Positions 1 to 63,616 of a stretch of 63,616 nucleotides of DNA are shown in pieces. This DNA comes from Myxococcales bacterium (GTDB taxonomy: Bacteria > Myxococcota_A > UBA9042). Positions within the stretch are counted from its first letter, which is position 1. Each line of letters begins with the position of its first letter. The notes under the pieces were generated by a model that searched no databases, was not told the DNA's origin, and worked only from the letters and a program-made list of their open reading frames with translations. Where the stretch lies: contig SHZF01000020.1 in NCBI GenBank assembly GCA_009692425.1, positions 1 to 63,616 on the forward strand, read 5' to 3'. The position numbers and the translations under genes were made by a program.

Positions 1-1233
1 ATTGGGCAGCGCGCCTGGGAACTGGGCCGAACTCCGCGCGCCCCAACACAGCACCTGATCGTCCTGGCTGCGCGCGCAGGTCGTGCTGCCACCGGCGGCG
101 AGTTGCACTGCGGTGCCCAGCCCGGCGACGGCGACCGGCGGCTGCGACCCCTTGCCCGCGACGCCGACCTGGCCCGCACCGTTGGCGCCCCAGCAGCGCA
201 CCTGGCCGGCCTTGTCGAGCGCGCAGGTGTGGTCGGCGCCCGCGACGACGAGGACGACGTTCGCCAACCCCGGCACCGTCACCGGCTTGCCGCCGCCCGC
301 AGGGTCGCCCGCACCGAGTTGGCCGTTGGCGTTGGCACCCCAGCACTGCACCCCGCCCGCCATGAGCCAGGCGCAGGTGTGCAGGGCTCCCGCGGCGACC
401 CCTGCCGCGCCGGCGACGCCTTCGACCGTGACGACTGTCGGCGTCTCCGCACTGCCCGCGCTGCCGAGTTGGCCCGCCGCTCCGGCGCCCCAGCATTGTA
501 CCGTGCCGTCCTTCTTGGCGGCGCACGCGTGGGCCCCACCCAGCGCAATGCCGCGTACGCCCGGCGGCATCTTGACCGGAGCGGCCGTCGGACCTGCCGC
601 CACGTCGCCGCGCCCCAGTTGCCCCTTGTCGTTGCGGCCCCAGCACAGCACGAAACCGTCGCTGCGCACGCCGCATGTGTGTTGGTCGCCCGCGGCCAGC
701 GCGGTCAGTCCTGTCGCACCCTGGGCGACCGTCGGCTTCGTTTCGGCGGCTACCTTGCCGGCGCCGTACAACAGTTCGTCCTTGCCGTTGCCGAGTTGGC
801 CCCCCGCGTTGGCGCCCCAGCAGCGCACGGTGCCGGCCATTTCGAGCGCGCACGTGTGGCCCGCGCCCGCCGCCAGCGCCGTCGCCCCCGTCACGCCCAC
901 GACCGGCGCGGGAAACGTCACGATGCTCGCGCCTGCCGCCCCGCCGACCGCGATGTTGCCGGCACCGGTCTGGCCGACGCCATCGTCGCCCCAGCACGCC
1001 ACGGTGCCGGTGTCCATGCGCGCGCACACGTGGGTGGCGCCGACCTGGACCTCGACGGGCTTGGGCAGCGGCGCGGCGACCTCGACGGGCTGGGTGTCGC
1101 CGCCGGCTCCGGCATCCTGGACCTTGGCGGCTTGCGGTGGCGCGGTCGGCAGCGTCGACGAGCAGGCGAGGGCAGCCGCGGCGAGGCCTGCCCACCCGGG
1201 ATGTTTCCGGGGAGAGGAGAGACCTGGACGCAT
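1..1233 (-). CDS. RCC1-repeat lipoprotein (C-terminus cut by window edge)
   Basis: The frame starts at the ATG at 1233, preceded by GGAGG at good spacing, and stays open to base 1, giving 411 visible codons. The N-terminus is a short hydrophobic signal with lipobox ALAC (Cys24), so it is probably an exported lipoprotein. An Ala/Pro/Asp linker follows to about residue 55. Seven RCC1-like repeats come next, each with an HxCA strand and a CWGxNxxGQLG-type turn, enough for a seven-bladed beta-propeller; the end must lie just beyond the window. RCC1 propellers in bacteria are usually surface or binding proteins, and the ligand here is unknown. It is the last visible gene of the minus-strand operon that starts at 6179, 85 bp after the barrel protein. 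Confidence 0.85.
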   Translation of the reverse strand, partial: MRPGLSSPRKHPGWAGLAAAALACSSTLPTAPPQAAKVQDAGAGGDTQPVEVAAPLPKPVEVQVGATHVCARMDTGTVACWGDDGVGQTGAGNIAVGGAAGASIVTFPAPVVGVTGATALAAGAGHTCALEMAGTVRCWGANAGGQLGNGKDELLYGAGKVAAETKPTVAQGATGLTALAAGDQHTCGVRSDGFVLCWGRNDKGQLGRGDVAAGPTAAPVKMPPGVRGIALGGAHACAAKKDGTVQCWGAGAAGQLGSAGSAETPTVVTVEGVAGAAGVAAGALHTCAWLMAGGVQCWGANANGQLGAGDPAGGGKPVTVPGLANVVLVVAGADHTCALDKAGQVRCWGANGAGQVGVAGKGSQPPVAVAGLGTAVQLAAGGSTTCARSQDDQVLCWGARSSAQFPGALPN

Positions 1234-1278
1234 GGCGAGACCTCCGCGATCGTGCGCGGAGCGTGTAGCGCATTTCGA

Positions 1279-1336
1279 CGCTCTCGACCAGAACAGGAGC
1301 GCATTCTGGCGCTCTCGGCTAGAACAGGAACGCCAT
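1279..1336. repeat. Imperfect 31-bp tandem duplication
   Basis: Two copies of a CGCTCTCG-plus-AGAACAGGA block lie 31 bp apart (from 1279 and from 1310). The right copy contains the last codons and stop of the barrel gene on the minus strand. The left copy is a degenerate duplicate in the spacer after that stop. Confidence 0.6.
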
Positions 1337-2698
1337 CGACCCCAAGAACTTCGGCTCCGGCTGCCAGTCGCCGGACGCGACGTGGTGTGCCCGGCCATCT
1401 GTCGAGCGCGACACGAACTGCAACTCAGACTTGATGACGTAGTTCTCGATGGGCCGGAAGTTGAGCCCCACCGTCACCTTCTGCACATCGAAGCCGTTCG
1501 TGGCAGCCGTGTTCGGGTCGGTCGCTTCGAGGCGCACCACGCCTGTACACGTCGCGTCCTGCAGGTCGGCCGGCAGCAGTTCCCACAGCCACGGCACGGT
1601 AAAGTGCGCGTTGGCCTGCAGGGAACCGCCCCACATCCCAGTCGGAACGGCGGCGCGCGTGTTGGCGGGGCTGCCCGCAGCGAAGCCCTCGACGTAGCCG
1701 GGATCGACTGCGGCGTGCACCGCCTCGGCCTGCACCTCTAGCCAACCAAGCCGCGCGGTGGCGTCGAGGCCCGCCATGTTCACGCGATGCCCGAGGTCGT
1801 CGTACTCACCGGTATAGCCTGAGGCGCCCACCTCGAAACGCAGCCCCGGCGCCCACGTCACGCGCCCGACGATCGCCTTGTCGTCGTTGTTGTCTTCGCC
1901 TTTCGAGCCGACCGCGCCCTTGAAGCCGTGCGCCTCGTCGATCTTCGCGTCCAGTCCGTTGATGGCGTAGACCTCGTAGCCAAACGTGTGGTCGCCCGCC
2001 TCGGCCGTGCCGTGGAAACCGACGCCCGTCTCGAACCACGTGGTCGGCGTGATCGTCGTGAGCGCCAGCGGTCGCTCAGTGAGGTCTTGCGTCGGCGAGT
2101 CGTGGCGCAGGTTGTAGGCACCGAACGGCACCAGCACGATGCCCCCGCGCAGCACCAGCCACGGCGCCAGCGTGAAATCGACCACGCTGAACTCCAGAAT
2201 CGCCTCGCCCGGCCCCAGGACGCCGGCCCGCTTCGCCGGACTGCCACCGAACTCGATCTCGAACTCCGTCGCCGTCGAGATGCGCGGGTGCAACTGGCCG
2301 TACACGAAAAGCACGTAGCGGTGGTGCACGAACTGGCTGTCGGCGCCGCGCTCGGCCACGAATTCGACCTCGCCGTAGCCGCCGAGCGTGACCCGATAGG
2401 GCTGCAGCGCGACCTTGTCGGTGAGGTTGGCGAACAGGCTGGTGCGCTGCCATTGCGCGGCGCGTCCGGCGTTGTCGTTCGGGCCGCTGCGCCAGCGGTC
2501 GGGTGCCGTAGAAGTCGGCGTGGGCGGCACCGGCGCCGGGTCGTCTCCCTCGAGTTGCAGCAGCGGGCCTGCCGCCGGCGTGGTGGCTGGCGTCTCCTGG
2601 GCCGCGACCGGAGCACTTACGCACAGCGCAGCGAGGCTGCCCCACGCGGAGGCAAGTCGGCGGGGTCCGAATCGGCGCACAACCGGCAGCGGAGTCAT
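1319..2698 (-). CDS. Outer-membrane beta-barrel (porin-like) protein
   Basis: 459 residues from the ATG at 2698, with GAGGTG upstream. A start eight codons earlier (2722) would overlap the preceding gene. A signal peptide ends near AQE (about residue 34). A Pro/Thr linker is followed by alternating hydrophobic strands rich in aromatic residues, and the chain ends in a terminal Phe (AFLF), the usual outer-membrane insertion signal. The pattern resembles phosphate-selective-porin-like or general porin barrels with residues such as YGEVEF and GGIVLVPFGAYN. Substrate is not evident. It lies 11 bp after the helical lipoprotein gene in the same operon, so it may work with it in uptake or adhesion. 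Confidence 0.75.
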   Translation of the reverse strand: MTPLPVVRRFGPRRLASAWGSLAALCVSAPVAAQETPATTPAAGPLLQLEGDDPAPVPPTPTSTAPDRWRSGPNDNAGRAAQWQRTSLFANLTDKVALQPYRVTLGGYGEVEFVAERGADSQFVHHRYVLFVYGQLHPRISTATEFEIEFGGSPAKRAGVLGPGEAILEFSVVDFTLAPWLVLRGGIVLVPFGAYNLRHDSPTQDLTERPLALTTITPTTWFETGVGFHGTAEAGDHTFGYEVYAINGLDAKIDEAHGFKGAVGSKGEDNNDDKAIVGRVTWAPGLRFEVGASGYTGEYDDLGHRVNMAGLDATARLGWLEVQAEAVHAAVDPGYVEGFAAGSPANTRAAVPTGMWGGSLQANAHFTVPWLWELLPADLQDATCTGVVRLEATDPNTAATNGFDVQKVTVGLNFRPIENYVIKSELQFVSRSTDGRAHHVASGDWQPEPKFLGSMAFLF

Positions 2699-2709
2699 GG
2701 CGGTCACCT

Positions 2710-3825
2710 CTACTTGGTGCACAACTGCGCGACGTCGAGGCCGAACACCGTCTGCAGGGCCGTCAGTCCGAATGCCGGCTGCCCCTTGGCGGGATCGTCC
2801 TGGCCGAGGCGTGCGTCGAGGTCGGCGACCAACTGTGTGCCCTTGGCCTGGTCGTGGGCGGCGACGTGCGGGCGCAGCATCCGCCAGAACATGCGCGCTT
2901 CGATGAGCTTGATCGCCGGGTCCGTGCCCTGCTGCAGTTCGAGCAGTTCGCGTCCCATCGACAGCGCGAACACGTGGAGCAGGCGCCGATCGACGTCGGC
3001 GGCTATCTCGAGCGCGGCGGCCGACGGGGGCACGGCGTCCTCGTTGCCGGTCTTGCCCGCAGCGGCCAGCGTCTTTTCCAACTCGGCCCGGCCTTTCTTC
3101 AACTGCTCCCAGATCCCCGCCGCGTGCGCCGTGCCGCAGTTCTCGTCGCGCGCCTTGACGGTCGCGGCGAGGCCCTTGGCGTCCGTGCTGCCGTCGAGCG
3201 CGCGGCCAAAGTAGCCGACGCCCTCATCGTAGCCCTTGCGCGTGCCGGCCACGAGGTAGTTGTAGAGGGAGAGGTAGAAGAAGTGCTGCAGGCCCTTGTC
3301 GACGACCTGGGCGTGCCAGTCGATGCTGCCCACCGCGTTGCGCGCCACGCCGCCGGCCTTGGCGCCCGCCTCGATCGCGCCGCACACGGACGCGTCGATG
3401 GCGAGCCCGAGCGCAGCGTCCTTGTTGTGGGTATGCGCATCTTTGCGCGCCTTGACCTTCGTCTGCAATTCGGCGGATTCGACATACAGGCTCGCGATCT
3501 TGCTCAGGTCGGTCGGCGTCGTGCCGGCCACGTTCCACTTCGCGCAGGTCTCGCCGAACGAGTCGGCCTTGAAGTCCGCAGACTTGCGCAGCGCCTGGAT
3601 GGCGTGGAACCCGGCGACGCGCACCAACTGGTTCTGGAGGTTGGCCTGGAGGAACGGGGTGTAGGCCGCCGTCGCCCCGCCATCGGCCGCGTCGGGGTGG
3701 CTGACTGTGTCACCGGAGGTCGAAGTGGCCGGCGCGGCGTCGGAGCAGGCGCTCACTGCACCGACGACCAGAACGCCGAGTACGGTGAGACGGCAACGGG
3801 TACGTGGGCGGGGCAGGCTGATCAT
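2710..3825 (-). CDS. Helical periplasmic/outer-membrane lipoprotein, unknown function
   Basis: 371 residues; AGGAG precedes the ATG at 3825. The signal peptide ends at lipobox VSAC (Cys27). The mature part is almost entirely alpha-helical and begins with a short Asp/Ala/Thr linker. A central segment near residues 140-210 (DASVCGAIEAG, then a segment with YLVAGTRKGYDEGVGYFGRAL) vaguely recalls DUF4856/imelysin-type helical lipoproteins linked to metal or nutrient uptake. That resemblance is weak and from memory. It sits between the cupredoxin-like gene (27 bp upstream) and the barrel gene (11 bp downstream), so the three are probably co-expressed. Confidence 0.7.
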   Translation of the reverse strand: MISLPRPRTRCRLTVLGVLVVGAVSACSDAAPATSTSGDTVSHPDAADGGATAAYTPFLQANLQNQLVRVAGFHAIQALRKSADFKADSFGETCAKWNVAGTTPTDLSKIASLYVESAELQTKVKARKDAHTHNKDAALGLAIDASVCGAIEAGAKAGGVARNAVGSIDWHAQVVDKGLQHFFYLSLYNYLVAGTRKGYDEGVGYFGRALDGSTDAKGLAATVKARDENCGTAHAAGIWEQLKKGRAELEKTLAAAGKTGNEDAVPPSAAALEIAADVDRRLLHVFALSMGRELLELQQGTDPAIKLIEARMFWRMLRPHVAAHDQAKGTQLVADLDARLGQDDPAKGQPAFGLTALQTVFGLDVAQLCTK

Positions 3826-3852
3826 GGCGGACTCCTGGCAGGTAGACGCCGA

Positions 3853-4605
3853 CTACGGCGAGGGAACCTTGCAGGTGTGGTTGTCCTGCGGCTGGATGAC
3901 GCACAACTGGTCGCTGTGGCAGTCGCCGTCGGCAAAACACTTCAACTCGCGGTGCGCGGGCTTGCCGCTACAGGCCTGTAGCGTCGGCGAACCGAGGCGG
4001 CAGCGCTTCCCGGTCGCGTCGCAGCACTGGGCAGTCGGGCACTCGTCTTCGAAGAACGTGCCGTCGTCGACCGCGTTGCCCGTGCAGCAGATGCCGTGGC
4101 ACTGCTTCGAGCCCTGCGCCTTGACGCACACGATGCCCGTGTCGAGTTGGGCTGACAGGCCGACGTAGGTGACCGTGCCGTAGTAGGGGTCCGCGACCTT
4201 TTTGCCCGACTCGCCGCCGTTCGTGTCGTAGTATTCGTAGACGCCGGGCTTGGCGAACGTGTGGCGCCAGTAGACATAGGCCCCGTCTTTCGCATCGCGG
4301 CCCGTGGTCGGCAAGGGCGGCACGAGCGAGGGAGAGAAAAGCTCTGGCGGCACCCCAAGGCTCGTCACATTGACGGGTACCTGCGGGGCAAAATTGCGCC
4401 ACTCGACGGTCTGGCCAACCTCGACGACCAGGCAGGGCGTGCCCCAACCGCCCGAGCGCGGGATCGCGACCACGCGGCCGCCCGGGTCAGGCGCTGTGGA
4501 CGTGGCGACATACGGGCCCTCAAACTCGGCGGCGCAACCGCTCGCAACGACGCTGGCCACGGCGAACGCTGCGATGGCGGCACGGGTGGAGCGCTGGCAA
4601 ATCAT
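3853..4605 (-). CDS. Cupredoxin-fold lipoprotein without copper ligands, Cys-rich tail
   Basis: 250 residues; GAGGTG precedes the ATG at 4605. The signal peptide has lipobox VASGC (Cys24). Residues about 40-150 follow a plastocyanin-like plan: VEVGQTVEWRNF, then a late strand WRHTFAKPGVYEYYD and a closing GTVTYVG. The expected copper ligands are replaced: PVNV where PHNV is usual, and YYDTN where a YYCxxH-type motif is usual. A Cys-rich tail of about 80 residues (CTGNAVDDG, CCDATGKRC, CFADGDCHSDQLC) follows. The ATG overlaps the stop of the glycosyltransferase gene as ATGA, implying coupled translation. The role is unknown; it may be structural or ligand binding rather than electron transfer. 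Confidence 0.75.
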   Translation of the reverse strand: MICQRSTRAAIAAFAVASVVASGCAAEFEGPYVATSTAPDPGGRVVAIPRSGGWGTPCLVVEVGQTVEWRNFAPQVPVNVTSLGVPPELFSPSLVPPLPTTGRDAKDGAYVYWRHTFAKPGVYEYYDTNGGESGKKVADPYYGTVTYVGLSAQLDTGIVCVKAQGSKQCHGICCTGNAVDDGTFFEDECPTAQCCDATGKRCRLGSPTLQACSGKPAHRELKCFADGDCHSDQLCVIQPQDNHTCKVPSP

Positions 4606-6179
4606 GGCGACACCTCGGCGGCCGCGATGGTGCGGCGCGGCTCGGCGCTGTGGATGCGCGCACAGACGTCGATTCCTGCGCCGGGGCGGTCGACCCCGGG
4701 TCGGCCTGCGAAGGTCATCCGGCATTCCCACTGGTGCGGTCTCCCAGTGATGCCGGCGATCGACGACGTGGCCCATTCGCGCCGGGCAGGAGCGCGTGCC
4801 AGGACCCGGTCGGCGTCGGCGGCATCGAGCACCCGCCCGCTGCGGTGGGCGGGCGCCAGGAGCCGCACGACGCCCGCTTCGCTGCCGGTGAGCAGGTGGG
4901 ACTGCTCGGGCGGCTGGCGGGCATACCACTGCGCGATGCGGACGGCGGCAGACGGAATGGTGGTGCGCGTGGCAAGGCGCTGCGCGGTATCGAACGCGAG
5001 CCCCTCGGCACAAACGACCAAGGCAAGTGCCAGCAGCGGGCGCGTCCGGTCGCCCGCATGGCGCCACACGGCAAGGGCGCCGAATGCGACAGTGAGGGCG
5101 AACACGGGGGCGAGCGGCAGCACATGGCGCGCGTGCTCGGGGTTCTGGCCGACCGCCGCCCACAGCGCATACGGAACGGTCACGCCGACCGCCCAAGCAA
5201 TGGGTGACGTGCTGAGGGCAGCGGGCTCGGTGCCCGCGGCAACGCGCGACGCGCCGACGGCAAAGCGCGACGCGCCGACGGCAACGAGAATCACGGCCAG
5301 CAGCGCCACGCCCCAGGCCCCCAACAGCCAGCCGCCGACGTTCCAGCCCAGCAGGGTGACGCGGCTGGCAGACGGGTCGGGCGCCCACGCACTGCCGCCC
5401 CACTGGACGAGGTGGCCGTGGGCGAAGGTCGCGCCGACGTCCCACAGCGCCGCTGGGCCGCCGGCGCACGCGAGCAGGGGCAGGCCCCACGCGGCAACGG
5501 CGAGGACCGCGATGAGGATCAGCACCCTGCGGTCCTGCAACGCGGTGTGCGGCTCGTCATGCGCTTCGGCGGCCTGCGTCTCGCGCCCGTTCGCCCGCCA
5601 AAGGGCCGCCGCGAGCAAGCCCGCCGCCCACGGCAGGTACGACAACCGCGCGCCCACCAGCGCGCCTGCCAGCCCCGCCGCCACGAAGCGACCGCTGCGG
5701 CGACCGATGAGGAGGCCTGCCAACGCCATCGTGCCGAGGTGGAGGCCGAGCGCGTCGCTGAGCGGCGTCACGTCGGCGAGCGCCACGCCGGGCAGGGCGG
5801 CGTAGACGGCGCCGGCCAACACTCCCGCCCAAGCTGTGGTGTGCCTGGCGGTTGCGAGGGCGAGCCCGGCCGCGGCGGTCGCACCCGCCACAATGCCGGG
5901 CAGCGCCAGGGCGACCGGCGCGGGCACACCGAGGGCGTACGCTGGCCATGCCGCGGCCAGGTAGACCGGATAGCCCGGAAAATGCGGACGGTGCGCGGCG
6001 AGATCGAAGTGTGCCAACCCGAGCGCGAAGTTGACGCTGTCGTGGTCTTCGACCCAGCGCGGCAGGAAGGCCAGGCGGGTCGCGAGGCAGGCCAAGCCGA
6101 GGCCGCACGCGAGCGCGACCGGCAGCCCAGTGCGGGGCCCACTGGCGGGGCCGGCGGCGGTGGCGGATGGAGGGAGCAT
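4602..6179 (-). CDS. Polytopic GT-C type glycosyltransferase-like membrane protein
   Basis: 525 residues, mostly membrane helices separated by short loops, with a hydrophilic C-terminal tail from about residue 460. The first external loop after helix 1 carries an acidic motif WVEDHDSVNFALG and then HRPHFPGYP. This is typical of GT-C/PMT (ArnT-like, family 39) glycosyltransferases, where the acidic pair binds the polyprenyl-phosphate sugar donor. Sugar and acceptor cannot be told from sequence. It is the first gene of the minus-strand operon, and its stop overlaps the next start. An AT-rich palindrome lies about 77 bp upstream in the divergent region shared with apbE. Confidence 0.7.
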   Translation of the reverse strand: MLPPSATAAGPASGPRTGLPVALACGLGLACLATRLAFLPRWVEDHDSVNFALGLAHFDLAAHRPHFPGYPVYLAAAWPAYALGVPAPVALALPGIVAGATAAAGLALATARHTTAWAGVLAGAVYAALPGVALADVTPLSDALGLHLGTMALAGLLIGRRSGRFVAAGLAGALVGARLSYLPWAAGLLAAALWRANGRETQAAEAHDEPHTALQDRRVLILIAVLAVAAWGLPLLACAGGPAALWDVGATFAHGHLVQWGGSAWAPDPSASRVTLLGWNVGGWLLGAWGVALLAVILVAVGASRFAVGASRVAAGTEPAALSTSPIAWAVGVTVPYALWAAVGQNPEHARHVLPLAPVFALTVAFGALAVWRHAGDRTRPLLALALVVCAEGLAFDTAQRLATRTTIPSAAVRIAQWYARQPPEQSHLLTGSEAGVVRLLAPAHRSGRVLDAADADRVLARAPARREWATSSIAGITGRPHQWECRMTFAGRPGVDRPGAGIDVCARIHSAEPRRTIAAAEVSP

Positions 6180-6255
6180 GGGTCGGCAGGAGGGGCTAGC
6201 AGCGGCCGGAATTTGTGCACAGAAGCAGGAGAGGCTCCGTGCGGAGTTTTGATAA

Positions 6256-6276
6256 TGAAAGTGAACATCACTTTCA
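6256..6276. promoter_or_regulatory. AT-rich 9-3-9 palindrome, candidate operator
   Basis: A perfect inverted repeat TGAAAGTGA / TCACTTTCA with a 3-base spacer ACA stands in an AT-rich island in otherwise very GC-rich DNA. It lies between the divergent starts at 6179 and 6400. The flanks (GATAA on the left, ATTGTATC on the right) extend the symmetry loosely. Size and composition suit a dimeric repressor site, for example of the Fur family, but the match to any consensus is only approximate. Confidence 0.45.
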
Positions 6277-6399
6277 ATTGTATCCTCGCAGACCGGCCGC
6301 GGCGCGTCAAGCGCGGGTCGAGCGGCTTCGACCGGGGCGTGTCACGCCCACGTCATGCAGGTCTGGCGGGCTCGCCGCCTCCCTGCGACACTGGCGCCC

Positions 6400-7485
6400 A
6401 TGCGACAGGCGCCCGCCGTTTTTGCCCTGCTGGTATGCGCTGCCGGCGCGGCGTTGGCAGGTTCGGTTTGGGCAGAGCCCCTGCTGCAACTCGACGTCGC
6501 ACCCGCGCCGACCGCAACCGGCGCTTCGGACCGTGCCCAACTGCCCGGCACTGGCTGGCAGCGCCTCGTCATCGAAGCGCTCCACACCCGCATCGCCGTC
6601 GTGCTGCCCGATTCCGCGACCGCCACCGACGCCGCCCATGCGGCCTTCGAGGCAATCCGGCGCGTCGATGTCGAGATGAACGAGTGGCGGCCTGGCTCGC
6701 CGCTCGCCGATGTCAACCGCCATGCAGGGGGGGGCGCGCAACCGGTGCCCGCAGCACTGTGCGCCGTGCTACAGCGTGCCATTGCACTGGGCTACTCCAC
6801 ACATGGCGCCTTCGATGTCACGTGGGCCGCGCTGTGGGGGCTGTGGGACTTCAATGCCCAGCCGCCGCGCTTGCCAGACCGTGCCGAGGTGAGTCGCCAG
6901 GCCCGGCTGGTCGACTTTCGGCGCATCGAACTGGACGCCAGCGCAGGGACCGTGCGGTTGCCGCTGGCGGGCATGGCGATCGGCCTGGGTGGCATCGCGA
7001 AAGGGTGGGCGCTCGACGCGGCGGCGGCTGAACTGCGGGCCCGTGGTGTCACCGACTTCCTGCTCGACGCTGGCGGCCAGGTGCTGGCGGCTGGCACCCA
7101 CGCGGGCGAGCCGTGGCGGGTCGGATTGCGCGATCCCCGGGGTCCGCCCGCGGCCCTGATCGCAAGGTTGGCCTTGCGCGACGAGTCGCTGGCGACCAGC
7201 GGCGACTACGAGCGGTTTTTCGAACTGGGCGGCGTGCGGTACCACCACGTGCTCGACCCGCACACGGGGTGGCCGACGCGGGGCCTGCGCGCGGTGATGT
7301 GTGTGGCCGCCGAAGCCGCCCTCGCCGACGCGCTGCCCAAGGCGGTGATGGTGCTCGGCTGGCGTCAAGGCCACCGGCTGGCTCGCGACCTGGGGGTGGA
7401 ACTGGCGGCGGTCGATGGACGGGGCCGATTGCTGGCGACGGCGGGGCTGCGCAAGCGGCTCATCCTACAACGGGCAAAGCCTTAG
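6400..7485 (+). CDS. apbE: FAD:protein FMN transferase (ApbE family)
   Basis: 361 residues from the ATG at 6400. An in-frame ATG at 6355 would put 15 charged residues before the signal peptide and is less likely. ApbE transfers FMN from FAD to Thr/Ser of exported flavoproteins. Family hallmarks are visible: FDVTWAALWGLWDF, GLGGIAKGWALD, LLDAGGQVLAAG and the SGDYERFF...HVLDPHTGWPT region that binds metal and FAD. A hydrophobic N-terminus ending near VWA suggests periplasmic localisation. No RnfG/NqrC-type or other obvious FMN-acceptor protein is encoded nearby, so its substrate lies elsewhere. It is divergent from the envelope operon across a shared 220-bp region with a palindrome. Confidence 0.92.
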   Translation: MRQAPAVFALLVCAAGAALAGSVWAEPLLQLDVAPAPTATGASDRAQLPGTGWQRLVIEALHTRIAVVLPDSATATDAAHAAFEAIRRVDVEMNEWRPGSPLADVNRHAGGGAQPVPAALCAVLQRAIALGYSTHGAFDVTWAALWGLWDFNAQPPRLPDRAEVSRQARLVDFRRIELDASAGTVRLPLAGMAIGLGGIAKGWALDAAAAELRARGVTDFLLDAGGQVLAAGTHAGEPWRVGLRDPRGPPAALIARLALRDESLATSGDYERFFELGGVRYHHVLDPHTGWPTRGLRAVMCVAAEAALADALPKAVMVLGWRQGHRLARDLGVELAAVDGRGRLLATAGLRKRLILQRAKP

Positions 7486-7709
7486 TTCGTCAGGGATCGG
7501 AGAGGCTGCGGGCGGGTGATTCGGGTGCGGCCGCCGGCCCGCGCCGCCCATGCACCCACCACGCCCACGCCACGTAGCCCACCGCCAGCAGGCCACCCGC
7601 GCCCCACCACGCGAGCCCGACGGATCGCCCGTAGGCGCTCGCGGCGGCGCGACCAGAACCGGAACGCTGCGTGGGCCGTGGGGTCGTCGGTGCGCAGCGC
7701 GCCAGCGCG

Positions 7710-9757
<2,048 letters not shown>

Positions 9758-9761
<4 letters not shown>

Positions 9762-11686
9762 GTGGCCGCAGCCTTGCACGCACCGCCGCTGCACGCCTTG
9801 CCGTCGCCGCAAGGCTTGCCATCTTCGAGGGGCTGGCCGCTGCTGCAGGTGCCTTTCTTGCACGACTCGCCTGTGGTGCACGGGTTCGCGTCATCGCACG
9901 CGGTCGCATCGAGCGCGAGCGACACGCAGCCCAGCTTGGCGTCGCAACTGTCGTCGCTGCACGGGTTCTTGTCGTCGCACACGAGTTGCGGCTGGCCGAC
10001 GCACAGCCCGCCCTGGCAAGTGTCGTTGCCCGTGCAGACCGAACCGTCGACGCAAGCGCCGGCTTCGTTCGTGACGGCGTGGCTGCACGTGCCGGTGTTC
10101 TTGTCGCACGAGTCGGCCGTGCACAGGTTGCCGTCCTGGCAGTCGGTGGCCGCACCGGGCAGGCACGCGCCGCCCTTGCACGCATCGCTCGCGGTACACG
10201 CGTCGCCGTCGCTGCACTTCGAAGTGTTGGGCAGGTAGACACAGCCGGTCGCCTTGATGCAACTGTCGTCGGTGCACACTTGGCCATCGGCACACGCGAC
10301 CGCCTGGCCCGCGCACGCGCCGTCCGCGCACAGGTCGCCGGCCGTGCACGCGCTGCCGTCGTTGCAGGGCACGGCGTTCTCCGCCAGCGTACAGCCCTTG
10401 ACCGGGTCGCAGGCGTCGTCTGTGCACAGGTTCGCGTCATCACACGACAGCTTCTTGCCGGCGCACGCCCCGTTGGCGCACGCGTCTTGCACGGTGCACG
10501 CGGTGCCGTCGTTGCAGGGGACCGCCGTTGGCGTGAACGCGCAGCCCTTGCCCGGCAGGCAGGTGTCCTGCGTACACGCGTTCTTGTCGTCGCATATGAC
10601 CTTGACCCCGCCGCAAACGCCCGCCTTGCACACGTCGGTGGCGGTACACGCCTCGGCATCGTCGCAGGTGATCTGGTTCGGTAGCGTCACGCAGCCCTTG
10701 ATCTTGTCGCACGCGTCGTCGGTGCACGGGTTCTTGTCGTCGCAGTTGCCGCCCAGCCCGACGTGCGTGCAGCCTTTGGCGCCAGCGCACGCGTCGGTCG
10801 TGCACAGGCTGAAGTCGTCGCACAGCGACCCTGCGTCCGTGATGCTGTCGCAGTCGTTGTCGAGGCCGTCGCAGCCTTCAGGTTGCGGAGTCGCCGCGTC
10901 GCACGCGCCCAGGCCTTTCGCCTTGCACTTGCGTTGGCCAGTGCACGTGCCGATTGCGACACCCTGCGGGGACTTCGCGCTCACTGAGCACGGCGTCGAA
11001 CGCCCCGCCACAACGGCAGCCGCCGAGCACGGGCACGCGGCAGCGGCGGGCGCGCACACCTTCTCCTTGGCGCCGTCGACCACCGCGTAGGTGTCGCATA
11101 GGTAACCGAGCGGGCAGTCCTGAGGTCCGGTGCAGCGCGGGGCGCAATACCAGCCGCTCGCACCACCGTCGCCCAGCACTGCGGCGCAGCGCGCCGTCGG
11201 GTCGGCGACCGAGGCACACGCTGCCGAATTGGCACAGGGGTCGCAGACGTACGGGTGCAACGGCACGCACAGCTTCTGGCCCGTGGCGCCGACGCCCACC
11301 GACTTGCACACGAAACCCGCGCCGCACGTTGCTGCTGGTGTGCAAGGCCCTGCGCAGATGGGGCCGCTCTTTGCCGGCACGCACGCGGTCTTCGGGCAGT
11401 CTGACGCGACAGAACACGCGCAACTAGGCTCACCGGGACACTTCGGTGCGACGTCGGCTACCGCAATGTCCACGCTGACCGTATCGGCGTGGGCGTCCAA
11501 GACTGCGTCGGCGCCGGCGTCCTGTGCCGCAGCGGAGTCCGCCGCCCCAACAAGATGGGAGTCCCCGCCGATGACGAGCGCATCGTCTGCCGCGCACCCG
11601 ACCATGACATGGGCCAAGCCTGTCGGGACCAGGAATGCTGCCACGATCAGGAAGGGGGAGGACGAGGAGGAGTGACGACCGTGCAT
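9758..11686 (-). CDS. Cys-rich repeat lipoprotein (CDDxNxCTxDxC repeats)
   Basis: 642 residues from the ATG at 11686; in-frame starts further upstream would overlap the metG side. Ser-rich n-region, hydrophobic core and lipobox MVGC give a lipoprotein. An Ala/Asp linker follows to about residue 80. The rest is cysteine-dense: an N-terminal block, a MopE-type motif CDGLDNDCDSITD, then more than ten tandem repeats of about 20-30 residues with the core CDDxNPCTxDxCD and GxC spacers. Such repeats, probably disulfide-bonded and calcium-binding, are common in surface proteins of myxobacteria-like genomes, but their function is unknown. The gene overlaps glgB downstream by 4 bp and diverges from metG, with 67 bp between the two starts. 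Confidence 0.85.
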
Positions 11687-11753
11687 AGTGGCGAGCCTAG
11701 TACAGCGCGCGCCGTTGGCAAAACTGCGAGGCTGCATGTATCGTCGCCCCGCC

Positions 11754-13796
11754 ATGACCCAGCGTGCCTACCTTACGACGCCCATCTACTACGTCAATGA
11801 CCGGCCGCACATCGGGCACGCGTACACGACGATCCTCGCCGACGCGGGCCGCCGCTTCCAGCAGTTGATCGGTGCGGAGACGTATTTCGTCACGGGCACT
11901 GACGAGCACGGCCAGAAGGTGGAGCAGGCGGCGCAGCGGCGCGGCATCAGCGCGATCGCCCACTGCGACGAACTCCACCGGTCGTACAAAGAATTGTGGC
12001 CGAAGCTGTACTGCGCGCCGGACCAGTTCATTCGGACGACGGAGCCGCGCCACGAGGCCGTCGTGCAGCGGGCGCTCCACCAACTCCTGGCCGCCGGGCA
12101 CCTCGAGGCGCGCGAGTTCGAGGGCTGGTATTCGACGGCGGCGGAGCGCTTCTGGACCGAAAAGGAGCTCGTCGACGGCAAGTGCCCCGATACGGGCCTG
12201 CCGGTGGTGCGGCTGCGCGAAAAGAACTGGTTCTTCAAGATGAGCGCGTTCCAGCAACCGCTCATCGAAGCGATCGAGTCGGGGCGCATGGAAATCCTGC
12301 CGCCGCACCGCAAGGCCGAAGTGCTCGGTTTCTTGCGCCAGCCCTTGCAGGACCTGTGCATCTCGCGGCCCAAGGAGCGCTTGCGTTGGGGCATCGAGTT
12401 GCCGTTCGACCCCGATTTTGTGACGTACGTGTGGGTCGATGCGCTGCTCAACTACGTGACGGCCATCGGCGGCCTCGACGCCGCTTCACCTCCGGAGCCG
12501 TACGGGCAGGCACCGGTCAGCGATGGCGAGGGCGCTCCATTCGCGACGTGGTGGCCTGAGGTGACGCACCTGCTCGGCAAGGACATCCTGACGACGCACG
12601 CCGTGTACTGGCCCACGTTGCTCATGGCGCTCGGTCTCGCCCCGCCGCGCCGCCTCGTCGCGCATGGCTGGTGGCTGATGGACGACACAAAAATGTCGAA
12701 ATCGCTCGGCAATGTGGTCGACCCGCTCGAGCTTGCGGACCGCTACGGTGTCGAGGCCCTGCGCTGGTTCCTGCTGCGCGAGATGACTGTGGGTCAGGAC
12801 GCCAGCTTCGGCGAAGCGGCCCTGGTGCGGCGCACGAACGCCGATCTGGCCAACGACATCGGCAACCTCGTGCAGCGCCTCGTCGTGTTGGCCGCGCGCA
12901 ACTTCGACGGCCGCGTGCCCACCCCGCCGACGGACCGGACGCCCAGCGCTGCGGTGCAGGAGGCCTTGATTTTTCGAGACGCCATCCTCGGCGACGCCCC
13001 GGTCGATGGGCCGGGCGGGCCTGGCGATGCGGTGCCGGCCGCTATCGACAAGTGGCGCCTGCACGTCGTGCTGGGCCACGCGCTGACGCTCGCCCGGAAA
13101 TGCAACGCGGCGATCGCGGCCGACGCACCGTTCAAGGCCGTGCATACGGACCGGCCGGCGGCGGCGCTGACCGTGTACCACCTGCTCGACTGCATGCGGG
13201 TGGTGGCGCGCCTGGTCGAGCCCGCGCTGCCCGACGCCGCGCTCGCCATGTTGCGTCGCATCGGCTGGAGCGCGCCGCTGCAGGACCTCGCCGACCTGCG
13301 CCACACGCACCTGGTGCCTGGATCGCCCGTGGTCGAGGGGCCACCGTTGTTTCCTCGCATCGCGCCGCTGGGCGTGCCGGTGCGCGTGAGTGCCCACGAC
13401 GTGCCGACTGCGCCGTTCGACCCGGCGCGCACCGGCGAGTTTCCACCCGAGGGGCCAGCGCACGCTGCGGCGATCGACATCGACCTGTTCGCGCAGCTCG
13501 ACCTGCGTGTCGGCACCGTGACTTCGGCCGATCGGGTGCCTAAGAGCCACAAGCTGCTGCGACTGCTCGTCGATCTTGGCGAGCCGTCGCCGCGCCAGAT
13601 TCTTGCCGGCGTCGCCGAATCGCTCGCACCGGAAGACCTCCTGGGTCAACAGGTGCTCGTGCTGGCCAATCTGCCGGCGCGCAAGCTCATGGGCCTCACG
13701 AGCCACGGCATGCTGCTCGTCGCCACCGATGCCGATGGGCGGCGAGTGCCGCTCCAGCCGCCGCGCCCAGTGCCGCCAGGGTCTTGCGTCGCGTAG
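11754..13796 (+). CDS. metG: Methionyl-tRNA synthetase
   Basis: 680 residues from the ATG at 11754, chosen because conserved sequence (YLTTPIYYVNDRPHIGH) begins five residues later; an ATG at 11736 is possible. It charges tRNA-Met. The HIGH motif is at residues 19-22 and KMSKS at 313-317 (DDTKMSKSLGN). The knuckle region reads GWYSTAAERFWTEKEL...GKCPDTG and retains only one of the cysteines that bind zinc in the related Thermus-type enzymes. The anticodon-binding helical domain follows. A C-terminal OB-fold tRNA-binding domain of about 105 residues (LRVGTVTSADRVPKSHKLLRL) is fused. The stop abuts a transposase relic on the other strand. Confidence 0.95.
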   Translation: MTQRAYLTTPIYYVNDRPHIGHAYTTILADAGRRFQQLIGAETYFVTGTDEHGQKVEQAAQRRGISAIAHCDELHRSYKELWPKLYCAPDQFIRTTEPRHEAVVQRALHQLLAAGHLEAREFEGWYSTAAERFWTEKELVDGKCPDTGLPVVRLREKNWFFKMSAFQQPLIEAIESGRMEILPPHRKAEVLGFLRQPLQDLCISRPKERLRWGIELPFDPDFVTYVWVDALLNYVTAIGGLDAASPPEPYGQAPVSDGEGAPFATWWPEVTHLLGKDILTTHAVYWPTLLMALGLAPPRRLVAHGWWLMDDTKMSKSLGNVVDPLELADRYGVEALRWFLLREMTVGQDASFGEAALVRRTNADLANDIGNLVQRLVVLAARNFDGRVPTPPTDRTPSAAVQEALIFRDAILGDAPVDGPGGPGDAVPAAIDKWRLHVVLGHALTLARKCNAAIAADAPFKAVHTDRPAAALTVYHLLDCMRVVARLVEPALPDAALAMLRRIGWSAPLQDLADLRHTHLVPGSPVVEGPPLFPRIAPLGVPVRVSAHDVPTAPFDPARTGEFPPEGPAHAAAIDIDLFAQLDLRVGTVTSADRVPKSHKLLRLLVDLGEPSPRQILAGVAESLAPEDLLGQQVLVLANLPARKLMGLTSHGMLLVATDADGRRVPLQPPRPVPPGSCVA

Positions 13797-14042
13797 GCCA
13801 ATGCCGCCGCGGTCGCTCGTCCCAGGCGTTGTGGCGTTCGACCACCCAGCGCTTGGTCAACACTATGAACTGCATTGTCATTGCAGGGTATAACGGCAGT
13901 TCCGGGCCGGTCCAGCTTTCGTTGCCGTCACACGGTCGCCGCACCACTTCCAGGTCAATGCCTGGATTCCTGGCGGCAGAGCTGGTCTTGGCGCCAGTGG
14001 CATGGTGTTTTCCGGCAAAAACACCATCGGCATGAGCATGTT
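13792..14042 (-). pseudogene. IS5-family transposase remnant (C-terminal part)
   Basis: The minus-strand frame reads ADGVFAGKHH, then GIDLEVVRRP, then FIVLTKRWVVERHNAW. This matches the order of IS5-type transposases (ADGGYAGK, LEVVKR, VLPRRWVVERTFAWL), the last being the segment around the catalytic Glu. The frame is stopped by TAA at its upstream end. It lacks the N-terminal two thirds and runs into the metG tail after RPRRHW, so only about 80 codons of a dead element remain. No terminal inverted repeats were recognised. A 10-bp hairpin at 14002-14027 lies within it. Confidence 0.65.
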
Positions 14043-14199
14043 ACGACGCTCGTGTGGCTGTCGCCTTGGGGCGAGCTGAGTTGCCTGGAGGCGGGCAAAT
14101 GTGGGTCCAAAGGAGGCGCCTGCCTGCCTTGTCCCCGCCGCCCGCCGCCGCTACAGTCCGACCGCGCGCGGTCATGCGTGTACAGTGAGGGCCCTGGCG

Positions 14200-15345
14200 A
14201 TGCGGTCCCGAGCATTCCTGGACAGGATTCGCCCCGTGATGGCATTCGCTTGCTGCTGCGGGCTGCTCGCGGCGGCGTGCGGCAAGGACGAACCCAAGCA
14301 AAAGGCAGCCCAGAAGAAGCAAGCGGCTGCCTCGGACGACGACGACGAGCTTGAGCAGTGGGAGCGCGAGCGCGCCGAGAAGAAGGCCAAGCGCGAAGCC
14401 GACGAAGAAGCTGCCGCGAGCAAGGGTCGTGGGCCGCCTGCGGGTCCCGCGCTGGCTCCGAAGAAGGGCGACTCCATCCCCGGCCTGACCGCAGACGACG
14501 TGGCGCTGCGCGGCAAGCTCAACGACTACAGCGAGACGCTGGCCCGCTGCGCGCCGCAACTCAAAGCGAGCAACGACAAGTACCGCGACTGGGCCGACGT
14601 GGAAAAAGGCCCCACCGGCGACGAAGACATCGTGTACGGCGTGCTCGACGCGCCCGACCTCGACGCTTGTCAGAAGCTGGTCGACAAGGGCCTGGCGCGC
14701 AAGCCGGAGAGCTTCGATGTCGACAGTTCGGCGACCAAGCTGAAGGAGGCGCTCGACAAGCTCTACCCGGTGCTCAAGCGCGCGGTCGTCTATTACGATG
14801 CCAAGGGCTGGCAGAACGACAGCATGGAGAAGGGCAAGGCCATGCACGAGGGGCTGGTGCAGGGCTTCGAGATGGCGTTCGCGGCCATCGTCGAACTGCG
14901 GCCCAAGCTCGAGGCCGCCGACCGCACGCTGGCGGAAAAAGAACTCGACGCGGTCAAGCAGAAGTACGGCAAGGGCTACCGCTGGCTCTACCGCACGCAG
15001 CAGTACCGGTGCCGCGTTTTTGCCGGCGTGCTCGCGCTGCCCATCGCCGAGCGCGACGCCAAGCTGTTGGCCGAGGCCTTGGGCGGCTGCAAGGACGCCA
15101 TCGTCGGGCTGTCGGCGTTCGCCGGCGAGCAGAAGGGCGACGTGCCGGTGAATTCTGCGGACACCCCGAAGTGGCGAACCTTTCTCGATGCCGCCAAGGC
15201 GTTCGAGCAGGTCGCGCGCCAGGTCGACGAAATCCTGAAAAAAGGCGAACCCTTGCCTGACGAAGGTGATGCGTCGATAGGCGCTATCACATCGAAGTAT
15301 AGCCGAATGCAGGACAAATCCCGCGAAATAGACGACTACTTCTGA
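14200..15345 (+). CDS. DUF3829/YiiG-like lipoprotein
   Basis: 381 residues from the ATG at 14200; an alternative at 14239 would leave a shorter signal peptide. The lipobox is LAAAC followed by GKDE. A charged Lys/Glu/Asp linker rich in possible coiled coil (about residues 30-80) precedes the conserved domain. That domain has KLNDYSETLARCAPQL, an acidic turn near DDVALRGKLND, DAKGWQNDSMEKGKAMHEGL and long helices to the C-terminus, consistent with the DUF3829 (YiiG) family of all-helical lipoproteins of unknown role. It is followed after 60 bp by the acyl-CoA dehydrogenase gene on the same strand, with no functional link evident. Confidence 0.75.
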   Translation: MRSRAFLDRIRPVMAFACCCGLLAAACGKDEPKQKAAQKKQAAASDDDDELEQWERERAEKKAKREADEEAAASKGRGPPAGPALAPKKGDSIPGLTADDVALRGKLNDYSETLARCAPQLKASNDKYRDWADVEKGPTGDEDIVYGVLDAPDLDACQKLVDKGLARKPESFDVDSSATKLKEALDKLYPVLKRAVVYYDAKGWQNDSMEKGKAMHEGLVQGFEMAFAAIVELRPKLEAADRTLAEKELDAVKQKYGKGYRWLYRTQQYRCRVFAGVLALPIAERDAKLLAEALGGCKDAIVGLSAFAGEQKGDVPVNSADTPKWRTFLDAAKAFEQVARQVDEILKKGEPLPDEGDASIGAITSKYSRMQDKSREIDDYF

Positions 15346-15405
15346 CGCGTCCAGATCGTCACGAAGAACCTGCCGATCGTACATTCAACCGAAGGAAACA
15401 ACGTA

Positions 15406-16566
15406 ATGTTCGCTACCGATCGGACCCGCAGCTACCCCCAATTCGGCGAAGAGCACCAGCAACTGCGCAAGACCGTGCGCGACTGGTGTGAAAAGGAGCT
15501 CTACCCGCACGCCGTGCAGTGGGAGGCGGAGCGCATCTTTCCGCGCGAGGTCTTCACCCAGGCCGGCCGCCTCGGCTTGTTGGGCATCCGCTATCCGGTG
15601 GCGTTGGGCGGCCAGGGCCTCGACTGGTGGTACACGGCGTGCTGGGCCGAAGAGTTGCCGGCGTGTGGCATGGCGGGTACGGCGATGGCGCTGCTGGTGC
15701 AGTCCGACATGGCGACGCCCGTCATCCACGAACTCGGCGACAGTTGGCACTGGGACAACTACCTGAAGCCCGCAATCACCGGCCAGGCCATCGCGGCGCT
15801 CGGCATCACGGAGCCGGGCGCGGGGTCCGATGTGGCGGGCATCCGCACGACCGCGCGGCGCGTGGGCGACGACTACGTGATCGACGGCGCCAAGACCTAC
15901 ATCACGAACGGCACACGCGCCGACTTCATCACGTTGGCGGTGCGCACCGGCGAGGCGGGGCATGGCGGCGTGTCGCTGATGATGTTCCCGACGGATACCA
16001 AAGGGTTCCGTGTTGCACGCAAGCTTGAGAAGATCGGCAACCATTCAAGCGACACGGCCGAACTCGTGTTCGAGAACTGCAAGGTTCCCGTGCGCAACCT
16101 GTTGGGCGACGAGAACATGGGGTTCTACTCCATCATGATCAACTTCCAGGGCGAACGGTTGGTCGGCGCCCTGTCGACCATCGCCGGCGCCCAGCGGATG
16201 CTCGACCGCACGCTCGACTATTGCCGCACGCGCCAAGCGTTTGGCCGCAGCCTCTCGGGCTTCCAGACCGTGCGCCACGAGATCGTGCAACTGGAGACCG
16301 AACTCGAAGCCGGTCGCCAGCTTGCCTACCGTGCCGTCGATCTGCTCGTGCGCGGCGAAGACGCCATGCGCGAGATTTCAATGGCCAAGCTTTTCTGCGG
16401 CGACCTCGCGGTCAAGGTGATCGACCGCTGCCTGCAACTGCACGGCGGCATGGGCTACATGGACGAGTCGGACGTCAGCCGGGCGTGGCGCGACGTGCGG
16501 TTGATCACGATCGGGGGCGGGACCAGCGAGATCATGCGCGAAATCTTGAGCAAGCTGTTGGTGTGA
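15406..16566 (+). CDS. Acyl-CoA dehydrogenase
   Basis: 386 residues; GAAGGA lies upstream of the ATG. This is an FAD flavoenzyme of the alpha,beta-dehydrogenation step of acyl-CoA breakdown. Family motifs are ALGITEPGAGSDVAG, the FAD/substrate loop YVIDGAKTYITNG, FGRSLSGFQTVRHEI and the C-terminal LQLHGGMGYMDE...ITIGGGTSEIMREIL. The medium-chain catalytic Glu in the YEGT position is Gly here (IGGGTSE). Glu250 in QGERLVG occupies the alternative base position used by isovaleryl- and long-chain-type enzymes, which suggests a branched or long-chain substrate. Electron acceptor ETF is not encoded nearby. Confidence 0.92.
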   Translation: MFATDRTRSYPQFGEEHQQLRKTVRDWCEKELYPHAVQWEAERIFPREVFTQAGRLGLLGIRYPVALGGQGLDWWYTACWAEELPACGMAGTAMALLVQSDMATPVIHELGDSWHWDNYLKPAITGQAIAALGITEPGAGSDVAGIRTTARRVGDDYVIDGAKTYITNGTRADFITLAVRTGEAGHGGVSLMMFPTDTKGFRVARKLEKIGNHSSDTAELVFENCKVPVRNLLGDENMGFYSIMINFQGERLVGALSTIAGAQRMLDRTLDYCRTRQAFGRSLSGFQTVRHEIVQLETELEAGRQLAYRAVDLLVRGEDAMREISMAKLFCGDLAVKVIDRCLQLHGGMGYMDESDVSRAWRDVRLITIGGGTSEIMREILSKLLV

Positions 16567-16788
16567 TGGGCGACGGGGCAGCGCCCCTGCGTCCTCGCAG
16601 CAAGGCGCGCTTCGCCGGCAGGACATGTCGCTCAACTGCTGCGTTCCGCGTCGAATTCCCTTGCGCGCCGCGCCGCTGAAGTCCATCATGCGCGACCCGC
16701 ACCGGGCCCCTGTGCCCCGGCGGGTGCCACAACTCCGCGACTGCCGTTCCGCACCCCCGCGACCGCAACCCAAGGACCTTTCCGCCGC

Positions 16789-17628
16789 ATGCGCACCCCA
16801 CCCGGCCTGACCTCGCTGCTCGACCAGGGCATCATCGACGAAATCATTCGACCCCTGATGAGCGGCAAGGAGGCTCAGGTCTACCTGGTCCTCTCTGACG
16901 GCGAAGAGCGCGTCGCCAAGGTCTACAAGGACGCCCAGCACCGCTCCTTCAAGCACCGCGCCGACTACACCGAGGGCCGCCGCTCGAAGAACACGCGAGA
17001 CGCCCGCGCCGTCGCCAAGGGCAGCAAGCACGGCAAGGCGCAGGAAGAGGCGGCCTGGCGCTCCACCGAAGTCGACATGATCTACCGACTGCGCGACGCA
17101 GGCGTGCGGGTGCCGACGCCGTACCATTTTCTCGACGGCGTGCTCGTGATGGAACTCGTCAAGGACGCGTTCGGCGACCCGGCGCCGCGGCTGGGCGACG
17201 TCGAGATGGACAGCGAAGCGGCGCACGTCATCTTCCACCAACTGCTGCGCGAGGTCGTCAAGATGCTGTGCGCCGGCGTGGTGCACGGAGACCTGTCTGA
17301 TTTCAACGTGTTGCTTGGCACGACGGGACCGGTCGTCATCGATTTCCCCCAGTCGCTCGACGCCGCCGCGAACCAGGGCGCCAAGGAAATCCTGCTGCGC
17401 GACGTGGCCAACCTGAACCGCTTCCTGCTGCGCTTCGGGCCGGCCCAGGTGCCGATGCGCCACGGGCCGGAGATTTGGGACCTGTACGCCCGCGGCGATC
17501 TCAAGCCCGACAGCGTGCTGACCGGTGTGCACCGGCCGTCGGAAGCGCGTGTAAACCTGCGCGGCCTGCTCAAGGAGTTGGAAGCGGTCGAGCAGGATGA
17601 AATGCGGCGACGTGCGGCGATGGCATGA
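16789..17628 (+). CDS. RIO-type serine/threonine protein kinase
   Basis: 279 residues. The RIO fold is recognisable from the nucleotide loop MSGKEAQVYLV with AKVYK (ATP-binding Lys), the catalytic loop VVHGDLSDFNVLL and the metal-binding VIDFPQS. The family lacks the activation loop and peptide-binding subdomains of ordinary kinases. A Lys/Arg-rich insert (about residues 50-90) fits the RIO1-like subgroup. In archaea and eukaryotes RIO proteins act as ATPases in small-subunit maturation; the bacterial role is not settled. The upstream 222-bp spacer (16567-16788) shows nothing identifiable. Confidence 0.88.
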   Translation: MRTPPGLTSLLDQGIIDEIIRPLMSGKEAQVYLVLSDGEERVAKVYKDAQHRSFKHRADYTEGRRSKNTRDARAVAKGSKHGKAQEEAAWRSTEVDMIYRLRDAGVRVPTPYHFLDGVLVMELVKDAFGDPAPRLGDVEMDSEAAHVIFHQLLREVVKMLCAGVVHGDLSDFNVLLGTTGPVVIDFPQSLDAAANQGAKEILLRDVANLNRFLLRFGPAQVPMRHGPEIWDLYARGDLKPDSVLTGVHRPSEARVNLRGLLKELEAVEQDEMRRRAAMA

Positions 17629-17747
17629 GCCGCGTAGCGCGACGAGACGCCGTGTGGCGCGGCCCAGATGTCGGCGCGCGTGACGCAACCGGCGACGAAA
17701 CCGGTGCAGGCCAGGCCCGCAGCGAACCGCGCAAACCAGCCCACGAC

Positions 17748-17783
17748 TTGCCGCAGTTCTTGCCGCAGTTCTTGCCGCAGTTG
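17748..17783 (+). repeat. Triple 12-bp tandem repeat
   Basis: Three consecutive copies of TTGCCGCAGTTC (the third ends in G) lie in the 220-bp spacer between the RIO kinase and the convergent DEAD-box helicase gene. No gene covers it convincingly. Confidence 0.7.
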
Positions 17784-17848
17784 CCGCACGTCACAGTTCC
17801 GTTGCCGCCGTAGCAACTGCGTGGGCGATGTGGCGGAAAACGCCGCAA

Positions 17849-19702
17849 CTACTTGCCCCGCAGCCCCGTCCGGTGCGGCGGCCGCAGCCGCGGCTCGCGG
17901 ATGGGAGCGCCTCGGTCGGGACCGCGCTCTGGGCCGCGATCGGGCCCAGGCCCGTGGGCTTCGGGTGCGGTCGGCGCGCCGCTTGGCCCGTCCAATCGGA
18001 CGTTCAGGTAGCGCCCTTGCACCCGGATGCCGCGCAGCCCATCGAGCGCGCGCGGCACGACGTCGGCCGGCACCTGCACGAGACTGTGGTTGCCGCGGAT
18101 GTCGATGGCGAAAATCGCGGCGGCCGGCACGTCGAGTTCGCAGCGGAACACATCGGCAATTTCTTGGGGCACGACGCCGTTGCGGGCCCCGACGCCGAGA
18201 GACAGCCAGACGCGCGGAGGCGGCGGCGGCGGCGCGGGCGGGCGCTCACGCACAGGAGCGCGCGCCGGTGCCCGCGGCTGCGCGGCAGGAGTCGAGCGGG
18301 TGGGTTCAGAATCGGAGCCAGGCACGCCCGCCGGCAGCGGGCCCGCCGGCGCCGACGCAGCGGGTGCGGGGCGGGTGTCCGTCACCACTGGCTCCGCCGC
18401 CAACGGGGGAGGCCGATCGCCCCACGCGAGCTTGCACAACGCGGCCGCGATGGCGTCCAGTGATCTGCCGCCGCGCACCAGTCCCGCCACTACACCCTGG
18501 AATGCGTCGAGGTCGGCGCCGAGGGCCGCGTCGACGGCAGTGGCGAAGCGTGCCTCCCACACGGCCGCCAGATCGCGATCGCTCGGCACCCACGCTTGCT
18601 CCATGCGCTGGCCGGTGAAGCGCTCCAACTGACGCAACCGCCACTCGTCGCGCGGCGCCACGAAAAGCACCGAGTGGCCCGAACGACCCGCGCGGCCCGT
18701 GCGACCGATGCGGTGCACATACGTCTCAGCGTCCTGAGGCCACTCCATGTTGACCACGAGGTCGATGTGCTCCACGTCGAGCCCGCGCGCCGCCACGTCG
18801 GTGGCGATGACCACGCGGACCTGGCCCTCCTTGAGGCGGCGCACCACCTGGAGCCGCGCGGACTGGGCGAGGTCGCCGTGCATGGCGTCGGCCGCGACGC
18901 CGTTGCCGTTCAGCCAGTCGCTCAGTTCGGCACAGTCGGCGCGCGTGCGGGCAAAGACGAGCGCCGCGTCGAACGTCTGCACGGCCAGCAACCGCGCCAG
19001 TGCATCGGCGCGGTGGTGCGAGGGCACGACCACGAAGCGCTGGATGGTCGTCGCAACCGTGCGCGTTGCCATCGCGACCGCCACGGTTTCGGGCGTGCGC
19101 AGATGTCGTTCAGCCACACGCGCCACGTCGCCCGACAGCGTCGCCGAAAACAGCGTGGTCTGCCGTGTCGCGGGCGTCTGCGCGAGAATGCTGTCGACGT
19201 CGGCGACGAACCCCATCCGCAGCATCTCGTCGGCCTCGTCGAGGACGGCCACCTTGACCTTGTCAAGGCGCAGCGAGCCGCGCGCGAGGTGGTCGAGCAC
19301 GCGGCCCGGCGTCCCGACCACGACGCGGATCGCCCCACGCAGGCGGAAAAGCTGGCTGCCAATGGGCTCGCCGCCGAAGATCGCGAGCACGCCGACGTTG
19401 CCGAGTTCCTGGGAGTACCCCTTGATTGCTTCTGCCACCTGCAGCGCGAGCTCTCGGGTCGGCGCCAGCACGAGGGCCTGTACCGCGGGGTCATCGAGGT
19501 CGAGCGCCTGCAACAAGGGCAGGGCGAAGGCGGCGGTCTTGCCGGTACCGGTCTGCGCCTGGCCGAGCACGTCGCGACCGGCGAGCAGCAGGGGGATCGT
19601 GCGCACCTGGATCGGCGTCGGCTCCGTGTGCTCCAGGCGCTGCAAGGCGGCGAGCAGGCCGGGCGCAAGGCCCAGGTCTGCAAAAGTCAGCGTGTCGGTC
19701 AT
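17849..19702 (-). CDS. DEAD-box RNA helicase with DbpA-type RNA-binding C-terminus
   Basis: 617 residues from the ATG at 19702 (TFADLGLAPGLLAAL, the Q-motif region, begins just after). It is an ATP-dependent RNA unwinding enzyme for ribosome assembly or RNA decay. Motifs in order are AQTGTGKT (I), PTRELALQ (Ia), TPGRVLDHL (Ib), VLDEADEML (II), FSATL (III), HGDLAQSAR (IV/V region), ATDVAARGLDV (V) and HRIGRTGRAGR (VI). After about residue 440 comes a Pro/Ala-rich linker, then a DbpA-like fold (WLSLGVGARNGVVPQEIADVF...AIFAIDIRGNHSLVQVP), and a basic Arg/Pro/Gly tail. This resembles DeaD/CsdA. The spacer upstream to 19861 holds no gene. Confidence 0.93.
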   Translation of the reverse strand: MTDTLTFADLGLAPGLLAALQRLEHTEPTPIQVRTIPLLLAGRDVLGQAQTGTGKTAAFALPLLQALDLDDPAVQALVLAPTRELALQVAEAIKGYSQELGNVGVLAIFGGEPIGSQLFRLRGAIRVVVGTPGRVLDHLARGSLRLDKVKVAVLDEADEMLRMGFVADVDSILAQTPATRQTTLFSATLSGDVARVAERHLRTPETVAVAMATRTVATTIQRFVVVPSHHRADALARLLAVQTFDAALVFARTRADCAELSDWLNGNGVAADAMHGDLAQSARLQVVRRLKEGQVRVVIATDVAARGLDVEHIDLVVNMEWPQDAETYVHRIGRTGRAGRSGHSVLFVAPRDEWRLRQLERFTGQRMEQAWVPSDRDLAAVWEARFATAVDAALGADLDAFQGVVAGLVRGGRSLDAIAAALCKLAWGDRPPPLAAEPVVTDTRPAPAASAPAGPLPAGVPGSDSEPTRSTPAAQPRAPARAPVRERPPAPPPPPPRVWLSLGVGARNGVVPQEIADVFRCELDVPAAAIFAIDIRGNHSLVQVPADVVPRALDGLRGIRVQGRYLNVRLDGPSGAPTAPEAHGPGPDRGPERGPDRGAPIREPRLRPPHRTGLRGK

Positions 19703-19861
19703 GGTGGGGCTGGCTCGTGCGTGGGCGGCCGGGCCAAGGGGTGTCCGAGCGCGAAAGGATACGGCTGCACCCGGCGCACTCGAGCGCACGGGGGCCGGGA
19801 GCATACTCCAGATTGGCGGGAATTGGGACGAGAAGTCTTGAGGTGGCGCCGCGGGGCCGCG

Positions 19862-21649
19862 TCAGGGAGCCGTACACGGATTCGTGGGGCTGCACGCCTT
19901 CAATTCGAATGCCGTCGACAACTGGTTGTAGGTGCCGGGTTTGACATTCTCGATCTTCATCGACCCACCAAACGTCGCGGTCTTGCTCGTCATATCCAGG
20001 CCCGCAATGGCGATGCCCAGCGTGGCCGTGCTCACGTTGCAGAAGACCAGCCCTTTCGCTCCCGGCGGCACGGCACACAGGCCGTCGGCAGACGCAAGAT
20101 CGATGACGCGCTGGGCATGGGGCGGGTCGGCCGCGGGGACGCACGGCTTCTTGGCGTCCTTGTCCTTCATCGTCACGACCACCTTGTTCGCGGCGTCGCG
20201 CACCTCGACGAACAGGTCGCCGACGTTGTGTTGGCCGCACGAGCCCCCGTCGACGAATTTCCAGTTCAGTGTCACCACGGTGCGCAGATCGATGTCGAGG
20301 GGCTGGGTCAGCGCCATGTCGCCCTTGAGGTCGATTGGACCCGCCAGGTTCAGGTTGCCCCAACTGACGCCGTCGCTGGGCGCCGCATCGATCTGGACCC
20401 AGCGCGTCCCGGCCGGCAGATCGACGAGCTTGGCGGCGCCAGCGCTACACGGCGCCTGCACGCTGGCCAAGGCCTTTGACTTCGTCTCGTCGAGCACGGT
20501 CACGTACACGGTCGCGAGCTTGGCGGCCGCGCATCCGGCAGCCGCCGCCTGCTTTTGTACCGTCCACGACACCGACAGCGAGCCGCTGGCTGCCGCCGCC
20601 CCGAGCTTGACCATGTCGACCGCGACGGGCACGGCCGTTTTCTTGTCGGGCAACACGGTGACGGGTCCGTACAGCGTCGCATTGCCGTACTCGGGCTGGT
20701 TGGCGCCCTGGCCGGTGAAGCCATCGAGTTGCACGTAGCGCTGCCCCTCGGCCACGTTGTCCACCGTCGCCTGCCCGTCGGCGCACGGGACCGTGACCGT
20801 CGCGAGAATTTTCGCCTTTTTCTCGTCCAGCACCGACAGCGCCACCGTCTTGATGCCATATTTCGCGCACCCGGCGATCGATGCCAACCCGTGCACTGTC
20901 CACGCCGCCGCGACCGCTCCGGCAGCCTGGAGCCGCGCCATGTCGATGGCGGGCTGCACGTCGGTGACCGCGTTGGCAAACACTTGGATGGGGCCGGTCA
21001 GCGTGAGGTTGCCGTACTCCACCTTGCCCGAAGCGCCGACGCCGTCCAACTGCACGAAGCGGCTGCCCGGCGGCACGTTGGCGATCGAGGCATGGCCGGC
21101 AGCGCACGACACCGTGACGCTCGCGAGGATCTTGGCCTTCTGGTCGTCCAACACCGAGGCCATCACGGTTTTGATGCCGTGCTTGGCACAGCCCGTCGCT
21201 GCGGTGTCGCCCAGCACCGTCCAGGCGACCGCGACGGCACCCGCGTTGGGGTCCACGCCCGCAGCGGCGGCCAGCGTCACCGTCACCGTCTGCGTGAAGC
21301 CGCTGAGTACGGAAACGGCCTGCGGGCTGGCGGCCCCGACGAGCGTACCGGCCGCGCTGATGCCTTCGACGCGCACGCTGTAGACCCCTTCGGGCACCGT
21401 CGCCGTTTCGACCCCGCGCGTGCACGGCAGGCCCGCACGCTCCTCGTACAGGGCGCCGTCGCGCTCGATGCGCACCCGCACCGTCGCCGCACCGAGGCTC
21501 GCGCACGTCGAGCCGGCCGGCGGGGCCCAGCGCACTTCAAGGATGCCGCGGCGGGAACTGCCGGCGTTGACCACGCAGCCCGTCGCCAAGGCGGCGAGCA
21601 GCACGATCAGGGTCAGGGCAGGAACATGCAGGGGACGATGGACGAGCAT
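19862..21649 (-). CDS. Lipoprotein with four tandem beta-domain repeats
   Basis: 595 residues; GGAGG is seven bases before the ATG at 21649. The signal peptide has lipobox ATGC followed by VVNAGSS. An N-terminal Ig-like domain (about 30-130) ends with VEGISAAG and VSVLSGFTQTVTV. It is followed by four paralogous repeats of about 110 residues: AWTVxGxxxxAGCAKxGIKTVxxSVLDxxKAKILAxVTVxC, then RxVQLDG, then YGNLTLxGPI. The fourth is degenerate and carries extra cysteines. Each repeat has a conserved Cys pair, probably one disulfide. The pattern recalls carboxypeptidase-regulatory-like domains in myxobacterial lipoproteins. No enzyme motif is seen. It is divergent from the NlpC-like gene with a 151-bp intergenic region. 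Confidence 0.8.
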   Translation of the reverse strand: MLVHRPLHVPALTLIVLLAALATGCVVNAGSSRRGILEVRWAPPAGSTCASLGAATVRVRIERDGALYEERAGLPCTRGVETATVPEGVYSVRVEGISAAGTLVGAASPQAVSVLSGFTQTVTVTLAAAAGVDPNAGAVAVAWTVLGDTAATGCAKHGIKTVMASVLDDQKAKILASVTVSCAAGHASIANVPPGSRFVQLDGVGASGKVEYGNLTLTGPIQVFANAVTDVQPAIDMARLQAAGAVAAAWTVHGLASIAGCAKYGIKTVALSVLDEKKAKILATVTVPCADGQATVDNVAEGQRYVQLDGFTGQGANQPEYGNATLYGPVTVLPDKKTAVPVAVDMVKLGAAAASGSLSVSWTVQKQAAAAGCAAAKLATVYVTVLDETKSKALASVQAPCSAGAAKLVDLPAGTRWVQIDAAPSDGVSWGNLNLAGPIDLKGDMALTQPLDIDLRTVVTLNWKFVDGGSCGQHNVGDLFVEVRDAANKVVVTMKDKDAKKPCVPAADPPHAQRVIDLASADGLCAVPPGAKGLVFCNVSTATLGIAIAGLDMTSKTATFGGSMKIENVKPGTYNQLSTAFELKACSPTNPCTAP

Positions 21650-21800
21650 GGGAAACCTCCGGTCCATCAACGGGCGGCGGCGCAGTCTATTCGAAGCCGG
21701 CGCGCGTGTGCATTCGTTGGCCTTGCGATGGGCGCGGAACTTGACCGATCGGCCCCGCTTGCCATGCTCGCCTTGGCCCCGGCAGGCCACGGAGGTGGGG

Positions 21801-22727
21801 ATGGACATCAGGCAAGCAGTGGGCGCCATGGCCGCGGGCGCCGTGGGCTGTGCCGGGGCACTTGGATGCTCCGGTGCAACGGTGCGCGGCCCCGACTTCG
21901 CCGTCGCCAGCGGATACGCCAACTTGGACGAGGACAGTGCATTCGCGATCGACCGGACCCTCGCCGCCCGGGAACTCGCCCCCGAATCCGAGCCGGGCGC
22001 TGCCGCCTTTGCGGGTGCGCCGCCGCGTGCCTCGGGTCGGCTGCAATCGGCTGCGCCCGCCCAACGGCGCGCCCTGCCGCTGCCACCGCAGCCCAGTGTC
22101 GCTCCAGGGCAAGCTGCAAGCTCCGGTGCCTCGATCTGGCGCCCGGCACCCGTCGCGGCAGCCGCACCCACGCCCGTCGCCGCCGGCCCCGCGGCCCAGT
22201 CGCCGCCCCCGGCTCCAGACGCGGCCGCCCGGACGGTTGCAGGCGATGAACGGGCGCGGCGCCGCGTCGAGGCGGCCATCGCGCTCATCGGCACGGCTTC
22301 GATGGAGGAACGGGAACTCGTCGGCCACGTCCTGCGCGCCGGTGGCCACGCGGACGTCGGGCTAGTTGAACCCTTCGCGCTGACGCTGTGGCAGCGCCTC
22401 GGTGCCGCCGGGCAGCGCATCGCCGAATCCCAGGTCCAGCCCGGCGACCTGGCATTTTTTCGCGACACGACCGACTTGAACGGCAACGGGCGGCCCGACG
22501 ACGGCGTCAGCATGGTCGGCATCGCCGAGCAGGTCGAGGGGAGTCGGGTGGTGTTCGTCGGCGCGCGCGCGGGCAAGGTGCGCCGCCTTGCCGTCGACCC
22601 GCGCCAACCGACCCGCGTGCGCGACGGAACAGGGGCCGTAACCAACACGCGACTCGTCCGCTGGGCCCATCGACCGGAGCCGCTGACGACGGGCGAGTGC
22701 TTCGTCGGGTACGCACGGCCAGATTGA
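21801..22727 (+). CDS. NlpC/P60-like lipoprotein lacking catalytic residues
   Basis: 308 residues; GGAGGTGGGG lies directly before the ATG at 21801. The N-terminus is a weak lipoprotein-like signal (AGALGCSG). A Pro/Ala-rich linker of about 100 residues follows. From about residue 150 the order of elements matches NlpC/P60 cell-wall hydrolases: AIALIGTASMEERELVGHVLRAGG, then QVQPGDLAFFRDT, then DLNGNGRPDDGVSMVGIAEQV. The nucleophile Cys expected in a DCSGFV-type motif is absent (ELVGHV). The His expected in THVGVV is replaced by Met (SMVGIA). It therefore keeps the fold but not the triad, suggesting a peptidoglycan-binding or regulatory role. Confidence 0.75.
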   Translation: MDIRQAVGAMAAGAVGCAGALGCSGATVRGPDFAVASGYANLDEDSAFAIDRTLAARELAPESEPGAAAFAGAPPRASGRLQSAAPAQRRALPLPPQPSVAPGQAASSGASIWRPAPVAAAAPTPVAAGPAAQSPPPAPDAAARTVAGDERARRRVEAAIALIGTASMEERELVGHVLRAGGHADVGLVEPFALTLWQRLGAAGQRIAESQVQPGDLAFFRDTTDLNGNGRPDDGVSMVGIAEQVEGSRVVFVGARAGKVRRLAVDPRQPTRVRDGTGAVTNTRLVRWAHRPEPLTTGECFVGYARPD

Positions 22728-22781
22728 CCAAAAACCACTCGCAGCGGTTGGTTCGCTGCGCCTGGGCCGTGCGGCACAATG

Positions 22782-25211
22782 TCAGCGCCGCGTCCACACC
22801 ATCGTCGCGCCGTCGCCGCCTTCGCCGTGCTTGCCTGGCCGGTAGGTGTGGACCTGCAGATGCCCGCGCAGGTGGCGGCGCACGGCATCGCGCAGCGCGC
22901 CAGTTCCGTGGCCATGGACGACGCAAATCCCGGCGGCACCGGCCAACGTGGCGCGGTCGAGCCACCGGTCGACATCGAGCAACGCCTCGTCGGCGCGTTG
23001 GCCGCGCACGTCACAAGTCCACTCGGGCGCCCGCAACGCCAACGTCTCCGACTGCGCATCGAACGCCGCCTCGGGTACGGAGGCCACGGCCTGCACATGG
23101 CCCGCAGCAGCCTTGCCCACCCTGCGATCGGCGTCCGCGTCGCCGGGCTTCGCGCCCAAGAGGTCCGCCTCTGCCACCCACGACTCCAGGGAACCCGCTC
23201 GCACCCGGGCACGCCGCCCGCGCACATCGATGTCGATCACGCTGACGGTGCGAGCGAGCCCGGCGTGCCACACCAGTTGGCCGGCCGCGAGGCGCTCGAT
23301 GCCGACGATCGCGCGCTGCGGGCCGGGCGCGGCGCTGCGCTGTGACGCACGTTGGGCAAGGCGCTGCACTTCGACGGCCCGCGCGCTCAGGACGCCCGCC
23401 GCCTGCTCGATCGCGTGGCGGTCCTGGGAACGTGCCGCCGTTCGCGCCGTCTCCACCTCGCGCTGCACCTCCTGAAGCGTTTCAAGTGCTTCCGCTGCGG
23501 CCCGCTCGACGCGACGATCCGCCGCCCACGCCTCGCGCTGGCGCTGGTCTTCGAGGTGGCTGCGGGCGCGGTCGAGTTGCAGGCGCTGCGTCTCGATTTC
23601 GGCCACCTGCTGGTGAAGCAGCGCGCGCAAGTCGTCCAAGCGAGCCAAGGCGGCGGCCACCTCACCGCCGGGGCCGCCCGCCAACGCGTGGGCACGCGCG
23701 ACGATCGCGGGGTCGAGGCCGACGCGAGCCGCCAACGCCAGCGGATTCGACGCGCCGATCGCGCCGAGTTGCAGCCGCCATGTCGGGCGCTGGGTCTGCG
23801 GGTCGGCGGCGAGACCGGCATTGGCAAACGTCGGGTCGCGCAGGGCGAGCAGCTTGACGGTCTCGAAGTGCGTCGTCACGACCCCGAACGCAGCCGGGGC
23901 CTCGGTGGCGAAGGCTTCAAGCACGGCGGTGCCCAGGGCGCTGCCGGCCGCGGGCTCCGTGCCGCTGGCGAGTTCGTCGATGAGCACGAGCGTGCGCCCG
24001 GCGTTTGCGCGCGCGCCGTCATAGGCGGTCTGGAGCGCGCGCAGGTGACCCTCGAAGGTCGACAGCCCACGGTCGAGGTCCTGGGCGTCGCCGAGGACGA
24101 CCAGCACGGCATCGAGCCACGGCAGCACCGCGTCGGCCCCGGCGGGGACGAAAAGCCCATGACGCGCCAGCAGCGCGCACAGGCCGACGGTGGCGAGCAG
24201 CACAGTCTTGCCGCCGCCGTTCGGCCCGCTCACTACAAGCCACCGGCACGGCAGCACCAGCGCCACATCATTGGCCACCACGGCCGTGCCATCGAGCAGC
24301 AGCAACGGGTGGCGCGCGCCCGGCAATTCGATTCGGTCTGCCCCGAAATGGGGGCGGTGGCCGCCCAATGCTTGGCCGAGCCGCCCCGCCGCCAAGGCGA
24401 GGTCCAGGTCTGCCAGCGCCGCGCTCGCGGTCTCGAGCGGTTCGGCCTCTGCCGCGCACAGCCCCGATAGCGCCGCCAGAATGCGCTGTTCCTCGCGCCG
24501 CACCGCATCGAACAACAGGGCGAGTTGGTTGTTGCCCGCGACCATCTCTTCGGGCTCGACGTAGACGGTCTGGCCGGTGTTCGACACGCCATGCACGATG
24601 CCCCGCAGCGCGCGCTGGTCGGCGGCGCGCACGGGCAGCACGTACCGGTCGTCGCGCAGCGTCCAGTAGTCGTCCTGCAACACGCCGTCGTCGTCTGTGG
24701 CTTTGACGAGTTCTTCGATGCGCCGCCGCATGCGGGCCGACAGTTGGACGACCTCGGCGCGCAGCCGGGCCAAGGTCGGGCTCGCCGTGTCGAGGATGCG
24801 CCCCTCGGCATCGACGGCATCGTCGAGCAATTCGGCGAGCGCCCCCGGGTCTGCCAGGGCACCGATCGGCGCGGCCAGCGCGGCGGCGTCGGGCGGCCAG
24901 GCGCGGCACTGCAGCCGAAGCGTGCCGACCGCCCGGGCCAATCGACTGATTGCGTGGAGTTCGGTCGCTTCGAGGCTGGCGCCGCGGTCGGCCTGGGCGA
25001 GCGCGACGGCAAAGTCGAGCCGCGCGGGCAGGGCGGGTGCGGTGTCGGCGTGAAGCAAGGGTCGCGTCGCCGCAACTCGGTCGAGGCGGGCGTTTGCCGC
25101 GTCGACGTCCGACGCGGGGCGCAGGTCCCGGGCGGCGCGTACTCCCCGGTCGGTGGTACACGAGTCCGCAAGGGCGCGCAGCAGGCGGTCGAACTGGAGG
25201 GGGTCGGGCAT
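22782..25211 (-). CDS. mutS2: MutS2 family ATPase/Smr-domain protein
   Basis: 809 residues from the ATG at 25211 (MPDPLQFDRLL). MutS2 lacks mismatch-recognition domains; family members suppress recombination or split collided ribosomes. Visible are the core-clamp helices, DDRYVLPVRAADQRALRGIVH, Walker A GPNGGGKTVLL, the signature region RGLSTFEGHL, Walker B LVLIDELASGTEP and the H-loop TTHFETVK. A long coiled coil follows (about 520-640). A KOW-like segment and a C-terminal Smr domain (CDVRGQRADEAL, VVHGHGTGALRDAVRRHL) complete it. Length matches the family. The start shares a short divergent region with the ATPase-TPR gene. Confidence 0.93.
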   Translation of the reverse strand: MPDPLQFDRLLRALADSCTTDRGVRAARDLRPASDVDAANARLDRVAATRPLLHADTAPALPARLDFAVALAQADRGASLEATELHAISRLARAVGTLRLQCRAWPPDAAALAAPIGALADPGALAELLDDAVDAEGRILDTASPTLARLRAEVVQLSARMRRRIEELVKATDDDGVLQDDYWTLRDDRYVLPVRAADQRALRGIVHGVSNTGQTVYVEPEEMVAGNNQLALLFDAVRREEQRILAALSGLCAAEAEPLETASAALADLDLALAAGRLGQALGGHRPHFGADRIELPGARHPLLLLDGTAVVANDVALVLPCRWLVVSGPNGGGKTVLLATVGLCALLARHGLFVPAGADAVLPWLDAVLVVLGDAQDLDRGLSTFEGHLRALQTAYDGARANAGRTLVLIDELASGTEPAAGSALGTAVLEAFATEAPAAFGVVTTHFETVKLLALRDPTFANAGLAADPQTQRPTWRLQLGAIGASNPLALAARVGLDPAIVARAHALAGGPGGEVAAALARLDDLRALLHQQVAEIETQRLQLDRARSHLEDQRQREAWAADRRVERAAAEALETLQEVQREVETARTAARSQDRHAIEQAAGVLSARAVEVQRLAQRASQRSAAPGPQRAIVGIERLAAGQLVWHAGLARTVSVIDIDVRGRRARVRAGSLESWVAEADLLGAKPGDADADRRVGKAAAGHVQAVASVPEAAFDAQSETLALRAPEWTCDVRGQRADEALLDVDRWLDRATLAGAAGICVVHGHGTGALRDAVRRHLRGHLQVHTYRPGKHGEGGDGATMVWTRR

Positions 25212-25371
25212 GCGCGTTCCGCCGCGCGGCCACCGGGGCGGGCGCTTGCTGCGACAGCGGTGGCCTTCTATCATGCGGTGCCACGCGACGGAACCGTCGT
25301 GCCAGTTCAGCCCACGCCGCGACGCGGCCAGAGGCGCAAACCGAATCGAGGGCGCAGCCGGCGCGCTAGCC

Positions 25372-28300
25372 ATGTCACAGGACTCCAAGCCGCCCGCACC
25401 GCCGGGCACGTTGATTCGGGGCCGGCCATCGACGCCGTCGGTGCCGCCCGCCTTGCCGGTCGACCCGCGCAGCAGCCAGATCCCGAACGGCCCGCGCAAC
25501 GCCGCATCTCCCTACAGTCCCGGCCGCGAGTCCGCCGTTCCCGCGCTGCGCCAGACGGGGCCTGCGCCCGGTGCGGCCCCGGTGCGCGCCCAAGGCGGCC
25601 TCGTGCGGCGATCGATGACCCCGACGGGCCCGGCGAGCGCCACGGAGGTCCCGGTGCGGCTGCCGTCGAATCCCATGCTCGGGCCGCCGATGCGACGTGA
25701 CCGCGCCGACCGGCCGCAAGTGCCGGAACCTGCGGAGCCGGGGCGCGTCCAGCCCGCACGCCCGACGCCGCCGGCCAACGAAGTGGACGGCGCGACGGGC
25801 CGCCCGACGTGGTCCGAATTCCGCAAGGGCCGGCACGCCGAGACGACGCTGTTCGGCGTCAAGGTCCCGTTCGTTGGCCGCCGCAACGATCTCGAAGCGC
25901 TCTACAACCACGTGCGTACGGCCCTGAACCGGCGCCAGGCCAGCCTGGTGTGGCTGCACGGCGCGCCGGGCGTCGGCAAGACGCGGCTCCTCGCCGAGCT
26001 GGAGTGCGTCATCGACCCGGAGCGTCGCGGTGTTGCGTGGTACCGCGTGACTGCGGCCGCCGAAGCGGGCGGGCCTCCGACATTGCCTGGGCGCCTGCTG
26101 CTCGAACTCGTCGGTGGCGATGCGACGCTGCGGGCCGCCGACCCGAAGGCGGCCGTGCTGCAGCAGTTGACCGCATTGGTGGGCGAGGAGCACGCGGTCG
26201 ACGCCATGGTCGCCGTCGGGCCCCTGCTCGGGCTGCGCGCGGTCGGCGACGATGCCCGCCAGATCGAAGCCCCACCCGCAGTCGCGGCACAATTCGTGGC
26301 CGGTCTGGTGCGCCAGCGCGGCCGGCAGGGCCCCGTCGTGCTCCAGATCGATGCGGGTTCGGGTGCATTGGCCGAACTCGAGGCCCTCATCGGAGCACTG
26401 CAGAAGGCGCTGCAATCGACCGGTGCCGCCGTGCTGGTCGATGCCGCAGAGCCAAGCGTGCGGCTGCAAGGCGTCGTGTTCCACGAGGTCGTGCCACTCG
26501 ACGACGACGGCGTGCGCGCGTTGGTCGCGTTGGTGCAACAGCGGGTCAGCCAATTGCCGGCCGAGCTCGCCGACCAACTGGTCCAACACTCGGGCGGCGT
26601 GCCAGAGCGGCTGCTCGACCTCGTGCGGGGGATGATCGCGGCCGGCGAGGTGGTGCAGGACGCGAATGGTTGGCGCTTCAAGGGCCGCACGGAGCGCGGT
26701 GGTGCCCTGGGTTGGGGTGGCGCGCACCAGGAGAGTCCGCCGACGCTGCCCGATCGCATCGCCCGGCTGCCGAACGAATTGCGCGAGGTGATCGACGCGT
26801 GCGCGATCTTCGGACCGGTGACCTGGTTCGGGGGCGTGCTCAGCGTGTTGCGCGGTGGGCGCCACGACCCGGCCGAGAGCCTGTCGGAGCGAGATCGCGT
26901 CGCGCTCAAGGCCGCGATGATGCAGTTGCAGGCCATCGACGTGCTCGTGTTCGTCGAGAACTCCAAGATGTCGAAGGAGCTCGAATTCGCGTTCGTTCAC
27001 CCTGCCGACCCTGCGGGCGTCGTGACTGAGATGGACGGGGAGCGCCGCCCGCTCTACGCCCGGCTCGCGGCGCAGTGGCTGTCGAGTCGGCCGCGCCAGG
27101 ATCCGGTTGCCGACAACGCGCGGGTCGGCGAGCTCTTCGAACTTGGTGGCCGTACCCGCATGGCCGCGCAAATGTTCCTGACTGCGGGCGACGCTGCTCG
27201 GGCGGTCGGCCAGGTGCAGCGCGCGCTCGCTCTGTACGCGGCCGGCGCCCGCAACTCGGGCACCGACGATGCCGACCTCGCCTGCGACTTGCGCACGGCT
27301 CAGGGCGGCAGCTTGCTGCGGTTGAGCCGTCACCGGGAAGCGGAGGCTGTGCTGCTCGATGCGCTTCACATGGCGCGCTGCCTCGACGACGATGCGCGCT
27401 GTGGCGTCGTGCAGTTGCGCGTGGCCCAGGTGGCGCGGGTGTCGGGGCGCTACGAATCCGCGCTGCAGTTCCTCGACGGCGCGCTGCGGCACCTGAAGGT
27501 GGCTGGTGAGCATCGCTGGATTGCCGACGTCAGCGACGAATGTGGGCTGGTCCACCTCGTGCGCGGCGACGCCGATGCGTACAAGACGGCGCTGCAGCAT
27601 TTCTTGAAGGCCTTGGCCCTGCGCCGCCGCTCGCATGACAAGCGCGTGGTCGCCCGCTCCCTCTGCCACATCGCGCGTGTGCACACCGGCCGCGGCCATT
27701 TCGAAGACGCGATGGAGGCGGTCAGCGAGGCGGTACAGCTCTGCGACCAGATTCAGGAGCGTTGGGGTGCGGCAGAAGCACGCACCGTGCTGGGCGAAGT
27801 GCACGCCGCGGCAGGCCGCTACCGCCAGGCGCTCCAGGCGTGGGAAGTGGCCTCGGACCTTGCCGGCGAAGTCGGCGACCGATCGCGTCGGCTCGAGGTC
27901 ACGATCCTGCGCGCTGAGACGTGCATCGCGTTGGGAGACTGGCAACAGGCGGCCGCGTTGCTGCTCGATTCGCTCGAAGTCGCCAAGGAAATCAATGATC
28001 CCGAACTGCTCAGCGGCATTTTCCGCGTGCAGGCGTCGATTTCGCTGGAGCGGACGGCGCTGGAAACCGCGGACCTCGACAGCGAGCGCGCCGTGTCCGT
28101 GGCCCGGGAGAGCAGTGCGCGGGTGCAAGTGGCCAAGGCCCTGTTGGTGCGGGCCTGCGTGCTCGGGACCCGTGCGCTGTCAGAGCGCGGCGCGCGATCC
28201 ACCGTCATCGATCGGAAGTGTACGGAGTGTTTCGAGGAGTCGCTGCAGACATTTCGCGAGATGGGCGACCTGGTGCGACTGCAGAGTGGCCTCAAAAGCT

Positions 28301-28401
28301 ACGCCGCCTACCTCAGCCACCGCGGCGGCGGACCGCGGTTGGCGCAGGTGCAGGTGCGGGTGAAGGAAGTCGAGGCGGAAATGGCCCGCGTTGCCGGTTG
28401 A
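25372..28401 (+). CDS. AAA/STAND-type ATPase with TPR array
   Basis: 1009 residues from the ATG at 25372. Residues 1-150 are Pro/Arg/Ala-rich and disordered. FVGRRNDLEALYNHV leads into Walker A HGAPGVGKTRLL (about 197-204), then the ATPase module with LQIDAGSG as degenerate Walker B. A winged-helix-like part (LPNELREVIDACAIFGPVTWF) precedes about a dozen TPR-type helical repeats to the end. The plan equals the predictor/ATPase half of myxobacterial Ser/Thr kinase-AAA-TPR regulators, but no kinase domain is fused or adjacent. It probably senses or scaffolds signalling partners in the cytoplasm; the ligand is unknown. Confidence 0.75.
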   Translation: MSQDSKPPAPPGTLIRGRPSTPSVPPALPVDPRSSQIPNGPRNAASPYSPGRESAVPALRQTGPAPGAAPVRAQGGLVRRSMTPTGPASATEVPVRLPSNPMLGPPMRRDRADRPQVPEPAEPGRVQPARPTPPANEVDGATGRPTWSEFRKGRHAETTLFGVKVPFVGRRNDLEALYNHVRTALNRRQASLVWLHGAPGVGKTRLLAELECVIDPERRGVAWYRVTAAAEAGGPPTLPGRLLLELVGGDATLRAADPKAAVLQQLTALVGEEHAVDAMVAVGPLLGLRAVGDDARQIEAPPAVAAQFVAGLVRQRGRQGPVVLQIDAGSGALAELEALIGALQKALQSTGAAVLVDAAEPSVRLQGVVFHEVVPLDDDGVRALVALVQQRVSQLPAELADQLVQHSGGVPERLLDLVRGMIAAGEVVQDANGWRFKGRTERGGALGWGGAHQESPPTLPDRIARLPNELREVIDACAIFGPVTWFGGVLSVLRGGRHDPAESLSERDRVALKAAMMQLQAIDVLVFVENSKMSKELEFAFVHPADPAGVVTEMDGERRPLYARLAAQWLSSRPRQDPVADNARVGELFELGGRTRMAAQMFLTAGDAARAVGQVQRALALYAAGARNSGTDDADLACDLRTAQGGSLLRLSRHREAEAVLLDALHMARCLDDDARCGVVQLRVAQVARVSGRYESALQFLDGALRHLKVAGEHRWIADVSDECGLVHLVRGDADAYKTALQHFLKALALRRRSHDKRVVARSLCHIARVHTGRGHFEDAMEAVSEAVQLCDQIQERWGAAEARTVLGEVHAAAGRYRQALQAWEVASDLAGEVGDRSRRLEVTILRAETCIALGDWQQAAALLLDSLEVAKEINDPELLSGIFRVQASISLERTALETADLDSERAVSVARESSARVQVAKALLVRACVLGTRALSERGARSTVIDRKCTECFEESLQTFREMGDLVRLQSGLKSYAAYLSHRGGGPRLAQVQVRVKEVEAEMARVAG

Positions 28402-28436
28402 CGCAGCGCTGGTTGATGCAGCGCATTTTTTTCGGC

Positions 28437-30113
28437 CTACCAGGTCACCATCAACGCCCCACCCGTACCGACGGGCGAGGGCCCCAGAGTGAGGCGGCGC
28501 TGCGGAGCGGCATCTGGCCTTGTCGCGCGCCCATGCGGACCGGATCGCAGCGCCAACCACAAGCCCGTGCCCGCCAGTAGCACGCCGCCGGCTCCCACCC
28601 CGTACGCCGTGAGTGCCTGCTTCCCCGCCTGGTCGAAGCGCCGGTCGTAGTCCGGGTCGCTCGCCGGAAGACCGTTGGCCTCCAGGCCCAGCGCGCGCGC
28701 GTCCCAGTAGAGCCACCCCGCGACACCGAGGGCCGCCATGCCCAGGGTTGTGGTCGCCCAGCCCTTCCCCGCACGCGACAACCCGTCGTGGCCGATGAGG
28801 TACCAGGCACCCGCCGAGGTGGCAACGACGCCCACTCCGGCTGCCGCATACCCAAGATAGGCCAGCGACTTGGCCCGATCGTAGGTGTTCGCGTACTCGG
28901 CCGCGCCGCGCGGAACGTCCTGGTTGGCCGTCTCAGCAAGCCGCGCCCCCATGATCGCGAGCCCCGCGCCGCCGCCCGTGACGAGCAGGCCGGGTGCCGC
29001 CCACAACCAGCCTTTCGTCCCGGCACTCCAGGGGGCAGACGGGGCTTCGGTCGCATCGACGGCACCCGCGGGTTCGCCTGCCAGTGGCGCGCCATCGGCG
29101 GGAGCGGGCGCACCGCCTTCGTTGGCCGCCAACGCCCCATCCGGGCTGTGCGCTGGTGCCGGTGCGGACGCCCCGCCGGCATTGGGCTTCTCGGTCTCCG
29201 GTGGGGCCGGGCCCTCAGGTGGCCGATCCGGGCCGCCAGCGGGGCGCTGCGTCGCACCCGTCTTCTTGCCCAGTCCCAGGCCCGCGTCCAACGGCGAGTC
29301 GACCGTCGGGGCCGTACCAATCGTGTGGCGCTCTGCCTGGGCCGCCAACTCCTTCGGGGTCAGCGACCGGTCCACCGTCGACGCGGTGGGGCGCGGTCCG
29401 TCGGCCACTGTGGTGGACTCCAGCTTCGCGACAATCTGCCGCACCTCGCCGAGACTGAAGCTCATTTCCTTGACGAACGATTGCCACCCGGCCCGGCGCA
29501 ACTCGAGAATGTGCGAGCCGGGCCGAACCGAGAACTGCTTGCGCGTGCTGGGGCCTGCGAACACGTTGTCGACCCACACGTCACAGTCTGGCTGGACCTC
29601 GATCGCCAGCACGGGCAGTCGCGTCAGCGCCAGCGCAAAATCGACTACGCGTCGCTCGCCGCGCGCCGCTTCGACGATCTGCTCGACGTCGGCGTGGTCC
29701 GGCGCGCTGAGGTTAAGGTGGTGCGAACCCTCCTTGAGCCACACTACATGTGCAGTCGCGCGCAGCAGAAGATCATGGCCGTCGACCACTACCACCGCCG
29801 CAGCCGGTCGGACATTGATGGCGAGCGCACCGTACCCCTCGTCAGCCAGCCGCCAACGCAGGTCTGCGCGCACCTTGCCGATCCAGCCGCTCATCTCCGG
29901 CGTCAAACCGGGGCTGCGGGCGGCGCGTTCGGCCCAGTTGATGGCGCGCGCGATGTTGCCCTTGTTGAGCGCTTCCTTGGCGTTGCGCGTGGCCGTGGCG
30001 GCCGTGGGTTGGGCGCGGAAGGCGTCGTCATCGTCGGCTGCGCGCACCGGCGCCGCCAGGAGCAGGCCGACGAGGCCGGTCGCAGCGCCCAGCGCCAAAA
30101 GTCGCCGTGTCAT
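28437..30113 (-). CDS. PEGA-domain exported membrane protein
   Basis: 558 residues from the ATG at 30113, preceded by GGAGA. The signal peptide ends near VRAADDDD. A TPR-like pair of helices (NAKEALNKGNIARAINWAERAA) follows, then two PEGA-type beta modules (ALAINVRPAAAVVVVDG..., LAIEVQPDCDVWVDNVFAGPST...FSVRPGSHILELRRAGW). A Pro/Ala/Glu-rich linker of about 120 residues leads to three or four C-terminal membrane helices (from about residue 355). Such proteins are frequent in Myxococcota and are thought to be envelope-anchored; function is unknown. Its start is divergent from the Cys-rich lipoprotein gene, with a 149-bp spacer. Confidence 0.8.
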   Translation of the reverse strand: MTRRLLALGAATGLVGLLLAAPVRAADDDDAFRAQPTAATATRNAKEALNKGNIARAINWAERAARSPGLTPEMSGWIGKVRADLRWRLADEGYGALAINVRPAAAVVVVDGHDLLLRATAHVVWLKEGSHHLNLSAPDHADVEQIVEAARGERRVVDFALALTRLPVLAIEVQPDCDVWVDNVFAGPSTRKQFSVRPGSHILELRRAGWQSFVKEMSFSLGEVRQIVAKLESTTVADGPRPTASTVDRSLTPKELAAQAERHTIGTAPTVDSPLDAGLGLGKKTGATQRPAGGPDRPPEGPAPPETEKPNAGGASAPAPAHSPDGALAANEGGAPAPADGAPLAGEPAGAVDATEAPSAPWSAGTKGWLWAAPGLLVTGGGAGLAIMGARLAETANQDVPRGAAEYANTYDRAKSLAYLGYAAAGVGVVATSAGAWYLIGHDGLSRAGKGWATTTLGMAALGVAGWLYWDARALGLEANGLPASDPDYDRRFDQAGKQALTAYGVGAGGVLLAGTGLWLALRSGPHGRATRPDAAPQRRLTLGPSPVGTGGALMVTW

Positions 30114-30262
30114 CTGTCTCCAGGGCCGGCGCCGGGCGGAAGGGGAAGGACGGCCGGCTCCCGTGCACGTTGTAGCACGAGGCGGCGCGCGCGGGTATCC
30201 TTGGCGCCGGTCGGTCCCGGCGACGGGCGCCTCGACGCCGACGAACCTTGGAGGGCAACACA

Positions 30263-31918
30263 TTGAACACGACGAACCGGACGATTCCGTCGGCATCGCG
30301 CGGTGCGGGCGTGGCAAGTTGGCTCTGCCTGTCGGGCGTGGCCACCGTTGTGGCGTGCGCGGAGCCGGCCCCGGCGCAGACCGCCGCCTCAACCACGGAC
30401 ACCACCGCTGCGGGCGCGGACGCGTCGGGCTCCGACTGCGCGGCGACGGATGCGAGCGGGACCGTCTGCGACGACGGCAACCCGTGCACAATCGGCGACA
30501 CCTGCACCAACGGCACGTGCAAGGGCACGCCGAAGCCTTGTGACGACGGATTGGCCTGCACTGCGGATACCTGCGCCGCAAAGGGGGACTGCGACCACGC
30601 CCAACTGCCTGCGACGTGTCGCATTGGCGGCAAGTGCTACGCCGGCGGCCAGAAGAATCCCACGGACGTGTGCCTGGCGTGCGCGCCGACCGCCAGCGCC
30701 GTGCAGTGGTCCGCTGAGGTTTCGGCGACGTGCGACGACGGCAGCGCGTGCACGGCAATGGACCGCTGCTCCGGCGCCGGCCAATGTGTCGGCGTCGCCC
30801 TCGTGTGCGACGACAAGAACGTGTGCACGACCGACACCTGCGACGCCAAGACGGGATGCGCGCCGAAACCGCTCACGGGCGCCTCGTGCGAAGACGGCAA
30901 CAAGTGCATCACCGGCGACACCTGCCAGGCCGGCGTCTGCAAACCGGGCGTGGGCAGCCTGCCATGTGACGATGGCAATGGCTGTACGCTGGACTCGTGC
31001 GCGCCGGGCCAAGGTTGCATCCACGGCTTGACGAAGGCCCCGTGCAACGACGGCGCAGCCTGCACGATGCCTGACTTGTGCACCGGCGGCACGTGCGTCG
31101 GTGTCAAGACGGGGCTGTGTCCCAAGTGCAAGCAGGGGTTCGGCCCCACGGCCGGCAAGCTCACCGTGTTCCAGATCGGCACCACAGGCCACAGCGGCGA
31201 CGGGCTCGACGTCGACGGCAACCCCAAGACCTGCGCGCCCAGCACGAACTGCTCGGCCGGCATCGACAACGCCGCGTCCGTGCTCGCCGCTTTCGTCAAC
31301 AAGCCGCTGATCTCGGCCGTGCTCGACGGCAAGCTCAGTTTCATCGCGGACTTCGCAGGCTACGTCGGCGAGGGCAAGCCGTTCACGCTGAACCTGTTCT
31401 ATGCCGAGCAGACGCCCGCCTCGATCGCCGCCAAGTGTGCACCGCTGCTCGACGCCTGCGAATGGGGGGTCGGCCAGGCGGGCTTCGCGGGCGACTGTAC
31501 GCCCAAGTTCTCGTTTTCAAATGCGATGATCAAAGGCGGCAAGCTCACCGCAGGTGGCAAGGGCACGCTGTTCGCCATGGACGCCGACCTGATCGGCGCC
31601 AAGAACGCGACGCTGTACGTGAAGGGCGCGCGCATGGAGGGCAGCGTCGAGATGAAGGGGGACGCGACGACCATCCAGAACTTCAAGGGCGTGCTGGCCG
31701 GCGCGGTGCCGAAGGAAGGCCTCGTCGACATGATCAACGCGCTCGACCAGACCGTGTTTGACCAACTCAAGCTCGACAAGGCGACCGTGCTGCTGTTGCT
31801 CGACGACGCGCTCGAACTGGACCTCGACATCGATGGCGACGGCAAAGGCGACGCTGCCTCGATCGGCATTCGCTTCTCAGGCGTGGGCGCCAAGCTACTC
31901 GGGACCAACGCGAATTGA
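30263..31918 (+). CDS. Cys-rich repeat lipoprotein with C-terminal beta domain
   Basis: 551 residues with a TTG start at 30263. GGAGGG lies seven bases upstream, while the earlier TTG at 30248 lies before this site, so it is not used. The lipobox is TVVAC followed by AEPA. Residues about 65-290 hold eight to ten CDDGxxCTxxDxC-type repeats. The last 260 residues are a cysteine-poor domain with FQIGTTGHSGDGLDVDGNP, a likely calcium-binding DLDIDGDGKGDA near the end, and beta-strand-rich sequence, maybe a lectin- or substrate-binding fold. It is probably an outer-surface protein like the other Cys-rich members here. Confidence 0.82.
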   Translation: MNTTNRTIPSASRGAGVASWLCLSGVATVVACAEPAPAQTAASTTDTTAAGADASGSDCAATDASGTVCDDGNPCTIGDTCTNGTCKGTPKPCDDGLACTADTCAAKGDCDHAQLPATCRIGGKCYAGGQKNPTDVCLACAPTASAVQWSAEVSATCDDGSACTAMDRCSGAGQCVGVALVCDDKNVCTTDTCDAKTGCAPKPLTGASCEDGNKCITGDTCQAGVCKPGVGSLPCDDGNGCTLDSCAPGQGCIHGLTKAPCNDGAACTMPDLCTGGTCVGVKTGLCPKCKQGFGPTAGKLTVFQIGTTGHSGDGLDVDGNPKTCAPSTNCSAGIDNAASVLAAFVNKPLISAVLDGKLSFIADFAGYVGEGKPFTLNLFYAEQTPASIAAKCAPLLDACEWGVGQAGFAGDCTPKFSFSNAMIKGGKLTAGGKGTLFAMDADLIGAKNATLYVKGARMEGSVEMKGDATTIQNFKGVLAGAVPKEGLVDMINALDQTVFDQLKLDKATVLLLLDDALELDLDIDGDGKGDAASIGIRFSGVGAKLLGTNAN

Positions 31919-31949
31919 GCGAGGCCGGCGCGCCTCGCCCCGCCCGCGC

Positions 31950-33551
31950 TCAGCGCCGTGCGACCCAGCGCGCCTCGCACAAGTCGCCCGATACGTGGGG
32001 CTCGCACGCGACGCCCTTGTCGGGATGCGCGGCGAGGTGGCGCAGGATCGCGAGCACCGTCTCTTGGTTGTCGTCGCCAGCGCCGACCGCACGGACGATG
32101 TCGGCCAGACCCAACGAGCGCCCGGCAGCCTGCACCGTCGCGTGAACGATCTGCTGCAGCGCGACGACGGCCTGGGCCGCCTTCTTGCCTGCCTCGACGC
32201 CCGGTTGGTGGTACGCGTTGACACCGACCAGGTGCGCGTACAGGCCGACCGCCCGCTCGAAAAGCGCAATGAGCATGCCGAGGCTGGCCGCGTCGAGCCT
32301 GTCGAGAGTCAGCGTGATCGACTGGCGCCCCGAATCCGTCAGCGCCCGCCGCGTGCCGCGCAAGAAGCCGAACAGGTAGTCGCCGCTCGTCACGCCCGGC
32401 TCGACCTCGACGACCGTGCGCTCCGGGGCGCGAGTTTCGAGCACTTCGATGAACGTGACGAAGAAGTTGTCGATCCCGTCTCGAAGCTGTTGGACATACG
32501 CGTGTTGATCCGTCGAGCCCTTGTTGCCGTAGACCGCCAGACCCTGGAACACTTCGCGGCCCTGCAGATCGTGACGTTTTCCGAGGGACTCCATCACGAG
32601 CTGTTGGAGATATTTGGAGAAAAGCTGAAGTCGATCGCGATACGGCAGCACCACCATGTCGCGCCGCCCCGCGCCGCCGGTCGCAGCGTGCCAGGCGAGC
32701 GCGAGCAGCATCGCGGGGTTCTGGCGTGCGGCAGGGACGCGCGTGGCAGCATCCATCGCGCGAGCACCCGCCAGCATCCCGTCGATGTCGAGGCCTTGCA
32801 GCGCCGCCGGCAGCAGACCGACCGCCGACAGTTCCGAGGTGCGGCCGCCCACCCAGTCCCACATCGGGAAACGCGCCAGGAAGCCCTCGCCTTGTGCATA
32901 CCGGTCGAGTTGGCTGCCGACTCCCGTCACGGCCGCGGCATGGCGCGCGAACGACAAGCCTGCGCTCTCGAACGCCGCCCGAACTTCGAGCATACCGTTG
33001 CGGGTCTCCTGCGTTCCCCCCGACTTCGACACCACGACGACGAGCGTGCGGGGCAAGGCGTCGCCGATGCCATCGAGCACCTGATCGATGCCGTCGGGGT
33101 CTGTATTGTCGAAGAAATGCACGCGCATGCGGTCGGCCGGCGTGCCGAGGCAAGCCGTCGCCAGTTGGGGGCCCAGCGCGGAGCCTCCGATGCCGACGAC
33201 GAGGACGTCCGTGAACTTCGGGGCGCGCTGCGGTCGGATGCGCCCGGCATGGACGGCGTGCGCGAACGCGCGCACCTGGGCCAGGGTGCTCTCAATGGCG
33301 GCACGCTGGGCGGGGGCGGGTGCCAACTCGGGTGCGCGCAACCAGTAGTGGCCCACCTGGCGGCCCTCGTCGGGGTTCGCGACGCTGCCCGCTTCGAGCG
33401 CGGCCATGTGCCGGAACGCGGCCTGGGCCTGCTCCTCCATCGCGGCGAAAAAGTCGGCCGGCCAGGCGATGCGGCTGACATCGACCGAGAGGCCAAGCGC
33501 GGCGTCGTGGAACAGGTGGGCACGAAAAGCGGCGAAGCTGGGCGTCGGCAT
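31950..33551 (-). CDS. pgi: Glucose-6-phosphate isomerase
   Basis: 533 residues, near the usual 540-550. It interconverts glucose-6-phosphate and fructose-6-phosphate in the cytoplasm. Family signatures are [30 protein letters not shown], the [20 protein letters not shown] region ([18 protein letters not shown]), the catalytic stretch [19 protein letters not shown] (Glu/His region) and [13 protein letters not shown] with the ring-opening Lys. It is convergent with the Cys-rich lipoprotein gene (31 bp between stops) and stands alone, without other glycolytic genes. Confidence 0.95.
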
Positions 33552-33592
33552 GGTCGCTTCGTAGCGCGGCGGCGTTCCGCGTGCAAGGGTCG

Positions 33593-33906
33593 CTACGGAA
33601 GGGCGGGGCCACCGTCCATGAGGCCCCGCAAGCCGCTCGTGCCGACGCCATACAGCGCGAAGGCTACGATTTCATGAGCGAGTCTTCGCTGGTCAGTTGG
33701 GCGGCGGGCGTCGGCGCGTCGACCGTGAGGTCTACTCCGCGCACGGCGTCGGAAAGCCGGGCGACCAGATCGTCGAGAACTGCCTTGAACACGGCAGCCT
33801 TCGTCGGAAAGTGCAGGTAATACGTGGCGCGCGTGACGCCAGCGTCGCGCGCGATCACGTCCGGAGAAGTCGCCGCATACCCCATCGTGGCAAACGCCGC
33901 GGCAGG
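33593..33906 (-). pseudogene. Broken TetR-family regulator
   Basis: The frame after an in-frame TAG reads AAAFATMGYAATSPDVIARDAGVTRATYYLHF, then PTKAAVFKAVLDDLVARL. This is the HTH of a TetR regulator without its first helix. It stops after TSEDSLMKS at 33664. A neighbouring frame then supplies a plausible tail ([17 protein letters not shown]) ending at 33593. Only about 100 of the usual 190-200 residues remain, so N-terminal loss, an internal deletion and a frameshift are inferred. Its target operon is not evident. Confidence 0.6.
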
Positions 33907-34002
33907 CTAGCGTGCAGGGCCGCCACGTGTCCAAAGCGGGTCCGCTTGCACGCGCCGCCGAATCCGGGCACTTTCCTCCTGCCTGCCCCATCAGGCGTCG
34001 CG

Positions 34003-34710
34003 TTGCCCGTGCCCAGTCCGCGCCTCCGCATCCTCATCGTCGAGGACGACGCGTCGATTCGCGAGGGGCTGGACCTCAACCTCGGCCTTGAAGGGTACGA
34101 GACCGTGTGTGCGCCGGACGGCGACCGCGCAATCGAGGCGTTCCAGCGGCAACGTCCCGACCTCGTGCTGCTCGACGTGATGCTGCCGGGTCGAAATGGT
34201 TTCGAAGTCTTGCGCGATCTGCGCGCGCGCCGCAAGGACGTGCCGGTGATTCTGCTCACGGCGCGCATCGACGAAGCCGACAAGGTGTTGGGGCTCGAGC
34301 TCGGCGCCGACGACTACGTTACAAAACCGTTTGGACTCGGCGAGTTGCGTGCTCGCATCCGCGCCGCACTGCGGCGGGCCAGCATCCAGGCCGACGGCAA
34401 CGTGGGCGCGTTCGGCGATGTCGAGATCGATCGGTCGAGCCACCGGGTGCGCCGTCTCGGGAGTGAAGTGCCCATGACTGCGCGGGAATTCTCCCTGCTC
34501 GTCCACTTTCTCGACCATCCGGAGCGCGTGCTGTCGCGCGAGGCGCTGCTGCGGCGCGTGTGGGGGCTCGAGCACGCGACGCTGCGCACCGTCGATAACT
34601 TCGTGATGCGGTTGCGCAGCAAGCTGGAACCCGACCCGGACACTCCGCGGTATTTTGTCACGGTGCGCGGCGTCGGCTACCGCTTCACGCCCAGCGCGAG
34701 CCCCGAATAG
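34003..34710 (+). CDS. OmpR-family response regulator (orphan)
   Basis: 235 residues. I chose the TTG at 34003 because AGG lies seven bases before it; the GTG two codons later (34009) is the alternative. The receiver domain has the acidic pair in LIVEDDASIREG, the phosphoacceptor Asp in LVLLDVMLPGRNG, the Thr in ILLTAR and the Lys in DDYVTKPFGLGEL. The winged-helix DNA-binding domain follows (TAREFSLLVHFLDHPERVLSREALLRRVWG, then RTVDNFVMRLRSKLE, VRGVGYRFTP). No histidine kinase gene is adjacent, so the partner is encoded elsewhere. It is convergent with ung, with 12 bp between the stops. Confidence 0.9.
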   Translation: MPVPSPRLRILIVEDDASIREGLDLNLGLEGYETVCAPDGDRAIEAFQRQRPDLVLLDVMLPGRNGFEVLRDLRARRKDVPVILLTARIDEADKVLGLELGADDYVTKPFGLGELRARIRAALRRASIQADGNVGAFGDVEIDRSSHRVRRLGSEVPMTAREFSLLVHFLDHPERVLSREALLRRVWGLEHATLRTVDNFVMRLRSKLEPDPDTPRYFVTVRGVGYRFTPSASPE

Positions 34711-34722
34711 ACCAGACACCCG

Positions 34723-35415
34723 TCAATCTGGGTGCTCCGGCAACACCCACTGAATCGGGGTGCGCCCGCGCGCCTGCAAGTACTCATTCGCACGGATGAA
34801 GTGCCTGCATCCAAAGAAGCCGCGCTCGGCCGACAGCGGCGACGGATGCGGCGCAGTCAGCACGAGGTGGCGACTGCGATCGACGCGGGCGGCCTTCTTT
34901 TGTGCGGGCGTGCCCCACAGGCAGAACACGAGCCCTTCGTGGCGGCGGTTCAGTTCTTCGATCGTTCGGTCGGTGAAGGCTTCCCAGCCCTGGCCGGCGT
35001 GCGACATCGGCTGGCCCTCGCGCACCGTGAGGATGGCGTTGAGCAGCAGCACACCCTGGCGCGCCCACGAGGTCAGGCTGCCGTGGGCTGGACGCGTGCC
35101 GCCGAACTCGGACTGGAGCTCCTTGAAGATGTTGCGCAGCGACGGCGGGGCATCGACGCCAGGGCGCACCGAAAAGCATAGGCCGTGCGCTTGGCCGGCG
35201 CCGTGGTAAGGGTCCTGCCCGAGCACGACGACGCGCACTTGATCGAATGGCGTCAACCAGAACGCCCGAAAGATGTCGCGGCCCGGCGGAAACACCCGGT
35301 GGGCGGCCTTTTCTGCGACGAGAAAGGCGCGCAGATCGCGCATCCAGGGCTCGTCGAAGGCGTCGCCCATGACGGCCAGCCAACTCGGTTCAAAGTCGGG
35401 AGGGTGATTCGGCAT
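34723..35415 (-). CDS. ung: Uracil-DNA glycosylase, family 1
   Basis: 230 residues from the ATG at 35415 (MPNHPPDFEPSW). It removes uracil from DNA as the first step of base excision repair. Motif A VVLGQDPYHGAGQAHG contains the water-activating Asp. Phe in LCFSV stacks uracil, LLLNAILTV supplies Asn, and motif B HPSPLSAERGFFG carries the catalytic His and minor-groove loop. Length is typical. Its first 26 bp overlap the 3' end of hemH on the same strand, so the two are likely co-transcribed. Confidence 0.93.
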   Translation of the reverse strand: MPNHPPDFEPSWLAVMGDAFDEPWMRDLRAFLVAEKAAHRVFPPGRDIFRAFWLTPFDQVRVVVLGQDPYHGAGQAHGLCFSVRPGVDAPPSLRNIFKELQSEFGGTRPAHGSLTSWARQGVLLLNAILTVREGQPMSHAGQGWEAFTDRTIEELNRRHEGLVFCLWGTPAQKKAARVDRSRHLVLTAPHPSPLSAERGFFGCRHFIRANEYLQARGRTPIQWVLPEHPD

Positions 35416-36520
35416 CGGGCGATCGGGGCGAGGGGGTGACGGAGAGAAGCCCACGCCCGGCTTGCGCGCCCGTGAGCCAAGGGCACGAGCGGCGTATCAG
35501 GCTGGCGAGGCCGGCGCACCAGTCCGGTTGGGCGTTCAGGCACGGAATCAGCACGAGTTCGCCGCCGTCAGCCGAGAAGTCGGCGCGGGCGCGCAAGCCG
35601 AGTTCTTCCACCGTTTCAAGGCAGTCGGCGACGAAGCTCGGCGCGGCGATGACGACCTTGCGCTTGCCGTGGCGGTGCAGGTCGGTGAGCACGGCGTCCG
35701 TCGCCGGGCCAATCCACGGGGTGCGGCCGAGCCGGCTTTGAAAGGCCGTCGCAACGCGGGCCGGATCGAGGCCGGCGCGCGCGATGAGCAGGCGGCTGGT
35801 TGCCATGCACTGGGCGCGGTAGCACGCGGACTCGGCCGCGTCGGTCGCCGCGCAACAGTCGGGTGAAGCCAGGCAATGGCTCCCCGTCAGGTCCGTGCGC
35901 CGGACGTGACGCTCCGGCACGCCATGGTAGCTCAGCACGACGTGATCGGGTGCGTGCAAGGCACAGGCGGCGCGCAGGCCGGCGGCAACGGGGTCGAGGA
36001 ACTCGGGCTCGGCGAAGAACGGCGGCACCACGTGCAGGGCGGGCACGGAGGCCAGTGTGCTGGCGTGGGTGTACACGGCGTCGACCGCAGAGCCCCAGGA
36101 AGCCGATGCGTGGTGCGGGAACAGCGGCACGACCACGATGCGCCGTACCCCGGCGTGCGCCCACTGGTCCAGAACGCTGCCGATCGACGGGTTGCCGTAC
36201 CGCATCGCGAGCACAACATCTGCGGCGGGGCCGAGCGCGGCCTGCACACCGTGGGCGAGGTCTTGGCCGTGCACCAGCAGGGGAGCCCCGCGCGCCGTCC
36301 AGACCTGCCGATAGGCGTGTGCGCTGCGGCGCGGCCGGAACGGCAAAATGATGAAATTGAGCAGCAGCCAGCGGCCGAGCGCAGGCAGATCGACGACGCG
36401 CGGGTCGCTGAGGAACTGCCGCAGGTAGGCGCGCACATCGGCCACGCCCGGCGAAGCCGGCGACCCCGTGTTGACGAGCAGTACGCCCGTGCGGGGCGTC
36501 GCGGACACGGCGGTGAGCAT
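35390..36520 (-). CDS. hemH: Ferrochelatase with internal cysteine cluster
   Basis: 376 residues from the ATG at 36520. It inserts Fe2+ into porphyrin at the end of heme synthesis. Recognisable are VLLVNTGSPASP, VVLAMRYGNPSI, VVPLFPHHASASWGS, the active-site His199 in VVLSYHGVPERH and Glu in CLETVEEL. Between them lie five cysteines (216, 222, 223, 233, 238) in SHCLASPDCC...SACYRAQC. An internal cysteine set of this kind marks the [2Fe-2S] ferrochelatases reported from Bdellovibrio- and Myxococcus-type bacteria (from memory). A Pro/Ser-rich tail extends past the normal end into ung. Confidence 0.92.
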   Translation of the reverse strand: MLTAVSATPRTGVLLVNTGSPASPGVADVRAYLRQFLSDPRVVDLPALGRWLLLNFIILPFRPRRSAHAYRQVWTARGAPLLVHGQDLAHGVQAALGPAADVVLAMRYGNPSIGSVLDQWAHAGVRRIVVVPLFPHHASASWGSAVDAVYTHASTLASVPALHVVPPFFAEPEFLDPVAAGLRAACALHAPDHVVLSYHGVPERHVRRTDLTGSHCLASPDCCAATDAAESACYRAQCMATSRLLIARAGLDPARVATAFQSRLGRTPWIGPATDAVLTDLHRHGKRKVVIAAPSFVADCLETVEELGLRARADFSADGGELVLIPCLNAQPDWCAGLASLIRRSCPWLTGAQAGRGLLSVTPSPRSPDAESPSRL

Positions 36521-36723
36521 GGGCGCGGTCCCACCTGAACGACTGCCGCCACCCGAGCGGTGGCCGCAGGATGTCTCGCCCACGTCGGCGGGGCAACGGG
36601 GGAGAACCGCCGCGCCGCGCCCGCGCACAAGAATCCGTTGAAGCGACGGCGGGTCTCCATTACATTGCTCCTGCCCGCCGCTGGCGGCGCTGGCGCAGGT
36701 TTTGCTTTGCCCGCTACAGAACC

Positions 36724-38193
36724 ATGAAATCCAAGCCCGCCGCCGTCCCGGGTCGCGCACTCGCAGGCTGGCTTTGCGCCGCGGCCCTGGCGAGCGCGGG
36801 GTGTTCGGACGGCCCGGCCGAACCACCGGGCTTCGCATCGGGCAACGGCTTCGGAGCCTTGCCGACGGTCGGGCCGACGATCGGGCCGACGATCGGCGAC
36901 GCAGGGAAGACAGACGGCGACGGCACACCGAGCAGCGACACACGCGGCCGGTCAGGGGACGCGCGCACACCGGAAGATGGCGACCCCGCACAAGAGGACG
37001 CAGGTTCGGTGCCCGAGGACGCCGATCCGGTTGCCGCAGATGGCGGCGGCCCACAGGCAGACGGCGCGGCAACGCGGGGCGGCTCCGATGGACCGGCGCC
37101 CGCACCGGATGGCTCGAGCAGCGCGGGCGACGCCGACGATGCCGGAAAAGACGTTGCCCCCGGCGACACCTGGGCCGACGACCTGCCGTGGTGGCAGAAG
37201 CCTCTGCCGGGCGAAGACGCCTCGACCGTCACCGGGCCCGACGCAGGCCCTGTCGGCAGCGCCGACGTCGACGACAAGACCAAGGCAACCGGGCTGTGCC
37301 AGTCCTCCTACACCCAAACACCGGTCGAACTGACGTTGGGCGGTGGCGGCAAGGTCGACATCATCGTCTTCGTCGATACGTCGGGCTCCATGTCGCAAGA
37401 AACAAAGTGGCTGAAGACGAACCTGAACGCGTTCGCCAACTATATCCAGCAGAAAAACATTGACTTCCACCTGATCTTGATTGGGTCTGGCACCGGGGCG
37501 TTCGACATCTGCATCGCGCCCCCGCTCGGCGGCATCGGCTGCACCGGCAACGGCGCCAACTACTGGCCCGTGAAGAAGCCCGTGTATTCGACTGACGGCT
37601 TGCAGAAGATGGTCACGTACTACCCGGACTACAAGCCGTTCCTGCGCGCAGACGTTGCCAAGAATTTCGTGGCCGTGACCGACGACAACAGTTCGATGAG
37701 CGCTGTCGCATTCAAGGCCGCACTGGCGAAGTTGCCGCTCGACCCGGGATTCCCAAACGGTTTCATCATGCACGGCATCTACGCGTTCGGTCCGTTGGCC
37801 AACGGGTGCCCGACCGGGGCGGCCAAGGGAACCGTCTACGACACGCTGGTGGCCGAAACCGGCGGAGCGAAGTTCCAGGTGTGCCTGGCGGACTGGACTC
37901 CGATCTTCCCCGAATTGGCCAAGGGCATCATCGCGACCGCCAAGGCCGAGTGCACGTACGCCATCCAGGTGCCGCCGGGCAAGGTGATGATCCCGAGTCT
38001 CGTCAAGGTGAACCACGTCGACGGCGAGAACTTCATCGGCCTGACGAAGATCGCCAACGGGGCCGCGTGTCAGCAGACGCCGAACGGTTGGTACTTCGAC
38101 GACCCGACCAAGCCCGTGACCGTGACTGTGTGCCCGACCGCTTGCAACGCGTTCGTGGGCGGCAAGATCGCGTTCAACTTCGGCTGTATCTGA
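36724..38193 (+). CDS. VWA-domain lipoprotein
   Basis: 489 residues from the ATG at 36724. The lipobox is SAGC followed by SDGP. A linker of about 180 residues rich in Asp, Ala, Gly, Pro and Thr follows. A von Willebrand A fold begins near residue 215 (KVDIIVFVDTSGSMSQETKWLKTNL): the DTSGSMS motif is an intact MIDAS metal site. About ten cysteines occur in the domain (e.g. GIGCTGNG, ANGCPTG), suggesting disulfides and an extracellular place. Bacterial VWA lipoproteins of this kind mediate adhesion or protein contacts; the ligand is unknown. The last 20 bp overlap the convergent MFS gene. Confidence 0.85.
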   Translation: MKSKPAAVPGRALAGWLCAAALASAGCSDGPAEPPGFASGNGFGALPTVGPTIGPTIGDAGKTDGDGTPSSDTRGRSGDARTPEDGDPAQEDAGSVPEDADPVAADGGGPQADGAATRGGSDGPAPAPDGSSSAGDADDAGKDVAPGDTWADDLPWWQKPLPGEDASTVTGPDAGPVGSADVDDKTKATGLCQSSYTQTPVELTLGGGGKVDIIVFVDTSGSMSQETKWLKTNLNAFANYIQQKNIDFHLILIGSGTGAFDICIAPPLGGIGCTGNGANYWPVKKPVYSTDGLQKMVTYYPDYKPFLRADVAKNFVAVTDDNSSMSAVAFKAALAKLPLDPGFPNGFIMHGIYAFGPLANGCPTGAAKGTVYDTLVAETGGAKFQVCLADWTPIFPELAKGIIATAKAECTYAIQVPPGKVMIPSLVKVNHVDGENFIGLTKIANGAACQQTPNGWYFDDPTKPVTVTVCPTACNAFVGGKIAFNFGCI

Positions 38194-39364
38194 CGTCCAG
38201 TGCCCAGCGGGTCGCCGCGACGGCAAAGGCGACCGACAGCGCGGTGCCCGCCGCGAACGTGATCGGGTAGCCCAGCGCCTCGCACACGGGTCCCGACAGC
38301 CAGCCCGCTGGCGCCTTGCCGATCACTTCGATGGCGGCGAGTGCAGTGAAGTGGGAAGCGCCGATGCGCCGGTCGACTCGTCCCATCATCCACGCGAACA
38401 TCGCCGTGGTCAGCGCGCCGCCACCGACGTGTTCCGCCAGCGTGACGCCGATCACAGCATGGGCGCCCGGGTGCCCAACGGCGGCCAGCCAGACCTCGCC
38501 GACCAGCGCAGGCAGCCGCAGCCACGCGCACAGGATGACTGCCCGCCCTGTGCCGTGGGCCGACGCCAGCCAGCCGCCGAGCGCCGAGCCGCCCAGCGAC
38601 GCGGCCATGCCCCAGGTGCCCATCCACAGGCCGATTTGCGCCGCCTGGAAGCCGGCATCGACGAGGAATGGCTTCATCATCGCGTCGATGGCGGCCTCGC
38701 CGAGCTTGTAGGTCGCCGTCAGCCCGATCGTGACCGCCGCGCCGGGCACGGTCAGCGCCCGCAGCAGGGCCTGAAAGACGTCGGCCAGGTGCTCCGGTTG
38801 TGCCGCTGCCGTGACGGGTCGCCCCACGGGGATCAGGCTCGTGACCAGCAGCACGGCGGCAAACAGCGCGCCCATCGCTGCAAACGTCCCGCTCCAGCCG
38901 AAGTCGCCGCTCAACCACACGAGCACGCCGCCGCCCGTCAGCATGCCAACCTTGTAGCCGACGACCTGCGCGGCATTGCCCCAGCCGAGTCGCTCGGGCG
39001 GCAGGAGGTCGATGGCGAGCCCGTCGACGGCGATGTCCTGCGTGGCGGCGCACAGGTTCAGCACTGCGACGAGCGTGAGCACTGCGGCCAGCCCACCCGC
39101 ATCGACGACGGCCGCGCCCAGGAAGGCGAACAGCGCGAGCGCGGCCTGGCACGCGGCGATCCAGCGCCGGCGGCTGCCCCACCGATCGACGAGCGGCGCC
39201 CACAGCGGCTTGAGCATCCACGGCAAGGCGATGACGCCGGCCAGCGAGATCTGGCTCAGGGTCGCTCCGTGCTCGCGCATCCACACCGGCAACGCGGTCG
39301 CCTGGAAGCCGAACGGCAGCCCTTGGGCGACGTAGAGCAACGCAAGTAGGGAAACAGGGCGCAC
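38174..39364 (-). CDS. MFS permease, AmpG-like
   Basis: 396 residues with a GTG start at 39364 and about twelve membrane helices. The motif ATQDIAVDGLAIDLLPPERLGWGNAAQ after helix 4 and the loop DRWGSRRRWI after helix 2 fit the AmpG/PAT branch of the major facilitator superfamily. Members move muropeptides (AmpG) or acetyl-CoA and related solutes. Because AmpG and siblings share these motifs, the substrate is uncertain; muropeptide import for cell-wall recycling is the best guess. No beta-lactamase or recycling amidase gene is nearby. Confidence 0.8.
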   Translation of the reverse strand: MRPVSLLALLYVAQGLPFGFQATALPVWMREHGATLSQISLAGVIALPWMLKPLWAPLVDRWGSRRRWIAACQAALALFAFLGAAVVDAGGLAAVLTLVAVLNLCAATQDIAVDGLAIDLLPPERLGWGNAAQVVGYKVGMLTGGGVLVWLSGDFGWSGTFAAMGALFAAVLLVTSLIPVGRPVTAAAQPEHLADVFQALLRALTVPGAAVTIGLTATYKLGEAAIDAMMKPFLVDAGFQAAQIGLWMGTWGMAASLGGSALGGWLASAHGTGRAVILCAWLRLPALVGEVWLAAVGHPGAHAVIGVTLAEHVGGGALTTAMFAWMMGRVDRRIGASHFTALAAIEVIGKAPAGWLSGPVCEALGYPITFAAGTALSVAFAVAATRWALDVRYSRS

Positions 39365-39454
39365 CGGGCTACGGTATGGACTTTCGCCGCACGTCGTCTA
39401 CCCTACGCGGGCGTTTTTCCGGAGCGCCAAGCACGTTTTTCGCAGGAGTCGACC

Positions 39455-40318
39455 ATGCCCCACCTTGTACGCAGCGGCCTCATCCAATGTGGCAATCCGA
39501 TCAACGACGAGACGCGCCCCGTCGCCGAAATCCAGAAGGCGATGCTCGACAAGCACGTGCCGCTCATCGAGGAGGCCGGGCGCCGTGGCGTGCAGATCCT
39601 GTGCCTGCAGGAAATCTTCAACGGCCCGTACTTCTGCCCCGGTCAGGACCGCCGTTGGTACGCCGCCGCCGAAGAGGTGCCGGGACCGACCACGCAGTTC
39701 CTTGCCGAGTTCGCCAAGAAGCACCAGATGGTCATCGTCGTGCCGGTCTACGAGAAAGCGATGCGCGGATTCTTCTACAACACGGCCGCAGTCATCGATG
39801 CCGACGGCACCTACCTCGGCAAGTACCGCAAGACGCACATCCCGCAGACGTCGGGCTTCTGGGAGAAGTTCTTCTTCACGCCCGGCAACCTCGGCTACCC
39901 CGTGTTCAAGACAAAATATGCGACGATCGGCGTGTACATCTGCTACGACCGGCACTTTCCCGAAGGAGCGCGCGCACTTGGCCTCAATGGCGCCGAGATC
40001 GTCTACAACCCGTCGGCGACTGTCGCGGGTTTGAGCCAGTATTTGTGGAAGCTCGAGCAGCCCGCCCACGCTGTCGCCAACGGCTACTACGTCGGCGCCA
40101 TCAACCGGGTGGGCGTCGAGGCCCCTTGGAACATCGGCAAGTTCTACGGTTCTTCCTACTTCGTGAACCCGCGCGGCCAGATCATCGCGTGCGCCTCGGA
40201 GGACCAGGACGAACTCGTCGTCGCCGACCTCGACCTCGACATGATCGACGAGGTGCGGCAGGTGTGGCAGTTCTACCGCGACCGCCGGCCCGACGCGTAC
40301 GGCGACCTGACGCGCTAG
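39455..40318 (+). CDS. Beta-ureidopropionase / N-carbamoyl-beta-alanine amidohydrolase (nitrilase family)
   Basis: 287 residues; AGGAG lies nine bases before the ATG. It hydrolyses N-carbamoyl-beta-alanine to beta-alanine, CO2 and ammonia. The nitrilase triad is complete: Glu53 (CLQEIFNGPYF), Lys126 (KYRKTHIPQ) and Cys163 (VYICYDRHFPE). Residues such as QTSGFWEKFFF and the neighbouring dihydropyrimidinase support the ureidopropionase assignment over other nitrilase-family amidases; N-carbamoylputrescine amidase is the main alternative. It is first in a three-gene plus-strand set for pyrimidine/beta-alanine breakdown, separated by 87 bp from the next gene. Confidence 0.88.
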   Translation: MPHLVRSGLIQCGNPINDETRPVAEIQKAMLDKHVPLIEEAGRRGVQILCLQEIFNGPYFCPGQDRRWYAAAEEVPGPTTQFLAEFAKKHQMVIVVPVYEKAMRGFFYNTAAVIDADGTYLGKYRKTHIPQTSGFWEKFFFTPGNLGYPVFKTKYATIGVYICYDRHFPEGARALGLNGAEIVYNPSATVAGLSQYLWKLEQPAHAVANGYYVGAINRVGVEAPWNIGKFYGSSYFVNPRGQIIACASEDQDELVVADLDLDMIDEVRQVWQFYRDRRPDAYGDLTR

Positions 40319-40405
40319 TCCCGGCGACCTCACTTTTGGAGCCGGCAGCCTCACTGCGCTCTGTATATTCCGTTTGACGAATCCACGGTCAGATAGGAGA
40401 TCGTC

Positions 40406-41800
40406 ATGTCCATCCTCATCCGCAATGGCCGCATCGTGACGGCCGTGGACGACTACTTCGCCGACGTGTTCATCGTCGGCGAGCGCATCGCGCAAATCGG
40501 CACCGGCTTGCAGGTGCACGCCGATCAGGAGATCGACGCGACCGGCAAGCTCGTGCTGCCTGGCGGCATCGACCCGCACACGCACCTCGACATGCCGTTC
40601 GGCGGCACGACGTCGGCCGACGACTTCGACACGGGCACGGTCGCGGCGGCGTTCGGCGGCACGACGACGGTCATCGACTTCGCCATCCAGACCAAGGGCC
40701 AGTCGACGATCGCGGGGCTCGACGCATGGCACGCCAAGGCCGAGGGCAAGGCGACGATCGACTACGGCTTCCACATGATCGTCACCGACATGGCGGACGA
40801 ACGCTTGCCGGAACTGGAGCGCCTCGCGACCGAGGGCGTGACGTCCTACAAGCTGTTCATGGCCTACCCGGGCGTGCTGTACGTCGACGACGGCACGCTG
40901 TACCGGGCATTTCGCCAGGCCGGCGCGAACGGCACGCGCATCTGCATGCACGCCGAAAACGGCATCGTCATCGACGAGATCGTCAAGGCGGCCGTCAAGG
41001 ACGGGCACAAGGACCCCATCTACCATGCGCTGACGCGGCCGACGCGGCTCGAAGCCGAGGGTGTCCACCGTGCGATTGCCATTGCGGAGGTCGCCAACGT
41101 GCCCCTCTACATCGTCCACCTGTCGTCGGCGGATGCGCTGGAGCAGGTCAGGTTGGGGCGTGCGCGCGGCGTGGACGTGATCGCGGAGACCTGCCCCCAG
41201 TACCTCCTGCTCGACGACGACTACTACCGCAAGCCGAATTTCGAGGGAGCCAAGTGGGTAATGACCCCGGCCCTGCGCCAGAAGTGGAACCAGGATGTGC
41301 TGTGGCGCGGACTGAAATTCCAAGAGTTGGCCACCGTTGCGACCGATCACTGCCCGTTCTGCTTCAAGGGGCAGAAGGAACTCGGGCTCGACTCGTTCAC
41401 GAAAATCCCCAACGGCGCCCCCGGTGTCGAGAATCGCATGGTGCTGCTCTACCACCACGGCGTGAACGCAGGGCGCATCTCCCTGAATCGCTTCGTGGAG
41501 ATCACGTCGACCACGGCAGCCAAGACGTTTGGCCTGTTCCCGCGCAAGGGCACGATTGCCGTCGGTTCCGATGCCGATGTGGTGGTTTTCGATCCGAACC
41601 GCAAGATGACGATTTCGCATGGTAATCCCCTGACGCACCACATGCGTACTGACTATTCGGCGTACGAGGGCTTCGAGGTGCAGGGCTGGTGCGACGTCGT
41701 GATGAGCCGCGGCCGCGTCGTGGTGCGCGACGGCAAGCTCGAAACGCATGGGGGCGGGCGGTTCGTGAAGCGGGCGCGCGCGGGCGAACTGCTGCGGTAG
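40406..41800 (+). CDS. Dihydropyrimidinase
   Basis: 464 residues; AGGAGA lies upstream of the ATG. It opens dihydrouracil/dihydrothymine to N-carbamoyl-beta-amino acids. The binuclear metal site is visible: His58 and His60 (GGIDPHTHLDMPFGG), the carboxylated Lys149 (VTSYKLFMAYPG), metal-binding His in MHAENG and YIVHLSSADA, and Asp in VATDHCPFC. The C-terminal strand cap (GTIAVGSDADVVVFDPNRK) is normal. The substrate assignment over hydantoinase rests on the adjacent ureidopropionase. The stretch before it (40319-40405) has two near copies of CCGGCxxCCTCACT, perhaps part of a promoter. Confidence 0.92.
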   Translation: MSILIRNGRIVTAVDDYFADVFIVGERIAQIGTGLQVHADQEIDATGKLVLPGGIDPHTHLDMPFGGTTSADDFDTGTVAAAFGGTTTVIDFAIQTKGQSTIAGLDAWHAKAEGKATIDYGFHMIVTDMADERLPELERLATEGVTSYKLFMAYPGVLYVDDGTLYRAFRQAGANGTRICMHAENGIVIDEIVKAAVKDGHKDPIYHALTRPTRLEAEGVHRAIAIAEVANVPLYIVHLSSADALEQVRLGRARGVDVIAETCPQYLLLDDDYYRKPNFEGAKWVMTPALRQKWNQDVLWRGLKFQELATVATDHCPFCFKGQKELGLDSFTKIPNGAPGVENRMVLLYHHGVNAGRISLNRFVEITSTTAAKTFGLFPRKGTIAVGSDADVVVFDPNRKMTISHGNPLTHHMRTDYSAYEGFEVQGWCDVVMSRGRVVVRDGKLETHGGGRFVKRARAGELLR

Positions 41801-41896
41801 GGCAAAGGCGCGGCTGCGCTGGTGTGCCCTGACAATCTCCATGACTTGGATGACGTGGCACCGTAGAGTGTGTGCCCCAACCCTGCGGATTTTTCC

Positions 41897-43432
41897 ATGA
41901 ACCCGAACCCGATCGCGACCCCGAACGACGCCGCCTCCGCAGTGCCAAAGTACCCCGTGCGCGGCTATGGCTTTGCTGAGTACGCGACCGCCCGCAACTG
42001 GATCGGAGGTCGGCTCGTCGAGTCGTCTACCGGTCAGACCAGTTCGGTCGAGAATCCGCGCTACGGCCGCACGATGGGCCACGTCGCGCTGTCGGGCGTG
42101 GCGGACGTCGAGGCGGCGGGCGCGGCGGCCAAGCTCGCCTTGCCGGGCTGGCGCTCGACACCGATGCGGGAGCGGGCGCAAGTGCTGCACCGCCTCAAGG
42201 GTCTGCTCGAGCGCGACCTCGACGAACTGTGCTGGCTGCTGAGCGCCGAAAACGGCAAGACCTGGGCAGAGGCGAAGGGCGACATCGAGAAGGGCATCGA
42301 GTGCATCGAGTTCGCCTGCGCGCTGCCGATGATGGCCGACGGCGGCGGGCTCGACGTGTCGCGCGGCGTGCACTGCGAGGTCGTCTACGAGCCGGTTGGG
42401 ATCGTGGCCGGCATCGTGCCGTTCAATTTCCCCATGATGGTGCCGCTCTGGATGATTCCAAACGCGCTGGTGGCGGGCAACGCGTTCATCCTGAAGCCGA
42501 GCGAGGTCGTGCCGTTCGGCGCGCTGCGGCTGGGCGCGTACCTGCGCGAGGCCGGGCTGCCCGACGGCATCTTCCAGACGGTGAACGGCGCCCGCGACGC
42601 GGTCGAGGCGGTCGTCGAGCACCCGGACATCGGCGCAGTCGGCTTCGTGGGATCGACCAAGGTGGCCCGCATCGTCTACGGGCGCGCCACTGCGCTGGGC
42701 AAGCGCGCGCTCTGCCTCGGCGGGGCGAAGAACCATGTGCTGGTGGTGCCCGACGCCGACATGGAACTGACCGCCGGCAACGTGGTCGCGTCGAGCTTCG
42801 GCTGTGCGGGGCAGCGCTGCATGGCGAGTTCGCTGATGGTCGCCGTCGGGCCGACGCAGCGCATCGTCGACGGGATCGTGCAGCACGCGCGCAAGATCCG
42901 GCTCGGCGAGGACATGGGGGCCGTGATTTCGGCGGCGGCCAAGGTGCGCATCGAGCAGTACATCGCCGACGCGCAGGCGGCCGGTGCCCAGGTGCTGATC
43001 GACGGACGCGGGGCGAGTGTCGCGGGTTGCGAAGGCGGCCACTGGGTCGGGCCGACGCTACTCGACCACGTGCGGCCCACCATGCCGGCGGCGTGCGAGG
43101 AGATTTTCGGGCCGGTGCTCAGCATCGTGCGAACGGCGACGCTCGACGAGGCGATCGCGGTGCAGAATCAGAACGCCTACGGCAACGGGGCGGCGATCTT
43201 CACCTCGTCGGGGGCGATCGCGCGCTACGCGGCGGAGCGGCTGACGGCCGGGATGGTGGGCATCAACGTGGGCGTGCCGGTGCCGCGCGAGCCGTTCGCG
43301 TTCGGCGGGTACAAGGACTCGAAGTTTGGGCACGGCGACCTGACGGGATTCGAGGGGTTTCAGTTTTGGAGCAAGGCCAAGAAGATCACGACGAAGTGGT
43401 CGCTGCAGGCGGATGCTTCGTGGATGTCGTAG
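41897..43432 (+). CDS. mmsA: CoA-acylating (methyl)malonate-semialdehyde dehydrogenase
   Basis: 511 residues from the ATG at 41897. It oxidises malonate or methylmalonate semialdehyde with CoA and NAD+ to acetyl- or propionyl-CoA and CO2. The aldehyde dehydrogenase plan is clear: VGIVAGIVPFNFPMMVPLWMIP, VGSTKVARIVYGRA, catalytic Cys in FGCAGQRCMASS and EEIFGPVLSIVR. The general-base Glu of ordinary ALDHs is replaced by Asn in LGGAKNHVLV, a hallmark of the CoA-acylating MmsA group. Next to ureidopropionase and dihydropyrimidinase it most likely finishes beta-alanine catabolism from uracil. The aminotransferase and dihydropyrimidine dehydrogenase are not in the window. Confidence 0.92.
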   Translation: MNPNPIATPNDAASAVPKYPVRGYGFAEYATARNWIGGRLVESSTGQTSSVENPRYGRTMGHVALSGVADVEAAGAAAKLALPGWRSTPMRERAQVLHRLKGLLERDLDELCWLLSAENGKTWAEAKGDIEKGIECIEFACALPMMADGGGLDVSRGVHCEVVYEPVGIVAGIVPFNFPMMVPLWMIPNALVAGNAFILKPSEVVPFGALRLGAYLREAGLPDGIFQTVNGARDAVEAVVEHPDIGAVGFVGSTKVARIVYGRATALGKRALCLGGAKNHVLVVPDADMELTAGNVVASSFGCAGQRCMASSLMVAVGPTQRIVDGIVQHARKIRLGEDMGAVISAAAKVRIEQYIADAQAAGAQVLIDGRGASVAGCEGGHWVGPTLLDHVRPTMPAACEEIFGPVLSIVRTATLDEAIAVQNQNAYGNGAAIFTSSGAIARYAAERLTAGMVGINVGVPVPREPFAFGGYKDSKFGHGDLTGFEGFQFWSKAKKITTKWSLQADASWMS

Positions 43433-43496
43433 GGAGGCACGCGACTCTGCGCAATCCCACAGTCGAAGCCACGCCGAATGCGTCCAGAACCCTCCA

Positions 43497-43677
43497 TCAA
43501 AACGGGATGTCATCGTCATCACCCCAAGGCAGGCTCATCAGCCTTGCCTGCCATTGGGAGGGCTCGTCGTCGTCGTCGAGGTGTTCGGCACAGCAAGGGC
43601 GGTCGCAGACGAACGGCCGGTCGATGGCGGGCGGTGGGGAGTGGGGGTTACTGCAGGCGTCAACTTGTCCACGACCA
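43497..43677 (-). other. Start-less frame ending in an SSB-like acidic tail
   Basis: In the 245-bp spacer between mmsA and the TonB-receptor stop, one minus frame reads FVCDRPCCAEHLDDDDEPSQ and finishes MSLPWGDDDDIPF then TGA (43499-43497). DDDIPF is the classic protein-interaction tip of single-stranded DNA-binding proteins. No OB-fold and no start codon except the ATG of the final 13 residues are present, so this may be an SSB-gene remnant or a chance match. Confidence 0.35.
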
Positions 43678-45840
43678 CTAAAACAGCGCGCGCACGCCGC
43701 CCTGCAGCGAGCGCCCCGGTTCGGGCAGGCCGAACGACGGCAAGGCCAGGGTGTTCAGGGCGTTGTCGATCCGGCCGTACACCTCTAGCGTGCGGGCGGC
43801 GTCCGCTCCGTAGCGCACCACGTAGCTGGCGCGCGCATTCACGAGCGCATACGGGTCGAGTCGCTCCAGCGCGTCGCCCAGGTTGAACGACCACGCGGGA
43901 CCGATCAGGCTCGCTTGCAGGAGTCCTGTGAATCCGGTCGGCGGTTCCCAGGCTCCCGTCAGCGTCGCCACCGCGCTCGGTCGCCTCTCCAGGTGCTTGG
44001 TGAAATCCTGGCGCGCCGGATCGTAGGCGTCTATGGCCATGACCGCTCCGTGTCCCGTCAACGCGACGTGCCGCCAGGGCCGCAGCCGCGCCAGCGCCTC
44101 GACGCCGAGTACCGAGCTCGCGATGTCGGCCAGGCCGAACCGCACGCCGCCGGCCAGGTTGTAGCGCTGGTCTTTCTTCACGTTCGTCACGGCGCCGGCC
44201 GGGTCCGTTTCCTGGACGGTCACCTTGCGCTTGTCGAGCGTTGCGCGGGTCAGCGTGGCGAAGCCCGTGAGCTCGCATTCGACCTGTGCTCCACTGTACG
44301 CCAGCCCCACCTCGCCGAGCGCGTTCGACTCGGGCTGTAGGTGCGGATTGGGGGCAAACTTGTTGAGCGCGGCGCCGTAGAGCTCACGCTGGGTCGGAAA
44401 CCGGCTCTTGTGGCCCGCCGAAGCGCGCAGGTACAGGCCTGGTTGGAGCGTCAGCGTCGCGCCCAGGTTGCCGGACCAGTCGCCGAAGTCGGGCGGCGCT
44501 GTCAACGTACCGAACTTGTCGATGTCCGTCATGATCACTGTGTCGTAGCCGGCGCCCGCCTTGACCACCAGCCGCGCGGCGGCCTGCCACTCGTACTCCG
44601 CGCCCGCCGACGCGATGTGCTGGGCAAAGTGCTGGTTTGGCTTGGCGGTCTCCGTGCCGGCGCTCACGTCGGCATCCACCTGGTCGTGGTTGGCCACCAA
44701 TTCACTGAGGGCACCGCGCAGCGTGCCCGGTCCTGCGGCGCGCTGGACTGCCAACCGCGCGCCCAAGCTGCCATCCAGGTCGTGCTGCGACGCCTTGCGC
44801 CCTGCGGGAGCAAACGAGGCGTCTGTATAGCTGTCGATCGATTGCGCGAATCGCTGCGCCCACGCCGTCGCCCGCACCTCGCCCATGCCCGCGTCTAGCG
44901 GCAAGAAATACGATGCGATCGCCAGGCTGTGCTCCCACAGCGGATACCGCCAGAACCGCAGCGCCGCAAACGCCGGGTCGGCCGGGTCCTTGTGGCCCTC
45001 GACCGGAGCACCCTTGGCGCTGTCCAGGTGCAGCAGCGTGAGCGCGACCCTGGCCTCGCCCGGCAGGTCGCGACTTGCCCGTACCAGCGCGTTGAAGCCA
45101 CGCCCATCGGTGTTGTTGCGCTCGGTGACCTGGGGATTCGAGTGCGGCGTCGCGCGCACGTCCGGGCGCGCGGTTGACGGGAGCGCCACATTGCCGTGCT
45201 GTACCCAACCCAGCGCGCCGGCCAGGTGCCAGGCGCCGTGGTTGGACGTGGCCGCAGCGGCCCCGCCGAGGCGCTGCGACGTGCCCCCGAACGCCGAAAA
45301 GTCAGCGTGTGTGCCCGGCCTGGCGTCCGCGCGGCCCAGCAGGTTCACGCTGCCGCCCACGCCGTTCGCTCCCCACAGCACCGAACTGGCGCCTTTCGCC
45401 ACGGTCATCGAGCCGACCATCGCGGCGGGCACGAGGCTGGTGTCGATGGCGTAGTCCCAGGGCACCTGGAGTGGGGCACCGTCGAAAAACAGCGCCACTT
45501 GGCGTTCGCCGGCCCCGCGCACATAGAAAAAAGTCTCGCCGCGCGAGTTCGTCGGCGCCGTGACGGCGGGGATGGTGCGGCCGAGATCGACCAGGTTGCG
45601 CGGGTCCTGGCGCGCGACTTCTGATTGCAGAATACGCTGTTCCGTCACTGCGCCAACCGTGGGACGGCGGGCGCCCACGACGATTTCTCCGAGCAGGAAT
45701 GGCGCCTCGATGGTCGGCAGTGGCTCCCCTGCGGGAATGGTGCGCGATACCGGCTCGGGCAGGTCCGCAGGTTGGCTCCAGCCCGGCGCGGCTATGACGT
45801 GGCCCGCGACGAGGATTGTGGCGCACCATGAAGATTTCAT
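43678..45840 (-). CDS. TonB-dependent outer-membrane receptor
   Basis: 720 residues from the ATG at 45840 (signal peptide ending near GWSQ). The plug domain runs from about residue 50: FLLGEIVVGARRPT, DLGRTIPAV, FFYVRGAGERQVALFFDGAP and VAKGASSVLWGANGVGGSVNL. The 22-strand barrel follows, with periodic GxxxxL-type strands and a terminal Phe (RALF). No TonB or ABC transporter is adjacent and no ligand-specific motif is clear; siderophore, cobalamin or carbohydrate are all possible. It follows the GT4 gene by 68 bp on the same strand. No riboswitch is seen in that gap. Confidence 0.88.
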   Translation of the reverse strand: MKSSWCATILVAGHVIAAPGWSQPADLPEPVSRTIPAGEPLPTIEAPFLLGEIVVGARRPTVGAVTEQRILQSEVARQDPRNLVDLGRTIPAVTAPTNSRGETFFYVRGAGERQVALFFDGAPLQVPWDYAIDTSLVPAAMVGSMTVAKGASSVLWGANGVGGSVNLLGRADARPGTHADFSAFGGTSQRLGGAAAATSNHGAWHLAGALGWVQHGNVALPSTARPDVRATPHSNPQVTERNNTDGRGFNALVRASRDLPGEARVALTLLHLDSAKGAPVEGHKDPADPAFAALRFWRYPLWEHSLAIASYFLPLDAGMGEVRATAWAQRFAQSIDSYTDASFAPAGRKASQHDLDGSLGARLAVQRAAGPGTLRGALSELVANHDQVDADVSAGTETAKPNQHFAQHIASAGAEYEWQAAARLVVKAGAGYDTVIMTDIDKFGTLTAPPDFGDWSGNLGATLTLQPGLYLRASAGHKSRFPTQRELYGAALNKFAPNPHLQPESNALGEVGLAYSGAQVECELTGFATLTRATLDKRKVTVQETDPAGAVTNVKKDQRYNLAGGVRFGLADIASSVLGVEALARLRPWRHVALTGHGAVMAIDAYDPARQDFTKHLERRPSAVATLTGAWEPPTGFTGLLQASLIGPAWSFNLGDALERLDPYALVNARASYVVRYGADAARTLEVYGRIDNALNTLALPSFGLPEPGRSLQGGVRALF

Positions 45841-45908
45841 GAAGATGGCCGATGCACCTGCGGGGCGCTGGCCGTCCTTTTGGCAGGAAACCGCTCGCGT
45901 GCCAAGGG

Positions 45909-47042
45909 CTACGGCGCCGCACGCGCGGCCAGCACCGCCCGATACACCGTCAGGTACCGATCGGCGACCAGCGGCATCGCATAGCGTTCCTCGATGATGG
46001 CCCGCCCGCGGCCGCCGAGCGCGCTGCGCTGTTCGGGTGTCTGCTGTAGCAGCCACGCCAGTGCGTCGGCCAGCGCCGGCACGTCGGCCGGGGGCACAAT
46101 GCGCCCACTGCGCTCCGGATCGATCAGGTTTGCCACGTCGCCGACCCCGCTCGCCACGACCGGCAGCCGGCTCGCCATCGCTTCGAGCACCACGTTGGGA
46201 AAACCCTCGTGCAAGGATGGCAGCACGACGCCGTGCAGCCGTGCCAGGAGCGGGGCGATCGCGTGTGTCGCCGGCACGAAGCGGACGACGTCGCCTAGGC
46301 CCAGCCGATCGGACTCGGCCACAATGGCGTTCGACTCCCCCGCGCCACCGGTCGCCGCCCCCACGCACCACAACCGGACGCACTCGCGCAGATGAGGCTC
46401 CAGCCGGGCGATCGCGCGCAGCAGGTACACGTGGCCTTTTTCCGGCTGTAGACGGCCGACAAGGGCGAGGTGGACACGGCCCGGCTCCAGGTCCCACGGG
46501 CACGGCTGCGCGGCCAGCCTGTCCCACCGCGGCAAGTCGATGCCGTTGGGCACATAGTGGACTCGCGCCGCCGGCACGCGCAGGCGCTGTACGACGGCTT
46601 CGGTCATGACCTCGGAGTTCACCGTGACCGCATCGGCGGCATGACCCAGCGCGGTGCGGGCCAGCAGTCGCCCGACGTTCTCGCACAGCAGGCTGCCCCG
46701 TTCTGCCGCAATGAACGCCGGTCGCTGCGAGCCCATGCCGGCCGCCGCGAGCCCGAACCACACGCCCGGCCCCAACAGGAACGCGTGGAGGAGGTCGGGT
46801 CGCTCGGCCCGCAGCCACGCCCTGGCCTTTGCCACGAAGGTCGCGCTGAACTTGCTGCGCCGGCCCATGTCGATGACTGGCACGCCCGCAGCTTGCAGGC
46901 GCGCCTGGTGGAAGCTGTGCTCGTAATAGGTGAGCACGCTGACCCGAATCCCGCGCTCGCGTTGCAAGAAGCACGCCAACTCTACCAGTTGGCGCTGGGC
47001 GCCGCCGCTGGCCAGGAGGTCGAGAGCGTAGGCGATGTGCAT
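45909..47042 (-). CDS. GT4-family glycosyltransferase
   Basis: 377 residues, two Rossmann-like domains of the GT-B fold. The N-terminal glycine-rich loop is LLASGGAQRQLVELA. The C-terminal nucleotide-sugar site shows LVGRLQPEKGHVYLLRAI and the EX7E motif region LPSLHEGFPNVVLEAMASRLPVVAS. It transfers a sugar from a nucleotide donor onto a glycan or lipid at the cytoplasmic face, typical of polysaccharide or LPS assembly. It stands between a Cys-rich lipoprotein gene and a TonB-receptor gene rather than in a glycan cluster, so the product cannot be inferred. Confidence 0.9.
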   Translation of the reverse strand: MHIAYALDLLASGGAQRQLVELACFLQRERGIRVSVLTYYEHSFHQARLQAAGVPVIDMGRRSKFSATFVAKARAWLRAERPDLLHAFLLGPGVWFGLAAAGMGSQRPAFIAAERGSLLCENVGRLLARTALGHAADAVTVNSEVMTEAVVQRLRVPAARVHYVPNGIDLPRWDRLAAQPCPWDLEPGRVHLALVGRLQPEKGHVYLLRAIARLEPHLRECVRLWCVGAATGGAGESNAIVAESDRLGLGDVVRFVPATHAIAPLLARLHGVVLPSLHEGFPNVVLEAMASRLPVVASGVGDVANLIDPERSGRIVPPADVPALADALAWLLQQTPEQRSALGGRGRAIIEERYAMPLVADRYLTVYRAVLAARAAP

Positions 47043-47378
47043 TGACCCTTCGGCACGCAGAGTCGCGCCGGCGTGGGATGCGCGATCCGGCTGGCGGGGT
47101 CAAGTGGCTGGACCTGCCAAGATCCACCAGCGAACGTTTCCCTAACGCCGAATTCGGATGCAGGTCTCTGCGTTCAGGAGGTTGCCGGTCAACGCGTACA
47201 CCGGGTACGTCGAACCGCCAACTGACGACGGCAACGACGAAATGCGCCGGAGGCGACGGCTGCGGCTGCGTTGCTCAGGCTTGAAATCCTCCTGCGATTC
47301 CTTGGCCTTCGCGCCTTGCCTCGCGCGCCGCGTCCGTCGCGAGCCCTCGATCCGGTTCGGCGGGCATTTGCATGACAG
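47043..47378. other. 336-bp spacer with no recognised feature
   Basis: This lies between the stop of the Cys-rich lipoprotein (47379) and the start of the GT4 gene (47042), both on the minus strand. I see no recognisable protein fragment, RNA or clear inverted repeat in it. It probably holds the promoter for the GT4-TonB receptor pair. Confidence 0.5.
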
Positions 47379-49343
47379 CTACTTGCAGTCCTCAAAGCAA
47401 AACAACTGCCCTTCGCCCCCGTGCGGCTCGCACTTGGCGTTCCCGCACACCGACAGGCAATCATTCTTGCAGACCGCCGCCGTCTCGCCCGACCAAGGCT
47501 CGCACAACAGGTTGCCGCACTCGGCCGGGCAATCCTTGGCGCACGTGAGCCACGTCTCCTGCAACGGCGTGCACACCTTGTCGCCGCACGTCGCGTCGCA
47601 GTCCTGTGGGCAACTCGCCTTCGTCTCCAGCAGTTTTACCTCGCAGACGCCGTCGCCGCAGGGCTTGAAGCAGTCGCCGGGGCAGTTCCACTTCGACTCG
47701 AAGTTGCCGCTGTTGCAGACGTTGTCGCCGCACTTGCAGGCCCCCTTGCCGATGCAGTCCACCGGGCATGTCGAACACGACTCGCCCCAGTCGGGCTGGC
47801 AGATCGTGTTGCCGCAGGCGACCTCATTCGGGCACGGCCCGCAGTCGGGCTTGCAGGTCGTGCAGTCCTCCTCGGGCGTCTTGCAGATCATGTCGCCGCA
47901 CTTCGGCTTGCACGTGCCGCAGTCGACCGGACACGTCGCGCACGCTTCCGCCATCGTTGCGCTGCACACGCCGTCGCCGCACACGAGCAGCGGGCAGTCG
48001 CTCGGGCAATTTGAAGCCAGTTCGCCGGGGTCGCACTTGGCGTTGCCGCACGTCGGCGAGATGCAGTCGGCCGGACACCCCTTCGGCGTCTCGCCTGCGG
48101 CCGGGTTGCACACCCCATTGCCGCAGCCCGTGCCAGTGCCGCAGTCGGCCAGACAGTTGCCCTTGTCTTCCTTGTTGTTGCACGTCGCGTCGCCACACTT
48201 GCCGGGCTTGCCGCAGCCGCACGCCGCCACCGAAACTTCGACGTCGGTGACCCAACCGGCTGCCAGCGTGTCGACCACCAGGCGCCGCGGCACCCCGACC
48301 TGGAACAACAAGGGGAACGCCCATTCACTCACGCAGCCCGGCTTGAACAGCGGCCCGGCCTTGCCGCACGGGATCGCCGCCGTCACTTCAGTGCAACTCA
48401 TCGCCATGCCGCACGCCAGGGCGGATGCCGCGGTGTCGAGCAGGTACAGGTGCGTGGGCTGCTGTGCGGGCGGCGCCGTCGGGCCCGGGCTGCCCTTGCC
48501 CCACGTGCGCACGATCACGAGCGCGGTCGCGTTGCACGGCGTGTCGAGCGTGAACACGAACTCCGGCCCCGGCGTCGCAATGCCGGCGCCACACTTGAAG
48601 CTCTGAAACTCCTTCGTGACCGGGTCGGCAGTGACCGGCAGCATCTTCGTGTTGCCGCACGTGATCTGGGTATCGATGCATTTGTCCTTCAGGCACACGT
48701 TCTGGGTGCCGACGCAGGCGCCTTCCTGGCACTCGCTGACGGACGTGCACTTCTCGTCGTCGTCACAAGCCTGCCCCGGCGGCGGCATCAAGAAGGTGCA
48801 CCCTGTCGGCGCGGCGCAGCCATCGACCGTGCACTCGTTGCCGTCTTCGCACACCTTCGGCTGGCCGCCCAGGCAGAGGCCCTGTGCACACTTCTGGCCG
48901 CTGGTACAGCCGTCGGTGCTGCAGTCGCTGCCGGTTGCCTTGCCGACGCACGCCACCACGAGCGGATTTGGCACATCGGGAGCCACGTCCGGCGCGGCCC
49001 CGGCGTCGGGCGTCGCTCCATCAGTCGGCGCCGGCGCGTCAGGGGTCGCATCGGTGGGCCCGAAGTCTGTCGGTGCCGCATCGCCCACCGCTGCATCGAG
49101 TGCCGCGCCCAAGTCTGGCGCGCCGGATTGCCCGTCGGGCACATGCGCGGCGTCGGCCGTATCGACCACGGAGAGCCCGTCTGTCGGGTTGGCCGGCGTC
49201 CCCGCCAGGTCCGCGCCCTTCGTATCCGCACCGGCGTCCGCCACCGGGGTCGCCTCGCCAGGCGGCAGTGGCGCCGTGCACGCCAGGGCGCCGGCTACGA
49301 CGACCACCACCGCGAGGGTACATCCCCCGCGCTGTGGGGGCAT
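47379..49343 (-). CDS. Cys-rich repeat lipoprotein (CGDGVCxxxE..CPxDC repeats)
   Basis: 654 residues from the ATG at 49343, six bases after GGGAGGG; an ATG at 49376 is the alternative. The lipobox is ALAC followed by TAPL. An Asp/Ala/Pro linker of about 110 residues follows. Next is a Cys-rich block with CEDGNECTVDGC, then a cysteine-poor beta domain (about 230-380) with FVFTLDTPCNATALVIVRTWG, resembling extracellular binding folds. The C-terminal half has about eleven repeats of CGDGVCxxxExxxxCPxDC. Repeats of this type are seen in myxobacterial surface proteins and are probably disulfide-stabilised. It is divergent from cphA. Confidence 0.83.
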   Translation of the reverse strand: MPPQRGGCTLAVVVVVAGALACTAPLPPGEATPVADAGADTKGADLAGTPANPTDGLSVVDTADAAHVPDGQSGAPDLGAALDAAVGDAAPTDFGPTDATPDAPAPTDGATPDAGAAPDVAPDVPNPLVVACVGKATGSDCSTDGCTSGQKCAQGLCLGGQPKVCEDGNECTVDGCAAPTGCTFLMPPPGQACDDDEKCTSVSECQEGACVGTQNVCLKDKCIDTQITCGNTKMLPVTADPVTKEFQSFKCGAGIATPGPEFVFTLDTPCNATALVIVRTWGKGSPGPTAPPAQQPTHLYLLDTAASALACGMAMSCTEVTAAIPCGKAGPLFKPGCVSEWAFPLLFQVGVPRRLVVDTLAAGWVTDVEVSVAACGCGKPGKCGDATCNNKEDKGNCLADCGTGTGCGNGVCNPAAGETPKGCPADCISPTCGNAKCDPGELASNCPSDCPLLVCGDGVCSATMAEACATCPVDCGTCKPKCGDMICKTPEEDCTTCKPDCGPCPNEVACGNTICQPDWGESCSTCPVDCIGKGACKCGDNVCNSGNFESKWNCPGDCFKPCGDGVCEVKLLETKASCPQDCDATCGDKVCTPLQETWLTCAKDCPAECGNLLCEPWSGETAAVCKNDCLSVCGNAKCEPHGGEGQLFCFEDCK

Positions 49344-49653
49344 CCCCGCCCTCCCGCTGACTTCGCGCGTGTACATTTCGCTGTCCCCCGCACTAGTCCC
49401 CGCTCTCTGAAGTTCGCTCCGGGTTTCTTCGGCCGTTTTCGTCCATGGCTGCGTTCCTCCTCCTCGCCGTCGTGCGATTACGGCGTCGTCGTCGCGCTTT
49501 GCCGTGGGCGAAACTGTCTCTCAAATTCCCAAGTCGAACCTCAGAGTCGCAAGTACCAAGCCCGCAGCGTACGCATCGGCCGCACCAAACTTCAAGGACT
49601 CTCCGTGAGCCCACTCGCTCGCCGCCCGCAGCCCGTGCTACGCTCGCTGGCCC
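49344..49653. promoter_or_regulatory. 310-bp divergent intergenic region before cphA
   Basis: This separates the divergent starts of the Cys-rich lipoprotein (minus) and cphA (plus), so it must hold both promoters. It is somewhat less GC-rich around 49510-49610. No palindrome or known box stands out. Confidence 0.4.
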
Positions 49654-52572
49654 ATGAAGCTCCTCGAGACCCGCACATACCAAGGCCCGAATCTCTACGC
49701 GCACTTTCCGGTCATGCGCCTCACGCTGCAGTTGGGTCCGCTCGAGGCTCGGCCGTCCGCGACCTTGCCCGGCTTTTGCGACCGCCTGCTCGACCTGATC
49801 CCGACGCTGGCCGAGCACACGTGTTCCGTCGGCAGTGCAGGGGGCTTCGTGCGGCGCCTCACCGAAGGCGAGGGCACCTGGCTCGGCCACGTGCTCGAAC
49901 ACGTCGCGATCGAGTTGCAAAACCTGTGCGGCGCACGCGTATCGTTCGGCAAGACCCGCGGCAGCGGCGAGTCCGGCGAGTACCACGTCGTCTACGAATA
50001 CGAAGACGCCCGCGTCGGCCAGGCCGCCGGCGATCTGGCGCTGCGCCTGTTGCATCACCTGGTCGGTCCAGACTTGGCCACCGACGCGCCGTTCGATGCG
50101 GCGTTCGATTTCCCCGTGGAGCGCGACAAGTTGATTCGCGACTCGCAGCGGCGCGCGCTCGGCCCGTCCACGCTGAGCCTGGTGCGGGCCGCTGAGGCGC
50201 GCGGCATCCCGTGGTTGCGGCTCAACGACTACAGCCTCGTGCAGTTCGGCTACGGCAAGTGGCAGAAGCGCATCCAGGCGACCGTGACATCCGAGACACG
50301 CCACATCTCCGTCGAGATCGCTTCTGACAAGCAGGAGACGAACCGCATCCTCGCCGACCTCGGCCTGCCGGTGCCGAAGCAGGAGATGGTCTATTCGCTT
50401 GAAGACGCCTTGCGGGCGGCACGGCGCGTCGGCTGGCCGCTCGTCGTCAAGCCGCTCAACGCCAACCACGGTCGCGGCGTCAGCATCGGGTTGCGCGACG
50501 ATGAAGGTGTACGGCTGGCGTTCGACAAGGCCCGCGAACACAGCCGGGCCGTGCTGGTCGAGAGCTTTATCACCGGCGAAGACCACCGGATGCTGGTGAT
50601 CCACGGCGAACTCGTTGCGGTCGCCAAGCGCGTGCCGGGGCATGTCGTCGGCGACGGCGTCCACACTGTCGAAGAACTGGTCCACCTCACGAACCAGGAC
50701 CCGCGTCGTGGCATCGGCCACGAGAAAGTGTTGACACGGCTCGAATTCGACCACCAGGCCGAGCGCCTGCTCCAGCAATCGGGGGTGACGCGCACCACGG
50801 TCATCGAGGCCGGCCAGGTGCTCTACCTGCGCTCGACGGGCAACCTGTCGACGGGAGGCACGGCCATCGACCTGACCGACGTCGTGCACCCCGACAACGC
50901 CGAGATGGCCATCCGGGCGGCGCAGGCGATCGGGCTCGACGTGATCGGCATCGACTTCCTGACGCCCGACATCTCGAAAAGCTACCGCGAGGTGGGCGGC
51001 GCCGTGTGCGAGGTCAACGCCGCACCCGGGTTCCGCATGCACGTGGCGCCATCGGAGGGCAAGCCGCGCGACGTGGCGGCCAAGGTCATCGAGATGCTGT
51101 TCCCGCCGGGCACACCTGCGCGCATCCCGATCGCGGCCATCACCGGCACGAACGGCAAGACGACGACGGCGCGCATGCTGGCCCACATCTTCAAGCTGCG
51201 CGGCGAGACGGTGGGCCTCACCACGACCGACGGCGTCTACATCGACGGGCGCCGCACCGTCGAAGGGGACATGACGGGCCCGGTGTCGGCGCAGATGGTG
51301 TTGCGCGACCCGACCGTCAGCGTGGCCGTCCTTGAAACCGCGCGCGGTGGCCTGCTGCGGGCGGGCATGGGCTACAAGTTCCCCGACGTGGCGTGCTGCC
51401 TGAACGTCGCGGCGGACCACCTCGGCCTCGGCGGGATCGACACGCTCGACCAACTGGCGGGAGTCAAGCGCATCCCCATCGAGGTGGCGCGCGACGCCGT
51501 CGTGCTCAACGCGGACGACCCGCTGTGCCTGCAGATGGCCGACTGGAGCGAGGCAAAGCACGTCTGGTACGTCACGGTCAACCCGCAGCACACGCTCGTA
51601 CGCGAACACATCCGCGCGGGAGGCAAGGCAGTCGCGCTCGAGGGCGGCGTCAACGGCCAGATGATCACGCTGTACGACCGCGGAGCACACCTGCCGCTGC
51701 TGTGGACGCACCTGATCCCGGCGACGATCGAGGGGCGCGCGCTCCACAACGTGCAGAACGCGATGTTCGCCGCCGCGCTGGCCGTGGCCATGGGGGTCAA
51801 GCTCGACGATGTGCGCCACGGGCTGCGGACGTTCGACTCGACGTACTTCCAAAGCCCTGGCCGCATGAACATCTACGACGGGCTCGGCTTCAAGGTCATC
51901 CTCGATTACGGCCACAACCCCGCGGCAGTGCAGGCGATGTGCCGCCTCGTCGATGGCTTGCACCAAAGTGGCGCGGTGCCGGGGCGCAAGGTGTGCATCC
52001 TCGCGGCGCCGGGTGATCGCCGCGACGAAGACATCCGCCATGTGGCGCAGATCGCGGCCAAGACCTTCGATCTGGTCATCTGCCGCCGCGACGACAATCC
52101 GCGCGGCCGCAAGCCCGATGAAGTGCCGCGGATGCTGGAGAGCGTGCTGCTCGAAGCCGGACTGGCGGCCGACCAGGTGCGCGTGATCCCCTACGAGGTC
52201 GATGCGCTGCAGGCGGCGCTCGAAGTGTGCCGGCCCGGCGACGTGCTGCTGGCGTTTTGCGACAAGGTCTCGCGGTCGTGGAAGCAGATCATCTACTTCC
52301 ACGGCACGCTCGCCGGGCGCGAGGTCCGCATCGGCCCAGACGGAGAAGCGCGCCTCGCCGAACCGGACGGGGCAGGTCCCGGCGCGATGGCCGCGGGCCG
52401 CGCTGCGGTGCAAGGCCGCCAGAAGGCGCACGGCGAATCCGCAGCTGACGTCCAGCGCGACGAGTCCGGCGAGGACGCGGGCGGTGAAGGCCCCTTCGGC
52501 CTCGGGCTGCCAGAAGGCGTCGTGCGCGACGAGCGCGGCGTCCGCTTGGCCCGAACAGACGAAGCAGACTGA
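49654..52572 (+). CDS. cphA: Cyanophycin synthetase
   Basis: 972 residues. It polymerises aspartate and arginine into cyanophycin, a nitrogen and carbon reserve. The N-terminal domain starts LLETRTYQGPNLYAHFP. The ATP-grasp domain (about 200-480) has VVKPLNANHGRGVSIGL, SFITGEDHRMLVI and EVNAAPGFRMH and adds Asp. The Mur-ligase domain has its P-loop at residues 498-504 (TGTNGKTTTARMLAHIF), LETARGGLLRAG and ILDYGHNPAAVQAM and adds Arg. It is longer than the usual 870-900 because of a charged tail of about 80 residues after RIGPDGEARLAEP. The ATP-grasp-less paralogue follows 44 bp downstream. No cyanophycinase gene is in the window. Confidence 0.93.
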   Translation: MKLLETRTYQGPNLYAHFPVMRLTLQLGPLEARPSATLPGFCDRLLDLIPTLAEHTCSVGSAGGFVRRLTEGEGTWLGHVLEHVAIELQNLCGARVSFGKTRGSGESGEYHVVYEYEDARVGQAAGDLALRLLHHLVGPDLATDAPFDAAFDFPVERDKLIRDSQRRALGPSTLSLVRAAEARGIPWLRLNDYSLVQFGYGKWQKRIQATVTSETRHISVEIASDKQETNRILADLGLPVPKQEMVYSLEDALRAARRVGWPLVVKPLNANHGRGVSIGLRDDEGVRLAFDKAREHSRAVLVESFITGEDHRMLVIHGELVAVAKRVPGHVVGDGVHTVEELVHLTNQDPRRGIGHEKVLTRLEFDHQAERLLQQSGVTRTTVIEAGQVLYLRSTGNLSTGGTAIDLTDVVHPDNAEMAIRAAQAIGLDVIGIDFLTPDISKSYREVGGAVCEVNAAPGFRMHVAPSEGKPRDVAAKVIEMLFPPGTPARIPIAAITGTNGKTTTARMLAHIFKLRGETVGLTTTDGVYIDGRRTVEGDMTGPVSAQMVLRDPTVSVAVLETARGGLLRAGMGYKFPDVACCLNVAADHLGLGGIDTLDQLAGVKRIPIEVARDAVVLNADDPLCLQMADWSEAKHVWYVTVNPQHTLVREHIRAGGKAVALEGGVNGQMITLYDRGAHLPLLWTHLIPATIEGRALHNVQNAMFAAALAVAMGVKLDDVRHGLRTFDSTYFQSPGRMNIYDGLGFKVILDYGHNPAAVQAMCRLVDGLHQSGAVPGRKVCILAAPGDRRDEDIRHVAQIAAKTFDLVICRRDDNPRGRKPDEVPRMLESVLLEAGLAADQVRVIPYEVDALQAALEVCRPGDVLLAFCDKVSRSWKQIIYFHGTLAGREVRIGPDGEARLAEPDGAGPGAMAAGRAAVQGRQKAHGESAADVQRDESGEDAGGEGPFGLGLPEGVVRDERGVRLARTDEAD

Positions 52573-52616
52573 CAGCGATCAGATTGATCCTGCAAGGTTG
52601 CGGGCGCGGGGCAACG

Positions 52617-54335
52617 ATGCGCGTGGTCGAAGGTCGCCGCCTGACGGGCCCGAACCTGTATCTGGATGCCACGGGCGCTGCCGTCGAAGTCACGCTCGAT
52701 GCCGGTGAGGACGCCGCAAACGTGCACGCCCTCTGGCGCGCGCACCTGACCGACGGGCTGCACGCCTTGCACCTGCTGGTAGAAACGGCCGCCCCCGTGA
52801 CTACGCACCGGCCGCACGTCGGCGGCGCCACGCTGATCGTCGCTGCGGAAATCGACACACTGCACACGACGGTCGAGGTTGCCGAGTGGGCCGCCGCTGC
52901 CGTGGCCGACCCCGCGTCGCTCGACGGCGCCGGTGCGCTCGATGCCCACCTGCTGCGCTTGCGCACGCTGCTGGGGACCGAACAGAACCCGCGCAAGCCG
53001 GCGTGGCGCGACCGGGCGCGCGCCGAAGGGCTGCCATTCTTGTGGGACGACGACGCGGTCTCGATCGGCTTCGGCGACCACAGTCGCACCTGGCCCACCG
53101 TCGACCTGCCCGCGCCCGCGACGGTGGACTTGCACGCCTACGGCGCGATCCCGGTCGCGCTCGTCACCGGGACGAACGGCAAGACGACGACGGCCCGGGT
53201 GCTCGCCCGCATCTTGCGCGAGGCCGGCCACCGCGTGGCCCTGACGTCGACGGACGGCATCCAGGTCGGAGATGACCTCGTCGAGAGCGGCGACTTTACC
53301 GGACCCGTTGCCGCCCGCAGGGCCCTGCGCGACCCACGCGCGACGGCTGCGGTGCTCGAAACGGCGCGTGGGGGCCTGTTGCGCCGCGGGCTCGCGACAG
53401 ACCAGGCCGATGCGGCGATCGTGACGAACGCGGCGGACGACCACCTGGGCGAATGGGGCATCGACGACGCGTACCAGATGGCCGAGGCCAAGCTCATCGT
53501 CGCCAAGGGTCTGCACCGGCGCGGCTTGCTCGTGCTGAACCTGATGAACGCGCCGCTGGTGCTCGCCGCCGCCCGTCTCGGCCTCGACCGATCACACCGC
53601 CTCGGCTGGTTCGCGGTCGCGCCGTGGCCTTCGGTGGCCTACGCCGTCGAACGCGGCGAGCCCGTGGCGCTCGACAACTACGGCCGCCTGGTCATCGTCG
53701 AAGGCGGGCGCGAGATGGACCTCGGTTCCGTCGCCGACGTCCCGATCACGCTGGGCGGCTGTGCGCGCCACAACGTCGAGAATGCGCTGGCTGCGGCCCT
53801 GGCCGCGTATGGCATGGGGCTCGAAGCCGACCCGATCCGGCGCGGGCTGCAGGGTTTTCGGCCCGACGCGCGAGACAACCCGGGGCGGGCGAACCTGTTC
53901 CAGTGCAACGGCGCGACCTTGCTTGTGGATTTCGCTCACAATCCCGATGGCCTGCGGCGGCTCGGTGACGTGGTGCGCAAGCTGCCGGCCCGGCGGCGGC
54001 TGCTGATCGTCGGGCAGGCCGGCGATCGGCGCGATGCCGACGTGGCCGCGCTGTGCGACGAGGCCGTAAAGCTGGAGTTCGACCGCTACGTGCTCAAGGA
54101 GGCCTTGCACTACCTGCGCGGCCGTGCGTTGGGCGAGATGCCTGCGCTGCTGGCCCGCCTGTTGCGCGAACGTGGGGTGCCGGAGCGCGCGCTGGAGCAC
54201 GCAGCCGACGAGGGCGCCGCGTTGACTGTTTCGCTGGCATGGTTGCAGCCGGGCGACCTCGGGGTGTTGCTCGTGCATGACGATTTCGGTGCGGCGTTGC
54301 GGCAGTTGCAGGCGGCGGGGGCCGTGCCGATGTAG
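52617..54335 (+). CDS. CphA-related Mur-ligase protein lacking the ATP-grasp domain
   Basis: 572 residues from the ATG at 52617, whose N-terminus (RVVEGRRLTGPNLYLD) mirrors that of CphA. The short N-domain is followed directly by a Mur-ligase module: P-loop at residues 185-191 (TGTNGKTTTARVLARIL), STDGIQVGDDLVESGDFTGP, LETARGGLLRRG, NAADDHLGEWGI, LGGCARHNVENALAAA and VDFAHNPDGLRRL. The 270-residue ATP-grasp part present in CphA is missing. The order and spacing after cphA imply one operon, so it may be a partner or specialised ligase in cyanophycin-like polymer synthesis. Its substrate is not known from sequence. Confidence 0.85.
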   Translation: MRVVEGRRLTGPNLYLDATGAAVEVTLDAGEDAANVHALWRAHLTDGLHALHLLVETAAPVTTHRPHVGGATLIVAAEIDTLHTTVEVAEWAAAAVADPASLDGAGALDAHLLRLRTLLGTEQNPRKPAWRDRARAEGLPFLWDDDAVSIGFGDHSRTWPTVDLPAPATVDLHAYGAIPVALVTGTNGKTTTARVLARILREAGHRVALTSTDGIQVGDDLVESGDFTGPVAARRALRDPRATAAVLETARGGLLRRGLATDQADAAIVTNAADDHLGEWGIDDAYQMAEAKLIVAKGLHRRGLLVLNLMNAPLVLAAARLGLDRSHRLGWFAVAPWPSVAYAVERGEPVALDNYGRLVIVEGGREMDLGSVADVPITLGGCARHNVENALAAALAAYGMGLEADPIRRGLQGFRPDARDNPGRANLFQCNGATLLVDFAHNPDGLRRLGDVVRKLPARRRLLIVGQAGDRRDADVAALCDEAVKLEFDRYVLKEALHYLRGRALGEMPALLARLLRERGVPERALEHAADEGAALTVSLAWLQPGDLGVLLVHDDFGAALRQLQAAGAVPM

Positions 54336-54404
54336 CGTTGGAGGCCGCTGCGGTGGCACCGATCGAGCCCCGGTCGCGCCGATCACTCTGTCCCATCGAC
54401 GCCG

Positions 54405-55553
54405 TCAAGCCCCTACAATCCAAAGCGAAGTTATCTCGGCCTCGCGCGCCACACGCAGCGGGTCGTCTGGGTCGGCCGCCTTGGGATGCACCGGCCGCGC
54501 TTCCAGCCGCCCCAACACCTGCAAGCCCGCCGCCGCAAACCAGCCCAGCAAGGTCTCACGGCTGCGCAATCCCAAGTGCTCCGCCAGGTCCGACAGCACC
54601 AGCCAACCCTCGCCGCCCGGCGCGAGGTGGGCCCCCAAACCGCGCACGAAGCCGCGCAACATCTTGCTGTCGGGGTCATAGATGGCACGCTCGAGCGGCG
54701 AACTCGGCTTGCCGGGCAGCCACGGCGGGTTGCAGACCACCAGCGCTGCCTGGCCGGGCGGGAACAGATCGGCCTGGACCACGTCGACACGCTCCGTCAG
54801 CCCAAGCCGGTCGACGTTGGCCTGGGCACAAGCCAGGGCGCGCGGGTCGTTGTCGGTGGCGACGATTCGCTTTACACCGCGCCCCGCGAGCACGGCGGCC
54901 AGCACACCAGTGCCCGTGCCGATGTCGAACGCAAGTTCCGCCGACGGCAGGGGCGCTGCGCCGACGAGCCCCACGTATTCGCTGCGCACCGGAGCGAACA
55001 CGCCGTAATGCGGGTGGACCGTCAACGATCCCGCCAGCACGGCGACGCCCTTTTCGCGCCACTGCTGGGCACCGATGAGCCCCAGCACCTCGCGCAGCGC
55101 AGCGACGTAGGGCTCGGGGCGTTCGCCATGTACGGCCAGACACGGCGCGCGCACGTCGGGTGCACGCCGCAGGGCGATGCGGTGGTGGGCGTCGAAGGGC
55201 ACCAGCAGGCGCCCCAGCGTGCGCGCCCGCTGCGCCTGGGCTTGGCGGTGCTGGTGAAAGGTGTCGGCCATCGAGCGGTCGGCCCGGACGGCGTTGGGCC
55301 GCTGGGAGCGGTCGAGACGGCGAGCCATCGCCTGCAACAGTTGGCGCGCGTTGTGGTAGTCGCCGCGCCACAGCAGCGCCGTGCCCGCACATGCCAGCTG
55401 GTACGCTGCGTCGGCTGTCCACGTGTCGTCGGCCACCACGACGCGGGGCGGCGGCGGCAACCCAGCCTCAGACTGCCAGCGAGCATGGCGCGGCTGGTCC
55501 GCTTCGGTCCACTGCACTTTCGGGAATTCGTCGCCCACGCCTTCGCCTCGCAC
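54405..55553 (-). CDS. Class I SAM-dependent methyltransferase (NPPW motif)
   Basis: 382 residues with a GTG start at 55553. The C-terminal half is a Rossmann methyltransferase: motif I AFDIGTGTGVLAAVLAG, acidic end of strand 2 IVATDNDPRALACA, and VVCNPPWLPG. The NPPx tetrapeptide is used by N-methyltransferases acting on glutamine (PrmC/HemK type) or RNA and DNA bases (RsmC, RlmG type). The first 190 residues form a separate helical domain unlike those of PrmC, so the target is uncertain. It converges on the CphA paralogue, with 69 bp between stops, and follows the broken RCC1 gene by 12 bp. Confidence 0.8.
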   Translation of the reverse strand: MRGEGVGDEFPKVQWTEADQPRHARWQSEAGLPPPPRVVVADDTWTADAAYQLACAGTALLWRGDYHNARQLLQAMARRLDRSQRPNAVRADRSMADTFHQHRQAQAQRARTLGRLLVPFDAHHRIALRRAPDVRAPCLAVHGERPEPYVAALREVLGLIGAQQWREKGVAVLAGSLTVHPHYGVFAPVRSEYVGLVGAAPLPSAELAFDIGTGTGVLAAVLAGRGVKRIVATDNDPRALACAQANVDRLGLTERVDVVQADLFPPGQAALVVCNPPWLPGKPSSPLERAIYDPDSKMLRGFVRGLGAHLAPGGEGWLVLSDLAEHLGLRSRETLLGWFAAAGLQVLGRLEARPVHPKAADPDDPLRVAREAEITSLWIVGA

Positions 55554-55565
55554 TGGGAAAAATGG

Positions 55566-56071
55566 TTACAGATCGCTTCCGACGACGACGAAGGGGATGC
55601 CCGACTTCTTGCCGGAGCCGCCCTTGCCGTCGCCAAAGCACGCGACACGGGTGTCTGACTTGCGCAGCGCGCACGTGAACAAGGTGCCGACCGCCATCTC
55701 GCCGATATCGGTGCCCAGGTTGACGGCCTTGGGCACGTTCGAGGACGACGGGTGGCTGCCGGCGACGCCGAGTTGGCCCTGGTTGCCTTGACCCCAGCAC
55801 CAGCCGCTGCCTTCCGCGGTCGACGCGCACGTGTGCGACGCGCCTGCCGCGATGCCGACGACCCCCGACGGCAGGCCGACCACGGCGACGGCGCCCGTGC
55901 TGTCCGCGTCGCCCCCATCGCCCAACTGGCCCGCGTGGTTGCGGCCCCAGCACTGGGGCGCTCCGCTCGCGCGTCATTGCCCGCCACATCGGCAAGCACG
56001 CAGGGCGGCGTGCCCGGTCGCGGCGCCGGGTCGCCACACTGTAGCGCCGCCAGCGTGGCCCGGCCCGACAC
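55566..56071 (-). pseudogene. Frameshifted, truncated RCC1-repeat gene
   Basis: The frame after TGA at about 55977 reads QCWGRNHAGQLGDGG, HTCASTAEGSGWCWG and FTCALRKSDTRVACFG, three RCC1-type repeats ending at 55566. An adjacent frame upstream (from a GTG at 56071, CGDPAPRPGTPPCVLADVAGND) looks like its N-terminal continuation, so a frameshift near 55970 is inferred. No signal peptide is present and fewer than half the repeats of a propeller remain. It is probably a decayed relative of the RCC1 lipoprotein at the left edge. Confidence 0.55.
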
Positions 56072-56267
56072 CCGACCGCGGCCGCGCGGACACCCGCGGG
56101 AGCGCTCCTCGCTTTCCGGTCCTATCTATGCCTCTCGCGCCGTCCCCTGCGGGCGTCCCGACGATAGCGCCCCCGCGGCGCAGGCGCCACCCGGCGGCTG
56201 ACGACAGCACCGCGGGCCTCGGCGTGCCTGATTCTCCTTCGCTGCACACGAGCGTACCCTCGCCGCC

Positions 56268-56385
56268 ATGCCACCTGACGCACTAGCCGCCGCCGCCGAC
56301 ACCGGCGCCGATCCGCCCCAGACCACCTGGCTCCAGAAGATGCGCATGGGCCCCAAGCTTGGGCTTGCATTCGGGGCGTTAGTTG
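56268..56385 (+). pseudogene. 5' stump of a methyl-accepting chemotaxis-type gene
   Basis: From the ATG at 56268 the frame reads a short polar leader and then WLQKMRMGPKLGLAFGALV, which matches the start of chemotaxis receptors (charged residues, K-x-GxKLxLxF, first membrane helix). Similarity stops abruptly near 56385, and the remaining codons to 56477 are unrelated. The receptor body is absent, so this is a truncated gene at a rearrangement border. Confidence 0.45.
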
Positions 56386-56889
56386 TTCCTGGTTGCGGTC
56401 ACGGCAACGGTTTCAGTCGCCGGATTGCGGACGGTACGCGTTCGGCGTCTCACGTCCGTTCGGTCCGGTGTGACTGAGACTGGCATCGTGTGAGACTGTG
56501 ACTGCGGGAGGCGGAACGAAGCCGTGGAGTTATAGCTGGTTGTGTGTTGGCACGAGCGTTGCATCGTGGACGAACGCCGCGCGGACCGAAGCGTGGTGGC
56601 CACCAGCGGACGCGCGCTCCGGAGGTGGTCGGGTTGCTGCCGGGCGCGGGGGTCGAGAGGCTCCCGGGCCGAAGGAAGGGCGGGCCTAGCGAGAGCTGGG
56701 TGGTCCGCGAAAGGTGGTGATCTGTCTAGGGTTCGCCCTGGGCGATCGGCGGGGAGGGCGTTTTTCTGGCGGGAGGGCCCCGTCGAGGGGCCATTTTTCG
56801 TCGCAGGTCGCGCACGGGCACGCAAGAGCACGAGGCCCTGGGCAGGTGACTCCCTCGCCGTCCCTCAAGGACTCGGCGATACCCGCCCC
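56386..56889. other. Non-coding insert between gene fragments
   Basis: About 500 bp without a convincing reading frame on either strand. It has lower GC at the left end (56386-56560) and repeated words GTGACTG and GAGACTG near 56468-56510. It sits between the chemotaxis-receptor stump and the RibD-like fragment. No terminal repeats or transposase were recognised. Confidence 0.45.
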
Positions 56890-57069
56890 CTACTTGGATT
56901 TTTTTACAATGCGAAGGCGGGATACGACCTGAGAAGACGTGAACTCAACGCATTCATCCGAGTCCTCCACGCCGACCAAGCCCTCGAAAATGCGTTCTCC
57001 TCGACCCAGCAACAGGGGCACCTGCACCAAGTGAAGTTCGTGGACCAGGCCTGCCTTGAGGTACTGGCG
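56890..57069 (-). pseudogene. 3' fragment of a RibD-C/dihydrofolate-reductase-like gene
   Basis: The minus frame RQYLKAGLVHELHLVQVPLL, then GRGERIFEGLVG and a final RIVKKSK with TAG at 56892, matches the last third of RibD C-terminal-domain (YyaP/YwjB-like) reductases, where AGLVDELxLxxxPVLLGxGxRLF is conserved. The preceding two thirds are missing; the frame joins unrelated sequence at about 57067-57070. It is a non-functional remnant. Confidence 0.6.
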
Positions 57070-57235
57070 CGTTGTCAGCCGGCTTCGCGTTGTCAGCCGG
57101 CTTGCCGGCGACCGGAGCCGTAGCCACCGGCTTGGCCTTTGACTTGCTTTTCATCGACTTGGTCGCAGCGCTCGCGGACGCTGCGGTGGCAACTGTGACC
57201 AGACCGACAACGGACCACAGGACGATCGTGCGCAT
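57070..57235 (-). pseudogene. 5' fragment of a small secreted Ala/Lys-rich protein gene
   Basis: The ATG at 57235 starts a clear signal peptide (MRTIVLWSVVGLVTVATAAS, cleavage after ASA), followed by a Lys/Ser/Ala/Pro stretch and a KPADNA duplication. The frame then runs out of phase into the RibD-like fragment near 57068. The intact protein is probably cut off by the same rearrangement; its function is unknown. Confidence 0.5.
57071..57103. repeat. 18-bp direct duplication (KPADNA codons)
   Basis: GTTGTCAGCCGGCTT occurs at 57071-57085 and again at 57089-57103. It encodes the tandem KPADNA peptide of the truncated secreted protein on the minus strand. It lies right at the border to the RibD-like fragment. 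Confidence 0.7.
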
Positions 57236-57331
57236 GGGCCACTCCGTCGTCCTGCTCGCCCAGTGTCGCCCAACGCGCGTCACACGGGTACGGCCCGGCG
57301 GCGGCAACGGCCTTGCTCGGTCAACGCAGCG

Positions 57332-57634
57332 TCATCGCTCGATCACGATCGCGCCGTCCACCTGCGCGACACGGTACGTCCGCACGCACGCCATGGGCAT
57401 GTCCGGCGACTGGCCGTCATCGAGCCGAAAGCGCCAACCGTGCAGCGGGCACTCCAGGATGCCGTTTTCGATTGTGCCGCCCTCGAGCGGCGCGTACTGG
57501 TGCGGGCAGTGGCCGTCGAGCGCGTAGAGACGTCCGTCGAAGCGGATCACCAGCACGGCGTCGCCATCGTCGAGGAACACCGTGCAGCGCCCATCCTGCA
57601 ATTCGTCCGCGCGGCACAAGGTCACCTGCGCCAT
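57332..57634 (-). CDS. Rieske-type [2Fe-2S] ferredoxin
   Basis: 100 residues from the ATG at 57634, four bases after the stop of the DUF971 gene; an ATG at 57661 would overlap that gene. The cluster ligands are present in the usual order: CPHQYAPLEGG (Cys-x-His) and CPLHGWRF (Cys-x2-His). GRLYALDGHCPHQ is typical of NirD/ferredoxin components of oxygenases. It carries electrons in the cytoplasm; no oxygenase or reductase gene is adjacent. It is apparently co-transcribed with the DUF971 gene. Confidence 0.9.
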   Translation of the reverse strand: MAQVTLCRADELQDGRCTVFLDDGDAVLVIRFDGRLYALDGHCPHQYAPLEGGTIENGILECPLHGWRFRLDDGQSPDMPMACVRTYRVAQVDGAIVIER

Positions 57635-57638
57635 GCCG

Positions 57639-58064
57639 TCACTCGGCTTCCCGCCCGGCAAGGGGCGTCTCGCCCACCGGTGCGGCCGTGCTCATGGCCG
57701 GCGCACAGGCTGGGCACCCGCACAGCGCTCGCAGCAAGCGCCAAGAATAGATGCCCGAGTCGTGGCCATCGCCCCAAGTGAATCGGATCGCGTAGTTGCC
57801 CACCGGCACCACGCTGCGCACCTCGCTGGCGGCGACTGGCGCCCGCGCCGGCCCCTGGACGATCGGCAGGCCACTCCGGCTCGCGCGCACCAGTGTGGTC
57901 GGCGGCCCATGCGTGCCCTTGCAGCCGGCGCACGGGCAGCGCTCGCGCAACAGCGCCAAGGCGAGTGTGGTGGTGTGGCCGTCGATCCACTCGATGTGCA
58001 CGCGGCCGTCGCCCGTCCACTGCACGTCGCGCGGCTCGGCCGTCTCGGCGGGGGTGACGTTCAT
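57639..58064 (-). CDS. DUF971 (gamma-butyrobetaine hydroxylase-like N-terminal domain) protein
   Basis: 141 residues from the ATG at 58064, with AGGA about eight bases upstream. The family pattern is evident: VHIEWIDGHTTTLALALLRERCPCAGCKG, then VPVGNYAIRFTWGDGHDSGIYSWRLLRALCGC. The two halves carry paired cysteines that probably bind metal. DUF971 is often found beside Mrp/ApbC iron-sulfur carriers or as the N-terminal module of butyrobetaine hydroxylases; alone its function is unproven. The 4-bp gap to the Rieske gene suggests a joint role in iron-sulfur or redox metabolism. A short tail past the domain ends GREAE. Confidence 0.85.
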   Translation of the reverse strand: MNVTPAETAEPRDVQWTGDGRVHIEWIDGHTTTLALALLRERCPCAGCKGTHGPPTTLVRASRSGLPIVQGPARAPVAASEVRSVVPVGNYAIRFTWGDGHDSGIYSWRLLRALCGCPACAPAMSTAAPVGETPLAGREAE

Positions 58065-58167
58065 GGCGGGTCCTTGCATCCTGCTGCGTCGCGCGACTTC
58101 GGACGCGCGCGCAGGATAGCGCGGACCCGGGCGTGCGGCCATCGACCGCGCTCCGCGTCGCTCCGCG

Positions 58168-59118
58168 TCAGCTTCGAAGCCCTGCAGGAGCGGCTTCGTA
58201 GGCCTCGAGGAGCGACGCTGCGGCTTCGGGCGTCGTTTCGGACACGGCCGGCGCTGCCACGAGGTTGGCATGGAGCACACGTGCCGGCACCTCGCGCAGC
58301 TTCCACACGATCCCGACCGCGGCCAATGCGCGCAACACGAGGTACGAGCCGTCGATCTCCCACCAGTGGAACCCCTGGCGCGCCGCGCTCTGGTAGTGGT
58401 GGTGGTTGTTGTGCCAGCCCTCGCCGAGCGTCACGAGGGCGAGCCAGAAGTTGTTGCGGCTCGCGTCCGTCGTAGCGTAGCGGCGCGACCCCCACACGTG
58501 GGCGAGCGAGTTGATGACGAAGGTTCCGTGCCACAGCGCAACGGTGCTTACGCAGTAGCCCCACAGGAACGCATCGAGGCCGCCGAACGCGAACAGGAGC
58601 CCGCCGTAGATGGCCGGCGCGACGAGGCGATGTTCGTCGAGCCACCACAACTCCGGGTATTGTGCGAAGTCCTTGATGTTTTCGCGCCGAATCGGCGTCG
58701 ATGACGAGTGCACGATCCAGCCGATGTGGCTCCACCAGAAGCCGTCGCGCACAGGAGAGTGCAGGTCGCCGGGCTGGTCGCTCAAGCGGTGGTGGTCGCG
58801 GTGGTGCGCCGCCCACCAGAGGGCGCCGTTCTGCGTCGATGCGCCCCCGAGGAACGCGAGCACGAACTGGAACACGCGCGACGTCCGGTAGGCCCGGTGG
58901 GCAAAGTAGCGGTGGAATCCCGCAGTGATCCCGAACATCCGCAGGCCGTAGCTGCCGATGGCCAGTACGACGAGGGGCCAGGTCGGCGGCGCCAGCCACA
59001 GCGCGATCGCGGCGGCGACGTGCAGCACGGCCATGGCAAAGACGGCGGCGCCATCGTAACCACCGACGGCGCGGCTGCCACGAGAGTTGCGCGAGACGAC
59101 GGGAGCGGCGTGGGCCAT
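58168..59118 (-). CDS. Acyl-CoA (delta-9 type) fatty acid desaturase
   Basis: 316 residues from the ATG at 59118. This integral membrane di-iron enzyme introduces a cis double bond into a saturated acyl chain. The eight-histidine signature is complete: HRYFAHRAY (box 1), HHRDHHRLSD (box 2) and GEGWHNNHHHYQ (box 3). Four membrane helices surround them. The C-terminal about 25 residues (AVSETTPEAAASLL) are soluble. No cytochrome b5 domain is fused; electrons may come from a ferredoxin, and a Rieske protein gene lies about 500 bp downstream on the same strand. Probably it adjusts membrane fluidity. Confidence 0.93.
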   Translation of the reverse strand: MAHAAPVVSRNSRGSRAVGGYDGAAVFAMAVLHVAAAIALWLAPPTWPLVVLAIGSYGLRMFGITAGFHRYFAHRAYRTSRVFQFVLAFLGGASTQNGALWWAAHHRDHHRLSDQPGDLHSPVRDGFWWSHIGWIVHSSSTPIRRENIKDFAQYPELWWLDEHRLVAPAIYGGLLFAFGGLDAFLWGYCVSTVALWHGTFVINSLAHVWGSRRYATTDASRNNFWLALVTLGEGWHNNHHHYQSAARQGFHWWEIDGSYLVLRALAAVGIVWKLREVPARVLHANLVAAPAVSETTPEAAASLLEAYEAAPAGLRS

Positions 59119-59391
59119 GGTGAATGCGCGTGGGGGGACAGCGGCGGCGGTTGCCTGGCGTTGCTCGGCGTTGCGAGGGCAGGTGCCGGGGAGCGGGCCG
59201 CGGTCCCTACGAGGAGCGCCCACCGACCGCTGCAGGATGGCCGGGCGTTGTCACCACCGCGCCGCCGCTGCGGTCACGGTTGCGTCACCGACGTGTGCCC
59301 GCAAAGATTCCGCAGGGTACGTGGCGCGATGGGTGTGCACATGAGTGATGGACTCTTGCCCTTGTTGCGCGGCGTGCCTTACGCTGAAGCC

Positions 59392-61305
59392 ATGAGGGCG
59401 AAGATTCGACCGGCGCGGAAAGACGATCAGGCCCAAGACTGCGGGGCATGCACCGGGTGGGCGATGGCTTGTGCGGCGGCGTGTGTCGGCTTGCTCACCG
59501 TCGCATGCACCGCACCTCCCGACGCGGGTGGACCGTTGCTGAGCGTCGCGAATGTCATGGACGTCGCAGCGACCGACGCCGAGACGCCTCACGGTGCCGC
59601 AGAAGCGGGAGCCACGGCCGACGGCAGCGGGCAGGTTGGCGATGGCGCGGCGCTGGGGCCCGCTGACTCCGCGGTCGTAGGCGATTCGGTGGCCCCGTCG
59701 GCCGAATTGCCCTTCGGCAGCGACACCGCCGTCTCTCCTGACCCGGACGCCACCCGCGCATCCGACTCCCCGGTCGCGGTGCCGGACGGAGGCTTCCCGC
59801 CCGACGGCAGCGTACCCGTCGATGACGCGGACGACGCCACGCCCCCCGATGTGCCGCTGGCCCAGGATACCGGCCCCGTACCGTGCAAGCTGGCGTCAGG
59901 CGAAGCGGTCGACTGCGATGACGGCAGCCCGTGCACGGAAGACAAGTGCGACCCCATCAAGGGCTGTCTGTGGCTCGGCAAGCCCGACGGCACGCCGTGT
60001 AGCGGCGCCAACAAGTGCGCGGGACCTCTGGCTTGCAAGATCGGCAAGTGCATGGCGACGGCCACAGCCCCAGCCCCCACGTGCGACGACAAGAACACGT
60101 GCACCGACGACAAGTGCGAACCGGCAAAAGGCTGCGTGAACATTCCCATCGGCGGCGCCAAGTGCACGGGCCCGCTCGACGGCAGTCCGTGCACGACGGG
60201 CGCGGTCGGTTGCCAGCCGGGAGGCAAGTGCAGCGAGCCGCCGACGCCGGGCTGGCTCTGCTGCGGCGACCCGTTCGGTGCAGCGTGCGACCCCGAAACC
60301 GCGGGCTGGGGCATTGCCGGAGACGCCGCGCGCGCGTCGAAGGTCGCCGACGTGGGTTCGCCGACGGGCGGCGCGGACTTCCTCGTCCTGGGCACGCAGC
60401 CGAGCGAGTTGAAGATCGATGGCAGCGCTGCGCGTACCTGGCCTTCGCTGCAATCGACGAGCGGCTCGCTCGACTTCTGGCTGCTCGTCGTCAGCGAGGA
60501 GTTTGTCGACAAGTGTGGCGATCAGGCCTACCAGGACTCGCTGACGGTCACGATCGGTGGCAAGATGGCATTCACCGTCACCGTCGGCGATTTCTGCAAG
60601 GCGGGCACTGCATCGGGCGCCAAGGGCACCTACCCGGCGGGCCTCTACGAGGTCAGCGCGCAGATCACCGGCAAGGCGGCCAAGCGCACGCCATGGCTGA
60701 AGTTCTCGGTCCCGCTCAGCGGTCTGGCCGGTGCGGAGCCCGTCAAAGTCGGCTTCGTCGCGAAGGCGGTCGGAGACCAGAAGATGCGCACGGTCTTCTT
60801 TCTCGACGGAATCGATGTGCTGGGCGCCACAAAGTCCACCTGCCTCGCCGCCGGCACCGCGCCAGACTGCTGCACACCTGCCTTTGCCTGCGACGCCTGC
60901 AAGGGCGGGGCCTGCGCCTCGTGTTTCAATGGCGACTGCGACGGCGACGGCGTGCTGAACGTGAAAGACAACTGCCCGACCACCGCCAACGCCGAACAGG
61001 CCAACAAGGACGGCGACGCGCTGGGCGACGTCTGCGATCCGTCCTCGTGCATCGTCCACATGTGCACGGGCGCGCTCAAGCAGGCCTGTGTGCAGGGCGA
61101 CAAGGTCGTGGGCTGTTGCAAGTCGAACGACGACTGCCAGGACGGCGACCTGTGCACCGTGCCGACCTGTTCGACCGGCAGTTGCGTGACGAAGCTGGCC
61201 GCGGGCTGCTGCAAGATCCAGGCCGACTGCAACGACGGCAAGCCGTGCACGAAAGACGAGTGCACGGGCGGCAAGTGCAAGTTCACCTGGATTTGTGGCA
61301 GTTGA
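59392..61305 (+). CDS. Cys-rich lipoprotein with thrombospondin type 3 repeat
   Basis: 637 residues from the ATG at 59392; other in-frame ATGs upstream (e.g. 59341) are possible. The lipobox is TVAC followed by TAPP. An Asp/Ala/Pro linker of about 130 residues follows. Then come three CDDGxPCTEDKC-type repeats, a cysteine-poor beta domain (about 300-480; WLLVVSEEFVDKCGDQAYQDSL) and a TSP3-like calcium loop (DCDGDGVLNVKDNCPTTANA). A Cys-rich end follows with CQDGDLC and CNDGKPCTKDEC. The modular plan resembles the lipoproteins at 9758-11686, 30263-31918 and 47379-49343. It is probably exposed on the cell surface; its ligand is unknown. Confidence 0.82.
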   Translation: MRAKIRPARKDDQAQDCGACTGWAMACAAACVGLLTVACTAPPDAGGPLLSVANVMDVAATDAETPHGAAEAGATADGSGQVGDGAALGPADSAVVGDSVAPSAELPFGSDTAVSPDPDATRASDSPVAVPDGGFPPDGSVPVDDADDATPPDVPLAQDTGPVPCKLASGEAVDCDDGSPCTEDKCDPIKGCLWLGKPDGTPCSGANKCAGPLACKIGKCMATATAPAPTCDDKNTCTDDKCEPAKGCVNIPIGGAKCTGPLDGSPCTTGAVGCQPGGKCSEPPTPGWLCCGDPFGAACDPETAGWGIAGDAARASKVADVGSPTGGADFLVLGTQPSELKIDGSAARTWPSLQSTSGSLDFWLLVVSEEFVDKCGDQAYQDSLTVTIGGKMAFTVTVGDFCKAGTASGAKGTYPAGLYEVSAQITGKAAKRTPWLKFSVPLSGLAGAEPVKVGFVAKAVGDQKMRTVFFLDGIDVLGATKSTCLAAGTAPDCCTPAFACDACKGGACASCFNGDCDGDGVLNVKDNCPTTANAEQANKDGDALGDVCDPSSCIVHMCTGALKQACVQGDKVVGCCKSNDDCQDGDLCTVPTCSTGSCVTKLAAGCCKIQADCNDGKPCTKDECTGGKCKFTWICGS

Positions 61306-61385
61306 CCCCGTAGGCATCCACGCGCAGGCTGGCACGCGCGGCCGTGCGAGAGAACGACCGTGTCGCACCTGACCCGGAGGTTTCC

Positions 61386-61928
61386 ATGTCGCTGACAGAA
61401 AAGCTTGCCCACCAGGCCGCGGCGGCCATCGCGGGCCTCGCCGCCGCGTGCGGAGGCCAGCAGCAAGCGTTGAAGCCCGGCGCGCCCGCGCCCGCCTTCG
61501 ATCTTCCCGGCACCGACGGCCACCAGCACAAGTTGGCGGACCACGTCGGCAAGCGCGCCGTCGTCATCGCGTGGTATCCGGCGGCCCATACCTTTGGTTG
61601 AACGCTCGAATGCAAGTCGCTCCGGGAGAGCGGCAAGGACATCGGGCAGTACGAAGTCGCCCTGTACGCGGCCAGCACCGACGCGCCCGCCGACAACCAG
61701 TCGTTCGCGGAGAAGTTGGGCCTCGACTACCCGATCCTCAGCGACCCGGGCGGCGCGGTGGCGAGCGCGATGGGCGTGCGCGGCCTGACGGGCATGGCCA
61801 AGCGGCACACGGTGTACATCGGCGCGGACGGCAACGTGCTGGCCGTCGACGACAACGTGAGCGTGCGGACGCATGGTGGCGACATTGCAAAGCGGCTTGG
61901 GGAATTGGGGGTCGCGCGGCGGCCGTGA
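61386..61928 (+). CDS. Selenocysteine-containing peroxiredoxin (in-frame UGA at codon 72)
   Basis: 181 codons (180 residues) if the TGA at 61599-61601 is read as selenocysteine; GGAGG lies about six bases before the ATG. Downstream of the TGA the same frame continues without interruption to TGA at 61926-61928. The protein is an AhpC/TSA/BCP-type peroxiredoxin: PGAPAPAFDLPGTDGHQH, VVIAWYPAAHTFG-U-TLECKSLRESG, then LDYPILSDPGGAVASAMGV and RHTVYIGADGNVLAV. The UGA sits exactly at the peroxidatic Cys, with a likely resolving Cys76 four residues on (UxxxC). A hairpin follows at SECIS spacing. It reduces peroxides with thiol help. A sequencing error at a Cys codon (TGC/TGT) is the alternative. A LAAAC segment near residue 22 could be a lipobox, though the n-region is poor. 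Confidence 0.82.
61616..61634 (+). promoter_or_regulatory. Candidate bacterial SECIS hairpin
   Basis: Downstream of the UGA (61599-61601) the RNA can fold GUCGCUC / GAGCGGC, seven pairs including one G-U, around a 5-nt loop CGGGA (61623-61627). The loop begins 22 nt after the UGA and has a G in its first two bases. This agrees with the described bSECIS rules: loop within about 16-37 nt, short stem, early loop G. SelB would bind here. Confidence 0.65.
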
Positions 61929-62003
61929 CCGTTGCCCGCCTCCCCCATCCATGCTAGACAGCGACCCGCCCCGGTGCCTCGGCCCGGCGGCGCCTTGGAC
62001 GCG

Positions 62004-62381
62004 ATGGACCTCGCCGCCGACAGCACGCAGTGGATCGCCGCCTTCGTCTTCCTCGGCCTGAGCGCCGTGGTGGCGGCGTCGATGGTCGTCGGCAACCTCT
62101 TGCTCAAGGTAAGGGGCCGCGGCGACACCAGCGCGCAGCTGTCAACCTACGAGTGCGGCGAAGAGCCCGACGGTGCGGCGTGGATACAGTTCCACCCGCG
62201 CTACTTCATCGTCGCGCTGGTGTTCGTGGTGTTCGACGTCGAGGCCGCCTTCTTGCTGCCGTGGGCGCTCGGCATCCGCGGGCTGGGCTGGTTCGCCATT
62301 TTCGAAATGGCCATCTTCCTTGCTGTGCTGCTCGCCGGTTGGCTCTATGCCCTGCGCAAAGGGGCGCTCCAGTGGCAGTAA
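62004..62381 (+). CDS. nuoA: NADH-quinone oxidoreductase subunit A
   Basis: 125 residues from the ATG at 62004. This small three-helix membrane subunit of complex I helps line the quinone channel. The conserved loop STYECGEEPDGAAWIQFHPRYF and the acidic helix FVVFDVEAAFLLPWA identify it. Helix 1 (AAFVFLGLSAVVAASMVV) and helix 3 (FAIFEMAIFLAVLLAGWLY) are in place. It opens the nuo operon and is followed 14 bp later by nuoB. Confidence 0.94.
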   Translation: MDLAADSTQWIAAFVFLGLSAVVAASMVVGNLLLKVRGRGDTSAQLSTYECGEEPDGAAWIQFHPRYFIVALVFVVFDVEAAFLLPWALGIRGLGWFAIFEMAIFLAVLLAGWLYALRKGALQWQ

Positions 62382-62395
62382 GAGATCCGATCCGC

Positions 62396-63193
62396 ATGAG
62401 CCGCAAGGCCGCGCAACCTTACGACGAGCCGCTGCTCGACATCGTGGCGCGCGTGCCCGGCCTCGACGTGGCGCTGACGACGCTCGACAAGCTGTTCGCG
62501 TGGGGTGCCTCGAACAGCCTGTTCATCTTTCCGATGGCGACGTCGTGCTGCGGCATCGAGCTGATGGCGGGAGCGGCGGCGCGCGTGGACCTCGACCGCA
62601 TGGGCGCCATCATGCGGGGCACGCCGCGCCACTGCGATGTGATGGTCGTCGCCGGCACCATCACCGTAAAGATGGCACCGCGTGTCAAGAAGCTGTGGGA
62701 CCAGATGCCCGAGCCGAAATGGGTCGTGGCAATGGGCAGTTGCGCGATCTCTGGCGACTTCTACCGCGACATCTATTCGGTCGTGCCGGGCATCGACACG
62801 TTCCTGCCCGTCGACGTCTACATTCCCGGGTGCCCGCCGAACCCGGAACAACTGATGAACGGCCTGCTGTACCTCCAGCACAAGATTCGCGCCCAGGCTG
62901 CGGGAACGTGGGTCGAACCGGCGACGCGGCCAGAGACCGCCAAGATGATCCAGCCGGCCATCGGGCGCATGCAAGACGCGGGGCGCGATCCGCTGTTGAG
63001 CAACCTCCAGTTGCAGGCCGCGCTGGGTCTCGGCCTCGACGGCAACGAGCACCGCACTGCCGACGCAAGCTCCGCTTCGGGTCCGCAGGGCGATTCGCTC
63101 CCGCGTGGCTGTCTGGTGCCGGCTCATGTTCTGCGCGCGGCCCATCCGCATCCAACCGCCGCTGCCGCCCCCGCCTCCGACGGTGCCGCATGA
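62396..63193 (+). CDS. nuoB: NADH-quinone oxidoreductase subunit B
   Basis: 265 residues from the ATG at 62396; a GTG at 62372 would overlap nuoA. It carries iron-sulfur cluster N2, the last before quinone. The ligands are ATSCCGIELM (two adjacent Cys), AMGSCAISGDFY and DVYIPGCPPNPEQL. The core ends near residue 185, where typical bacterial NuoB ends. An extra tail of about 75 residues rich in Ala, Gly, Leu and Pro (ASSASGPQGDSLPRG) follows, probably disordered. Its stop overlaps the start of nuoC as ATGA. Confidence 0.95.
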   Translation: MSRKAAQPYDEPLLDIVARVPGLDVALTTLDKLFAWGASNSLFIFPMATSCCGIELMAGAAARVDLDRMGAIMRGTPRHCDVMVVAGTITVKMAPRVKKLWDQMPEPKWVVAMGSCAISGDFYRDIYSVVPGIDTFLPVDVYIPGCPPNPEQLMNGLLYLQHKIRAQAAGTWVEPATRPETAKMIQPAIGRMQDAGRDPLLSNLQLQAALGLGLDGNEHRTADASSASGPQGDSLPRGCLVPAHVLRAAHPHPTAAAAPASDGAA

Positions 63194-63616
63194 GCCCGGA
63201 AACACAGGCCGCCGTCGCCACCTTGCTGGCCATCGAGACCGTGGCGCCCGCAGGCATGAAGGTCGCGCGCCACCACCACCTCGCGTTGGCTGCCCTGTTG
63301 CGCGACCACGGCTACACGTTCTACGTGACCTGCTGTGCCTCGCACTGGCCCGCCCAGGTGGCGTCAAAGGCGGCGCCGGAGAGTGCGGAACACTTCGAGG
63401 TCGCCACCGTACTGCGGCGTCCGGTCGCGCGGGGTGCCGACGTTGGCGGCAGCACGACGTTTGCGTGGCGTGTCGAAGTCCCGGCAGACGGCGCACTCGA
63501 CAGCCTGGCCCTCTTGTTTGCGGGCGCCGACTGGCAGGAACGCGAACAGTACGACCTCGTCGGTGTCCGCTTCGGCGGCCACCCCGACTTGCGCCGCCTC
63601 ATGATGGACGAGGACT
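63190..63616 (+). CDS. nuoC: NADH-quinone oxidoreductase subunit C (3' end outside window)
   Basis: 142 codons are visible; the frame runs off the right edge. The ATG overlaps the nuoB stop (ATGA), so translation is coupled. The 30-kDa subunit signature is at the end: GADWQEREQYDLVGVRFGGHPDLRRLMMDED, where WxEREVYDxxG(I/V)xFxxHPxLxR is conserved in peripheral-arm NuoC. Whether nuoD is fused or separate cannot be seen. Confidence 0.93.
   Translation, partial: MSPETQAAVATLLAIETVAPAGMKVARHHHLALAALLRDHGYTFYVTCCASHWPAQVASKAAPESAEHFEVATVLRRPVARGADVGGSTTFAWRVEVPADGALDSLALLFAGADWQEREQYDLVGVRFGGHPDLRRLMMDED

Follow-up and report, generated by a model that had tools for sequence, protein, structure and literature searches.

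A probable selenocysteine-containing PrxQ/BCP-like peroxiredoxin in a Myxococcales draft genome

The peroxiredoxin locus described here contains an in-frame stop codon that, judged from sequence comparison, is almost certainly read as selenocysteine (Sec) at the catalytic site. The locus lies in a 63,616-nucleotide stretch of DNA from a Myxococcales bacterium (contig SHZF01000020.1; hereafter, the window), and it very probably encodes a Sec-containing PrxQ/BCP-like peroxiredoxin that is probably exported and possibly lipid-anchored, with the UGA decoded as Sec72 through a bSECIS hairpin and SelB. The reading frame, the pairing of Cys and Sec in the catalytic column, the conserved SECIS, and the Sec machinery of the genome are well supported by the sequences; Sec insertion, peroxidase activity, the role of Cys76, and the cellular location are what we infer from them.

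Reading frame, active site and predicted fold

The initial annotation described a single peroxiredoxin frame behind a well-placed GGAGG and ATG, and our analysis recovered one AhpC/TSA frame that opens with the ATG at 61386, contains the TGA at 61599-61601 as its sole internal in-frame TGA and only interruption, and is terminated by a TGA of its own at 61926-61928 (Table 1). Translation with table 11 yields 71 codons and then a stop; past this TGA, the frame runs for 108 codons further.

Table 1. Features of the peroxiredoxin locus in window coordinates
Feature	Position	Strand	Basis
Shine-Dalgarno sequence GGAGG, 5 nt ahead of the ATG	61376..61380	+	sequence
Gene of the probable Sec-containing peroxiredoxin, 180 aa plus stop	61386..61928	+	frame, Pfam, alignment, AlphaFold
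Candidate lipoprotein signal peptide, hydrophobic N-terminus ending in LAAAC (Cys22)	61386..61451	+	inspection by eye
In-frame UGA, predicted Sec72, at the peroxidatic position (P-x3-T-x2-U)	61599..61601	+	sequence, PDB homologues, family alignment
Codon of Cys76 (U-x3-C), candidate resolving Cys, kept in a subset only	61611..61613	+	alignment
Putative bSECIS stem-loop, loop CGGGA	61616..61634	+	family conservation, covariation, criteria of PMC13188914

When the TGA was translated as a residue, the protein matched the Pfam domains AhpC-TSA (1.2e-26; PF00578 score of 93.5 bits against a curated cut-off of 26) and Redoxin (4e-17). The TGA had been placed exactly at the peroxidatic Cys, and the alignments bear this out: it occupies the column of the catalytic Cys in solved peroxiredoxins, such as 5epf ('TPGCTKEA'), and in 30 family members, across which P65, T69, position 72 (Cys or Sec), and R140, the conserved distal Arg, are invariant. 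The AlphaFold model had a mean pLDDT of 93.9, and its top Foldseek matches in the PDB were BcpB, Bcp1, BCP/PrxQ-like proteins, and AhpE; a PrxQ/BCP/AhpE-like fold is predicted with high confidence.

Inspection by eye revealed that the orthologues start with signal-peptide-like segments, and that this segment ends in ...LAAAC in the window protein and in ...LTAAAC in the orthologue L061. The protein is probably exported, and the ...AAAC endings suggest that these two proteins are lipoproteins, so that the window protein is perhaps anchored by a lipid.

Orthologue family and bSECIS hairpin

We aligned the window gene with 29 orthologues (30 rows) that are 38-50% identical to it and come from other classes of the phylum. 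The TGA column holds TGA in 22 orthologues and TGC or TGT in seven, so that, with the window, TGA occupies 23 of the 30 rows; the column contains Cys or TGA codons exclusively and never Trp, and the pairing of C and U that an alignment was expected to confirm is found in 30/30 members. No further internal stop occurs in any aligned sequence, and the window gene ends at the same position as its orthologues. The region downstream of the TGA had been called fully conserved; the family pattern is indeed kept, but conservation is not complete, and the nearest relatives found are approximately 50% identical. These come from the wider phylum, and none closer was available for testing purifying selection: no orthologue was detected in 51 other genomes of the window's own class, and a search of the contig collection for close relatives returned a single distant match. 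No convincing conserved gene neighbourhood was found around the orthologues, the clusters consisting of antisense or overlapping ORFs or of unrelated neighbours in a few loci.

In the tree, the clade separates from four PrxQ-like outgroup rows with a support of 100/100. The Cys forms appear in more than one place, and the inner branches are poorly resolved; this pattern is consistent with two or more exchanges between Sec and Cys within the clade, although the well-supported branches by themselves need no more than one. The U-x3-C spacing that the initial annotation had considered worth describing is real but finds no support as a hallmark of the group: a Cys at +4 is present in only 2 of the 23 Sec members (the window protein and L061) and in four of the seven Cys members.

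A 7-bp hairpin with the loop CGGGA had been claimed downstream of the TGA, and its placement was verified: arms at 61616-61622 and 61628-61634 form seven pairs, including one U.G, around a loop at 61623-61627, and a gap of 14 nt separates UGA and stem. Published bSECIS criteria comprise a loop of 3-9 nt, a stem of 4-16 bp, a G in loop position 1 or 2, a spacing of 16-37 nt, and a minimum free energy of -7.5 or lower (PMC13188914). The window hairpin agrees with these, having a 5-nt loop, 7 bp, a G at loop position 2, and -12.7 kcal/mol, and the 21 nt between UGA and loop agree with the spacing that had been proposed. Seven pairs also arose in 142/5000 synonymous shuffles of the window gene (an event of approximately 3%), the 40-nt fold had a z of -1.14, and a search of the window against Rfam returned nothing at the gathering threshold.

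Taken alone, the hairpin of the window gene would be weak evidence; its conservation in the 23 Sec members makes the evidence strong. A stem of approximately 6-7 bp with a CGGGA or CGUGA loop is found at an unchanged spacing from the UGA in 23/23 Sec forms, all of which have the loop CG[G/U]GA and at least five of six inner pairs; all six pairs are formed in 21/23, and two members are mismatched at one inner pair. By contrast, the seven Cys forms retain 3-5 inner pairs, and none has the CG[G/U]GA loop. RNAalifold recovered the hairpin unprompted. Across the alignment, 94% of pair cells were formed, 12 cells had changed on both sides, and the covariation score was 0.229 versus 0.065 in shuffled alignments (0/500); both the cells paired and the covariation score exceeded those of all shuffles and all slid registers, and the signal collapsed on sliding. 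In the window gene and L061, CUC...GAG replaces the CUG...CAG found elsewhere; the two changes compensate each other and, at the protein level, also convert Asp to Glu. Codon choice follows the same pattern: the loop Arg codon is CGT or CGG in 23/23 Sec forms versus 30% in the remainder of these genes (p 1e-12), and the stem Ser codon is AGY (AGC or AGT) in 23/23 versus 36% (p 8e-11), both p values ignoring the relatedness of the sequences. The two Cys forms that retain the loop Arg use CGC.

Sec machinery of the genome and alternative readings

The draft genome to which the window belongs, as contig C21, comprises 4.94 Mb in 137 contigs and is 96% complete. The Sec reading had been held to need selA, selB, selC, and selD in this genome, and a search located all of them: SelB scored above its curated cut-off and carries an EF-Tu GTPase domain and a C-terminal SelB-wing_3 (winged-helix) domain, SelA was found at an E value of 2e-117, and there are two SelD genes and two tRNA-Sec(UCA) genes (74 and 72 bits), both called by ARAGORN. 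The two tRNA-Sec genes differ clearly in sequence (L093:3046-3138, minus strand; L094:4466-4558, minus strand). One member of the SelD pair (L095:1-1980, plus strand; L096:2248-3555, minus strand) has an N-terminal pyridine-nucleotide-disulphide oxidoreductase fusion.

NuoB resembled a different family a little more than its own (77-81% vs 67-77%), a result that is ambiguous alone but raised the question of contig contamination. Two tests led us to reject this, placing the contig in its own genome: the seven top-ranking cyanophycin-synthetase matches all came from the genome's own family, and the tetranucleotide correlation between the contig and other contigs of the genome was r 0.93. According to the ORF translations, the cyanophycin synthetase is followed directly by a second, Mur-ligase-like gene related to it (window 49654-54335). 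The gene upstream of the peroxiredoxin (approximately 59500-61305, plus strand) ends 80 nt before it and encodes an exported-looking product with repeated Cys-rich motifs, and nuoA, nuoB, and nuoC lie downstream.

A sequencing or assembly error, with TGC or TGT as the true codon of an ordinary Cys peroxiredoxin, would be compatible with a draft of 137 contigs and with the seven family members that carry these codons. However, 22 orthologues in other genomes share the TGA at this codon and carry a SECIS that is missing from the Cys forms, which makes a base-call error very unlikely. Marginally less probable still is a pseudogene that arose through a nonsense mutation, or a truncated gene with an independent ORF behind it: although conventional translation ends early, the codons past the TGA preserve the family-invariant residues and a stop placed as in the orthologues, the only interruption falls on the catalytic residue, and TGA also stands at redox positions in two further superfamily members encoded by this genome. 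Recoding of the TGA as another residue such as Trp, or nonspecific readthrough, has nothing in its favor beyond the open frame; we regard it as the least probable of these readings, given the absence of Trp from the column, the complete Sec machinery and bSECIS, and the use of TGA as the terminator of the gene itself.

One of the two further TGA-containing superfamily members is a second Sec peroxiredoxin candidate (L097, G000:C20, approximately 13065-13406, minus strand; also L005), which reads FYPAAQTSGUTAEGCGFRD and is PrxQ-like with U-x4-C; the hairpin after its UGA has almost the same sequence as the one in L034, from another family. The other (L090, G000:C78, approximately 31682-31951, plus strand), a third TGA-containing member of the AhpC/TSA superfamily, is ResA/TlpA-like with the motif SWUGFC (UxxC), and its UGA is also trailed by a strong hairpin.

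Proposed mechanism and relation to known peroxiredoxins

In the Sec reading, the hairpin just after the UGA would bind SelB with GTP and Sec-tRNA(Sec), and the UGA would be decoded as Sec72. By analogy with other Sec peroxiredoxins, the selenolate would attack peroxide to form a selenenic acid, which may be reduced through a selenenylsulfide with Cys76 or directly by an external thiol; provided that Cys22 is either lipidated or cleaved off, Cys76 would be the sole Cys left in the mature protein. Because the 21 other Sec forms lack Cys76, the clade as a whole resembles 1-Sec enzymes that depend on an outside partner for reduction, Cys76 being an optional resolving residue. A bolder proposal, which we advance tentatively and consider rather doubtful, is that the clade constitutes distinct, undescribed exported Sec peroxiredoxins in which the Sec of the window protein and of L061 forms an atypical selenenylsulfide pair with the Cys located four positions further along the same helix, a resolving geometry unlike the C-x4-C of PrxQ.

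Sec peroxiredoxins (PF00578/COG1225, motif TxxU) have long been recognised and were first shown in Eubacterium acidaminophilum (PMC13188914, PMC1088965); three have already been reported in Anaeromyxobacter dehalogenans (PMC1794560). The window protein shares with this family the AhpC/TSA domain, the P-x3-T-x2-U active site, and a bSECIS directly after the UGA, but it matches the NCBIfam PrxU equivalog NF040737 only weakly (35.9 bits against a cut-off of 270), belongs to a separate, probably exported clade, and has Cys76 at U+4. Its best sequence and fold matches are PrxQ/BCP proteins, thioredoxin-dependent thiol peroxidases (5epf, 3drn, 5ima), yet it scores below the NCBIfam PrxQ/BCP cut-offs (69.1 bits vs 140 for NF006960; 64.1 vs 260 for NF053650). 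PrxQ enzymes with a local resolving Cys have C-x4-C, whereas the window protein has U-x3-C, with Cys at +4 and Lys at +5; most members of the clade lack such a Cys. The lack of a second Cys near the active site in most members resembles AhpE of Mycobacterium tuberculosis, a 1-Cys Prx of similar fold (TM-score by target 0.83-0.88); AhpE, however, is a Cys enzyme and is 27% identical to the window protein. The Prx-like thiol:disulfide oxidoreductases are Sec enzymes of the same Pfam superfamily, but their UxxC is missing from the window protein, which reads UTLEC. No paper on this clade was found in the literature searched, most subscription journals lying outside its reach.

The window protein is very probably a real selenoprotein of an already known kind, and its clade is also represented in further classes of the phylum. 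The accepted working of Sec peroxiredoxins is unchanged by this finding. In the window gene and at least 22 orthologues, standard annotation probably splits the frame where the catalytic residue lies. The clade provides a natural set of swaps between Sec and Cys in which synonymous codons reveal whether the SECIS is present or lost, and it is useful for studies of Sec-Cys exchange and for better annotation of selenoproteins.
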